DNA of 64,000 nt, from contig NC_061066.1 of NCBI RefSeq assembly GCF_021917145.1, forward strand, positions 9,584,685-9,648,684. The letters are read 5' to 3'. Below, in pieces: positions 1-64,000 of the stretch. Source of the DNA: Hypomesus transpacificus. Its lineage: Eukaryota; Chordata; Actinopteri; Osmeriformes; Osmeridae. The position numbers and the translations under genes were made by a program. The first letter of the stretch is position 1. Each line of letters starts with the position of its first letter. The notes beneath the pieces were generated by a model that searched no databases, was not told where the DNA came from, and was given only the letters and a program-made list of their open reading frames with translations.

Positions 1-140
1 GGTTCATGGTTCATGAGTGGTTCATGGTTCATGAGTGGTTCATGGTTCATGAGTGGTTCATGGTTCATGAGTGGTTCATGGTTCATGAGTGGTTCATGGT
101 TCATGAGTGGTTCATGGTTCATGAGTGGTTCATGGTTGTC
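1..140. repeat. 18-bp minisatellite, about 8 copies
   Basis: A unit reading GGTTCATGGTTCATGAGT is repeated nearly perfectly from the window edge to about 10 bp before the slc35d2 acceptor at 149-150. It lies in the intron upstream of that exon, and its left end is cut by the window. Confidence 0.95.
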
Positions 141-150
141 TCTGTTGCAG

Positions 151-756
151 GTTTGTGCTGATGTACTCTATTGTGCTCTGCAGCCACTACAACTCAGCAC
201 TGACCACCACAGTAGTGGGAGCAATCAAAGTAAGTGTGTGAGTGTGTGTGAGTGTGAGTGTGTGTGAGTGTACGTGTGTGTGAGTGTGTGTGTGAGCGGG
301 TGGGTGTGTGTGTGTGTGACCGAGTGAGTGCTGGAGTGTGTGAGCATATGCACGAGCAAATTCACACAAACACAGGACTCATGTTCAGGTGTGTCTCCCT
401 AGAACATAGCTGTGGCCTACATCGGCATGTTCGTAGGCGGAGACTACCTGTTCTCCTGGACTAACTTCCTGGGTCTGAACATCTGGTGAGAACTAAACTA
501 AGTCAGCGCTTATCTTCTGCTTTAGGGAACTCTGGAGCCGCCTGTTTAGAGTGAAACTGTCCGCCCACACTTTAGATGTGGTTTGTATTTGGTTACCTGA
601 GCAGCTGTTTCCTGTGTTCTCAGCATGTCTGGTGGGCTGGTCTACGCCTACCTGACCTTTCACCCTCCCAGCAGCCACCGCGCCGCCACCAACCAACTTC
701 AGCCAATCAACGTCCTCGTCACACAACCTTCTACAGACCGTCTGCCTATCAGATGA
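151..756 (+). CDS. slc35d2: Nucleotide-sugar transporter, SLC35D2-like, last three exons (5' part outside the window)
   Basis: C-terminal part of a multi-pass Golgi/ER nucleotide-sugar antiporter of the SLC35D family, which carries UDP-GlcNAc and related sugars. Exons are 151-229, 403-485 and 624-756, with AG acceptors and GT donors in consistent phase. The translation includes FVLMYSIVLCSHYNSALTT, VVGAIKNIAVAYIG, GGDYLFSWTNFLGLNIC and MSGGLVYAYLTF. Of the human paralogues as remembered, SLC35D2 (NVSVAYIG, GLNICMAGGL) fits better than SLC35D1. The last residues before the TGA at 754-756 (about 30 aa) form a soluble tail that I do not recognise. The gene faces znf367 tail-to-tail, as in human. 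The start lies outside the window. Confidence 0.88.
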
Positions 757-1113
757 TCTAGAAAGGCCAGAAATACCTGATACCTAAATATCGACAAAAC
801 ACACGATTGGTTATCTCACCCGATCCTGTGCTTTGATTGGTTGTCCCTCACATACTGTGAATTGATTAGTGCTTCACACATATATTTATGACTTTGCTCC
901 ATATTGGGGTGACTGTGGGATGTTTTAGTTGTTTCTTAGCGATGATTCCCTCTGAACATTTATCAAAACTGTTTGTTCCTCTGACTGTTCATGTCCTGGG
1001 AGGGGGTTGTGCATAAGGATGGTTTTGAGTTTGCCAGGTAGTCTGAAATAGCACTGTATTTTGTTATTTTTGTTCACATTATTGAACTTAACAGACAAAA
1101 AGAATGAAAAACC

Positions 1114-1119
1114 ATTAAA
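1114..1119 (+). terminator. Candidate poly(A) signal (ATTAAA) of slc35d2
   Basis: ATTAAA about 360 bp after the slc35d2 stop codon, in an A-rich stretch. It is the nearest canonical or near-canonical signal on this strand. Confidence 0.45.
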
Positions 1120-1157
1120 AAGAGAGAAAAACGCTCTTAGGGTCTTGATAAATGTTT

Positions 1158-1163
1158 TTTATT
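1158..1163 (-). terminator. Candidate poly(A) signal (AATAAA) of znf367
   Basis: TTTATT on the plus strand reads AATAAA on the minus strand, 1.7 kb downstream of the znf367 stop. It fits a long 3' UTR ending just short of the slc35d2 signal; nearer signals cannot be excluded. Confidence 0.35.
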
Positions 1164-2883
1164 GAAGACCAGTAAGTACCAACAGTTGTGGATTTTAACT
1201 GAATATGTGTATGTTACTTCTACAGAGCAAGCAAGAACTTTCCTTATCGATGCCAAGCACACATCTGACTCTATACAGGGCGAGGGCAAGTATCTAGAAA
1301 TATTAATTCCAGCACTCAGATTATGTGAAGCCTAGTCTAATACATCATGGTATATATTATTGGCCAAAGATATTTATTTAACAATAAACAAAGGGTTAGA
1401 AATACAATAATATAAAATTCTAGGGTAATAATAAAAATATTATAACCCTATATAACTAATATTTGGTTTTTGCGATGATCAACAATTTAATTTTCTCCCA
1501 GTTTCGCACAATGGTCACTGAAGTGTGGATAACTAAAGATTTTAGCCAATTCAATATACAGATTCATGATGTACAAAGTTTTTTTTTCCAAAACCCAACG
1601 AAACCTCCAAATTACAATAGGCCAGTTAATATAAATGCTTACGAACAATGTTAAAATATGTAGTGTTTCAAAAAATACAAAAGGAAAGGAAAAAGCTTAC
1701 TTTCAGCAGAAACAAGCGCCATTTTTCTATCCAAGTCAGACATTTCTGTTCCATTGCAAGCTTAACCCACAGAGGCAAAAGTAATGGGACAATGATTTCA
1801 ACTGAAATGGTGGATAAAATGTCTCAAGAATCTAACTTTGTCCCACGCAGGAACTAATGAGCTTCTAGTTCCTGTGATTATCTTTGTCAAACAATGGAAC
1901 TGCAATTAATGACGAGTTAAACTGGTTTTGTTGTTTAACACTGAGGAAGGTTAGATAAGATGGTCACACCAAACCAGACAAATGTGAATCAGACCCTAAA
2001 ATGTTGAAATACCTCATGAAAACAGTATCAAATAGAACAAACATGATGCAATAAATATCGTAATCAAAACGCTTCTGAGAAACGCCCTTTCTGTGATCCC
2101 CCTGGAGGTCACGGGCGATATCGCAGTCTGGCTGCAGTCTTTTAATATAAGAGATGGCAACCTATTACTATACAGCTACTGGTCTGGGTGTTGGTGTGGG
2201 TGGAGCTGAGTGCTCTGTGATCTCAGGTTAGGGTGAAAGGGTATTTCAGATTAGGCTTGCAATGACAACCTCTTCTCACTGTGACAGCAGCTGCATCTCA
2301 ATTGTGCACCAAGTACACCCTCGCTGGTTTCCTCTCCTTCCTAGACTCCTTCTCAGACAGACCAGGGCCTGAAGTCGCGTCATTGTGACCAGATGTGATT
2401 CTTGGTTTGCAAACCCAAAGCACATGGAGCAAAGGAAGCACAATCGAGGACGTCATGTCACACTATGGAGATACGCTCAACCACACTATGGAGATACGCC
2501 CCATTGTGCCCTGGGTCGACCCTGTCTCTCTGAGCTCCATATATACATCCATCATAAAAACACACACCCTCACACACAAAAGCAAGGAAGATCACTCGCT
2601 CACCAAACAAAGTGCAAACAAAACTGAACCGAATTTTCTTTCTTTTTTAAATGATCCTCATTTGCTGTCTTCAAAAGGCAGGTGTGAGAAAAGACATTCT
2701 TCATATCCTAACATCCTAGTAAGGAGAACTGTGGAGGTGAGTAAGGTGCTGTAGGGTGTTCCTGCTCAGGACAGCTGGGCCAAGTCGCTCGCTAGACTTG
2801 CATCTAAGAACGCCCAGCATGCACTGGGGCAAAGGGGGGAGGGTTCGGGGAGGGGGTCTCTTGACCAGGAAGTGGGCGGGGCT

Positions 2884-5990
<3,107 letters not shown>

Positions 5991-7080
5991 CGTTGAATTT
6001 CAAATAGCTCTGAGAAGCTTTAAAATCCGAAAGAGCCAAAGATCACCCTTACTGTTAATCACATGCCATACAAGCAGTCATGTCTTCTAGTCAACCGTTT
6101 TCGAGAATCGAAAAAAGTCTTACAAATCCAGCGAACGGAAATAGTTCCGTAAATGAGTCCAATTCAATCTGGAGTAAAAATATTCATTTCTAACTTGATA
6201 AAAAACTGCGCTACAATTCCTAAAAGACAGTAGAACGTTGGACTACATTCGTTCTGTCGTTACAGCCTGGTGGGCGCCGTTCTTTCTGACAGTGCAGCTT
6301 TCCTAGTGTGCGCTTTCTCAAAGTCTTTCCCGCGTTGCAAAGCGCGCCTGGGCGGTTTATTTAACAAATCAGTTGAGAGGATATTAAACGCGCTTACCAC
6401 ATGGGTGGGAAATGACCTATAATATGATCCAAAGGACAGGAAAGCCCCAAACGGGGTAACCACAGTAACCAATGTTCAGGCTCTGAACATACTTGGGTTA
6501 GGACATTTTATCCAATGAGGTTTGAAACTCCGCAGCGCGCTCTTCTGGATTGACAACCAAGATTGACAAATAGCAACGTTGGGCACCAGTCTAGAGCGTG
6601 ACTGTACCTGGATTCGACCAATGAAACGAAAGGGCGGATGCGGCACAATTGTAAAGTACGCGCGGATTGGACATAATACGGGGCGACAGACTCCCGCGCG
6701 CGCAAAAGCTTTATGTTTACGTTGTTACGTTTTATGTTCAATTTAAAGGGAAGGAATGACTCAAAGGCGCCAAAGTTACGTAATGTATCTGTCCAATGGA
6801 AACGACTCAGAAACAAAGAACCATTTGTGCAGATTTGGAGAGATAGCCAGATAGGTTTGAAAACTTATGGTTCAAAAAGTAAAGTACTGAACTATTCACT
6901 TATCCCTGCTTTTCTGATGTGCTTTCTTTGTATGTTGCTGAGCGCCAAATAACAAGCAGAGACAATCATTTAACGTAATATTTTGTGATAATGTTCACCA
7001 TACGTTACGCTGCTCATTTTCGCTATGTTAAAAACACTGCTAAAAGTGAAGTTTAACGTATTATTTAAATGCAATACATC
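5991..7080. promoter_or_regulatory. znf367 5' UTR and promoter region
   Basis: Begins directly upstream of the znf367 ATG at 5990. It contains several CCAAT/ATTGG boxes (around 6471, 6512, 6603 and 6666), an E2F-like TTTCCCGC at 6326-6333 and local CpG-containing GC boxes. No TATA box is obvious. The transcription start cannot be placed from the sequence. Confidence 0.45.
6326..6333 (+). promoter_or_regulatory. E2F-like site upstream of znf367
   Basis: TTTCCCGC is an exact match to TTTSSCGC, about 340 bp upstream of the start codon. Confidence 0.35.
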
Positions 7081-7185
7081 CTCCAAGAGAGTTCCGATTT
7101 CAGGGGCCTGAGGAGAGAGTTCCGGTTAGAGAGGCCTGAGGAGAGAGTTCCGGTTTCGACAGCGCCCTTGGCCTGCGCTTTAATA

Positions 7186-7199
7186 CTGCCATCTAGTGG
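7186..7199 (-). promoter_or_regulatory. CTCF-like motif
   Basis: The minus strand reads CCACTAGATGGCAG, matching the CTCF core CCASYAGRKGGCRS at all 14 positions. It is divergent to the next motif, 38 bp away. Confidence 0.5.
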
Positions 7200-7237
7200 T
7201 TTACTGTGAGCATTACAGGTGCAGTTCTCCCTCTAAA

Positions 7238-7251
7238 CCACCAGATGGCGA
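7238..7251 (+). promoter_or_regulatory. CTCF-like motif
   Basis: CCACCAGATGGCGA matches the CTCF core at 13 of 14 positions. Confidence 0.45.
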
Positions 7252-7333
7252 TGGTAAAGCGCAGCCCTATGGAACGGGTTTTTAAGGGCCGGTAGTGTCA
7301 TGTGAGCATTACAAGTGCAGTTCTGAAAGTGAA

Positions 7334-7347
7334 CCACTTGGTGGCAG
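7334..7347 (+). promoter_or_regulatory. CTCF-like motif
   Basis: CCACTTGGTGGCAG matches the CTCF core at 13 of 14 positions. It lies within a sequence block related to the one around 7200 (both carry GTGAGCATTACA followed by GTGCAGTTCT), so the site may have been copied with that block. Confidence 0.4.
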
Positions 7348-10300
7348 TGGTAAAGAGCTGCTCTAAAACTAAGACGGGAAGTCGGAGGAAATCCAAGATG
7401 GCAGCACCTCGTCTCAACAGTAAAGCTCTAATTTGTCCTATTTATTTGAGCCATTCTGTATATTTCTGACTCATTAAAATGGTCGTACACAGTACTGTCT
7501 AAGACACCACATTGCAAAGGTGTTAGAATTCATGAAATACCGCAAAATGTCAGTTCCAACTGCCAGCACACTATTGCTATTTTAGCAATCCCACAGTAGT
7601 TAGTTCCAGTACTAAATGCCAGTTCATTTCCAGTACCACCGACATGAAGTTACAGCAGGCCTCCTGGTAAGCATAATGGTACATGCACTACTCTGCTATC
7701 TTAGGTTTATCCAAATCACCTGTAGCTACTCCCAGCTAGTACGCTACATACCACCAACAGGAGCCCTGGCCTCCACATGCAGATGATACCCCCAAGACCT
7801 GGGGGTCATGGATACCTGGGGGTCATGGATACCTGGGGGTCATAGTGTAAGATCCTGCTCTGCTTTCATTGAACATGGTCTATACAGGCTTGGTTTAGAT
7901 GGAGTCATTGGAGGGGACATTAGTTTGGCTGAACAGTATGTATATGCTAATATCTATATATATATATATACACACTATTAAGGCTTATCTATGATGAAAA
8001 TATATTCAAATCAAGTTTATTGGTCACATATAATCTTGTAACATATTACAATCTTGCAGTTTCCAGGCTGTGATGTTCCCTGTCAGATGCACCTATCAAC
8101 ATAACAATCCATGTTACACTTAACCCTAACCCAATCCATGCAACACTTTCGTGACCAAGACGCATTGACTTTCCTGGTAATGAGAAACGCACTCAGACGA
8201 GGAGACCACAGATGTCCCAGAGATTTGGGTGTTAGGTATGTACCGTAGTTGGTAAAGAGGTCACTTTGATAAATGCAAAGTAGACAACTGTTTGTAACTT
8301 TATTGCATAAAACTGGTGTAATATTATTGCAATAAGCAGCAGTGTTTACATAATTAGTGTTTTCTTGACAAACCATTCACCGGAAAAAAAAGACTCTCAT
8401 TTCTCCTAATGTGAAACATCACTGTAAATGCGTCACAAAATGACACAACCTGTGTTACAGGTACAAGCTACCAAGCATCATTCAGTGTTGTTTTGTTTTA
8501 ACCGCATCACACTTGTCAATAAAGCCTTAAGTCTTAATAATGTTAAGTCAAGCTGCCATGCACTTCAATGTTAGTGTTATTTGCCAAGCAGTAGCCGATA
8601 CGTGATTCTAACGGTTTAGTAGGCCTGTCATTTCTACATATACTTTTGCACTTTCAAATAGTTAAATGTTCATATAACATGCTTCAATAACAGCATACAA
8701 CCAGATCAGGCAAATGCAGATGAGTCTAGGCAAGGTATATCACAACAACCAGAACCAACCACATAGCCAGAGAATAGCCTATACTAGACAAGTAGTTAAG
8801 CTGCAGCACTAATACTAAACCGCTAGCTCTACGACAAGACTGCCTGAAAGGGTGTTGATCCTGTTGCTCTATCAATGCTACAATAACCGGCATAGGTTTA
8901 GTTCAGTTTGACACAATCTGTAACAGTTACAAATTATTCTGATCAAAATTGATTATCTCTGTTAACTAAATAGCTCGGGGATTTGATGTGGGCAGGGAAA
9001 CAAAGGACAAATGACATAGTAATGACATAGTAATGACATAGTAATGACATAGTAATGACATAGTAATGGGCTGCGGTTGCAGTGATATACATGAAAAAAG
9101 GCTTATTACATTGATATTATAAAAAAAAAATTTGAAGTTGATGACCATATCAACAAAATAAGTATATTAACACACAGCATTCAAATGTTAGTCTCCAAAG
9201 ACCTCGTTGTTGTCGAGGACCTCAAAAGGAATTGACATAATATATACAGGCATCTTTTCATTAAAGCCATTTAATCATGCGACTGTACAGATCATGTCGG
9301 CCTATTCTCATCACAGTCGTGTTTAAAGCTTCTTTGCTGGAGAGGATTTGAAAATGAATAATACGGCATCAATGCTGAGTTTAATGTCAGGGTGCCTTTA
9401 ATTAGTTCCAAGCAGCCTCCTCCTCAGCTTTCTGACACTAGACGTCCAACCAACACAACGTGTCACATTTTATACTGCGGCGCGAGAGGAAGAGGAGAAA
9501 GGGGGGAGGAAGAAGTAGAGGAAGAGAACGAAACCGCTTTAGACGCAGCCCTGACTGGCCGTAACTATAACGATGAGCTAGTGAACGGCCTCCTGAAAGC
9601 TACGCGCTAATGATCTAGCCTAACTACTCACACAAGCCCTAAACCTAACTACTCACACAAGCCCTAAACCTAACTACTCACACAAGCCCTAAACCACATT
9701 TTTGCTAACGGGAAACCTACTGCAAAACACGGCAACTAATCAAGCGTCCGGGCTCCGGTCGGAGGCTCGGTTGTCTAGTGTGCTTGTCACGTCTTCACAG
9801 TAACATCATCTGGCAGCGCGGCGCTATAAACCAGAAAGACAAATGCCAAAGTCATTCTAATCTCTGTTCTTGGCTCATGATTAACAATTAAAATGATCAG
9901 ATTTGTACAATCCCACGATTGTCACTCCCAAATGCATAGGAGAGTCCACTCTCTAAATGAGCTCAAGTATTTCTGCAGCGTATGTGTCAAACACAAGGAA
10001 GCTAAACAGTCCGCTTGGACAGTGAACTCGGTTGGAAGCATACCATGTTTGAACAAGGCAACGATTAAATACGTTTTACAATCACCTCACCACCATGACA
10101 AGGGCATGACGTTGACCTATTTGGTGCAAGGCTGTAGAACAATCAATAATCCACAGGTAGATTGGGCAACCCTGGAAATCTGAGATGATAAATCACAGAG
10201 TGCAATAACAAACAAAAAAGGGTTGATCTGGCCAGTAGTTACCATGGTGATATGAGTAGAACATATAACACACAACAATTATACAACTAAGAAAACATCA

Positions 10301-10554
10301 AAACCAATACACAATTTCTTATTTTACTAGCTTATATCAGTCAGAGAAGAACTGTCTATATCTTGAAAGATTCCTAAGGATGATAACCACAGAAAGGTGT
10401 GTCATGAATACTGTCGTGTTGCTAGTAGTGTACATCTGTGTTCATGTTGAGAGCAGTGACTGTGTTTACATGTAGTGTGAGTGTGTCTTTGAGTTTCTCC
10501 TAGTGAAGGTGAACCCTCTTCAGTGTCTCTGTTCCTGGGTTGTTTTCAGTAGCA

Positions 10555-10660
10555 TGTGGGCTCTGTCGCGGCTCGTAGCTCTGTCGCGGCTCATAGCTCT
10601 GTCGCGGCTCGTAGCTCTGTCACGGCTCGTAGCTCTGTCACGGCTCGTAGCTCTGTGGCG
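10555..10660. repeat. 18-bp minisatellite, about 6 copies
   Basis: Unit CTCTGTCGCGGCTCGTAG with minor variants, downstream of the lifr stop codon. Confidence 0.9.
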
Positions 10661-10924
10661 CTTGTTCTCCCTGGTTGTCTACACCATGAGAGAGGTGAGC
10701 TCTGCTAGTCAGTGCTCTTCGGAGGGTCCGTTTGGTAAGTGTCCAATCCCAAAAACACGTAAACAAGCATTCAAATAATGAAAACAAACAGTGAACATCA
10801 CTAATGCCCTTGAGAGGTGTGTGTGTGTGTTTGTGTGAAGGAAGGCAGTGAGGATCTTGACTGTCACCCGGACTGTTGACATCGTCATCCAGCTAGTGAC
10901 ATCATGGAGCAGAGGGTGACATCA

Positions 10925-13900
10925 TCAGGGCTTGCCTGACAGCAGGCTGTGGAACCAGGAGGTTTGACCTTTGACCTGGTCGTCGGGGTCGGGCAGCAGG
11001 AACTGGGAGGAGGTGACTGAGGTGGGACTTCCCAGGGAGGGGGTCAGGCCCTCCACAGGGGAGTCCATCTTCCAGGAGCACTGGGGCTTGTACCCCCCAA
11101 AGGGCCCCTCTGCCCCAACCTGCTCCTGCTCCACAGAGGCCGGGGGCGAGGCCGGGTGCATCTGGGGCCGGTAGCCCCCGAGGGGAGGCTGGGGCTGGGG
11201 GGCCGGGGCAGAGGCCTGGATGCCGGTGTAGGTGACGTCGGTGCGGGCCGAGTCAACCGAGCTGCCCGAGGACGCCGAGGAGTCTGGGAAGTGGGCGGGG
11301 CGTTGCCGCGGCATCCCCTGGTCCACCACCTGGTTGTAGTAGCGGAGGACGGAAGGCTCGTCGGTGTCGGCCGGAGCGCTGCCCTCCTCCTCCTCTTCCT
11401 CGGGCACAGTCACCAGCGCCTCCTTGGAGTCCCACTCTGGCTTCTCCAGGATGTGGACCATGCTGTGAGGAGACGGCTTCAGGTCCAGAGTCCCCTGAAA
11501 CACACACATGACACTTTCTGGCACCAGGACAGTGTGTGTCCCTGGCGGTGTGCCATGAGGTCATGATCCCCATCTTACCTGAGGCATGGACCAATCAACA
11601 GGCAGCTTACCTGAGGCATGGACCAATCACCAGGCAGGCTGGGCTCAGGGATGTCTGGGTAGAAGGCTTTCTTCACCCTGGGACACAGGCAACAACAAAC
11701 AGTCAACAACTGGAATACAAAATACAATAAATCTGCTGAGAATGTGACATGACAGCTTCCTGTTCAGTAATCTGGCTGCCTCACCACTTCCTCTTCCTGT
11801 AGCACAGGGTCGTGACAACAGCCAGGAAGCACGCCATGGTTCCCAGGGCAACCAGGATCTCCAGGATGAGCCAATCAGCTGCCAGAGGAGAAGGCAAGCA
11901 AGCATTCATTCATACTGGTGTGCTGTCCATGAACATTGAGTGTTAACGTACTGTAGGGCTGTAGATAGACCCAGCTAATGCTAACGTACTGTAGGGCTGT
12001 AGATAGACCCAGCTAATGCTAACGTACTGTAGGGCTGTAGATAGACCCAGCTAATGCTAACGTACTGTAGGGCTGTAGATAGACCCAGCTCATGCTAACG
12101 TACTGTAGGGATCCAGAGAGATATAGGCCGGGGTTCCACCGTCCTCCCCGGCAGAGTTGTACGACTTGACGGTGAACTTGTATGAGCCAACAGGGAGCTT
12201 GGTCACTGTGTAGTTCCTCTGGCTTGGGTCAGTGATGTTGGCTGGAGAGAGGAGAAGGGAGTGTGAAATAACTGGACTATCCAATAACCAAGGGAAAGAC
12301 AGCATAGCCTAGTCTAGGCCCTACCTATCAGAGAGAACCAGATAGTCCTACCTATAAGAGGGAGGCTGGAGATAGTCCTACCTATCAGAGAGAGTCTGGA
12401 GACAGTCCTACCTATCAGAGAGAGCCTGGAGACAGTCCTACCTATCAGAGAGAGTCTGGAGACAGTCCTACCTATCAGAGAGAGTCTGGAGACAGTCCTA
12501 CATATCAGAGAGAGTCTGGAGACAGTCCTACCTATCAGAGAGTCTGGAGACAGTCCTACCATCAGAGAGAGTCTGGAGACAGTCCTACCTATCAGAGAGA
12601 GTCTGGAGACAGTCCTACCTATCAGAGAGAGTCTGGAGACAGTCCTACCTATCAGAGAGAGTCTGGAGACAGTCCTACCTATCAGAGAGTCTGGAGACAG
12701 TCCTACCTATCAGAGTCTGGAGACAGTCCTACCTATCAGAGAGAGTCTGGAGACAGTCCTACCTATCAGAGAGAGTCTGGAGACAGTCCTACCTATCAGA
12801 GAGAGTCTGGAGACAGTCTTACCTATCAGAGAGAGTCTGGAGGCGTTGGCCATGTAGACTCGGTACCCCAGCAGGAACCCCCTCTGGTGCTCCAGAAGAA
12901 CCTCCTCCCAGGTCAGCAGCACGCCAGAGCCCTGCTGATTGGACGAAACGTGGGGGGACGACCTGGAGGGGGCTGGGGGAGGAGCCACAGGTACCACAAC
13001 GATGAAACACAGTAGATCTGGACCTTTACCCTTAGAACAGTCCGTGTGTGTGTGTCAGACCTACCCTGCTCCTGCATGTAGGCCTCCCAGCGCTGCTGCA
13101 GGGTGGGGAGTTGGGACGGGCAGGAGTACAGAGAGAAGGTGTATCTCACTCCTGGCTGGAACCAGTCTGGGCACCGGGCAAAACACACACACCACGCAGT
13201 CAGTATACACAGCTATCTAGAGATCGCTCAATCTATTATAGATATAAGAAGTAGACTGACTTAAATTTGATTCAAAATATTAAAAAAATAGAAGAATTTA
13301 AAAGAATACATGAAATATAATTTCATTTATAATGTAATAAAAATAAGTAAACAAAGTTTTGAAAATAACATTTTGAACGGTTGAAAGACTGAGATATTCA
13401 CTTTGCTCACAACCCTGTGCCTCTCAGGACTGCAGCCTCTCACTACTGCAGCCTCTCAGTACTGCAGCCTCTCACTACTGCAGCCTCTCACTACTGCAGC
13501 CTCTCAGTACTGCAGCCTCTCAGTACTGCAGCCTCTCAGTACTGCAGCCTCTCAGTACTGGCCCTGACAGCCATAGTGTTCCTACTGTATGTGCATCACT
13601 GAGGGGCATCATCTTTTGTGATGAATGCTGTTACTGCTTGACTAATTTCGTACATGAACATGGATTTAGGCTTTGAAACATTTTGATCAGTGATCCTGTC
13701 GGGTGTTATCTGGCTTATTTGACACACTGGTGTTCAGCATTTTAGCTATGCATCGTACATGGCTTTGTGGAGTTTTTTTAGGGCTGAATTAGGTTGGTGG
13801 TGTTGCCCCGAGAGGTAGCAACGTTAGCCAGGCAGGTTTTGCACAATACTTGACACTGCGCAGCATCTTTTTTACAGGCAAAATTGGCAAAGTGTCTGTA

Positions 13901-16301
13901 GTGTCAGGTTCTGTTGAGCCTGAGGCCATCGTACAGGTCAAGGTCAAGTGTAACGTGCAAAATTGATCCTTCATCTGCAAACTGCGTTACTCTCACGTGT
14001 CTCGGGACCAGAGTAAAATCGCAGCCCTTGCGATTACAAGATCTCGTTTTGTCACATCACAATATTATCGCAAATGCAATTAATCGTTCAGCCTGACAGG
14101 ATGGTGGTGTTGGTGGGGTACCTGTCTCTGACAGGATGGTGGTGTTGGTGGGGTACCTGTCTCTGACAGGATGGTGGTGTTGGTGGGGTACCTGTCTCTG
14201 ACAGGATGGTGGTGTTGGTGGGGTACCTGTCTCTGACAGGATGGTGGTGTTGGTGGGGTACCTGTCTCTGACAGGATGGTGGTGTTGGTGGGGTACCTGT
14301 CTCTGACAGGATGGTGGTGTTGGTGGGGTACCTGTCTCTGACAGGATGGTGGTGTTGGTGGGGTACCTGTCTCTGACAGGATGGTGGTGTTGGTGGGGTA
14401 CCTGTCTCTGACAGGATGGTGGTGTTGGTGGGGTACCTGTCTCTGACAGGATGGTGGTGTTGGTGGGGTACCTGTCTCTGACAGGATGGTGGTGTTGGTG
14501 GGGTACCTGTCTCTGACAGGATGGTGGTGTTGGTGGGGTACCTGTCTCTGACAGGATGGTGGTGTTGGTGGGGTACCTGTCTCTGACAGGATGGTGGTGT
14601 TGGTGGGGTACCTGTCTCTGACAGGATGGTGGTGTTGGTGGGGTACCTGTCTCTGACAGGATGGTGGTGTTGGTGGGGTACCTGTCTCTGACAGGATGGT
14701 GGTGTTGGTGGGGTACCTGTCTCTGACAGGATGGTGGTGTTGGTGGGGTACCTGTCTCTGACAGGATGGTGGTGTTGGTGGGGTACCTGTCTCTGACAGG
14801 ATGGTGGTGTTGGTGGGGTACCTGTCTCTGACAGGATGGTGGTGTTGGTGGGGTACCTGTCTCTGACAGGATGGTGGTGTTGGTGGGGTACCTGTCTCTG
14901 ACAGGATGGTGGTGTTGGTGGGGTACCTGTCTCTGACAGGATGGTGGTGTTGGTGGCTCCAGCAGGAAGGCGGGTCCAGTCCAGGGCACAGGGCTGTGAG
15001 CAGCTGGTGTTGTGCCACTCCAGGAGGTAGTCACAGCTGGTGTTGTGCCACTCCAGGAGGTAGTCACAGCTGGTGTTGTGTGGGGGCATCCAGGACAGGG
15101 GGAAACCCGCCTGGGTGGCCTCAGCCCGGAACACAGCCACCTCCCCATCTGAGGACACCACAGGGTCAGATGCCAGGTCACTAACATCATCAGATCACTG
15201 GTCTATCCTCTCTACCCTGTCCTTCCCTCATTCCTCTCCTCTCAACAGCTCTCTCCCTTTCCTACACCTCTCCTTCCCCCTCCTCTCTCCCTCCCCTCCT
15301 CACCTCCCAGGTAGTCAGGGATCACCTCTCCTTCCCCCTCCTCTCTCCCTCCCCTCCTCACCTCCCAGGTAGTCAGGGATCACCTCTCCTTCCCCCTCCT
15401 CTCTCCCTCCCCTCCTCACCTCCCAGGTAGTCAGGGATCCCCAGGGTGGACGGGGGGGACACCCCGGCAGCGTTGGTGGCGGTGATGGTGACCCTGACCC
15501 CAGCGGCGGGGCTGCCCAGGGAGAAGGCCTGGCTGTGGGTTCTCTGGGGCAGGACGTGGCTCCTCTGGCGGTTCTCCTCCGAGCTCCACAGGGTCACCTC
15601 GTAGCTGCTCAGCTGGCCATGGCTCTCTCTCTTGGTCAGGGGCTGGAGGGGGTTAGGAGAGGTTCACTGGCGTGTTACACCCCCCAGCACACACACACAC
15701 ACACAGAGACACACACAGACACAGCAGGACTCACCTTCCAGATGATGCGTCCAGTGCTGTTGCTGTCCATCCACACCCACGCATCAGGAGTGTCAGGGCC
15801 TAGGACACACACACGCCGTCACACACCGTCACACATTGTACCCTCCACACACACACCGTCACACATTGTACCCCTCCACACACACACCATCACAAGGCTC
15901 AGTCACATAGCACACTCCCTCTCATGCTCTCTCTACTCTCCACCCCCTTACGGTCCATGCTGGTGGTGAAGGTGAGGTAGAGGCTCCAGTCGCTCCACTT
16001 CCAGAAGTTCCTCAGGGAGCCACAGCGGATCCTGCAGCGGTATTCCTCATCAGGCTGCAGCCCTGTGATCACGGCGGTGTCCAGACCTGCCCCTGTGAAC
16101 GTTTGCTGAACACACACACACACAGGCATAAACATATACACACACACACACACAGGCATAAACATACACACAGGCATAAACATACACACACACACACACA
16201 CAGGCATAAACATACACACACACACACAGGCATAAACATACACACACACACACACACAGGCATAAACATACACACACACACACACACACACACAGGCATA
16301 A

Positions 16302-16350
<49 letters not shown>

Positions 16351-16355
16351 CATAA

Positions 16356-16398
<43 letters not shown>

Positions 16399-18823
16399 CA
16401 TAAACATACATACACACACACACACACACATAAACACACACACACACACAGGCATCAAGACACACAGAGAACATTGTTTTCTTATAGGCTTTTAAGGTTT
16501 TAAGGTCTACACTCACTTATGTAACACTATCTTTCTCTGAAACCCACAGCCCCCCCCCCCCCTCACCGTGCTGGGGTGCCAGTTAGAGATGAGCTCCACC
16601 TGGCAGGTGAGTTGTAGGGAGGCGTAGGTCTGGTTAGGCCACGCCCACTGCAGAGTGGCATTCCAGGGGTGGATCACCGTGGCGACCAAGCTCGACGCCG
16701 ACAACGGACGCACTGGAACCAAAGAGCCAATCAGCAGGTACAAAACAAGAACCAATGAACAGACACGTGTTGAGTGTGTGTATATGGTATATGTAAGTTT
16801 TATACAGTGTGTGTGTGTGTGTGTACCTCTGTGGCTCAGCTCGGCGCTGTCATTCAGCCTGGCCCGGCCCAGCTGGTTCCAGGCCTCCAGGGTCCAGCTG
16901 CCCTCCCAGTTCTCCAACCCACACAGCATCCCACCTGCCAGGCTGCAGTTCCTGGGGAAGGAGAGGGAAGGAGAGGGGAAGATGGAGAGGATGATAGTGG
17001 ATGATGGAGGGGAGGGTGCGAGGAGGAAGGGAAGATGGAGAGGATGATAGTGGATGATGGAGGGGATAAGAGGTGTGTCCTACCTGCCATTGAGGGCGTA
17101 ATGGGTCCTGCGCTTGGTGCCGATCAGGTGTGTGTCTGGTCCGGCGCTCCACTGGCATTCTGCTGACCGCAGGTCATGAGTCTCACACAGCAGGTCACTG
17201 GGCTGGGGGGGGTCTGGGGGTCAGGGGTCAGAGGTCAGGGGTCACACCAGTCTGTCTGGAGTGTGTGTGATGATACAGGAGAGTGGTGTGTGTACGATTG
17301 ACTTCCTTACATCCCACAAACATGACGGCTCCCGTGGTAACTACTGTTTTGGAGTTGCTACACACCACATTGGTGCCAGAGGAAGCGGAGGGGCCCTGAT
17401 TGGTCCGGGTGGTAGCATAGCTCCGTCTACTCAGGCGGGTGATGTCCATGTCCCTGGCATGATAGGTGATCTTGCCAAAGCTGTCGCCCTCGGCGATGAT
17501 GCAGCAGAAGGTGGTGTTGCTGCCCACTTCGACCACTCGGCTCGATGGATACATCTGGGCCTGGGCGTTGCTAGGAACGTCCATACCTTGGAGACAGGAC
17601 CAGGAGTTCTGTTCATTAACCCATCTAACCCTCTCTCCATCCCTCCATCTAACCCTCTCTCCATCCCTCCATCTAACCCTCTATTCATCCCTCCATCTAA
17701 CCCTCTCTCCATCCCTCCATCTATCCCTCTCTCCATCTAACCCTCTCTCCATCCCTCCATCTATCCCTCTATTCCTCTCTCCATCTATCCCTCTCTTAAT
17801 TCCTCTCCTTCCCTCACCCTCCCTCTCACCTTCTCCTCCTCACTCCCCCCTACCTGCCAGGATCTCAGGACTGCTCCAGTTGCTGAGCTCGTCAGCGGAG
17901 CGCGCTCGCACGGTGACTGACAGGGACGTGCACTCCAGCGGTTCCTCTGAGGTCCAGTTCCACCGGAACCTTCCGGCCGCGTCTGGCTTTGCCTCCACCG
18001 TCTCCTGGAGACAGAATCACAACACGACCTTGACGATTGGCTGGTGGCCAGGATGCTGCTCTAGATCTAGTACTGTTCACCTACTGTTCTAGATACTGAT
18101 CTAGTCATGGTTCCTGTTTTAGTACTATTAAAATTCAGATTGGGCTATTGCAGTCATTCAGATGGAGAAACATCATGTACTGGAATTGAAATACATTTAG
18201 ACACTAGCGACCTGTGTTATTATTAGATTAACATTAATTCAGAAAATTCCAGAAAGATAGGGTTCAGCTAGACGAGACAAACATGATGCTTATTTTGTTA
18301 ACTTTTGTTTGTTGTTTGTGAAAAAATTACTAAATGTTAACCCCCCCCTCCACTCCCCCCCTTACGTTGAACACTGTGACCATGAACTCAGAGCGCTGGA
18401 TCAGGATGTCGTGTTGGGGGGCGTCCCCCCCCCCCCAGGTGATGGAGAGGCGCTGGGCGTCTCGGTCTGCCTCCAGGACCACCTGCTGGGGGGCCGCCGG
18501 CGGGCCTGGGGGGGCACAGGAACCACACTGGTCATGGGCTATCTTCTAAATAGTTGATGAATCTTGGTCGTTGAATCTAAACTGTGCATCACTGGTGTAC
18601 ACAACTCCCTACACAACGTGTGTCTGTCTGTCTGTCTGTCTGTGTGTCATGGTAGGAGAGAGACTAAACAGGTTTCTCCTTCACACTGTGAATTGCCCTC
18701 AGGGGTGAGAGACCGTTTCCATGATAACAGCCTGCAGAGCCGCCCTGCATGTTTGGAGGTCTTACCACTGGCCTGGCATGACGACAGAGACAGCACCAGC
18801 AGGAGGACCAGGTAGTGCTGCAT
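10925..18823 (-). CDS. lifr: Leukemia inhibitory factor receptor-like gp130-family receptor, complete, 17 coding exons, 936 aa
   Basis: Single-pass class I cytokine receptor at the plasma membrane, expected to pair with gp130 and signal through JAK/STAT3. Exons: 18823-18766, 18505-18366, 18004-17854, 17586-17311, 17213-17084, 16951-16827, 16712-16567, 16105-15952, 15799-15735, 15642-15420, 15148-14927, 13166-13065, 12972-12823, 12241-12104, 11878-11785, 11677-11611, 11494-10925. They total 2811 nt with all phases consistent. Order: signal peptide (MQHYLVLLLVLSLSS), one half cytokine-binding module with NWSS, Ig domain (about 117-210), a full cytokine-binding module ending WSDWS (about 382), three FN3 domains, TM helix (about 697-717) and box 1 (FYPDIPEPSLPG). 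The tail has three YxxQ STAT3 motifs (YYNQ, YRPQ, YKPQ). The C-terminus (GSPTSVTSSQFLLPDPDD, then WFHSLLSGKP) is LIFR-like. Having half a module before the Ig domain resembles OSMR, so a pre-duplication LIFR/OSMR-type fish gene is possible. Confidence 0.9.
11579..11643 (-). repeat. Tandemly duplicated 5' splice site of lifr exon 16 (32 bp, 2 copies)
   Basis: The last bases of exon 16 and its donor (TCCATGCCTCAG then GTAAG) occur twice, 32 bp apart. The upstream donor (exon end 11611) keeps the frame into exon 17. Using the second (exon end 11579) would add 32 nt and shift the frame. Confidence 0.9.
11945..12110 (-). repeat. 38-bp array carrying the lifr exon 14 splice donor, 5 copies
   Basis: Each unit contains CCCTACA followed by the donor GTACGTTAGCAT, identical to the exon 14 end at 12104. 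Copies sit at exactly 38-bp steps (CTGTAGGG at 11951, 11989, 12027, 12065 and 12103). Reading on past the true donor meets a stop within a few codons. Confidence 0.95.
12335..12840 (-). repeat. 30-bp array carrying the lifr exon 13 splice donor, about 17 copies
   Basis: The unit contains the coding end of exon 13 (CTCTCTCTGATAG) and a GTAGG donor; the true exon end is 12823 with GTAAG. The four donors nearest the exon are spaced exactly 30 bp apart, so using donors 2-4 would insert 10, 20 or 30 in-frame residues. Further copies of 26 and 28 bp break the regular frame. Confidence 0.95.
13410..13562. repeat. 16-bp minisatellite in lifr intron 12/11 region
   Basis: About nine copies of CTGCAGCCTCTCAGTA and its C/G variant. 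Confidence 0.9.
14092..14947 (-). repeat. 35-bp array carrying the lifr exon 11 splice donor, 24 virtually perfect copies
   Basis: The unit, read on the minus strand, ends the exon (CATCCTGTCAGAGACAG) and begins the intron (GTACCCCACC). There are 24 donors at exact 35-bp steps from 14120 to 14925 (plus-strand AC of each donor), and I see no base differences between units. All three minus-strand frames are open across the array because the unit contains no stop in any frame; this produces spurious long Pro/Thr/His ORFs. The donor nearest the exon (exon end 14927) restores the frame with exon 12. Confidence 0.97.
15001..15066 (-). repeat. In-frame 33-bp coding duplication in lifr exon 11
   Basis: Two consecutive identical 33-bp units encode DYLLEWHNTSC twice before CSQPCALDW. 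Mammalian LIFR as remembered has only one such segment (CDYVIKWCNSS). The duplication adds an extra Cys and an NTS glycosylation sequon to an FN3 domain. Confidence 0.9.
15285..15440 (-). repeat. 58-bp array carrying the lifr exon 10 splice donor, 3 copies
   Basis: The block CACCTCCCAGGTAGTCAGGG (reverse of the exon 10 end and donor) starts at 15301, 15359 and 15417. The copy at 15417 is the one joined to the exon (exon end 15420). The rest of the unit is polypyrimidine on the plus strand. Confidence 0.95.
16110..16455. repeat. (CA)n microsatellite with GGCATAAACATA interruptions, lifr intron 7
   Basis: Compound repeat: CA runs of 5-25 units separated by about eleven copies of AGGCATAAACATA. 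It ends close to the exon 8 acceptor at 16105. Confidence 0.97.
17610..17815. repeat. Pyrimidine-rich repeat in lifr intron 3
   Basis: About eight copies of CCATCTAACCCTCTCTCCATC with variants, between the exon 3 donor and exon 4 acceptor. Confidence 0.85.
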
Positions 18824-18905
18824 GCTGGAGGAGCTCAGATACTTCAGGAGGAGCTGGTCCGTGTGACTCAGCAGGTCAGCAGGACTGAGCAGCGAGAGAG
18901 TGACC
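18824..18905 (-). other. lifr: lifr 5' UTR portion of the first coding exon
   Basis: Upstream of the ATG the sequence runs to a good minus-strand acceptor (polypyrimidine then TTCAG) at 18906-18908, so the start codon exon has about 82 nt of 5' leader and at least one more 5' exon. Confidence 0.55.
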
Positions 18906-19184
18906 CTGAAGGAGAGAGGTCAGAGGTCAACACTGCTCCCTCCACACACCACTTCAGCACAGATTAATAATACGTTACAGGCTGTAATGATTCATATAAC
19001 TAACTAACAGCAGTGTTAACTTCCTCTTCCAAACTGCCCGTTATCAGAGCTACATAGTTGAGTTGATGCCAGACCCTTGAGCGGACAGCCAGATGGTCTA
19101 ACACGAGACACAACCTTGTAGATGATCAGACTGAGTCCTGGTAGAGCACTCATCCCCACCTCCAATAAATACAGACTCTGGACT

Positions 19185-19580
19185 GCTGGAACTCTGAGCA
19201 CTGAACACTGCTGGAACTCTGAGCACTGCTGGAACTCTGACCACTGGAGCACTGCTGGAACTCTGACCACTGGAGCACTGCTGGAACTCTAACCACTGGA
19301 GCACTGCTGGATCTCTGACCACTGAGCAATGCTGGAACTCTGAGCACTGGAGCACTGCTGGAACTCTGAGCACTGCTGGAACTCTGAGGACTGCTGGAAC
19401 TCTGAGCACTGCTGGAACTCTGACCACTGGAGCACTGCTGGAACTCTGAGCACTGCTGGAACTCTGACCACTGGAGCACTGCTGGAACTCTGAGCACTGC
19501 TGGAACTCTGACCACTGGAGCACTGCTGGAACTCTGACCACTGGAGCACTGCTGGAACTCTGACCACTGAGCACTGCTGG
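19185..19580. repeat. 15-26-bp minisatellite (GCTGGAACTCTGAGCACT type)
   Basis: About 20 copies; many carry an extra CCACTGGA segment. Long in-frame QSSSSAPVVRVPAV-type ORFs on the minus strand are artefacts of this array. Confidence 0.95.
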
Positions 19581-20477
19581 GCCTGGGTCTTCTGCTGCTC
19601 TGTCAGTTTGCTCTAATTGTACGTTGCTTGGATAGAAGAGCCTACTGAATTAGTCAAATGTAATCTAATGTATTGAAAATGAGATGAACCCTCCAATCAC
19701 TGGGTACTAAGTTGGTCTGTGTTAAACACTTTCCACATGGAACTCTGGATGAATTGTGGTAACAGGAACCTGATTCCCTTCAGCAACACCCTCCCTATCT
19801 AAGAACACACAAAGCCTTGTCCCTGATACTGGCATGTTTTATTCATCTGGGACAGATGTTACCCTGATGTTAGCCTGTCCTGTGTGTGCTGCCTGGGCTG
19901 GCTGTGCCAGGGCCTGGGGCGAGGGGCCTGGCTAGGAACCTGCAGAACAAGACGAAGGCTTGGCCTCGCACCAACCCTGCAGGATAGTAGGCGGGTATAT
20001 TTCTATATTGTGTTGTTTGTTGTATTGCGCTTGTTTTCCATCTTGAGGCAAGCTGGGACACGGCTGCTGAAGCGTTCTAATACCACCAAGAGCCAAAGGG
20101 CACAACTGACATCGACAAGAAAGCACTTTGAGTGGGAAGTGGGTCAGGTGAGATCTGAGGGATCCTGCCTTCTCAGAAGCAGCCAAACCACAAACGACAA
20201 CATCTCCATCCATGTCTACTGACAGACGTCTGGAACACACCATTTATTGAATTTCACTCACTGTGACTCTTTGTATTCTTATTATCTAGGGCATACCTAC
20301 TAAAGTGGCATGCTTCAAAACCCCTCTGTCTCTACAACTGGACTTTTCCGGAAAATGTTGTGGCAGTCGTTGACAAGGAGTTTGTTTTTGACTGAGGTTG
20401 GTGGGGAGGAAACGGCAATAACAAAAAGCAAATATTCCAGAAAGTGCTCCATGAGAGACTGATACTGGTCAGGCTGT

Positions 20478-20480
<3 letters not shown>

Positions 20481-20560
<80 letters not shown>
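20481..20560. repeat. (CA)40 microsatellite
   Basis: Uninterrupted AC/CA dinucleotide run of about 80 bp. Confidence 0.98.
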
Positions 20561-20869
20561 GCTGTCTCTGTGTTCCTGAGGACTTCTCTCAGCAACACTG
20601 CAGCCTCAAGTCAAAACACACAACGGTCCCAGAGTCTAACTGAAATAACTATTTAACGTGTTTCTGATTTGGTTAACAGTGTGCCTTTGACATTCAGCTA
20701 CCTGATGGTTTCATTAGTCAGTTCCCAAAATCAAGAGCAGACCGTTTGACTGCAAGAGTGAATCAATGTTTGAAGCAGGTGTGCAGGGGGCTGGATAACT
20801 GGTCACGCTGCCTAACAGCTCCACACAGGGCAACTCACATACTTTACTGGAAGGAAATCACAACTGTCT

Positions 20870-21160
20870 TCCTCCCCTCTCCTTCTCTTCCTCTCCTTCT
20901 CCTACCCTCATCTCCCTTTACTCCCCTCCTCCTCTCCCTCTTCTCCTCTCCCTCCCCTTCCTTCTCCTCCCCTCCTCCTCTCCCTCCCCTCCCCTTCCTT
21001 CTCCTCCCCTCATCTTCCTCTACTCCCCTCTTCCTCTCCCTCCCCTCCCCTTCCTTCTCCTCCCCTCATCTTCCTCTACTCCCCTCCTCTTCCTCCCCTC
21101 CTCCTCTCCCTCCCCTCCTCTTCCTCCCCTCCTCCTCTTCCCCTCCCTCCCCCTGCTACT
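20870..21160. repeat. Polypyrimidine CTCC-rich tract
   Basis: About 290 bp of C/T with units such as TCCTCCCCTCCTCCTCTCCC. It is almost purine-free on the plus strand, so triplex or H-DNA formation is conceivable. Confidence 0.9.
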
Positions 21161-22146
21161 GCCTCCGTACCAACATGCCTCCCTCTCCTTCCTTCCTCCC
21201 TTCAAGTGAAAGTGTAGCTCTGTCTGGAAAACATCAGGTTAATCATGAAGACAGGACTCTGACTAGTTGTATGGGTGGAATTCTAATATTGAATGTGAAA
21301 CACACGGTGTTTAGGAATGCCTATGGGTACTTAAGTAGCCTACAATCACCAACATTATCGTTGTTTGCAACTCAAAGTAACTGACTATTTCGGTTTATAA
21401 AGCGTCAATACAAAGAATCTTACAAAAACACCACCAGCAGAGACTAAGTAAACACAGCCTCTATCATGATGTACACGGCACATACGCATCTTTGTGTGAG
21501 ATCCAACACGACCTTGACATTTTAAAGACAAACAAGGCTAATATTTCAGCTTCAGTCAGTCCTTGTTTGGACTACGACTAGATGTGATTAATCTTGGACG
21601 GGAGGTTAAAGGGCGAGTTTTACAGAGTCACACCACTATCCGTCTATTTGACGGAGAAAACGTTATATTAAAATAATGACACAGAACAAACACTTTACAA
21701 GATGGCTAGAATATAAAACGTCGTAGAAACATAGAAATGTAAATGTCAAATATTTAGGCCAAATGAAGTCATCCAAATCCACGAAATACTGCTGTTATAA
21801 AACGAATAAAATAGTTATAACGTTAGTTCTAACCTAATACAGTACTGTAGCTAGTGCAAAGCTCGCATTTCCACAGCCATGTAGCTACAGAAGTACTGGC
21901 TATGTATGACACATAACGGACCTTTAAAATGTCATTGACTAAACAAATGTGAATATTGATATCGTATCATGATATTCATGTTTTTATCTTCAGCCCTAGG
22001 CCCTTAGTACAGCTATAAAAGTGTCTCCATGTTTTACTGCATGCTACACAAGCGTATCACAAACGAACTAGTAGACTAGCAACGTAGTCGTAGGCTAACA
22101 AGCTAGCTAGATAGTAGCAGCAAAATAAATTATATTATACCTCACC

Positions 22147-22360
22147 TTATATTCGAGTTTCTTCTTCCACAACACATACAGATGTTGATGAACCTCTCCA
22201 AAGCCCGATTGACAAGGCCAGACGAGTAATAAAATGTCCACTTCAGTGGTGCACTGTCTGTCCCCCGACACGGTTGCGTTTTCTGTCGCTCCCAGAATTC
22301 CCAATCCTGGATGTGTTTACTGGAAAAGGCGTGTTCGGACAGGACCCGTCCCATTTACAT
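22147..22360 (-). other. lifr: Candidate non-coding first exon and promoter of lifr
   Basis: A good minus-strand donor (TATAAG then GTGAGGTA) has its GT at 22145-22144, so the exon would end at 22146. It opens into a GC-richer stretch to about 22360. It lies about 1 kb head-to-head from the bri3bp start. Splicing to 18905 is inferred, not shown. Confidence 0.35.
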
Positions 22361-23337
22361 TTCTTGTTTCCCTTGAACCTAACTAGGTGAAATGTGCATC
22401 TCTACTACAAACTCGGGCTGGTAAGGGTATCATTTAGTTCGACACGATAAGTTGTGTCCAACTAAAACGATTTATATTTATTTGTACCGTTACATTTTGA
22501 TATGTGGAAAGGATTGTGCAAGGTAAATGGTATTCAGCCTTGGGTTGCCAGATTGTGTGAACCCCTACCAGGGTGTCTCAAACCAAAAATTCCATTTTCA
22601 GTGTCAAAGACAAACATTTATCCTTCAACATATTTGAGTCCACACACCCGAAAAAAAACGCCACAAAAGCAACTGCTCAGTTATAGCCTATATTAGGACC
22701 ACTATTTACACAAGTTTGTCTGAAATAGATACTGAAAGAAAGTTAAAATAATTGAAAAACATAGTTTCCACTAAGCGCCAAAAGACATTGGCCAGTGACA
22801 GTTGTATTTTGGGGGGAGTTGGCTGTTTCCTAGGAAACCCTAAATGCTACAGCATAAAACGAAAAATGTGTCCCTTTCAATACAAGGAGCTTTGCTAGGT
22901 GCTCCGTCTGTAGCCTACATCTTGATAATTAAAACCTCCACATGGTGGCGCTGTTTGACAGCAAACAGTTCCCACTTCCGTCACGATTTAAGGACACCTG
23001 CTGTCATGCTTTGTTATTATGCGTTGTTAAATCTTAAACATGGTCATGGATACACCGAATCAGTGTAATTTTGGGTTTTAACATAAATTAAAGCTAAAAG
23101 GGAACGCGCACAGTGTCCATTTCAGATAAGAGTGGGGAAGACCAAGTACTGTGAAAATATTGGTTCAAACCTGGCAACCCTAATATCTTCCTGGGGTCAT
23201 CAGCAGCATCACGGCTAGCTACTCTCGTCATCACATCCAAGGAGCCATCGTCGGCCTCTGTTTTCATTTTATCCTTGATAAATCGATCCATTCTGATTGC
23301 ATTTTCATTTTTTAAGTAACCTTTCTCCGTCCGTAAT
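22361..23337. promoter_or_regulatory. Divergent region between lifr exon 1 (-) and bri3bp (+)
   Basis: Contains the likely bri3bp promoter and 5' UTR just upstream of 23338. No TATA box or coding exon was recognised. A weak CTCF-like patch (CCACATGGTGGCGC, near 22940) is present. Confidence 0.4.
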
Positions 23338-24758
23338 ATGAAGGGAATCAAACTACACTTAACCGTGCTTATGCTCGTGGCTTCTGTGCTGTGTGCAGAG
23401 GCGGGCAGAAGCCGGAAAGACTCCAGCAACCAGAACAGTTTCAGAAGGGCGGCGAATGGGGTCTACCAGACACTGAGCAACATCTTTGGAGAGGACAACA
23501 TAAGAGGCCTTTATAAGGTTAGTATTTAGCCATTAACACTCTCGGTCAACGAAGAAGATAGTCGCATAACGGTGTGTAGAAGATTTGCTATTTTGATCAA
23601 GTGCGCCTTGGACCACAATTCTCGCTGGCCACGGTTGCCATTTTGAAAATCTGATTGCCTTTTTCTTTACTCTGTGGGGAAAGGTTGCTGCTGCATGACA
23701 TATTGCGACTAAATGTGTGCATATGACCTCTGAACAGTTTAAGTAACCGTGACCGACCCCAACCGTGCACAGCGACAGCGCTGTGAGCACCGGAGCGTTT
23801 GATAGTGGCATCATGTTATCAGTTCAGCCATGTTGTTTGTATCTATAAATACACTCTTGGTGGTTATTGCAATAAGTGTGCGTTCTCAAATCTGCACCCG
23901 TGTGAGTCAACTTCCTCCCGTCTTTGTTCTAGTTCTTCTCGAAGACTACTGAGCGCTTTGTATATGGAGTCGATGCTTTCCTGGACACCCTGTGGAAGAT
24001 CTGGACTGACCTCCTGGATGTGTTGGGCATCGACTGTGAGTCATAAGTGTGACTGTTAGTGTTGTAGGATGCGAGTAACCACGCGACCTCATGTCGACAT
24101 GGTGTGTGTTGTGCACCTGCTTGCTTAATGACCTACTAATATAATAACAATGTATTTAATTAGCAGAAGCTTATTTGAACCAGAGACCACTTGGTCTGCA
24201 GTCAAATGCTGTAATAACTGAGCTATGTCCCTCTTTACCTGTACGACAGATGTGGTTAATAAGTTGGTGCCTTTAGTCATTCCTGTAAATCCCTGTCTGA
24301 GAGTAACAGCACCACCCTCACCCCCCTCCTCCACAGCCTCCAACCTAAGCCTGTACTTCAGCCTCACCTCCCTCTCCACCTCACCGGCCCGGGCCTTGCT
24401 GCTGGTGGCGGCCGTACTGGTGGCCTACTGGTTCCTGTCCTTGTTCCTGGGGGGTTTCTTCTACCTGCTGCACGCTGTGTTTGGGCGCTTCTTCTGGCTG
24501 GTGCGCGTCCTGCTGTTCTCGCTCTCCTGCCTCTACATCCTGCAGAAGTTCGAGGGCGACCCGGAGCGGGCGGTGCTGCCGCTGTGCTTCATCATGGTGC
24601 TGTACTTCATGACGGGGCCTGTGGGGGCGTACTGGAGGAGGGGCGGGGGAGCCGCCTCGCTGGAGGAGAAGATCGACCATCTGGACACCCAGATCAGACT
24701 GCTCAACATCCGGCTCAGCAGGGTCATAGATAGCCTGGAGCGCCCTGGGGAGCTGTAG
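23338..24758 (+). CDS. bri3bp: BRI3-binding protein, complete, 3 exons, 234 aa
   Basis: Multi-pass membrane protein of the ER/mitochondrial membrane system that binds BRI3; reported roles are in apoptosis and p53 stability. Exons 23338-23517, 23933-24035 and 24337-24758 give 705 nt in frame. Residues 1-20 are a hydrophobic signal sequence (LTVLMLVASVLCAEA). The conserved block NSFRRAANGVYQTL, FGEDNIRGLYK, then FFSKTTERFVYGVDAFLDTL runs across exons 1 and 2. Exon 3 has membrane segments (ALLLVAAVLVAYWFLSLFL, FFWLVRVLLFSLSCLYIL, LPLCFIMVLYFMTGPVGAYW) and a C-terminal coiled coil (LEEKIDHLDTQIRLLNIRL). Length and exon order match the mammalian protein. The last codons and stop have been tandemly copied into the 3' UTR. 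Confidence 0.95.
24172..24233 (-). repeat. tRNA-Cys-like SINE head or tRNA pseudogene in bri3bp intron 2
   Basis: The minus strand reads like tRNA-Cys(GCA): CATAGCTCAG, then CATTTGACTGCAGACCAAG, then TCTGGTTCAAAT (A box, anticodon stem-loop and B box in order). The D arm is altered and the acceptor stem is not closed. Adjacent plus-strand AATTAGCAGAAGCTT resembles the reversed 3' tail of fish SINEs, so this is probably a SINE copy. Confidence 0.6.
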
Positions 24759-25075
24759 GGGGGATAGGGGGTAGGTAGCCTGGAGCGCCCTGGGGAGTTG
24801 TAGGGGGGATAGGGGGTAGATAGCCTGGAGCGCCCTGGGGAGCTGTAGGGGGGATAGGGGGTAGGTAGCCTGGAGCGCCCTGGGGAGTTGTAGGGGGGAT
24901 AGGGGGTAGGTAGCCTGGAGCGCCCTGGGGAGCTGTAGGGGGGACAGGGGGTAGGTAGCCTGGAGCGCCCTGGGGAGCTGTAGGGGGGGAAGGGGGTAGG
25001 TAGCCTGGAGCGCCCTGGGGAGTTGTAGGGGGGACAGGGGGTAGGTAGCCTGGAGCGCCCTGGGGAGCTGTAGGG
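24731..25075 (+). repeat. 45-bp array made of the bri3bp stop codon region, 8 copies
   Basis: Unit starts TAGCCTGGAGCGCCCTGGGG and contains the terminal residues LERPGEL plus TAG. The first copy (24731) is the real coding end; seven more follow at exact 45-bp steps. Because 45 is a multiple of three, every copy presents the same residues and stops in frame. Confidence 0.97.
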
Positions 25076-25994
25076 GAGAGGAGAGGGGAGGGGGGTTGTG
25101 GAGGAGTGGGTCTGGGGGTGTTTTGGGTGGGGGAGGAATATGAGATGAGAACTGGGGAGGGCAGGGGCTTGGGAATGAATAAGGGGGAAGGGGGGGGTCT
25201 TAACTATGATCACTGATTGGAAAACGTTCCCACCTACTCAACTAACAGTAGAGTTAAAGCGGTAGTTCAGAGTTTCTCTGGTGGTGCATGGGTGGAAAGG
25301 AGGGGCGGAGGAAACCATGGTTGATAGGAACTTCATGGTCTGTTTTTATCCTTGTCTTGTACATTAATGCATAAGGAACATAGTTGTTATGACGCGTAAC
25401 AATCTTTTTGTTCCTTTTTAAAAATGGGGATGGGTTAGGTTAGGGGATGGTGCATGGAAGACGGGTTGATTTGACTATTTCAAAGTATTTCAATCCATAT
25501 AGTATCACTGTTAGATCGATAGATGGTAAATTTATTTATTGCGGTTTTAGTCTTAGAACACTGAAATAGATTTGGTCAAAATGTCGCCGTCCATATTAGC
25601 TACCTAGAAAACATCAGGACCTCTTTTTCTGTCTCGTAAAAGTGTGTGTTTGTGTGTGTGATGTGCGGGGTGGTTAGTGTGTGTGTGAGTACCCTCCTAG
25701 TGTGTGTGTATTCTGAAGTGTGTGACGTAAAGGGACACTGGAAGCAGTCAGCTAGAGGCAAGGCAATCTCAGGGAGAAAAACACCTCCATGGGTATCTCA
25801 ACCCCCCCTCACAGATACCAGTTGAGCATGTTGCAGCAGACACATGTACTTGGTTCTCTACACTGGGGTTGGTTAGGGTTTGACGGGTTTGTGTTCCTGT
25901 GATTGGTTCACAGCACATGGAGTAGTGAGCCTACAGTCTGCAGCTGGGGTTTTTTGTAGAGGTCTTATCAACCCACTGTAGGTGCACTCTTCTG

Positions 25995-26008
25995 CCACCA
26001 GGGGGCGC
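25995..26008 (+). promoter_or_regulatory. CTCF-type motif, perfect core
   Basis: CCACCAGGGGGCGC matches CCASYAGRKGGCRS at all 14 positions and is the strongest CTCF-like sequence in the window. It lies between bri3bp and aacs. Confidence 0.6.
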
Positions 26009-26629
26009 CATCTGTTGACGACACTGCCACTACCAATGGGTTGTAACAGTCTGGCCAATCAGGGACCAGTGCTCTGCCCCTGCAGCACGCTCAGCCTGTG
26101 TGTATTTGTAGTTCTTTTGGATAGATTTGTTGTTGTTTAGGAACTGTGATATGCTTTGATCACTCTGCATTTGTGTGAATGTAGGCCTTCACTAAGTAAA
26201 TCAGATGTCTTATGTTGTCTTTACACCACAGTCCAGTACTGGACATGTGGTCCAGGACACAGTCCAGTACTGTAGGTAGCAGTAGTTGGTCTTTAACTCT
26301 GGTTGCCAACCACTCTTAATGATTTTTATGTAGTTTAGGTTTATACCCCACTGATATGAGGAATGACAGACAACATGTTTTTAAATCACTCTTTAACATA
26401 TTTGGAGATTTGGATGAACCGAGATGATAGTTGTGTCCCGAATTACAAATAATTACAAATATTATATGACAAGTCACTCAGGCTGTGCTAATATTGAGAA
26501 GTGTTGATATGATAAAGTATGTCATTAATGATGTTTAGGTGTCAGAGAGAACAATATCTCAGACCTATCGATGTTGCAAGGCCTGCATAGGTGTGTGATG
26601 ACGAGAGGGAGGGAGAGATGGGGAAGACT

Positions 26630-26962
26630 AGCTAGTTACTGCAGCCAGTTACTGCAGCTAGTTACTGTAGCAAGTTACTGCAGCAAATTACTGCAGCTAG
26701 TTACTGCAGCAAGTTACTGCAGCTAGTTACTGCAGCAAGTTACTGCAGCCAGTTACTGCAGCTAGTTACTGCAGCTAGTTACTGTAGCAAGGTACTGTAG
26801 CAAGTTACTGTAGCTAGTTACTGCAGCCAGTTACTGCAGCAAGTTACTGCAGCCAGTTACTGTAGCTAGTTACTGCAGCGAGTTACTGCAGCGAGTTACT
26901 GCAGCTAGTTACTGCAGCTAGTTACTGCAGTTCGTTACTGTAGCAAGTTACTGTAGCTAGTT
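26630..26962. repeat. 14-bp minisatellite (AGTTACTGCAGCTA type), about 23 copies
   Basis: Unit alternates between AGTTACTGCAGCTA, AGTTACTGCAGCAA and AGTTACTGTAGCTA. CTGCAG in most copies makes it rich in PstI-type hexamers. Confidence 0.95.
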
Positions 26963-27587
26963 GTGAGCTTGTAGGCAGTGCTGTTGCCACCAGAGCAGCA
27001 GAACAGCGTTGCATGTTAGCTTTTCTACTGCTAAGGCTGAATATATCATCATTTTATTGTGGAACAAATCACCATTTAAGTTGCACTGTAAGATTTTTTA
27101 TAATTTTTTTATTGATTACAGATTGTTGTCAGATTGAATGTCATTCCATGCATAAAGATAATATTCCATGTAATTATGAGTAAAATATTGTATAATCATG
27201 AGGACATGTGTTGGTTGTGATGATGATAGTTCTCTAATTGCTTGCTGTAATAAAACATCACAGGATTTTGCACCTGAGAACCAAATCATGCAAGTTCCCG
27301 CGCTCAATCAGAAATCCTGAGTTCTGATTGGATGCTGTGACAGGCCATCAATATTACACAGGAGCGGTATGCATTAAATATTGTATACATTAGGATGTCT
27401 GATATTGTCAGTGTAATAGAAGATAGATATGTGAGGAAGTAGGCATGTTGTTAGGGACCCAGCAGAAGAGATGGATTCTTCTTTCTCAGAAACTCTGTCT
27501 GCCAGAGTTCAGACTGGGTTCAATCAGTCCAGCGTTCGTGCGCTCTGACAGCATTTCTGATCCCTGCCTGTGTTCTGCCTGGGGAAA

Positions 27588-27978
27588 TGACATCACAGTC
27601 AGCCGAGCCTGATCACTGTGATCCAGTTCTGTGACATCACAGTCAGCCGAGCCTGATCACTGTGATCCAGTTCTGTGACATCACAGTCAGCCGAGCCTGA
27701 TCACTGTGATCCAGTTCTGTGACATCACAGTCAGCCGAACCTGATCACTGTGATCCAGTTCTGTGACATCACAGTCAGCCGAGCCTGATCACTGTGATCC
27801 AGTTCTGTGACATCACAGTCAGCCGAGCCTGATCACTGTGATCCAGTTCTGTGACATCACAGTCAGCCGAGCCTGATCACTGTGATCCAGTTCTGTGACA
27901 TCACAGTCAGCCGAGTCTGATCACTGTGATCCAGTTCTGTGACATCACAGTCAGCCGAGCCTGATCACTGTGATCCAG
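27588..27978. repeat. 44-bp minisatellite with internal dyads, 9 copies
   Basis: Unit begins TGACATCACAGTCAGCCGAG and continues CCTGATCACTGTGATCCAG. TGACATCACAG and TGATCACTGTGATC are both near-palindromic, so each unit could form short hairpins. Copies are almost identical at exact 44-bp steps. Confidence 0.95.
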
Positions 27979-28397
27979 GTCTTGATTACATCCACACTCT
28001 AGACTGGTCCAAAAAGGAAAATTATCCAATATAGTATTTATTCATTCCTGATTCATGTGTCTACTTATTCCAGATAATGTGCTGTGCCAATATGTTGATA
28101 TATCAATATGATGTAATACATCCGAGTCAGGTAGTTTCCACTGCTTGACCTTTTCTTTGTGAAACTTGAGTAGAATATATATGTAGTTGTTGTTTTTTTT
28201 TAAACTTTTTTATTGTATACTCCTTTTATGCTTTGAACTGCTTGTTTTCTATTGGTCTGTTTTCCATCCAGTGGTGTGTGGGGAGCTGGGTCCTACTTCC
28301 TGCCTGCTATGTGTTGGAAAGCGTTATAAAGTGATGAAAAATTTGGAAATGGTTGTCCCGAAGGAGACCTTTTACAGTGAAAATGAGGTCCAGATTT

Positions 28398-28403
28398 GAA
28401 TAA
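28398..28403 (+). terminator. Candidate poly(A) signal (AATAAA)
   Basis: AATAAA followed by a T-rich tract about 30 bp on. It may be a distal end of the bri3bp 3' UTR, but the 3.6-kb distance makes this uncertain. Confidence 0.25.
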
Positions 28404-29099
28404 ATCAACTTTATCACCATGTTGAAAGGGTTGTTTTTTTTTTAAACGTATTTAAATTACGTAATATAACCTGTTTTTGGGAGTTCATGCTTAAGCAAAT
28501 TTGTATCCAATATGTGGCAAAACCACAGGCTTTTTTTGAAATACTGGACAGAGTAAAGAGACTTCTTGCACATCAGATCATTACTCAACCCTGGCAGAGT
28601 CTTGTCTGATTGAATCTCTCCGACACACACACACACACAAGGCCTTTCTCTGTAACTGAGCTACACAAGCCCCTGGCATAGATAGCTTCTCAGTAACGTG
28701 GCTGGGATGAAGGAGGAAATAAAATATGAATGAATGGAATAAAATGGCTGCCCAACTAGTAGGGCTGTTTACCTATGTGGTTCCCTCCACACTCTCCACT
28801 TCACCTTCACATCTTTTGCCAAATCATACTGGCTGATGTGAAAGTCAGTTTGTTAGGTTCCACATTCTGTCACTCCAGTAGACCTGGACTGGAGCTCTAA
28901 AACTCAGGACTGGTTTAAATATTATGTGTTTGAATCCAGCCATGTAGATAAGGGAGCAGATCAGGGGGTTCACTGGTGAACCTTGACCCTAACCTGTAGT
29001 GGCATCCAGGAGCCCTTTCCTCGGTTGACCTTGGCTCGGAACTCTGCCTATCAAGTCCAACATCTTTCACAAGGTGTAGTCACTCCTACAATCACCTCT

Positions 29100-29510
29100 C
29101 CTCCAGGCTGTCTGCTCCCGTCTGTCTCCTCCAGCCTGTCTGCTCCTGTCTGTCTGCTCCTGTCTGTTTGCTCCTGTCTGTCTGCTCCTGTCTGTCTGCT
29201 CCTGTCTGTCTCCTCCAGCCTGTCTGCTCCAGCCTGTCTGCTCCCGTCTGTCTCCTCCTGTCTGTCTCCTCCAGCCTGTCTGCTCCCGTCTGTCTGATCC
29301 TGTCTGTCTGCTCCTGTCTGTCTCCTCCTGTCTGTCTGCTCCTGTCCGTCTCCTCCAGCCTGTCTGCTCCCGTCTGTCTGCTCCTGTCTGTCTGCTCCTG
29401 TCTGTCTGCTCCTGTCTGTCTGTTCCTGCCTGTCTGTTCCTGTCTGTCTGTTCCTGTCTGTCTGTTCCTGTCTCTCTTTTCATGTCTGTCTGTTCCTGTC
29501 TGTCTGTTCT
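29100..29510. repeat. 12-15-bp CTGTCTGCTCCTG minisatellite
   Basis: About 30 copies of a CTGTCTGCTCCTG/CTGTCTCCTCCAG unit, drifting to CTGTCTGTTCCTG at the right end. Confidence 0.93.
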
Positions 29511-30767
29511 AATTTCCCTGATCTTGAATATTCAATTATAGCTTTTATGTTTAACGCTTTATTTGTTCTTTTTAGTATGTATATTTTTATACTTTTGTGA
29601 TCAAATGTACTGGTTGATGATAGCCTCTGAAATTTAGTTTCCTTCATGTAAACTTTCAGGTGAGTTACTGAACCTTTTACTAATTTAGGTCAGACACACC
29701 TAGTCACCTCATGTCGTTCTCAACAGCGTTCGTGGTTCTGTATCACGCTAGACGAGCTGGCAGCTGATAACAATGTCAAACAGGAAATCAGATTTACAAA
29801 CCTCCTATGGACGTCACGCTCATAGTCTACTGTGCATGTTTGTTATATCACTTTTTTACATTTATTTGCGGGTAGAACTATTTCAATTTTGAGGATATTT
29901 CTTAGGAGGGAGGTTGAACAGGTCATGTTTGCAGTCATGTTGATTGGGCACACCCCTAAAATGTACTCTCATTCTCGATTCTTATTGGCCGCGCAACTCA
30001 CTTGAGAGCTGTCATTGATCATTGGGATAAAACGTTTTGTACGCTGGCGTTTGCCGAGCATGTGAAGCGGAGAGTTCAGCCAACAGAGGAAAATGGAAAC
30101 GTTTCCCCTGGAACGAAACATGAACTGTGCTAGGAATAATAAATTTGGCCAAGTATTTACACATTTAAAAAATGACAAAATTCGATTTGGTGATTGTAAA
30201 TTTGCCCTTTTGTTTACACCATGTTGTTTATCGAACCGACTCTAAACAAATCTAAGGTTTTACTGTCGTTTGTAAGTTTTTATTGTTTATCAACTACTTA
30301 AACTCTATTGGCGGTTCAGCCCAGGTTGCAGCAGACTCGAAGTATGTGTTATTCCGTAGTATTTTCCGCCAAACCAGCTCACAACTGGCGTGTGTGGTGT
30401 ATGAAACGAAGTATAAATATAATTTTGCAAACACGGATCTGTCTGCTGATGTGGGACCAGCCGGACGCCAACCAGTCAGAGGATCTCGTGCTGTGCCCCC
30501 TTACATATCACTCCGCTTTTTAACGTTGAACACACAAGGGCCACACATGGCCATACGTTCCATTTGTGATCGATCAGTATTCTTCGAAGGGAGACCCCCT
30601 AGTTAAAGCGGGTCTGCAACCCCACGTACACATTTGGATCCAAATGGTTGATTATTTTATTCTAACGGTTTGGCTGAATTCCCTCATTTGTGAAGGCCAA
30701 TTTAGATTTATGGAGAATATAGCTGTAGACGTAAGCTATGCAGGGCAGCGGGTCCCCAGCACCAGAG

Positions 30768-31328
30768 TCCAGAGTATAGGTACCAGAGTATAGGTACCCG
30801 AGTATAGGTATACCAGAGTATAGGTATACCAGAGTATAGGTACCAGAGTATAGGTATACCAGAGTATAGGTACCAGAGTATAGGTATACCAGAGTATAGG
30901 TACCAGAGTATAGGTACCAGAGTATAGGTACCAGAGTATAGGTATACCAGAGTATAGGTACCAGAGTATAGGTACCAGAGTATAGGTACGAGAGTATAGG
31001 TATACCAGAGTATAGGTACCAGAGTATAGGTATACCAGAGTATAGGTATACCAGAGTATAGGTACCAGAGTATAGGTATACCAGAGTATAGGTACCAGAG
31101 TATAGGTACCAGAGTATAGGTACCAGAGTATAGGTATACCAGAGTATAGGTACCAGAGTATAGGTATACCAGAGTATAGGTATACCAGAGTATAGGTACC
31201 AGAGTATAGGTACCAGAGTATAGGTATACCAGAGTATAGGTATACCAGAGTATAGGTACCAGAATATAGGTACCAGAGTATAGGTACCAGAGTATAGGTA
31301 TACCAGAGTATAGGTACCAGAGTATACA
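30768..31328. repeat. 14/17-bp minisatellite (AGAGTATAGGTACC)
   Basis: About 37 copies of AGAGTATAGGTACC, roughly half with an extra TAT (GGTATACC). Produces spurious YTLVYLYSG ORFs on the minus strand. Confidence 0.96.
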
Positions 31329-31959
31329 TGTATGTGGGGGGGCTGCATTCTGCTGTCATGAAAGGTTAATCAAAATCTCAAATCTCTGGTCCCATTTAAA
31401 AGTGATACCACTGATTTTAAAATACCCAATCTAACCTTGGAATGGATTACAAGGATAGCACACTGCAACTGTGTATAATTGTGTGCAACATAACCCAAGG
31501 CCATTCATTGCAGAGGGAATTACAACCGAAATACTGTTCGAACTATGCACGTTTAATCCTTGAAATGTTGTAGGCTACTTTATATTTTCACTTTGCGAGC
31601 TTCGTTTTGGATAGAAGAGCGTCTTCTGAATAGGCTAATTGAACCTCTGTAATATGCTTATTTTTAATTCTTATACTGTATCACCCTGTTGTCATAATTA
31701 TATAAATAATTTATATTTTGTGCGTTGTTATATATATATACATGTTAATTATTGTTGAAGATTACTCAACAATTGTAGGCCCCCATTTCGGAGGACGCGC
31801 GGAAGGAGACACGGCAGCGCGGTGCGGGTGGGCGGAGGATTCTGAGTTACTCCGCTGCTCCTCCTCCACACTGACAGTCAGCAGACGGCCCGGCTGCATG
31901 CAGTCACCCACCTAGCGTATCTACCTCTCCACATACAAAGCAGGTTATTCAGGGCAATC

Positions 31960-32092
31960 ATGTCAAAAGACACGGAAGCAATGAGCGAGAATATTCTGGA
32001 GTCCAAGGTCTTGTGGTACCCGGACACTAAGAAGAACACCCACATGGACAGATTTAGGACGCAGGTGAACCGAGACTTCGGGCTTAATCTTG
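31960..32092 (+). CDS. aacs: Acetoacetyl-CoA synthetase, exon 1 only (44 aa)
   Basis: First coding exon of the cytosolic ligase that activates acetoacetate to acetoacetyl-CoA for lipid synthesis. It encodes MSKDTEAMSENILESK, VLWYPDTKKNTHMDRF and RTQVNRDFGLNL, which aligns with the human start as remembered ([20 protein letters not shown]). It ends in phase 1 at the donor GTGAGT. No later aacs exon exists in the window: 441 bp on, the sequence enters a 100-N gap and a different gene follows. Position next to bri3bp in the same orientation matches the human order. The remainder is missing from this assembly. Confidence 0.88.
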
Positions 32093-32533
32093 GTGAGTGA
32101 CGCTCGAGAGAGCTTGTCTCTGTCAGGGCTAAAGGACACCACTGGACTTAGTTTCTACCGTAGCACAACCAAGCAGTCTAAGACTTGCGTTAGACCGAAT
32201 CCCACGGTCAGCTACTCAGTGCCGTTGTCCGTTCAGCTACTCGGTGCCGGTGTCCGTTCAGCTACACGGTGCCGGTGTTCGTTCGGGAGGCTAGACGGCA
32301 GTCTGACTCTTTACGTCAGGATGACTCCACCGTGGAGGTTGCAGGTCTTTGACAGTAGATGACCAGTAAAGCTAGGCGCTGTTCTGTTGCTCTGTCACGG
32401 GTTGGCTGAAATCCCGTCATCTAGGTCAACCAGTTTTTTCCTTATTCGTAAAATTAGCTTCAATGTGATTAGAAAATGGACAACTCTCCAAAAAAATGGT
32501 GTTACCAGGCAGTTGGCACTAGCGAACTCTACC
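32093..32533. other. Start of aacs intron 1, truncated by the gap
   Basis: No coding exon. Three partial repeats of GTGCCG(G/T)TGTCCGTTCAGCTAC occur at 32219-32285. The sequence runs directly into N. Confidence 0.6.
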
Positions 32534-32633
32534 NNNNNNNNNNNNNNNNNNNNNNNNNNNNNNNNNNNNNNNNNNNNNNNNNNNNNNNNNNNNNNNNNNN
32601 NNNNNNNNNNNNNNNNNNNNNNNNNNNNNNNNN
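32534..32633. other. Assembly gap, exactly 100 N
   Basis: A run of exactly 100 N is the conventional placeholder for a join of unknown size. The left side belongs to aacs and the right side to a mid-gene exon of grip1, so the two flanks need not be adjacent in the genome. Confidence 0.99.
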
Positions 32634-35600
32634 CACCATCCCCAGCGTGGACAGTGCTGTGGAGTCCTGGGATGGGTCTGGTCTGGACAATACCTTCACC
32701 AGCCAGGGTAGGGGGGAGAGGGAGGGAGGGAGGGAGGGGCGGGGGGAGGGAGGGAGGGAGAGAGGGAGGGAGGGAGGGAGGGAGGGAGGGGGGGGGGGGG
32801 GAGGGAGGGATTCAATAGAAAATTAGACAGAAGAACAATCTAACAGTGTGTGTGTGTGTGTGTCAGTACCAGGGTTCCAGGCGTCTGGGTACAGCTTCCA
32901 CAGTCATGAATGGCGGAACGCCAAGCCCAGCCACGACAGCCAATCACCTGGCAGCACCCGCCAGAGGAACATCCTACAGGACCTGGGATTGGACAATGAC
33001 TGGGACCGCGCCCCGACCAGCGGGTACGAGAGAGTGTGTGTGTCTGAGTGAGTGTTTAGGTGTGTTAGGGTGTGTGTGTAGTACTGTGTGTGTGTCTGAG
33101 TGAGTGTTTAGGTGTGTTAGGGTGTGTGTAGGACTGTGTGTGTGTCTGAGTGAGTGTTTAGGTGTGTTAGGGTGTGTGTAGTACTGTGTGTGTGTGTAGT
33201 ACTGTGTGTGTGTAGTACTGTGTGTGTGTGTAGTACTGTGTGTGTGTGTGTGTGTGTAGTACTGTGTGTGTGTGTGTGTGTAGTACTGTGTGTGTGTGTG
33301 GATATGATGATTGAAGTAGTTCTCCTACATCTGCAGAGGCTGCACGCTGCCCAGCGGCTTGATAACAGATAGCAGGTGAGGCCAGGCCCTGACCCCTGGT
33401 GACCCCTGGTGACCCCTGGTGACCCCTGGTGACCCCTGGTGACCCCTGACCCCCCCATCTGAACTCTCCCCCTCGTGTCCACAACACTGCAGCCTGAATG
33501 GCGTGTTAATCTCGGTGGTCAAGTGTGCGTCTGAGAATGTGTGTGTGTGTTGATTTGTGTACGTGTATGTATGTGAGTGTGAAAGTGTGTGTGTGTGTTC
33601 CTGGCCTCTTATTAGCTCTTTCTTCCCCTCTGAACTCAGCTCAGTAATGTGTTCCCCACATGTTGAATGCTGATTGGGTGACAGTCCAGATTCCTGCTTG
33701 CTGATTGGGTGATTTGGGTTATTTCCGCTTCCGTATTGGGTGACTGGGCAGATTCCTGCTCTGCTGATTGGTTGACTGTGTGTTGACCTCTGACCTCCCC
33801 AGGTTCACAGTGGGGCATGATGGGACTGAACCAGACCAGGAAGAGAACTTCTGGTCGCAGGCATTGGAGGACCTGGAAACCTGTGGCCAATCAGGAATCC
33901 TGAGAGAGCTGGAGGTAGGAAGCATATACTGGACTACAAACCTCAACGACAAAGAACTACAAATCCCATGTGTATTTGTTCTTGGTTGCATGCGGTCACT
34001 TCCTGGTTGTGTGTAACTCCTCCCTCTCTTTCCAGGAGGAACCAGACAGGGTTTTGAATCAGAGAAACCTGGCCATGCTGGTACTCCTCTCTGCCCTCCT
34101 CCTCTCCTCTACTGCTCTCTCCTCTTCCTCTCCTCTTCCTCTCCTCTCTCTTCTCCTCTCCTCTCCTCTCCTGTCTGCTTGTAGCTGCTTTAATACCTTG
34201 TGTCTGTGCCTCCCCCCTACGGTGGTGCATTCCAGTCCTCCCCCCTCTCCCCCACCACCCTGGCCTGTCTCCACCCTCTCCCCCACCACCCTGGCCTGTC
34301 TCCACCCTCTCCCCCACCACCCTGGCCTGTCTCCACCCTCTCCCCCACCACCCTGGCCTGTCTCCCCCAGCCCAACCCACCCCCCACCTCTGATCTGTGG
34401 AGTGTACCTGGCCATGCCCCCCCCCTCCTTACAGAGTCACATGTCAATCAACCTCCAAACAACATGCTAATGCTTCACAAGCTAACAATGTCAAGGTTAG
34501 CATCATGGAAGCTTTACTGACCACACATAGAGCAATGCTACTTACGACACCTCTGTTGAACTGTGTAATGGCCTGAGTCTAATGCCAAAACAAGGGGCTG
34601 AATGTACCTTGCTGTTTTTGAGGGTGCGTATCATTTAAAGTGTGACATCATATCTTGTTCCAGAAGCACAAACACTAGAATGATGTGACTCAACATGAAT
34701 GTTGTCACAGATGTTGAGGGAATGTTGAGTTATTCTTCAAATGGAAGCTGAGCTAACAATGAGACTGCAACACGTGAGTGGAGGTGAAGAGCAACTAGAC
34801 CAACTGAAACCTGGGTGACCATGGAGATGCATGACACTGCCTCGGTGTCAGCCAATAGAGAAACACCTTGTGCTACAGTTTGAGTGACCTCACTTACAAC
34901 TGTCCAATGGGAACGAGGAGTCGTGTTGCGATGGGCATGGCAGTGTGAATGAAGCATGATGGGAGAGCGGTACTGCAAGGCCTCCTGGGATGTGTAGTTC
35001 CCTGTATTTGTGTGGTTCTGAACTCAGCCACCATCACTTCCTCTTCCTGTCCTGCCTGTTGCAGAGGGAGGAGGTGCTCTGAGGAGGATCTGCATAGTAG
35101 ACCAGCATTTGGCTGCATGACACTGGGTGAAAGAGAAACTAACAATACTTTGTTTTCTTCTCCCCTCCTCTCTCCCCTCCTCTCTCTCCCCCCCCCCCTC
35201 CCCCCCCAGGCCACCATCATGTCAGGCAGCAGCCTCAGTCTAAACCATGAGCTCCCCCCCCGGTCCCAGCTGGGCCGGCAGGCCAGCTTCCAGGAGAGAG
35301 GCTCCAGCAGGGCGGCCCCCAGCCAGGCCGCTCGCTCCAGCACCCTGCCCTCCGACCCCGGACGCAAGGCCTTCGCCCTGAGGAAGATGAGGCAGGAGAT
35401 CTCAGACATCCTGGCTCCGCCCACACCTGTGGAGCTGCACAAGGTAGGGCAGGATGTGTTCAGGCTGGTTCAGGACAGGTGTGTTGTATCCAGGTGAGCG
35501 TGGTTCAGGACAGGTGTGTTGTATCCAGGTGAGCGTGGTTCAGGACAGGTGTGTTGTATCCAGGTGAGCGTGGTTCAGGACAGGTGTGTTGTATCCAGGT

Positions 35601-36567
35601 GAGCGTGGTTCAGGACAGGTGTGTTGTGTCCAGGTGAGCGTGGTTCAGGACGGGTGTGTTGTATCCAGGTGAGCGTGGTTCAGGACAGGTGTGTTGTGTG
35701 CAGGTGAGCGTGGTTCAGGACAGGTGTGTTGTATCCAGGTGAGCGTGGTTCAGGACAGGTGTGTTGTGTGCAGGTGAGCGTGGTTCAGGACAGGTGTGTT
35801 GTATCCAGGTGAGCGTGGTTCAGGACACGTGTGTTGTGTCCAGGTGAGCGTGGTTCAGGACAGGTGTGTTGTGTGCAGGTGAGCGTGGTTCAGGACAGGT
35901 GTGTTGTATCCAGGTGAGCGTGGTTCAGGACAGGTGTGTTGTATCCAGGTGAGCGCGGTTCAGGACAGGTGTGTTGTATCCAGGTGAGCGCGGTTCAGGA
36001 CAGGTGTGTTGTGTGCAGGTGAGCCTGGAGAAGGAGTCGGACCTGGAGGACTTTGGCTTCAGCGTGTCTGACGGCCTCCTGGAGAAGGGTGTGTACGTCA
36101 GCAACCTCCGCCCTGGGGGCCCCGCAGAGCTGGGGGGGCTCAAGTCCTACGACAGGCTGCTACAGGTACACTCACACACACAGATATAACATACACACAG
36201 ACATTCCCCCCTAGACACCACACCCAAGGTAACTGTGCCTCTCCAGATCAACCACGTTCGGACCCGAGACTTCGACTGTTGCCTGGTGGTTCCACTCATT
36301 GCAGAGTCTGGCAACAAGCTGGAGCTGGTGATCAGCAGGGGCCTGGCTTCCGCTCAGCCAGTCTGCGAGCTCCACAACACCCCCGCAGACCTGAGCCACT
36401 CCCTCGCAGACCCCCTGCTGAGCTGGAGCGAGGCTGGGGGGGGAGGGAACCCGCTGGGGGGGACCCGACTGTCCACAGACTCACTGTCTGCTGGCCTGCA
36501 GCTTAACTCGAGGCTGGGGCCGGGGCTGGGGCTGGGGGAGGATAGAGACCCCAATAAGACCTTATAG
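32634..36567 (+). CDS. grip1: Glutamate receptor-interacting protein 1-like, last six exons (5' part missing in the gap)
   Basis: C-terminal third of a synaptic multi-PDZ scaffold that binds AMPA-receptor tails and KIF5. Exons: 32634 (cut by the gap)-32707, 32867-33023, 33803-33914, 35210-35443, 36019-36165, 36247-36567, with phases consistent. Signature residues: [69 protein letters not shown] and PTPVELHK. The last PDZ (PDZ7) has [33 protein letters not shown] and [34 protein letters not shown] and the ending NKTL point to GRIP1 rather than GRIP2. The Gly-rich tail between PDZ7 and the stop is poorly conserved. Confidence 0.9.
32705..32815. repeat. (GGGA)n tract in grip1 intron
   Basis: G/A-only tract of GGGA units with a 13-G run, directly after the donor at 32708. 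Confidence 0.9.
33040..33305. repeat. TG microsatellite with GTAGTACTG punctuations
   Basis: A 63-bp block (about 33043-33180) occurs as roughly two and a half copies, followed by a TG array interrupted by six GTAGTACTG units. A separate 10-bp unit GACCCCTGGT is repeated six times at 33388-33448. Confidence 0.9.
34225..34375. repeat. 30-bp minisatellite, about 4.5 copies, in a grip1 intron
   Basis: Unit CCACCCTCTCCCCCACCACC followed by CTGGCCTGTC. It is preceded by a polypyrimidine TCCTCTCC tract (34080-34175). Confidence 0.9.
35457..36018 (+). repeat. 35-bp array carrying the grip1 PDZ7 exon acceptor, 16 copies
   Basis: Each unit contains CCAGGTGAGC or GCAGGTGAGC. The last copy (AG at 36017-36018) is the true 3' splice site, and the exon itself starts GTGAGC. 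AGs lie at exact 35-bp steps from 35492. CAG/GTGAGC is also an excellent donor consensus, so each unit could be read as either type of splice site. Confidence 0.95.
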
Positions 36568-39121
36568 CAGAGTGAACGGCCTCAGAGTGAACGTCCTCAG
36601 AGTGGACCGCCTGGATCTCCTTGGTGCTACTGACTGTGGTCCCCCTGTGTGGATGTGTAGCTCTATAAAGCACAGACTCACTTCTGTCCTGGAGACATGG
36701 CCTATAGGGCACACACACCAGGAGTCTCCTTCTTCCTCCTGTTCCTCGTCCTCCTGTTCCGCCTCCTCCTGTTCCTCGTCCTCCTGTTCCTCCTGTTCCT
36801 CCTCCTCTCCTCCTCCTGTTCCTCCTCCTACTGTTCCTCCTCCTTCTCCTCCTCTCCTCCTCCTCTTCCGGGAGGAGAGCAGAACACCGTCACTCCTGGA
36901 CTAATGTGAGTCTGAAACAGTGACCAGTGCCATCATTATCTCTCCTACCCGTCTCCACTGGGCTGGTCTCTCCTACCTGTCTCCACTGGGCTGGTCTCTC
37001 CTCCTGGTCTCTCTCCTCCTGGTCTCTCCTACCTGTCTCCACTGGGCTGGTCTCTCTTCCTGGTCTCTCTCCTCCTGGTCTCTCCTACCAGTCTCCACTG
37101 GGCTGGTCTCTCCTCCTGGTCTCTCTCCTCCTGGTCTCTCCTACCTGTCTCCACTGGGCTGGTCTCTCCTCCTGGTCTCTCTCCTCCTGGTCTCTCCTAC
37201 CTGTCTGTGCTGGTATCTGGTCTAACCCTGACTACCACATCATGTGGACCCTGTTGGGTGTTTACATGTGCTGTTGGACTGGCTGGTCTGTGTGTGTGTG
37301 CGTGTGTGTCTGTGTGTGTCACACAGACACACACACTTTCCTGTTGATGTATTCAGTCTGTTCACTGTTCAGGCTTTACTAAAACACTAAGACCTTCAAC
37401 ACACACACACACACTCATATGTGTGTGTGAGTCAGAATACACTACCCCTAGTCAGCACAAACAGTCAGTCTGTCCCTCTCCTGACCCCCCCCCCCCCCCC
37501 ATGACCTCCTGACCTTTGACCCTTGACCCCTCCTCACGCCACAGACCTTCAGCTGGCTGCACACGTCAAGCATGATGTCATCTTTTGTGAATCCTGAGCC
37601 ATCCAATCCCGTCTCCCCCTTTCTTTGAGTAAATATGAATATGCTAATCTATGTGCTACTACTGGCGTTGTTACAAGTATGTTTTTGTACGTTTTATCGT
37701 TTTCTGAGGTCGCAGCCCTGAAGGCTTTACTAACCATGTGTAAAATAGAGAATGGTTGTTGTGGGTTTGAAACCCGGGCCATTATGATGAAATCTGTGTC
37801 ATTTCTCACCAACAAAGTCACAACAACGGATTTCCAGGATATTTCTTACAAAGTACAGCTGCTCTGCATCAAAATATCCATTAGGACAAAAAAAAGGCCT
37901 GTTTTAGTCAGGCTAGCGACGTTCCTCTCGTATCCCGTGGTGATGATTGATGTCCCGCCCTGTTGTCAGTGCTCACCCAATCACATTGTCTTCTCACTAT
38001 TTAAACTGGCTCGGCAACCAATCACAGGGCTCCTTAACGAAAGCCACAACCCCGTCCCACGGTCACGTTGCGAAGACTGTTGAAGCCATTCTGAGATTGG
38101 ACCCACACTCGGGTCCTGTACTGCATCTCTAATGCGTGTCTACTGTGTCTAATGTTTGAATGTGTCTCTCCTGTCAACAAGGTCCACACCTGTATCTTCA
38201 TTTTTACTCTTTTACTTTGTGTTGTTTCTATTCTGTTTTCTACTGTAGCTCTACTGTAGAGATACCACTGAGGTCTCTCCACTTCGCACAATTATACCCT
38301 CATTCCACAAACACTGGATTCTCCACTGATAGTTTGTGAGTTGGTCTTGATTTGATTGACTTGATGTCTACTGCTACATCTATTCCTCAGTAGAGTGTTA
38401 AGGGTTTCTGCAACAGGTCCTGTCCACTGCTATATGGGCCAGACTGTCGCTTCGCACCCTAACCTTTTAGCTGTTGTCGGTAGAAACACCAATAATGTGA
38501 TGTCTGGACTGTAGAACCGCCCCATCCCATCGGGGGCTGGGCCAATCATCTTTCAGTTTGTGTTCCTCTGGATGGTATTGGACTGAAGCACTGCCAATTG
38601 AAATAGTGGGTAACCATTCTCTATATATGATCTGTTTGAAAATCAGTTTCACTGTTAAAGTCCCAGAAAAGAAAAATGTATTTTTATTTCTAATGGACAG
38701 GTATTATGAACTATGTAAAGTATTTTTGTACAAATTTAATACTTTGGTAGCATGATATTTATCGTGTATGTATAACTTTGGGAATTCCTACAACTGTTAC
38801 CCTTTGTATGTAAGAAAAGACAAACAAAATAAAAATAAACACAGAGTGGGAAGTCCTAGTAGTGTTCTGACATAAACATAAAGACCTGCTGGTCTAATCC
38901 TAAAGCTAACCTGGGTTACTATCAACATTCATGACAATGAGCTCTCTACTGTTTCATAACTCAAATGTATAGAAACGTAGTCTACAACATTACAACATTC
39001 ACAATAACTGATGTTGTTGTTGTTGCAACAACTGTACAATGTGTTGTACTGTACAACATTCACGAAAATGTTAATGAATAGTAATGGTTAAAAGTAATGC
39101 AAACATGTATAGGACAATATA
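36568..39121. other. grip1 3' UTR and downstream region
   Basis: No coding exon is seen. A TCCTCCTGTTCC tract (36720-36870), a 30-65-bp CTGGTCTCTCCTCCTGGTCT minisatellite (36945-37205) and a TG run (37290-37330) are followed by ordinary AT-rich sequence ending with overlapping AATAAA signals near 38828. A 2.3-kb 3' UTR is therefore plausible. Confidence 0.5.
38828..38833 (+). terminator. Candidate poly(A) signal of grip1 (AATAAA, tandem)
   Basis: Two AATAAA-type hexamers in AAAATAAAAATAAAC, 2.26 kb after the grip1 stop. It is the first strong signal on the plus strand. Confidence 0.5.
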
Positions 39122-39370
39122 TGGAAGCACATCAGTCACATGGCATTGACAGGTGGGCACCACCTAATTTGTTGGTTTTGAATTCACCTCTTTAAAATGG
39201 AAAGCTGATCACAAAATTCTGATTTTGATCTATTTGAATTTCTGAAGCTTGGATTTATTTTTTTACAGTTCACATGTGAATTCAAACCAACAAATTCGGT
39301 GGTGTTTAAATTTCAATTAAAGTACTCAGCCTTTTAAAATTCTAAACATTACGTCACTGACTTGCTTCCA
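39122..39370. mobile_element. MITE with long terminal inverted repeats, TA target site (copy A, 249 bp)
   Basis: Begins TGGAAGCACATCAG and ends CTTGCTTCCA, flanked by TA on both sides. Inner arms GCACCACCTAATTTGTTGG and its complement CCAACAAATTCGGTGGTG continue the inverted repeat through GTTTTGAATTCACCT; together they span about 100 bp per arm. No ORF. The same family recurs at 57288-58140. A TA duplication suggests a Tc1/mariner-mobilised element; this is inferred. Confidence 0.75.
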
Positions 39371-39399
39371 TAACCCCTACACATGGCCTGCAGATCATG

Positions 39400-39638
39400 A
39401 ATATGACTGACGAACTGACGTATAGGCACATGTGACTGAATGCGGAAAAAGCGGAGCGAGCCCAAAACGACGGAGGGTCATACCCGCTGATCCGGAGTCA
39501 GCCCTCTGTTGCAGATGCCGCTTGAAGCCAAGACATTAGGAACCTATCGCAGACCAGTGACCACAATCTCGTATCATGCACGGTCTAGTGGCGCGAACTT
39601 CAGTACAACTCCTTTCACAAGGGCTCCCGCGTCTGCAG
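39400..39638 (+). other. Candidate non-coding first exon of the CYTH gene
   Basis: A moderately CpG-rich stretch ends in CGTCTGCAG then GTAAGACAC (donor at 39639). A short ATG frame at 39576 (MHGLVARTSVQLLSQGLPRLQ) is open to the donor but does not join in frame to the CYTH start with either likely acceptor (40447 or 40466), so it would be an upstream ORF rather than a targeting peptide. Confidence 0.35.
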
Positions 39639-39865
39639 GTAAGACACGTGCAGATTAAGTTAGCGGCTGCGAACGGACGCTCGGTACATTAGCTGTCAGA
39701 CCAGTCAGACGTTACCGTGCTTAGATTTACCTTCATGGGACTGTGTCTGTGAAGCGCGTTCTAATACGAAGGATGTTTTGGCCTGGTAACATGATTAGCT
39801 AGAGAGCTACAGCACACAATCAAGACCTGTCCATTCAAGAAAGATACTTTAGCGGTCAATTTAAA

Positions 39866-39900
39866 TAATTTAGCAGGTGCCTTTATCCAAAGCTACATTA
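39866..39900 (-). repeat. Fragment of a SINE/LINE 3' tail
   Basis: TTTAGCAGGTGCCTTTATCC then AAAGCTAC is the reverse of the common fish retroposon tail ending GGATAAAAGCGTCTGCTAAA. Confidence 0.5.
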
Positions 39901-40160
39901 AAATCAAGGATCAGAAGTGTTTAATTCTAACAGTGTATCGGTGGTCAGAGTCAAGGAACGGTCGGTATTTACCAGACACTGTAAAGTAACCACATCTCGG
40001 CTACCAGGGGCAACAGTAACATGAGTTACAGTAGGACTAGTACAGCGCAGCGATACAACCTCATATCGGTCAGCTGGAATGGAGCCACGCTAAATACAAA
40101 ATAATGAACCAAATCTCAGCCACCTCAATAAGTGGATGTACTGTAGAGACTGTGTGGGAT

Positions 40161-40347
40161 CAGTTGCGTAGCCAGAAAAATATTGGGTATGCATAGAAAA
40201 ATATGGATAGGCATCTGTAAAACATTTTTTTTACTTATTTACTTTGCGATGTGCATCCGGAGCATAATTTTTCAGCAATATTTTCGTTTTTGGGTAGGCC
40301 TTAGAACAAATTGGGTAGGCCTGTGCCTACCCGTGGCTACGCCCCTG
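40161..40347. mobile_element. Probable hAT-type MITE, 187 bp
   Basis: Left end CAGTTGCGTAGCCAG and right end GTGGCTACGCCCCTG are imperfect inverted repeats of the CAGGGGCGTAGCCAC type. Flanks GTGTGGGAT (left) and GTGTGGAT (right) look like an 8-bp target duplication with one G gained. The inside is AT-rich with repeated GGGTAGGC motifs and no ORF. Confidence 0.65.
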
Positions 40348-40358
40348 GTGTGGATGTG

Positions 40359-40398
<40 letters not shown>

Positions 40399-40467
40399 GG
40401 TGAGTGGCTGTAGAGTGTCACTGTCTGTCTGCACATACTCTGTACAGACGTCACATCTCGCCCCAGC

Positions 40468-40998
40468 ATGCCGTCTAACGTGGAGATCAAGGCCAGGGTG
40501 AATGACTACAGCCTATTTGCTGAGAGGGCCGGTCAGCTCAGCCAATCAGAGGGTGTGGTGATCCGTCAGCAAGACACCTTCTTCAACTGCAGCAATGGAC
40601 GGCTGAAACTGAGAAACCTGATGGTACACACACACCTCACACACACACACATCTCACACACATATACTTATTAACACCTGACACACACATTTACACAGGT
40701 GTCCACGGTGTGTGGTGTGTGTGTGTGCAGGATGGGAGTGGCCAGTTGATCTTCTATGAGAGACCAGACTGTGATGGTCCTAAACTGTCCCGTTATTCCA
40801 TCTCCCCCACCCAGGACCCTGAGGGGCTGAGGGTGAGACTGCTGCCTGTCTGGCTGTCTCTGTCTGACTGTCTGTCTGTCTGACTGTCTGTCTCTGTCTA
40901 ACTGTCTATCTCTGTCTGTCTGTCTGTCTCTCTGTCTCTGTCTGACTGTCTGACTCTGTCTAACTCTGTCTGACTCTGTCTGTCCGACTCTGTCCGAC

Positions 40999-41073
<75 letters not shown>

Positions 41074-42160
41074 GACTGTCTGACTGTCTGTCTTCCTGCC
41101 TATCTTGTCTGTCTGACTCTGTCTGCCTGTCAGTGTGTGTGTTTGTTTAAGTGTGTAGACAATGCTAGCAGATGCTCTAGGCTTCAAAGGAGGAATAGGG
41201 GTTTAACTGTGTGTGTGTGTGGGTTGTGTGTGTGTGTGTGTGTTTTTGTAGACGGTGCTAGCAGATGCTCTGGGTATCAAAGGAGAGGTGAGGAAGGAGA
41301 GAAGGCTGTTCCTGGTGGGCCAGACCAGAGTTCATCTAGACACAGTGGGAGGACTGGGACACTACATGGAGCTGGAGGTCTGTGTGTGTGTGTCTGTTCC
41401 AGCCTGTGTACCAGTGTGTGGTGTGTGTGTGTGTGGTGTGTCTGTTAGACTGTCTTCCAGCCTGTGTACCAGTGTGTGGTGTGTGTGTGTGTGTGTGTGG
41501 TGTGTCTGTTAGACTGTCTTCCAGCCTGTGTACCAGTGTGTGGTGTGTGTGTGTGTGGTATGTCTGTTAGACTGTCTTCCAGCCTGTGTACCAGTGTGTG
41601 GTGTGTGTGTGGTGTGTCTGTTAGACTGTCTTCCAGCCTGTGTACCAGTGTGTGGTGTGTGTGTGTGTGTGGTGTGTCTGTTAGACTGTCTTCCAGCCTG
41701 TGTACCAGTGTGTGGTGTGTGTGTGTGTGGTATGTCTGTTAGACTGTCTTCCAGCCTGTGTACCAGTGTGTGGTGTGTGTGTGGTATGTCTGTTAGACTG
41801 TCTTCCAGCCTGTGTACCAGTGTGTGGTGTGTGTGTGTGGTGTGTCTGTTAGACTGTCTTCCAGCCTGTGTACCAGTGTGTGGTGTGTGTGTGTGTGGTG
41901 TGTCTGTTAGACTGTCTTCCAGCCTGTGTACCAGTGTGTGGTGTGTGTGTGTGTGTGGTGTGTCTGTTAGACTGTCTTCCAGCCTGTGTACCAGTGTGTG
42001 GTGTGTGTGTGTGTGTGGTGTGCAGGTGGTGATGAGGGAGGACCAGAGCCCTGAGGAGGGGGAGAAGGTGGCGCGAGGCCTGATGGAGCAGCTTGCGGTG
42101 GGGCAGGACAGCCTGGTGACTGGAGCCTACATGGACCTGCTGCTGGAGGCAGCGGCCTAG
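40468..42160 (+). CDS. CYTH-domain protein (CyaB-like), complete, 4 coding exons, 172 aa
   Basis: Small protein of the CYTH superfamily (class IV adenylyl cyclase CyaB/thiamine triphosphatase fold), in which a beta-tunnel binds triphosphate and metal. Coding exons 40468-40623, 40731-40832, 41252-41377 and 42026-42160, all phase 0, give 519 nt. The N-terminal MPSNVEIKARV holds the xExK part of the ExExK signature with Asn in place of the first Glu. Further conserved blocks are LKLRNL, GQLIFYERPD, VRKERRLFLVGQTRVHLDTV and GLGHYMELEVV, and the C-terminal AYMDLLL. It resembles the CyaB-like branch, not ThTPA. Substrate and function in fish are unknown. The start ATG at 40468 lies one base after an AG, so the upstream leader is spliced. 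Confidence 0.8.
40850..41115. repeat. (GTCT)n microsatellite, CYTH gene intron 3
   Basis: Tetranucleotide GTCT/TCTG array of about 260 bp, purest at 40995-41080. Confidence 0.96.
41152..41203 (+). pseudogene. Decayed partial duplicate of CYTH exon 3 (41252) start
   Basis: TAGACAATGCTAGCAGATGC then TCTAGGCTTCAAAGGAGGA matches the real acceptor and exon start (TAGACGGTGCTAGCAGATGC, TCTGGGTATCAAAGGAGAG) at most positions, about 95 bp upstream. It keeps the AG and codes TMLADALGFKGGIGV, then stops; no donor follows. Confidence 0.8.
41385..42022 (+). repeat. About 54-63-bp array in the last CYTH intron, about 11 copies
   Basis: Unit contains TGTTAGACTGTCTTCCAGCC then TGTGTACCAGTGTGTG and a TG run of variable length. 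Each unit has a CTTCCAG acceptor-like site. Copies differ mainly in TG number. Confidence 0.95.
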
Positions 42161-42300
42161 CCTCTCACACACACACTATATGCACCACACACATACTACA
42201 CAAACATTACACACACACACACTTCTTTTGTACTATACTTTGTAATACCTAAAGTGTGTGTGATGACACACTGTAAGTTCTGTTTATAGTTCTGGTGATG
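42161..42300 (+). other. CYTH gene proximal 3' UTR
   Basis: Short leader between the stop codon and the poly(A)-signal array, mostly CA-rich. Confidence 0.7.
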
Positions 42301-42660
42301 GTTGAAGTGTTTCCTTAATAAACTGACCTTGGGTCTGGTAGTCTTGGTTGAAGTGTTTCCATAATAAACTCTTGCTGACCTTGGGTCTGGTAGCCTTGGT
42401 TGAAGTGTTTCCTTAATAAACTCTTGCTGACCTTGGGTCTGGTAGTCTTGGTTGAAGTGTTTCCTTAATAAACTCTTGCTGACCTTGGGTCTGGTAGTCT
42501 TGGTTGAAGTGTTTCCTTAATAAACTCTTGCTGACCTTGGGTCTGGTAGTCTTGGTTGAAGTGTTTCCTTAGTAAACTCTTGCTGACCTTGGGTCTGGTA
42601 GTCTTGGTTGAAGTGTTTCCTTAGTAAACTCTTGCTGACCTTGGGTCTGGTAGTCTTGGT
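42301..42660 (+). repeat. 52-bp array carrying the CYTH poly(A) signal, 7 copies
   Basis: Unit reads GGTTGAAGTGTTTCCTTAAT then AAACTCTTGCTGACC. Five copies carry AATAAA (first at 42317-42322) and the two most distal carry AGTAAA. The first unit is shorter. This gives the gene a ladder of potential cleavage sites about 52 bp apart. Confidence 0.95.
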
Positions 42661-42711
42661 ATTCCCTCCAAAAACGCCCAGAGGCGACGGAAGGCCAACG
42701 GACGCGTTGTC

Positions 42712-42890
42712 AAGGTAACGTCCTGGTTGGCAAGGTAACGTCCTGATTGGCAAGGTAACGTCCTGGTTGGCAAGGTAACGTCCTGATTGGCAAGGTAACA
42801 TCCTGGTTGGCAAGGTAACGTCCTGGTTGGCAAGGTAACATCCTGGTTGGCAAGGTAACATCCTGGTTGGCAAGGTAATGTCCTGGTTGT
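42712..42890. repeat. 20-bp minisatellite, 9 copies
   Basis: Unit TGGTTGGCAAGGTAACGTCC with G/A changes (AACATCC). Confidence 0.96.
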
Positions 42891-43098
42891 TTGTTTTGTG
42901 GTCTGGGGTTGTTGTTCTGGTGCTTAGCTGTCTGAGTTGAGCTTTGAAAAATGATCTGTCCAGCACATTCAGACGGTGTTATATAAGACCATACCAGTAC
43001 CACCATGATAAAGGCATCAAGCCTAGTTGTAATTATAAAGGGGTTCTAAACACATCTATACAATAGAAACCTACACCTATATCCATGATAGGGGAAGG

Positions 43099-43152
43099 TA
43101 CAGCTCAGCCTTTAACTCCAGAACCAGAGGTCACAAGTTCAAATCCCTCTGT
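43099..43152 (+). repeat. tRNA-like sequence (SINE head or pseudogene)
   Basis: TACAGCTCAGCCTTTAACTC, then CAGAACCAGAGGTCACAAG, then TTCAAATCCC: A-box-like and B-box-like blocks at tRNA spacing with CCA in the anticodon position. The arms do not pair well. Confidence 0.4.
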
Positions 43153-43177
43153 AAGGAAGCATGTTACATGATGTTGT

Positions 43178-43362
43178 AGGGAGTTAGGTGGCTGAGCGGT
43201 TAGGGAATCGGGGGAGTAATCAGAAGGTTCGATTCCCGGCCATGCAAAATTACTTTGTGTCCTTGGGCAAGGCACTTCACCCTACTTGCCTCGGGGAGAA
43301 TGTCCCTGTACTTACTGTAAGTCACTCTGGATAAGAGCGTCTGCTAAATGACTAAATATAAA
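43178..43362 (+). mobile_element. tRNA-derived SINE, about 185 bp
   Basis: Head GTTAGGTGGCTGAGCGGTTA with box B GGTTCGATTCC (43226-43236), a middle region (TTGGGCAAGGCACTTCACCC), and tail CTCTGGATAAGAGCGTCTGC then TAAATGACTAAAT. This layout is the common fish SINE type with a LINE-related tail. It appears full-length; no clear target-site duplication was made out. Confidence 0.85.
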
Positions 43363-43449
43363 TGATGACATCATTCCGAATGCAGGTTTTGTCCACCAGG
43401 GCGCAGCATCGACCCATCACGGTCAAAACACTTCACATCACCTAGCTTT

Positions 43450-43915
43450 GGTGTACACACCCACCCAGCCCTCCTCACCCCCCACTCACCCAGCCCTCCT
43501 CACCCCCACCCAGCCCTCCTCACCCCCCACCCACCCAGCCCTCCTCACCCCTACCCAGCCTTCCTCACCCCCCACCCAGCCCTCCTCACCCCCCACCCAC
43601 CCAGCCCTCCTCACCCCCACCCAGCCCTCCTCACCCCCCACCCAGCCCTCCTCACCCCCCACCCACCCAGCCCTCCTCACCACCACCCAGCCCTCCTCAC
43701 CCCCACCCAGCCCTCCTCACCCCCCACCCAGCCCTCCTCACCCCCCTCCCAGCCCTCCTCACCCCCCTCCCAGCCCTCCTCACCCCCCACCCAGCCCTCC
43801 TCACCCCCACCCACCCAGCCCTCCTCACCCCCCACCCAGCCTTCCTCACCCCCCACCCAGCCCTCCTCACCCCCACCCAGCCCTCCACACCCCCATCCAG
43901 CCCTCCACACACCTC
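43450..43915. repeat. 18-22-bp minisatellite (CACCCAGCCCTCCTCACCCC)
   Basis: About 24 copies, C-rich on the plus strand and G-rich on the minus; units alternate with and without an extra CCAC. Confidence 0.95.
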
Positions 43916-44089
43916 CTCCATGAGGAGTTTACATTCAATTATCGCTCCTGAATGTGAAAGCTAACTACTAATGAACGATGAGTCATTTTGTTTGGAAGGG
44001 AAAATAAGACATTGAATCATCCATGGAGCGATCACCAAAGCGAGCTCTCTATCTAAACACAGTGGATCGGCCTGTGTGTGTGTGTGGTG

Positions 44090-44535
44090 TGTATACATTG
44101 TAGTATGTATAGTGTAGTATGTATAGTGTAGTATGTATAGTGCAGTATGTATAGTGCAGTATGTATAGTGCAGTATGTATAGTGGAGTATGTATAGTGCA
44201 GTATGTATAGTGCAGTATGTATAGTGGAGTATGTATAGTGCAGTATGTATAGTGCAGTATGTATAGTGCAGTATGTATAGTGGAGTATGTGTAGTGCAGT
44301 ATGTATAGTGCAGTATGTATAGTGGAGTATGTATAGTGCAGTATGTATAGTGCAGTATGTATAGTGGAGTATGTATAGTGCAGTATGTATAGTGTAGTAT
44401 GTATAGTGTAGTATGTATAGTGCAGTATGTATAGTGTAGTATGTATAGTGTAGTATGTATAGTGTAGTATGTATAGTGTAGTATGTATAGTGCAGTATGT
44501 ATAGTGTAGTATGTATAGTGTAGTATGTATAGTGC
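44090..44535. repeat. 14-bp minisatellite (AGTATGTATAGTGC)
   Basis: About 31 copies; position 13 alternates between TA, CA and GA (GTGTAG, GTGCAG, GTGGAG). Confidence 0.96.
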
Positions 44536-44744
44536 ACAGCAGCATAAGCTAACTCTGGGGTGATTAGGGATCTACTAATAACCACGTTGGTGGTTTAGTG
44601 CCGTAAAGTCACATTACTGATGTTTCTGCCATCATGCCGCAGGAACTGTATCAGAACAGCTGATTGGAGATGCCTGTCTCTATAACGTCTCCATAGCAAC
44701 GGGCCACTCCCCCATCTCCCACGCTATGTAAGCCCTGTTTTTAC

Positions 44745-45060
44745 TCTTTTTCTCCCTCTCTCTCCCTCTCTATCGCTCCCTCTCTATATCTCCCTCTCTA
44801 TATCTCCCTCTCTATATCTCCCTCTCTATATCTCCCTCTCCTCACATCCTCTGTTTCTGTGCCAAGCATTTCCTTTTCCCATTTCTGGCAGATTCTCTGC
44901 CTCCCTCTCTTTCTCTCCATCTTTTCCTCTTTCTCTCTCTCTCCATCTTTTCCTCTCTCTCTCTCCCCCCCATCTCTCTCCCCCCATCTCTCTCCCCATC
45001 TCTCCCCTCCTCTCTCACTTCCTCTTCATCCATCTCTCCCTCCCTCCTTACTGCTACTGA
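44745..45060. repeat. Polypyrimidine tract with CTCTATATCTCC units
   Basis: TCTCCCTCTCTATATCTCCC is repeated about five times at 44770-44840, then continues as CT-rich sequence to about 45050. Confidence 0.85.
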
Positions 45061-46011
45061 GAAGCCTGAACAAGTGTCAGAGAGAAAGAGAGGGGGATCG
45101 AGAGAGAGAGATTGGTGTAGGTCGGGCCCACGCATTGGAGTGGGAGACAGCCTTTCTATGCATGCACACACACACACACACAGTCAGTGTGTCATGGTTG
45201 CAGTGTGGGCTGAGTCGAGCATTTTTGTCATACAGTAACAGCACAATCTCTGCCTTCGCTCTCCATCCTTTCTGTCCACCTTCTCTCTTTCCTCTCTCTC
45301 TCCCTCCATCTTACCCTTTATTTTTCCCTCTATTCCTTCCTCTCCCCTCCTTTTCCCTTTCTGTCTTTCCTCTCTCTCTTTCTACCTCCCATCCCCTCTT
45401 TCCTTCTTTCTCACACACGAGTTTGCAGGAGTGAGAATCCGGTGATGGAGTTTCTGAGTCTGTGCTGCTCTGGGTGAGTCCTGATTCCGTTCTGATCACG
45501 CGTGTGTCTGAAAGAGGAGATGGATAGAGAGAGAGATTGAGAGATGGACAGAGAGATTATAATGTTGAAAGAGAGATGTAGGGAGATAGATGGGGAAAGT
45601 ATTTATATGCATACATGTGTTTGCATGTGTCTGGGTTATGTGTGCACATCTGTGTGTCACCTGTCATACATGTGTCTTCTTGACTTCCGGATTGCAGTCG
45701 TGATTCTGGAGCTTCTTTAAGTCTCTCGCCCACACAAACCTCTCCCATCTTCCTCCTCCGCCTACACTCTTCCCTCTTTTATTCCTCTCTTCCCCCTCTT
45801 ATTCTCCTCCTCCTCTCCTCCTCCTCTCTTCTTCCTCTCTGCGCCTCACACACTCTCTTCTCAACTATCTTCTGACATGCATCCTTTCTCCTCCCTCCTC
45901 TCCCAGCCCTCCCCTCTCCTCCTCCCAAACAAAGTGACAAATCGGCATCAATTATGTTTCATTTATGGTATTTTGTAAACCACTCATTGTAATCATGTCA
46001 GTGTGTTGTTG

Positions 46012-46235
46012 ACTAGAGTGTGTGTGTGTGTGTGTATTCACTATGTGTGTGTGTGTTTGTGTTCAGTACTAGTCTGTGTGTGTGTGTGTTCAGTACTAGT
46101 GTGTGTTTGTTCAGTACTAGTGTGTGTGTGTGTGTTCAGTACTAGTGTGTGTGTGTGTGTGTGTGTGTTTAGTACTAGTGTGTGTGTGTGTGCTCAGTAC
46201 TAGTGTGTGTGTGTTCAGTACTAGTGTGTGTCAGA
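46012..46235. repeat. TG microsatellite with TTCAGTACTAG units
   Basis: Seven copies of TTCAGTACTAG separated by TG runs. Confidence 0.93.
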
Positions 46236-46629
46236 TCCAGTCACTCTCCAGGTCGTCTCTCTGTGGTGTCATGGCAACGCCTCATCTCCACTCCAGTTAC
46301 ATAAAAGCTCTCTTTCTCCTCTCAGCTTAGTTACAACTTGCTAGTTAGTAGCAGAAGTAGGGCTAGCTAGCAAGGAGCATAGGTAGGGCTAGCTAGCTAG
46401 CTAGCAGTGTAGGTACATCTTGCTAGTTAGTAGTGTAGGTAGGGCTAGCTAACTAGTAGCATAGGTAGGACTTGCTACTTAGTAGCATTAGTTAGGGCTG
46501 GCTAACTGACTGCTCACCTTGTAAATTGGTTTGGTAGTCCTTCTTAGTTGATCATGTACGACTATATTTGGTGGATCTGGTTAGCTAGTAGGTCAGCAAA
46601 ATAGGATTAGTTACCAGCTATGTAGGATG

Positions 46630-46756
46630 CTAGAAGGTTAGCAGATTAACAGGTAGTATTAGCAGGTTATGCTAGCAGGTTATGCTAGAAGGTTATGCTA
46701 GCAGGTTATGCTAGAAGGTTATGATAGCAGGTTATGATAGCAGGTTATGCTAGCAG
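46630..46756. repeat. 15-bp minisatellite (AGGTTATGCTAGCAG)
   Basis: Six to seven copies, preceded by a looser GCTAGCTAGTA-rich stretch from 46340. Confidence 0.88.
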
Positions 46757-46899
46757 CCGCTACTTTAGGCAGTGCGACTGTTCTGTTTGATGAACAGCGA
46801 AACCATGTCTCTGGTTACTATGGTAACAACCTGGGGAAGAGCAGGAACACATTAGAAAATACATTCCTCGGCACTTCCATAACTTTATACGTGTGTACG

Positions 46900-46977
46900 T
46901 CTGTCTGTGTGTGTGTGAGTTAGTGTGTGTGTTAGTGTGTATGTGTGTGTGTGAGTTAGTGTGTGTGTTAGTGTGTA

Positions 46978-47059
<82 letters not shown>

Positions 47060-47120
47060 CATGAGAGAGAGAGAGAGAGAGAGAGAGTGAGTGTGTGTAG
47101 GAGGAGGAGGAGGAGGAGGG
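46900..47120. repeat. TG then (GA)n microsatellite ending in (GGA)n
   Basis: About 100 bp of GA repeats (46987-47088) preceded by a duplicated TGTGAGTTAGTGTG block and followed by AGGAGGAGG. Confidence 0.97.
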
Positions 47121-47689
47121 GGGGTTATCTTGGCTTTGCAGCTCCTTTGGTTTTTCCTGTTAAACATCCGTCTCCACGGGAACAGAGGCAGGAAACAGGA
47201 AGGGCTGCTCTCTGGAAGGGTGTGTGTGTGTGTTTGTTTGTTTGTCTATGTGTGTGTGTGTGTAAAGGGAAACTTTCTGGAAGTGTTCAGACCACCACAC
47301 ACACTCCTATGAGACAGAGAGACAGAGAAGGGGTGGAGAGAGGGGGGGTGGAGGGTGAAGGGGGGGAGAGGAAAGGAAGGGTGAGGAAGGGAGACAGATT
47401 TAGACAGGCTAGGTGGGGTTGATCAGGGCCAAGGATGAGATATAATATTAGGATGTCACATTGTTACACAAGACAGCACGCCATTGGCCATCCCACCCGG
47501 GACATGCGCTCTCGGACATCTCATTGGCTGGGGTTAAGTGTCTGGAAGCGAGGGATTGGTGGGTGAGGAGGAAGTGAGTTTCCTCTGCTGTTTCCTCCCT
47601 GTGAGGAGCTGCGGTCCTGCCCAGAGCTCACAGCAGACACACCAGCTCTAGAAGGCCTTCAGACACCAACAGAACCTGGAACAGACAAG

Positions 47690-47768
47690 CACATTCTGGA
47701 ACAGACAAGCACATTCTGGAACAGACAAGCACATTCTGGAACAGACAAGCACATTCTGGAACAGAAAG
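47690..47768. repeat. 20-bp repeat, 4 copies (ACATTCTGGAACAGACAAGC)
   Basis: Perfect tandem copies. Each contains TTCTGGAA, a TTCnnGAA dyad of the kind found in heat-shock elements; function is not implied. Confidence 0.95.
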
Positions 47769-47914
47769 CATTCTAAAGCCTGATAAAGTAGATTCCAAGA
47801 GATTTGGGATTCAGCTCAGAGTAGGACAGGCCAGGTGAACTAGTTAGTAGAAACATTAGTGGAGGCGGCTCGTTTTCATGTGATACGATACAGGTGACTA
47901 TGACTTTTGAACAT

Positions 47915-48048
47915 GTCTGCGTGTGTGTGTGTCTGTGTGTGTGTGTGTCTGTGTGTGTGTGTGTCTGTGTGTGTGTGTGTCTGTGTGTGTGTGTGTGTCT
48001 GTGTGTGTGTGTGTGTGTCTGTGTGTGTGTGTGTCTGTGTGTGTGATG
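47915..48048. repeat. (TG)n/CTG microsatellite
   Basis: TGTGTGTG runs punctuated by CTG about seven times; a CA-rich counterpart lies at 48156-48230. Confidence 0.95.
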
Positions 48049-48445
48049 GGCTGGAGAAATGTGTTTTTTCTGTATAATTTATAGTGAGAACAATTCTGCA
48101 GAATGTGGCGTCACCATAGTAACTGGGGGAATGCAGAGGAGGGTCTTTTTCTAAACACACTCACACACACACACACACTCACACTCACACACACTCTCAC
48201 ACACTGTCACACACTGTCACACACACACAGCGCTGGGCGGATCTTCAGTAAACTGCAGAGAGGAGGAGGGACAGGATTCCCTGAATTCCCCCTCTTTGCC
48301 AGTTTCCATGACAACCACTCACAACTTGTGAAGGCTTGTGCTCTGATTGCGACAGTGTCTCAGCAGATAGGAGAATGACATGGGGGGGTGGTTGGGGGGG
48401 TTGTAGGAAGGAGCAGGTGGGATCATTTCATTCAGTGGAATGCAT

Positions 48446-48508
48446 TCAAGATCTAAATAGCTCAGCATTTGACTGCAGATCAAGAAGGTTGCAGTTTCAA
48501 TTCCCCCC
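48446..48508 (+). repeat. tRNA-Cys-like fragment
   Basis: ATAGCTCAGCATTTGACTGC then AGATCAAGAAGGTTGCAG and TTTCAATTCCCCCC: same order as tRNA-Cys(GCA) A box, anticodon arm and B box, with the D-loop shortened (TGGTAGAG missing) and box B damaged. Related to the minus-strand copy at 24172, so probably a dispersed repeat and not a working tRNA gene. Confidence 0.6.
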
Positions 48509-49007
48509 TGCATGTCCCCCCCTGCACGTCACTCTGTAGGAGAGAGCGCTGGAACGCAATCTGTTGTTGTTAGAGAAGGGAAGGAGGACAGAGGCTTTGG
48601 GTTAGGAGACAGTACACGCAGTCTGCGCTGGAACGCACGCCTGGGGTGGCACTTTGTTCTCCTAGTGAATAACAGGAAGTGAAGTCATGCAAGTGGGCAG
48701 GAACATGGTTCTTCCACAACTGCAGCTGTTATCAGAGTTTGAGACAGGACAAGTCTTCACATAGCAGTGGGCGAGAAGGGCTAAGAATGTTCTGGATTCC
48801 CTCTGGCTTCCGCAGAGATCTAGAATTTCCGCTTCTAGAGTAAAAAGGGTTCTGAGGCTGCTGTGATGGGGATTCTAGAATGCTGTTGGTTCTAGAACGT
48901 TGTTGTTGTACACTACATTAGGACACTGCTGTGTGTATGTGCGTCCTGTGTGCAGGTGCTGAGTGTGTGTGTGTGTGCAGGGCTGTGAGCAGACAGTGAC
49001 AGACCCC

Positions 49008-51664
49008 ATGCCTCTGAGTCCGGCTGCTGACGCCAAGCATGACCCCCCAGACCGACCCCGAACACACGCCGCTACCAACGGCAACCAGCTCGCTTCCACC
49101 GTCGCCAGGGACGATGGGGCAGATAACCTTGACGACCCCCCTGAAAACAGTATCGTCATCCGCATTGGAATCCCTGACCTGCAACAGACAGTATGCACTC
49201 ATTCATGCATACACACACATTCCCTGAAACTTAACCCTAACCCTCACTCTTTCTGTATTCATACACTGTGTGTGTGTGTGTGTGCGTGTGTGTGTGTCTA
49301 TGTGTGTGTGTGTGCGTGCCTGTGTGTGTGCATGTGTGTGTGTGTGTGAGAGCAGAAGTGTCTTCGGCTAGACCCAGATGCAGCAGTGTGGAGCAGTAAG
49401 CAGCTTGTCCTGGTGACTCTGACCCAGAGCCTAGTGGACGTACTGAATTACGGCCTCTTCCAGCCAGCCTTCAACGGACGCGCCGGAAAGTTCTTAGACG
49501 AGGAACGCCTGCTGAAGGAGTACCCCCTACCCCCAATAACCCCCATCCCCTACCTGGAGGTACATCTACCCTCCCCCCCTGCCCTGCTCTGCCCCCCCCT
49601 GCCCTTCCCCCAGTAACCCCCCTGCCCTGTCATACCTTGCCCAACCCTGTCTCCTATATACTACGTCCTACACACTACCCTACAATCCTGCTTGTCTGGT
49701 TTCAGTTCCGTTACAAGAGGCGTGTCTACACTCAGAGTTATGTGGATGACAAGCAGCTAGCCAAGCTGCACACCAAGGTAGGATGACACGCATGCTAGCA
49801 TTAGCACTGGAATACACTGCCAGCCTTAACAGTGATATATACCATACAATTAGCCTAAGCATTGGAAGACAGCATGCTACTAGCCTTGTTGTTAACACCT
49901 TGTCCCAGGCCAACCTGAAGAGGTTCATGGAGTACGTGCACCAGAGGAACCTGGAGAAGGTGTCCAGGTTCCTGGAGAAAGGTCTGGACCCCAACTTCCA
50001 CGATGCAGACACTGGGGGTGAGCGCTCCCTCACACACACACACATTTACACACACATTTACACACCCACACATATACAAAGTAAACACAGGTCAACGCTG
50101 CATGTGTGTGTGTTTGTGAGCAGAGTGCCCTCTGACCCTGGCTGTTCAGCTGGAGGCGTGTGCTGACCTCATAAAGCTTCTGCGGAGCGGAGGAGCTCAT
50201 CTGGACTTCAGGACCAGAGATGGCATCACCGCCCTGCACAGAGCTGTGCTTTGCAGGAATGCCCTGGCTCTCACTGTGAGCACACACACACACCAAACAT
50301 CTGCATCCCCCAGACCCTGCTGTCCCTGCCCCCCCAGACCCTAACCCTGTCCCCCTCCCCCAGACCCTACTGGACCTGGGCGCGTCCCCGGACTACAAGG
50401 ACAGCCGCGGTCTGACCCCGCTGTACCACAGCAGCATGGTGGGAGGAGATCCGTACTGCTGCGAACTGCTGCTGCAGGACCACGCTCACATCGGCAGCAG
50501 CGATGAGAACGGCTGGCAGGAGCTGCACCAGGTACACACACACACTACACACACACACCACACACCACACACACACACCACACACTACACACACACACCA
50601 CACACCACACACACACACCACACACCACACACACACACCACACACACACACCACACACCACACACACACACCACACACCACACACACACACCACACACAC
50701 ACTTGAAGTTATAGGGCCCATTTGTCATGTTTCACTGTACCTACACTCGGTCTGTCTGTAGGCGTGTCGTCATGGTAACGTGCAACACCTGGAGCACCTT
50801 CTGTTCTACGGAGCGGACATGAGCTCCCAGAATGCATCAGGAAACACAGCACTGCACCTGTGTGCTCTCTACAATCAGGTTCCCTCACACACACACTCAC
50901 TCATACTCATACACACACACACACTCACACACTCACCCATACACACACACACACACTGATACACTCACTCGTACACACACAGGCCAGGTGGTTTGACCTC
51001 TGATCTTGCAGGATGGCTGTGCAAGGGTTCTACTGTTCCGTGGAGCCAACAAAGACATTAAAAACTACAACAACCAGACTGCCTTTCAGGTAAAACAACT
51101 ACAACAACCAGACTGCATTTTTCCAAACTAGAACAGAATATACAGTATGTTTAGTATAGTGTGTGTGTGGTGTGTATGGTGTGTGTGTGGTGTGTGTGTG
51201 GTGTGTGTGTGGTGTGCGTCCAGGTCGCCATCATAGCAGGGAACTTTGACTTGGCAGAGATCATCAAGATCCACAAGACATCTGACGTTGGTGAGTCCTC
51301 CATCGTATGAGGTGTGTGGTGTGTGTGAGGTGTGTGTGTGTGTGTGTGGTGTGTGTGTGAGGTGTGTGTGTGTGGTGTGTGTGTGTGGTGTGTGTACGGT
51401 GTGTGTGTGTAACAGCTCCTGTGTCTCAGTGCCTTTCAGGGAAAGCCCGTCCTACACAAAGCGCCGACGAGGAGGCGGACCCAGAGCTGCAGGGGGGAGT
51501 GGCCTGTCTTCTCCCCGCTCTCTGATTCGCTCAGCCAGTGACAATGCCCTGGAGAGCCCCGCCTCCACGTCCCCTGGCCCCTCCCTCCATAGCCTGGAGA
51601 CCACGCCCAGCCGCCCAGGAGCCGACACACACAGCCTGCGCAGACACACACGCCGCCTCAGGTA

Positions 51665-51695
<31 letters not shown>

Positions 51696-52306
51696 TCACA
51701 CAGACAATGTGTGTGTGTCTCTGTGTCTTTCTAAGTGTGTATCTTTGTGTGTGTGTGTAGCCCCAGTGGCAAGGTGCAGCAGGAGCCCAGCCCCCCCCCC
51801 CTCCCCCCCCAGCCCGCGGAAGAAGAGGAGGCTGTACAGCGCGGTGCCCGGACGCACCTTCATCGTGACGCGCTCACACACACCCCAGGGCACCGGGGAG
51901 ATAAACCTGCACCGAGGGGAGAGGGTCAAAGGTCAGCCCACTTCCCTCTGTCCAATCAGACATCATCTTGGCTCTGCTTGTCCAATCACACTTCACCTGT
52001 ATGGCTAGAAGGCTGCTACTTTACGACTGCACACAACAGTCCTGCCTCACACTCCTCCCTCTAATCTCTGTCTTTATCCTATCATGCTCTTCATCTCACT
52101 TTCTCTTCTCTGTCCCCCCCTCCCCCAGTCCTGAGTATAGGAGAAGGGGGGTTCTGGGAAGGGTCTGTGAAGGGCAGGACCGGATGGTTCCCTGCTGACT
52201 GTGTAGAGGAGGTCCAGATGAGACAGTATGACCCACGTCTAGGTAACACACACTCACACACGTATACACACTCACACACACACACTCACACACACTCTCA
52301 CACACA

Positions 52307-52345
<39 letters not shown>

Positions 52346-54153
52346 ATACACACTCACACACACACACACTCTTCAGTGGGAGCCCTGGGGGATGTGTGTG
52401 TTGAGCAGAGACCAGAGAGGACCGCACCAAGAGGCTGTTCAGACACTACACTGTAGGATCCTACGACAACTACAGCTCTTACAGGTACCTCACACACCCG
52501 CACACACACACACCTCCTACAGGTACCACACACACCCACACACACACAGAGGTCCTACAGGAAAGAGCAGATCTATAGTGTGTGTACCTGGTGTGTCTCC
52601 ATGATACAGCGACTATGTGATCGAGGAGAAGAGCGCTGTGCTGCAGAAGAGAGACAGCGAAGGGTTTGGCTTTGTTCTGCGAGGAGCTAAAGGTGAGAGG
52701 AAGGGGAGGGGGGGGGAGAAGGGGGGGGGAAGGAGGAGGGGAGGGGGGGTGAGGGGAGGGGAGGGGTTAGAGAACAGCAGTGATTCAGAGGGGGGATAGA
52801 GAGAGAAGAGAAAGTGAGAAAGTGAGAAAGGGATGGAGGGATGGAGAAAAGGAAAAGAGAACGAGGAAAGATTGTGTGAGAGAAGGAGATGGAAAGAAAG
52901 AAAGAAAGAAAGAAAGAGAGAATAGAAAGGAGAGAGAAGAGAGGAGTGCATCTGGACTTTGTGGCATCCCCATCTATACGCCCACAAGTAACCATGGCAA
53001 CAGCAGACAGTCAAGAGCTCTCTGTCAACTCAGTCAGCATCAACTGTGTGTACGTGTGTGTGTCTGTGTGTGTGTACCTGTGTGTGTGTACCTGTGTGTG
53101 TACCTGTGTATGTGTACCTGTGTGTGTACCTGTGTGTGTGTCTGTGTGCGTGTACCTGTGTGTGTGTACCTGTGCGTGTACCTGTGTGTGTGTACCTGTG
53201 TGTGTACCTGTGTGTGTGTCTGTGTGCGTGTACCTGTGTGTGTGTCTGTGTGCGTGTACCTGTGTGTGTGTACCTGTGTGTGTACCTGTGTGCGTGTACC
53301 TGTGTGTGTGTACCTGTGTGTGTACCTGTGTGTGTGTACCTGTGTGTGTGTCTGTGTGTGTGTCTGTGTGTGTGTACCTGTGTGTGTGTCTGTGTGTGTG
53401 TACCTGTGTGTGTACCTGTGTGTGTGTACCTGTGTGTGTACCTGTGTGTGTACCTGTGTGTGTGTACCTGTGTGTGTACCTGTGTGTGTACCTGTGTGTG
53501 TGTACCTGTGTGTGTGTACCTGTGTGTGTGTCTGTGTGTGTGTACCTGTGTGTGTGTCTGTGTGTGTGTACCTGTGTGTGTACCTGTGTGTGTACCTGTG
53601 TGTGTGTACCTGTGTGTGTACCTGTGTGTGTGTACCTGTGTGTGTACCTGTGTGTGTACCTGTGTGTGTGTACCTGTGTGTGTACCTGTGTGTGTGTACC
53701 TGTGTGTGTGTACCTGTGTGTGTGTACCTGTGTGTGTACCTGTGTGTGTGTACCTGTGTGTGTGTACCTGTGTGTGTGTGTGTAGCCGAGACCCCCATCG
53801 AGGAGTTTGCCCCCACCCCTGCGTTCCCTGCCCTGCAGTACCTGGAGTCTGTTGACCTGGAGGGCGTGGCCTGGAGGGCAGGGCTTAGGACTGGGGACTT
53901 CCTGATTGAGGTAAGGCCCCGCCCTCCATCATCACACCAGATATTCAGCCTGTTGAAGTTGCTGACAATGGGGCCCTGTGTGTGTGTGTGTGTGTGTGTG
54001 TGGGAACAGGTGAACGGGGTGGATGTGGTGAAGGTGGGCCACAGACAGGTGGTGAGTCTAATCAGACAGGGGGGCAGTCAGCTGCTCATGAAGGTGGTGT
54101 CTGTCTCCCGCAAACCTGACGCACACCTGCTGCGCAAGAAAGGTACGCTCCCA

Positions 54154-54195
<42 letters not shown>

Positions 54196-57100
54196 CTGTG
54201 TGTGTGTGTGACTGTGTGAGATGGAAGAGAGTGTGTTGTGTGTGTGAGAAAGAGAGAAAGCGTGTGAGTGTGTGTTCACTGGGAGAGTGAGAGAGAGAGA
54301 GTCAAACTGTAGGGGATTTCCTATGATGTGATTGGTTGTGGCCCTGCTGTGTTGTCCTAGCCCCGCCCCCTCCCAGGAGAGCTCCCAGCACCTCCCTGAC
54401 GCTGCGCTCCAAGTCCATGACCGCCGAGCTGGAGGAGATAGGTGCTCACACACACACACACACACACACACACATGGATACACACACACATGGACACACA
54501 TGGACACACATGGACACACATGGACACACATGGACACACATGGACACACACACTTTCTCTTTCACATGCACAGACACACACATTCTCACATACAAACACA
54601 CCCTGGTCAGATAGATGCTAATCTGCTCTCTCTCTGTAAGCATCAGCCAGGAGGAGGAGAGTGGGTGAGTTATGGTCTGTAGTCAGTCTTGTTGTCTTGT
54701 TGTCTAGTCTTGCTGTCTAGTCTGCAGTCAGCGGTCTGAGTAGGAGGAACACTGTGGTGTGCTGCCCTGCCGAGCGTGTGAACAGTGTTGTGTGGGGTGT
54801 GATGTGAGTGTTGAGAGCAGCTTTCCTCCTCTCACCCTGGGCTGTTTGTGTCACAGACAAGTTGGATGACATGCTGGCGGGCACACAGGAAGTGGTCATG
54901 AGAACCCGCCCCTCTGAGGCGGACTTCCGGGCGGCCACAGTGAAGCAGCGTCCCACCAGCCGGCGGATCACCCAGGCAGAGATCAACGTATGACCTTCCT
55001 GCTTCTGTTTGTAGCTGGGGGGGGGGGGGGGGTGGATATACATTTTTAAATGGGTTGTCTGACTTAACATTTTAGGAAAGTATTTTCCTCACAACAATCT
55101 CTCTTCTCCCTGTGTGCGCGTGTGTGTGTGTGTGCTCCAGTCCCTGTTTGAGAGGCAGGGCATGCCTGTGCCTGCAGGGTTGGAAAAGGTGACCATGCAG
55201 CTGCCCAGAGGCATGTCCAGGACCAAGTCTTTTGGTGAGATCATCCTCATCACACCAGTCCAGGAAACCACCCTGTCCTGTCCTCCACAACCATCTCCTG
55301 TCCTCCACAACCCTCTCCTGTTCTCCACAACCCTCTCCTGTTCTCCACAACCATCTCCGGTTCTCCACAACCATCTCCTGTACTCCACAACCATCTCCGG
55401 TTCTCCACAACCCTCTCCTGTTCTCCACAACCATCTCCGGTTCTCCACAACCATCTCCTGTACTCCACAACCATCTCCTGTCCTCCACAACCATCTCCTG
55501 TTCTCCACAACCATCTCCTGTCCTCCACAACCATCTCCTGTTCTCCACAACCATCTCCGGTTCTCCACAACCCTCTCCTGTCCTCCACAACCATCTCCTG
55601 TACTCCACAACCATCTCCTGTTCTCCACAACCATCTCCTGTTCTTCACAACCGTCTCCTGTTCTTCACAACCGTCTCCTGTCCTCCACAACCATCTCCTG
55701 TCCTCCACAACCATCTCCTGTACTCTAATATATTGGTACCTGTTCTACTCTACTCTGCTGCACTTTACTCTGTGCTTACCCTTACCCTGCCATACTATAA
55801 ACGTCTTTCTCTACTGTGTCTCTACTGTGCTCTACTCTACTGTGTTATATTCTACTGTGTCTCTACTGTGTTCTACTCTACTGTGCTCTACTCTACTGTG
55901 CTCTACTCTACTGTGCTCTACTCTACTGTGCTCTATTCTACTGTGTTATATTCAACTGTGTCTCTACTGTGCTCTATTCTACTGTACTCTATTCTACTGT
56001 GATCTACTGTGCTCTATTCTACTGTAATCTACTGTGCTCTATTCTACTGTGCTCTACTCTACTGTGCTCTACTGTGCTCTACTCTACTGTGTTGTACTCT
56101 ACTGTGCTCTACTCTACTGTGCTCTACTCTACTGTGTTCTACTCTACTGTGTTCTACTCTACTGTGCTCTACTCTACTGTGCTCTACTCTACTGTGCTCT
56201 ACTGTACTCCACTGTGTTCTACTCTACTGTGCTCTACTCTACTCTACTGTGTTCTACTCTTCTGTGTTCTACTCTACTGTGTCTCTACTCTACTGTGTCT
56301 CTACTGCGCTCTACTCTACTGTACTCTACTCTACTGTGCTCTACTCTACTGTGCTCTACTCTACTGTGTTCTACTCTACTGTGTTCTACTCTACTGTGTC
56401 TCTACTGCGCTCTACTCTACTGTACTCTACTCTACTGTGTCTCTACTCTACTGTGTCTCTACTCTACTGTGCTCTACTCTACTGTTGCCCTACTCTACTG
56501 TGCTCTACTCTACTGTGCTCTACTCTACTGTGCTCTACTGTGCTCTACTCTACTGTGTCTCTACTCTACTGTGTTTTATTCTACTGTGTTCTACTCTACT
56601 GTGCTCTACTCTACTCTACTGTGCTCTACTCTACTGTGCTCTACTCTACTGCGCTCTACTCTACTGTGTTTTATTCTACTGTGCTCTACTCTACTCTCCT
56701 CGTTTCCACTGCAGCTACTCTGTCTCCCCCTGCAGGCGCTCCAGAAGACGACAGGATCTCTGCTCTGATTGGAGAGAACCGGTTTCCGCGGAGCTCCTCC
56801 ATGACGGACAGCTTCATCCCGCCCCCTCCCCAGACCGCGCCCCCTCCTCCCCCCTCCCCCTACTACCTGGAGTCCGGCCCTCCCCCCGCATTTCTACCCC
56901 CTCCACCGCCCATCCGGGGGGCGGAGCTAGCCCGCTCCAGCTTCAAACCGGGGGCGGAGCCTAGGCTGCACGAGGCCTGTGATTCACCCACAAGGAGCCA
57001 CGCCCATGCAGAGCGCCAGAGGAAGGCGCGGTCCATGATCATCCTCCAGGACTCCCCCTCCCTGCTGCCCCCCGATCCCGCCCCTGCCCCTGGCCCCGCC

Positions 57101-60100
57101 CCTGGCCCCCTAACCTCTCACCCCGTGTTGGAGCGCCGGAGGCGGGGCCGGCCGGTGGAGAACCCCTATGCCAACGTTGGCCAGCAAGCTCCGCCCCCCA
57201 GCAAGCCCCAACGCAGGAAGTCTCCACTGCTCAAACAGCTGCAGGTCAGACTGCTGCTTAACACATGAACGGATGAATGGATAAGTATGGCAGCAAATCT
57301 GTGACATGTTTTGAATTTTAAAAGGCATTGAATACTTAATATTGAAATGTAAACACCACCGAATTTGTTGGTTTTGAATTCACCTATGAATTTAATTCAA
57401 TTAATAAAAAATTCTGATAACACATTTTTTACATATATATTTGACCTGAAAATATTACACCCTAAAAAGAAATTGAAGAAAAAATCCCCCCAAAATCTGA
57501 CATCTGACAAAATCTGCAACATCCGGAATACCAAGGATAGTTAAGGCAATCGAGCCTGAATGCAATCGAACCATCTCCAAGAAGTGCTCAATCCCAGCCC
57601 TCTCTCCTCAGGCCCCTCTCAACCAGGGGTGGCTGCAGGGAGTCATACAGAGCCCCAGAGCTAGCCAGGTGTAGCTGCAGGGAGTCATACAGAGCCCCAG
57701 AGCTAGCCAGGTGTAGCTGCAGGGAGTCATACAGAGCCCCAGAGCTAGCCAGGTGTAGCTGCAGGGAGTCATACAGAGCCCCAGAGCTAGCCAGGTGTAG
57801 CTGCAGCCAAGCAATACCTTGGTATCCCAGATGTTGCAATCAGATTTTTTTCTTATTCGCTTATTTGTTTAGCCTCAACATTTTTGGCCTCAACATTTTT
57901 AGGTTTAGATATCTTCGGTTTGGATTTCTTCGGGTCAAAAAGGTCACATTTTTGGGCCAAAAAGTTTTTTGCCTCTAATTTTGGGGATAAACATTTCACT
58001 ATTCGAATTTGAGCAGCCTGAATTTTGTTCAATTTAAAGAGGTGAATTCAAAACCTACAAATGTGGTGGTTTTTCAATTTAAATATTAAGTATTCAATGC
58101 CTTTTAAAATAAAATAAATTCTGTCACTGATTTGCTTCCATAGATGAGTGGATGAATGAATGAGTGGATTAACAAAAAAATGAGTGAACAAATTAATACA
58201 TTTTTGAATATTTCAATGAATTAGTGATACATATTCATGTATCATATGTAGTCCTAATTTTCTTTTACATTTTTAAACAAACTCACATTTTCATGATCAT
58301 GAAGATGCTGATGATGAGGAAGGTCTTGTTCCATCCATCTAGGTGGAGGAAGGGGGAGGAGCCAATCCCAGCAGGGCGGAGCTATACCAGCAGCAGGTTC
58401 TCTCTGAGCGTGCTCGCATCCAGGCCACGCCCCCCCAGGGACGACGCTCCTCCCTTTTCCTGTCTGTGGAGGGGGCGGGATCAGAATCCTCAGCTCCTCT
58501 CCTCCTGACCCAATCACATTCCATGGACGACCTGGGGGAGCTGCCTCCACCAATCCCGGTGCTGTCCCCTTCCCCCTCCCCCCAGGGCTCCACCTTTCTG
58601 CACCCGCTGACGGGCAAGCCCCTCGACCCTGCCTCCCCGCTGGCATTGGCGTTAGCGGCGCGGGAACGAGCGCTCACTGCCCGCACACCGAGCCCAGAAC
58701 CCCGTCACAAACGCACCACGCCCCCCCAGACCAGCCCCGAACCCCGGCACAAGCACATAGCCCCGTCCCTCTTCCTTGACGGGCATGTGGAGCGACCGGA
58801 GACGGAGGGCGGGGCCACCTCCCCCGCCGCCCCCTCCCCCGAGCGCTGGAGGCCCTCCCCCCTGCCCCTGCCCATCAGTCAGGTGACCATCAGCGTGACC
58901 AGTGAGGGCCAGGCGCCTGTGCACATAGAGGCACAGCGTCAGGCGGAGAGGAGGCGGAGCCTAACGGTGGGGAGCTCAGAGGAAGAGGGCGGGGCCTACA
59001 CCGTGACCCTGCCCCCTGCGCTGCTGTCGTCCAGTGACGAGGAGACAAGGGAGGAGCTTCGCAGGATTGGGCTGGTGACTCCGCCCCCAGGCTTCACTGC
59101 ATCCCCGCCCCCCACCCTCTCTGCCTCCCTCAGCCTGTCTCCACGGCGACCCCAGCCTGGCGAGGTGGGGGGAGGGGGAGGAGGCGGAGGGGAGTCGGCC
59201 CCGGATTCGGGGGTGGAGGAGGGGGAGGACAGGAGTGCCAGCGACCCCCACCTGGACGCCTCCATCTCCCCTGGCAGCACCCCCGCCCCCAGCCTCCCCC
59301 CGTTGCCCTCCCCGGACCTACACCAGCCCCAGCCCAGCCCCATCCCCTCCCCCAGCCCCGGGGGGCCCCCGGACCCCCAGGGCCTGAAGCCCCGGCTGCG
59401 CTCCCCTCTGGGCCGGGGGCGCTCCGCCCTCAGGGACCCCCTCCTCAAGCAGTCCTCCGACAGCGAGCTGCTGCCCTCCAGCGGCTCCAGCCCCGGACGG
59501 CCGCCCCGCTACCTGTTCCAGCGGCGCTCCAAGCTGTGGGGGGGCGACTCGGGCGAGCGGCGGCCCAGGCAGGGCAGCCCGGAGGAGGGGAGGCCCCAGG
59601 CTGTGGGGGGGCAGGGGCTGGAGCTGGCTTCAAGGCTGCAACTGCTCAGTAAGGACACACACTCGCTGGGGGAGGAGCCTGCGCTGCTTGACCCTGGGAG
59701 GAGGTCGCCGGTGGGCGGGGCTAGGTATGTGTCATCACCAGCCAGCCAATCACAGCTTGTTTTTTTACACTCTATTGGCCAATGGATAGCAGATGCAAGT
59801 TCACAGAACAGCTTGAAGTGGTGTAGGGGAATTTGAGGGGGGAACTGGTCAAAACTAAAATAGGTTAACTAACAGACTACTCTGAGTCCATTTGTAAAGG
59901 TGCTGTTTACTAGTTTACAAAGTATTGTAGGTTAACTAGTATGGGTTAACCAGGTAGGTTAACTAGTATAGGTTAACCAGGTACGTTAATTAACATGGGC
60001 TAACCAGGTAGGTTAACTAGTATGGGTTAACCAGGTAGGTTAACTAGTGTGTGTTTCCCTGTATTCCTGCAGATGTGACCAGGACAATGGAGACAGTAAA

Positions 60101-61428
60101 GCGTAGGTTTTTAGCTTGCTGGTAAACACCACCTTCTTCCCTACCCTAACTAACTTAACTAGCCATACTAACCTTACTAGTCTAACTAGCTTAACTAGCC
60201 ATACTACCCTAACTAGTCTAACTAGCGGTAGGCTACTAATGTTTCAGCTTGGTAGCTAACGACGTAACTAACTACGCTAGTTAGCCTACCTAGCCATACA
60301 TGTGTAATTTCACTAACCCTTACTAGCCTAACTTGGCTTTACTATGTGATGCTAAGATATTTTAGCTAGCTTAACTGTGCTAACCAAGCTAATTAACCAA
60401 ACTAACCATACTAGTTTAACTTTGTCAACTAGGCTCAAACAGTAGCCCAACTGGTTTAACTACTCTAACTAGTTTAAATTCCCTAACTAGCCAAACTACT
60501 CTAACATTACTAGTATATTTTTGCTAACCATGACCAGCCTAACTAGTTTGCTCCTTTCCTGGCCAGGACAAACTAACCCTTTCTAACCAGGAGAGCACCA
60601 AGGATATAACTATCCCACTTGCCCTTCCTCTCACCTCAGTTTTAACTGCCCCCTCTCACCTCAGTGTTAACTGTCCCCTCTCACCCCAGTGTTAACTGCC
60701 CCCTGTGCCCTCACTAGGTGAAACAGGGGGTTCTACTATCCCAGCATTAACATTCTCCCTACTTCCTGTATCATGTGACAGACCATCGTGTGTATTCACT
60801 CAAGTCTTTCATCTTCTTCACTCCCCCCCTCCCCCCTCCCAGGTTGTTCAGCAGTTTGGGGGAGTTAAACACCATATCCCAGAGGGCCTATGGCACCACC
60901 TTCACTGTCAGACCAGGAAGTCGCTACCCGGTGACGCGGCGCAGCCCCTCCCCCTCCCCCTCCTCTGAGAGGCCGGAGGCCCTGGGGCCTGGGAGGGGTT
61001 TTGCGATAAGCCCCTCCCACCACCACCACCACCACCACCACACCATCCTGAAGTCCTCCAGCCTCAGCCTGCCCTCCGAACCAAAGGAGGTCCGCTTCGT
61101 GATGCGCAGCGCCAGCGCCCGCACACGCTCCCGTTCTCCTTCCCCCTCCCCCCATGCCTCCCCCTGCCCCTCCCCCGTCCTGGGGGGCCCCCTGCTGGCC
61201 CTGCGGCCGTGGCGCCAGCGCCCCCTGGCTCTGTGGAGTAAATACGACGTGGGGGACTGGCTGGAGAGCGTGGGGCTGGCGGAGCACCGGGCTCGCTTCC
61301 AGGAGCACGAGATCGAGGGCTCGCACCTCCCCGCCCTCACCAAGGAGGACTACGCTGAGCTGGGGGTCACACGTGTCGGCCACCGCATGAACATCGAGAG
61401 GGCGCTACGGCAGCTGCTCGAGAGCTGA
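49008..61428 (+). CDS. shank3: SH3 and multiple ankyrin repeat domains protein 3, complete apart from a one-base slip, 23 exons, about 1629 aa
   Basis: Master scaffold of the excitatory postsynaptic density. Exons: 49008-49190, 49356-49559, 49706-49777, 49909-50017, 50124-50275, 50364-50531, 50762-50878, 51012-51089, 51224-51290, 51430-51661, 51761-51931, 52129-52242, 52409-52484, 52610-52692, 53786-53910, 54010-54142, 54361-54441, 54641-54664, 54857-54987, 55141-55234, 56736-57244, 58343-59724, 60843-61428. Domains: N-terminal SPN/ubiquitin-like ([19 protein letters not shown]), ankyrin repeats (about 190-384), SH3 ([13 protein letters not shown] to [15 protein letters not shown]), PDZ ([10 protein letters not shown] to [13 protein letters not shown] loop intact), Pro-rich region, and SAM ([37 protein letters not shown]). 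A PPPGF sequence could serve as a PPxxF Homer ligand; I see no clear KPPVPPKP cortactin motif. The SAM sequence favours SHANK3 over SHANK1/2. One extra C in exon 11 breaks the frame. Start ATG chosen as the first in the exon after the acceptor; the N-terminal 45 aa are weakly conserved. Confidence 0.93.
50532..50702. repeat. (CACACACCA)n microsatellite, shank3 intron 6
   Basis: CA/ACC compound repeat beginning directly at the donor of exon 6. Confidence 0.95.
51788..51811 (+). other. shank3: Poly-C frame slip in shank3 exon 11
   Basis: After CCCAG come 11 C, one T and 8 C, then AGCCCGCGG. Upstream the frame set by exon 10 reads [14 protein letters not shown]. Downstream the conserved SH3 frame ([13 protein letters not shown]) is offset by one, equivalent to one surplus C. 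Either an assembly/sequencing indel in the homopolymer or a real frameshift allele; the first is more likely because everything downstream is intact. Confidence 0.8.
52245..52372. repeat. CA/CACT microsatellite, shank3 intron 12
   Basis: (CA)n with CTCA interruptions between exons 12 and 13. Confidence 0.93.
52693..52960. repeat. Purine-rich G/A tract, shank3 intron 14
   Basis: GGGAGG-rich then GAAA-rich; nearly pyrimidine-free over about 120 bp at the left end, starting at the donor. Confidence 0.85.
53045..53785. repeat. TG minisatellite with ACC/C punctuation, about 740 bp, shank3 intron 14
   Basis: About 55 units of TGTGTGTGTACC, TGTGTGTACC or TGTGTGTGTC in irregular order, with no other sequence. 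It ends at the exon 15 acceptor, whose polypyrimidine tract is replaced by TG repeats. Its open Cys/Val frames are artefacts. Confidence 0.97.
54155..54195 (+). repeat. 41-G homopolymer in shank3 intron 16
   Basis: Uninterrupted run of 41 G starting 12 bp after the exon 16 end at 54142. The length as assembled may not be exact. Confidence 0.9.
54448..54552. repeat. CA microsatellite and (ATGGACACAC)n, shank3 intron 17
   Basis: CA run followed by eight ATGGACACAC units, beginning a few bases after the exon 17 donor. Confidence 0.95.
55265..55725. repeat. 20-bp minisatellite, about 23 copies, shank3 intron 20
   Basis: Unit TCTCCACAACCATCTCCTGT with variants (CCTCTCC, CTCCGG, GTACTCC). Confidence 0.96.
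55740..56700. repeat. 15-bp CTCTACTCTACTGTG minisatellite, about 960 bp, shank3 intron 20
   Basis: More than 60 imperfect copies with GTGTCTCTACTG and TTCTAC variants. Open frames in all three plus-strand phases (Cys/Tyr/Leu-rich) are artefacts. Confidence 0.96.
57288..58140. mobile_element. MITE with long terminal inverted repeats, TA target site (copy B, 853 bp)
   Basis: Begins TGGCAGCAAATCTGTGACA and ends CTGATTTGCTTCCA, flanked by TA on each side. Left arm: TTTTAAAAGGCATTGAATAC, CACCACCGAATTTGTTGG, TTTTGAATTCACCT; the right arm is its complement over about 110 bp. Inside are AT-rich spacer and a nested 42-bp tandem repeat. It lies in shank3 intron 21 and belongs to the same family as 39122-39370. 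Confidence 0.78.
57630..57805. repeat. 42-bp minisatellite, 4 copies, inside MITE copy B
   Basis: Unit AGGGAGTCATACAGAGCCCC then AGAGCTAGCCAGGTGTAGCTGC. It contains two small AGCT dyads. Confidence 0.95.
59925..60050. repeat. 27-bp repeat (TAGGTTAACTAGTATGGGTT), about 4 copies
   Basis: GTTAACTAGTATGGGTTAAC units in shank3 intron 22, followed by degenerate TAACTAGC-rich sequence to about 60540. Confidence 0.88.
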
Positions 61429-62689
61429 ACCCCGACCCTTCAACCTGTTAACCGCTGACCCTAACTCCCTGAACCCTGACCTCTTAACCCACTGAACCCT
61501 GACCCAAAGATCGTTGACCCCATAACCTCCCCTGAACCCTAACCCCTGACCTGCTGGCTCCAACAAGGTCCTGAACATAGTTTTGACCCTGATCCCAGTC
61601 TTGAGACTGGAACCCAGACCTACCCTGACCCCTGACCACATCGTGTGGAGAAGGACTGCGATCCAAAGACAGCTTCCTAAGGAGTCGAGTGTCGAGACAA
61701 GAAAATACCTCCTCCATCTCAATATCTCCAATAGTTCAATATTTTACCATTTATAAAAATCTACTTTTTAATCTTTGACATACTGGTTAATGAGTGGATA
61801 TGTTGAAAGTTGTGTTAACTCATAAGTTGTAAAGTGTTATGAATATGAAAGCATATTAACCCTCTGGAGTTGAAACACCCTCATTTGAATGACAGGGAGA
61901 CTCTAGACCCCTTAATGTGAGTGTGTGTGTGTGTGTGTGTGTGTACATTTGTGTATGTCTGTCCGAAAGCCTGTTTTCCAAGGTGTGTGTTTTGTATTTT
62001 GAGTCCTTCTTATCTGTTTTTGGGTCTCAACCTGCCAGGAGCGCTGGACTGCGTTGTACCACCTCCGCACAGCAGGTGACGCTGTGGGTCCACCTAAACC
62101 CTCTCTTCCTCTGGTAGTGACGGACACTCAACGTTGACGACTTAAAGGTTTAATGGAGATTTATTACTGATTTCATGTAGTTATAGATGATTTTTGAACG
62201 TTTATCAAATATTTAACTGAGATTTTATCAAAGCCTTCTCAAAGGTATCAATGACTCATGACGATTTATTCATGATTTCAATTTAAGAATTTAACTACAA
62301 TTTAGTGATTATTTAATGGCAATTTTGGTTGTTTGTTGGTGGGTGTGTTCATGCAGGCCGTGCCTCTCACAGCACCAGTCTGAGTCTTTATGTAAGACTG
62401 ATGTGTTATTGTTTAAGTACCAGCCTCAAGCAATGCACACGACGCTGCTGACAGCCATGATTTCTAATGTGAACAGTGATGTATGTAGATACGTGGGCCG
62501 GTGTGTGCCCTGCGTATTACCCTGGCTGGAGGCCTCTCTCTCTAGGAGGGTTAACCCTGCGTATTACCCTGGCTGGAGGCCTCCCTCTCTGGGAAGGTTT
62601 TGCACAGCAGTTGGTGCTATATCTCACTGAAGCCATGTGTACAGACTTACACTAACCCCAACACAACCGGACACCTTCTAATAACCCCA

Positions 62690-62835
62690 CCCTCCTACAC
62701 CACCCCTAACCCACCTTTACCCTCCTAAACCACCCCTAACCCACCTACACCACCCCTAACCCACCTCCACCCTCCTACACCACCCCTAACCCACCTCCAC
62801 CCTCCTAAACCACCCCTAACCCACCTCCACCCTCC
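62690..62835. repeat. About 30-bp minisatellite (CCTAACCCACCTCCACCCTC)
   Basis: Five copies with the unit CACCCCTAACCCACCTCCAC and CCTCCTAAAC. Confidence 0.92.
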
Positions 62836-63792
62836 TCAGAAGATGCGTCCCATTGGCTCTCTAAACTGGGAGGGGCCCATCTTGTCAGTCAGGCTCATAG
62901 ACCAATCAGGGGAGGTGATCCCTCCCCCAGCCTTCTGTGACCTGTTAGAGCTGGTCACTGTCACCTCCCTAACCAATCATGGTCAACCAATCGGACAGGA
63001 ACGGTTTAATCAAGCAAATTATTCATTAGTCAATCAATCAAGAGTTAAGTACATATCAATGTACTTTTTAACCAAACTAAAACTGGTGTGTCTGATATGG
63101 GTGAGGATGCCGTCAAGCAGAGTGAAAGGACATTGTGAACATAGTTATCACATGCAATAAGCAGCATCGCCTGTTCTCAGCTCTCCAGAACCGTCTACCG
63201 GCCTCGAGCCGGTACCGACCCAGGTAGAATAACAACCTTGGCAACACCTTTCTCTCCCTCCACCTTCCTACCCTGACGGACAACTCTGAACACAAAAATA
63301 CCAGCACTGCAAAGCAGCCTGCCCCCGAATGAACTCAAATATGATATATTTACTATTTTTGGTTTGTTAATTTTTTAACCCCTCCCTTGACAATCACATC
63401 GGAATGTATCAATTTTGATGTTTCTTTCATTTCCGCTTGCTTTCCTTCGAGCGCCCTCTGCCGAACGTAGGGAGTTAGTTAGAACAGCACGGTTGATTGT
63501 AAACATTCTAACTTGTTTTTCGATCAGCTGAAAGTGACAACGACGATGATGATAATGATGATGATGTGTGAATGTCTTACTTTCGATGAATTTCCACTAA
63601 TTCAGTCAAATTACTTGTATTTTAGGCAAATAGATACGTATAGTTTCAGTGTGACGGTAAGCGCTTGGTGATGGAATGTCTGTTTTATTCTTACTTGAGG
63701 TTCTTTTCCTCCATATTAAAGAGCCATTTATCCGCGTCCCGGGAAGCACGTCGCTTAGACCTGGTGTGTTCAACTGTGTGACAAACTTTCTA

Positions 63793-63798
63793 ATAAAC
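63793..63798 (+). terminator. Candidate distal poly(A) signal (AATAAA)
   Basis: AATAAA in TTTCTAATAAACTC, 2.37 kb after the shank3 stop; it could end a long 3' UTR, or belong to another transcript. Confidence 0.3.
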
Positions 63799-64000
63799 TC
63801 ATATTTACTATCATAGTTGTGTTAGTGTGTTACCCCCCCCTAAAAATGATATCGAAGCTATTTCTTCCGAAGAGACACGTGATATTATGTGTCCTATTGG
63901 TTAATAACTGACTTATCATTTGTGTAGCCTGCCGTTGACTTTCCAACAAAGCACGCTGACCAGCACAAGCATCAGCGGCAGGGCGCTAAAACGTAAAACC

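Follow-up and report, generated by a model that had tools for sequence, protein, structure and literature searches.

Reportedly, the amphioxus Adh3 mirage was described by Canestro in 2002, and a minisatellite giving multiple splice donors in human IFI6 (6-16/G1P3) by Turri in 1995. In the parts of the amphioxus report drawn on here, the so-called mirages are minisatellites lying over exon–intron boundaries, and splicing, judging by the data presented there, seems undisturbed by them (PMC3087553). Excerpts of two papers on human genes state that downstream minisatellite units of IFI6 are used as donors (PMC4526556), and that segmental duplications carry internal tandem repeats at exon–intron boundaries with a mean of four 30 bp units (PMC2812944). 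A further model, that of Rogers, is outlined in its excerpt as intron gain through tandem duplication of AGGT segments (PMC4974935). The portions used of papers on the earthworm (PMC12783039) and on killifish tandem repeats (PMC2688266) hold nothing decisive on junction arrays, and among the papers listed by our literature search none was noticed that reports junction-spanning minisatellites in fish; one of them, on myostatin-2 of a sea bream (PMC3045353), might be relevant.

A sequence-only reading of the present fish locus had proposed that five introns of the leukemia inhibitory factor receptor gene (lifr) carry a multiplied 5′ splice site. When the window (the whole 64-kb stretch of DNA that was analysed) was searched with TRF, all five arrays were recovered, together with an in-frame repeat inside one exon:

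10926–18905, minus strand: lifr gene (leukemia inhibitory factor receptor), 17 exons, AG/GT at 16 of 16 introns, no stop in the spliced frame
15265–15439, minus strand: 58 bp unit, 3.0 copies (TRF, 100% match), over the exon 10 donor of lifr; the exon ends at 15420
14093–14956, minus strand: 35 bp unit, 24.7 copies (TRF, 100% match), over the exon 11 donor of lifr; the exon ends at 14927, with 24 copies reading CAG/GTACCC at the junction
12320–12842, minus strand: 30 bp unit, 17.8 copies (TRF, 94% match), over the exon 13 donor of lifr; the exon ends at 12823
11944–12110, minus strand: 38 bp unit, 4.4 copies (TRF, 99% match), over the exon 14 donor of lifr; the exon ends at 12104, with 5 donors CTACA/GTACGT
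11574–11637, minus strand: duplication of a 32 bp unit, 2.0 copies (TRF, 96% match), over the exon 16 donor of lifr; the exon ends at 11611, donor CAG/GTAAG
15001–15080, minus strand: 33 bp unit, 2.4 copies, in frame within lifr exon 11, where 11 residues are gapped in the alignment with human LIFR

The array unit covers both the exon end and the GT in introns 10, 11, 13, 14 and 16, that is, in 5 of 16, and the exonic share of the arrays is about 20, 30, 20, 7 and 27 nt for exons 10, 11, 13, 14 and 16. Counting donors at no more than 2 mismatches to the first copy, and including that copy, the number of full donors was 3 for exon 10, 24 for exon 11, 17 for exon 13, 5 for exon 14 and 2 for exon 16. 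The units differ in length and, as judged by eye, in sequence, and because of this a separate origin of the five arrays appears a fair reading. A 108-base piece of the 35 bp array had a single matching place in the genome. At exon 13 the first donor, GTAAGA, scored 9.4 bits and most of the later ones, GTAGGA, 6.8 bits on an approximate donor matrix; the codon table used was likewise approximate. Use of the exon-proximal donors throughout left the lifr reading frame uninterrupted, so that the extra donor copies are intronic. The 747-residue part encoded by exons 1–16 had human LIFR (8d6a) as its top PDB match (E = 7.5e-75), and the alignment held no additional unit at the exon 11/12 junction.

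Multiplied donors are not special to lifr, for they also occur in SHANK, in TYMP and in a small gene that we take to be chemokine-like. Three features of the window outside lifr bear on this pattern, the first of them absent from the sequence-only reading and the third a gene that we presume, by eye, to be znf367:

52472–52561, plus strand: 38 bp unit, 2.4 copies, over a donor of SHANK; the exon ends at 52484
35466–36028, plus strand: 35 bp unit, 16 copies, over the acceptor of a GRIP-like PDZ gene (PDZ by Pfam; gene model partial); exon start 36019
2884–5989, minus strand: presumed znf367, with an array in 4 of 4 introns ending 3–8 nt ahead of the acceptor

The SHANK protein aligned without a gap to SHANK3 (5izu) through the multiplied junction, and the frame of its gene model is broken, perhaps by a poly-C tract, with a stop at residue 540 ahead of the duplicated donor. 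The array of the GRIP-like gene was the sole acceptor-spanning one among the annotated introns. In the presumed znf367, introns 2 and 4 were almost filled by arrays, and in several introns of this gene, cyth and SHANK an array ends 3–8 bases short of the exon.

The search was extended by 10 kb on either side of the window, chosen blind to content (20 kb in total, giving an 84 kb block). These flanks held four further donor-spanning arrays. Three of them lie in TYMP, in 3 of its 6 introns, with units of 36 bp at exon 4, 10 bp at exon 5 and 40 bp at exon 6, and the fourth, with a 76 bp unit, lies at exon 1 of the chemokine-like gene, whose protein gave no Pfam match. The TYMP exon 6 array, one of ten donor arrays, is microsatellite-type under the classification rule used. 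When TYMP was assembled from first copies (331 of 359 residues submitted), it aligned gap-free to human TYMP (1uou) through the three multiplied junctions (E = 1e-116). Each of the ten donor arrays held at least one further donor at no more than 2 mismatches, and the AG/GT signals were kept in the copies.

The repeat unit thus spans an exon–intron boundary, as in a mirage, five times in lifr, once in SHANK, three times in TYMP, once in the chemokine-like gene and once, at the acceptor, in the GRIP-like gene. As in the amphioxus Adh3 and globin genes, to go by the parts of that report used here, the boundary lies in a tandem repeat with units of about 10–160 bp, splice signals recur in many copies and the gene is coding; unlike the amphioxus cases, which are of both kinds, those described here are from a fish, fall in several genes within one 84 kb block and comprise ten donors and one acceptor (PMC3087553). 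The likeness to human IFI6 is that a minisatellite unit carries the 5′ splice site and gives one exon many donors; in that single gene, according to the excerpt, transcripts show that downstream units are used, whereas several genes are concerned here and are known from genomic sequence. With the repeats of human segmental duplications the locus shares a minisatellite expansion at the boundary that alters splicing potential, but those repeats are reported, in the part of the paper drawn on, to make novel introns (PMC2812944), and we saw no new intron. The sequence around AG/GT is tandemly duplicated as in the excerpted Rogers model (PMC4974935), yet existing introns were lengthened here and none was created. 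Intron gain by AGGT duplication was accordingly considered and rejected, as first-copy LIFR and TYMP align to the human proteins without exonic loss (TYMP gap-free, LIFR at exon 11/12; LIFR similarity is low past exon 13, so that its later junctions are less well tested). The earlier view that the junction itself expands, with different units and without making a new intron, was borne out by the conserved protein that the first copies give. The suggestion of novelty was too strong, since junction-spanning minisatellites are in print, as the excerpts show (PMC3087553, PMC2812944). The junction-spanning repeat is a known but rare kind, unusually concentrated at this locus.

We compared array positions with random placement in 58 introns of eight annotated genes, where 67 arrays touch an intron. 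Under the null, arrays were collapsed to one unit and placed uniformly and independently within and across intron edges, and an array close to both intron ends was scored at the acceptor. The results revealed 10 donor-spanning arrays against 5.6 expected and 1 acceptor-spanning array against 5.6; 11 arrays started no more than 10 nt inside the donor (3.5 expected), 15 ended no more than 9 nt ahead of the acceptor (3.2 expected) and 30 lay elsewhere in introns (49.1 expected). Both abutting classes, just inside the donor and just before the acceptor, were above random expectation, and because arrays are crowded in introns and end at splice sites more often than random placement would give, placement is not simply uniform. 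Entirely within annotated exons there were one minisatellite, in frame, and four microsatellite-type arrays. A multiplied donor was present in 10 of the 58 introns, roughly one in six.

The excess of donors that had been suspected stood with lifr in the set, where it was mild (P = 0.045), and fell away without it (5 against 4.3 expected, P = 0.44). With lifr, the acceptor deficit had P = 0.017 and the donor-minus-acceptor difference P = 0.0056; without it, acceptors numbered 1 against 4.3 (P = 0.055), the difference had P = 0.12 and the 5-to-1 split had a binomial P of 0.22. When only minisatellite-class arrays were counted, 9 spanned a donor where 4.6 were expected (P = 0.03), and once lifr was left out 4 did so where 3.3 were expected (P = 0.43). 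In the 64-kb window alone, 6 minisatellites spanned a donor and 3.35 were expected to (P = 0.11); the four non-lifr genes held 1 of them, with 2.1 expected. By itself lifr, which was picked for its striking look, had 5 against 1.2 (P = 0.003).

The setting is rich in arrays. Tandem repeats cover 27.7% of the window, so that arrays near junctions are common in it anyway, and they cover 31% and 11% of the two flanks, against 8%, 4% and 5% in three other stretches of the genome. Minisatellites reached 3.7 per kb of unique intron (39 in 10,454 bp) and 1.0 per kb outside annotated genes (41 in 40,100 bp, which may take in unannotated genes), a 3.65-fold difference (P = 3e-8), and they were densest, at 6.1 per kb, in introns with fewer than 150 unique bp. 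The contig is 10.24 Mb long, and the window lies 0.59–0.66 Mb short of its end. A chromosome-end effect as the source of this richness was dropped in part: the third of the other stretches, which lies just as near to the end of another contig, C1, has 5.4% tandem repeats, and since it is not array-rich, position alone is no explanation. In 250 kb of C1 and a further contig, C2, no clear donor-spanning array was noticed near coding-like segments; the genes there lacked exon-by-exon annotation, so this was no test.

Taken together, we consider it rather probable that the arrays are mirage-type minisatellites that arose by chance duplication and were filtered by splicing tolerance, and the evidence favours this over a special mechanism at donors. 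Short tandem duplications would be frequent in the short introns of an array-rich locus, falling roughly blind to the exact junction, and would then expand by slippage or unequal exchange. A duplication crossing a donor may be tolerated, the exon-proximal copy keeping the exon end and a working GT while further copies are intronic; such arrays would survive because the first copy still works, as the conserved protein read from first copies suggests. Duplications crossing an acceptor or lying inside an exon would mostly be removed, to judge from the 1 acceptor case against 5.6 expected, presumably because the mRNA would then carry extra copies or acceptor choice would be disturbed. What passes such a filter would have the appearance of multiplied donors. 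Use of the extra donors is probably slight; any that does occur would insert peptides or truncate the protein.

Donors at or slightly above expectation, depleted acceptors and almost array-free exons make up the pattern that selection on splicing would leave. The contrast of 10 donor-spanning arrays with 1 acceptor-spanning array, and the non-lifr donors at expectation (5 against 4.3), support chance duplication followed by a splicing filter. In the same direction point the high density of minisatellites in introns, above all in those with little unique sequence, the unbroken LIFR and TYMP read from first copies, the gap-free alignments of TYMP and SHANK through their multiplied junctions, the higher-scoring first donor of lifr exon 13 and the small number of arrays lying wholly in exons. 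Counting against it are the donor excess with lifr included (P = 0.045), the five cases in that one gene (P = 0.003, post hoc), the weakness of the asymmetry without it (P = 0.12, acceptor deficit P = 0.055, binomial P = 0.22) and the departure of the arrays from uniform placement.

One alternative holds that donors are mutational hot spots, where co-transcriptional breaks, R-loops or U1/polymerase pausing seed duplications, with acceptors spared as the process is donor-linked; we regard this as unlikely. It draws on the multiplied donors in 5 of 16 lifr and 3 of 6 TYMP introns, on the overall donor count (10 against 5.6, P = 0.045) and on the 3.65-fold greater density of arrays in introns of annotated genes than outside. 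However, without lifr the donors are near expectation (5 against 4.3), and array ends cluster at acceptors (15 against 3.2) at least as much as just inside donors (11 against 3.5). A further source of evidence was a genome-wide count of exact tandem motif pairs 14–44 bases apart, as a share of single occurrences:

donor motif CAGGTAAG: 469 of 14,515, 3.2%
donor motif CAGGTGAG: 3859 of 31,012, 12.4%
non-donor motif GAATGGAC, the reverse of CAGGTAAG: 84 of 10,748, 0.8%
non-donor motif GAGTGGAC: 396 of 11,369, 3.5%
non-donor motif AGACTGAG: 1555 of 24,573, 6.3%
non-donor motif GAGTCAGA, the reverse of AGACTGAG: 1484 of 25,149, 5.9%

Pooled, the two donor motifs gave 4,328 of 45,527 (9.5%) and the four others 3,519 of 71,839 (4.9%), which speaks for hot spots, the gap being driven by CAGGTGAG; motif by motif, however, the donor rates (3.2% and 12.4%) fall on either side of the others (0.8–6.3%). 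These figures count pairs, not arrays, and the test is coarse because most occurrences are no splice sites and pairs in one array are recounted. Distinct loci on contig C1, judged by eye, numbered 10 for CAGGTGAG, 2 for CAGGTAAG, 10 for AGACTGAG and 2 for GAATGGAC. A strong donor enrichment read from CAGGTAAG against its reverse (469 against 84) was withdrawn after AGACTGAG and its reverse gave 1555 and 1484; as both of these are high, the reversed CAGGTAAG motif is a low outlier. Other minisatellite units were about as donor-like as their shuffles (mean percentile 0.57, 0.44, 0.51 and 0.56 for 46, 23, 40 and 16 units), a test of little power since six known donor units average only percentile 0.60. 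The earlier proposal of a shared mechanism aimed at donors finds no support in the non-lifr counts, the acceptor-side ends and the straddling motif rates. Of a more general form of the idea we are equally doubtful: exon–intron edges, most of all 5′ splice sites where the intron is short and the gene transcribed, would be duplication seeding sites at this locus and perhaps elsewhere in the genome, with the donor multiplied in about one intron in six. Were duplications to come from a source linked to transcription or splicing, and extra donors to be tolerated by splicing, the donor excess and the acceptor deficit would both be accounted for.

It is quite improbable that the arrays are kept for a function, their copy number providing a ladder of alternative donors for LIFR isoforms, with in-frame inserts of the GRTVSRLSLI type at exon 13 and a soluble receptor at exon 14. 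The predicted products fit in part: use of the next three exon 13 donors would leave the reading frame intact, each copy contributing 10 further residues, and use of any of the four later exon 14 donors would lead to a stop 4 codons past the junction, ahead of the transmembrane exon. Human IFI6, in the part of the report used, splices from two downstream repeat units (PMC4526556). On the other hand, most later donors tried at exons 10, 11 and 16 would shift the frame and reach a stop, the sole later donor of exon 16 being one that shifts the frame; the unit is no multiple of 3 in 4 of the 5 lifr arrays; TYMP and SHANK show the same arrays without such logic; and the isoforms themselves are predictions from the genomic sequence. 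An assembly or consensus artefact, with repeats collapsed or inflated at hard-to-read junctions, is highly improbable, for although 24 identical 35 bp copies are striking, the arrays are known from one assembly alone and the window contains a 100-N gap (32534–32633), the units are distinct, first copies have diverged in several arrays, LIFR and TYMP keep open frames when spliced and the ten cases, spread over four genes, are alike.

Naturally occurring exon ends with 2 to 24 near-identical donors in tandem offer ready tests of how the spliceosome chooses among equal 5′ splice sites, and the ten-to-one asymmetry of donors over acceptors is a possible trace of splicing tolerance. If there is a true donor excess, germline transcription or splicing would be tied to the birth of minisatellites; if there is none, the locus would be a dense vertebrate example of amphioxus-style mirages.

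When all annotated genes were considered, we found that 15 tandem arrays ended no more than 9 nt from an acceptor, compared with 3.2 expected when arrays collapsed to one unit were placed uniformly over introns. The arrays near or across acceptors discussed here were as follows:

3147-5051, introns 2 and 4 of znf367, almost wholly array
41397-42022, intron 3 of the CYTH-domain gene, almost wholly array
35466-36028, 35 bp x16 array across an acceptor of the GRIP-like gene

The znf367 and CYTH-domain arrays ended 4-8 nt short of the exon. Most units of the GRIP-like array contained CAG|GTGAGC, which can be read as an acceptor and also as a good donor.

Two features concerned the continuity of the gene models and the assembly:

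51761-51931, frame break in the SHANK model
32534-32633, assembly gap of 100 N

The frame break is possibly located at a poly-C tract; the model may have overlooked a short intron there, or the assembly may have the wrong length.

The remaining features lay in lifr and, in flanking DNA (L035), in TYMP:

15001-15080, minus-strand gene, in-frame 33 bp repeat within lifr exon 11
L035 1928-2028 and 2295-2375, donor-spanning arrays of TYMP exons 5 and 6

Alignment with human LIFR placed an 11-residue gap at the 33 bp repeat. The 35 bp lifr array broke off mid-unit where other sequence adjoined (about 13600-14092); this sequence resembles a common fish hAT-type element, which may have cut the array. 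In TYMP, exon-end-like sequence was observed on the intron side of the exon 5 and 6 arrays (CCCTGG and CACCAC, respectively), a likeness that could possibly have seeded short-homology duplication.
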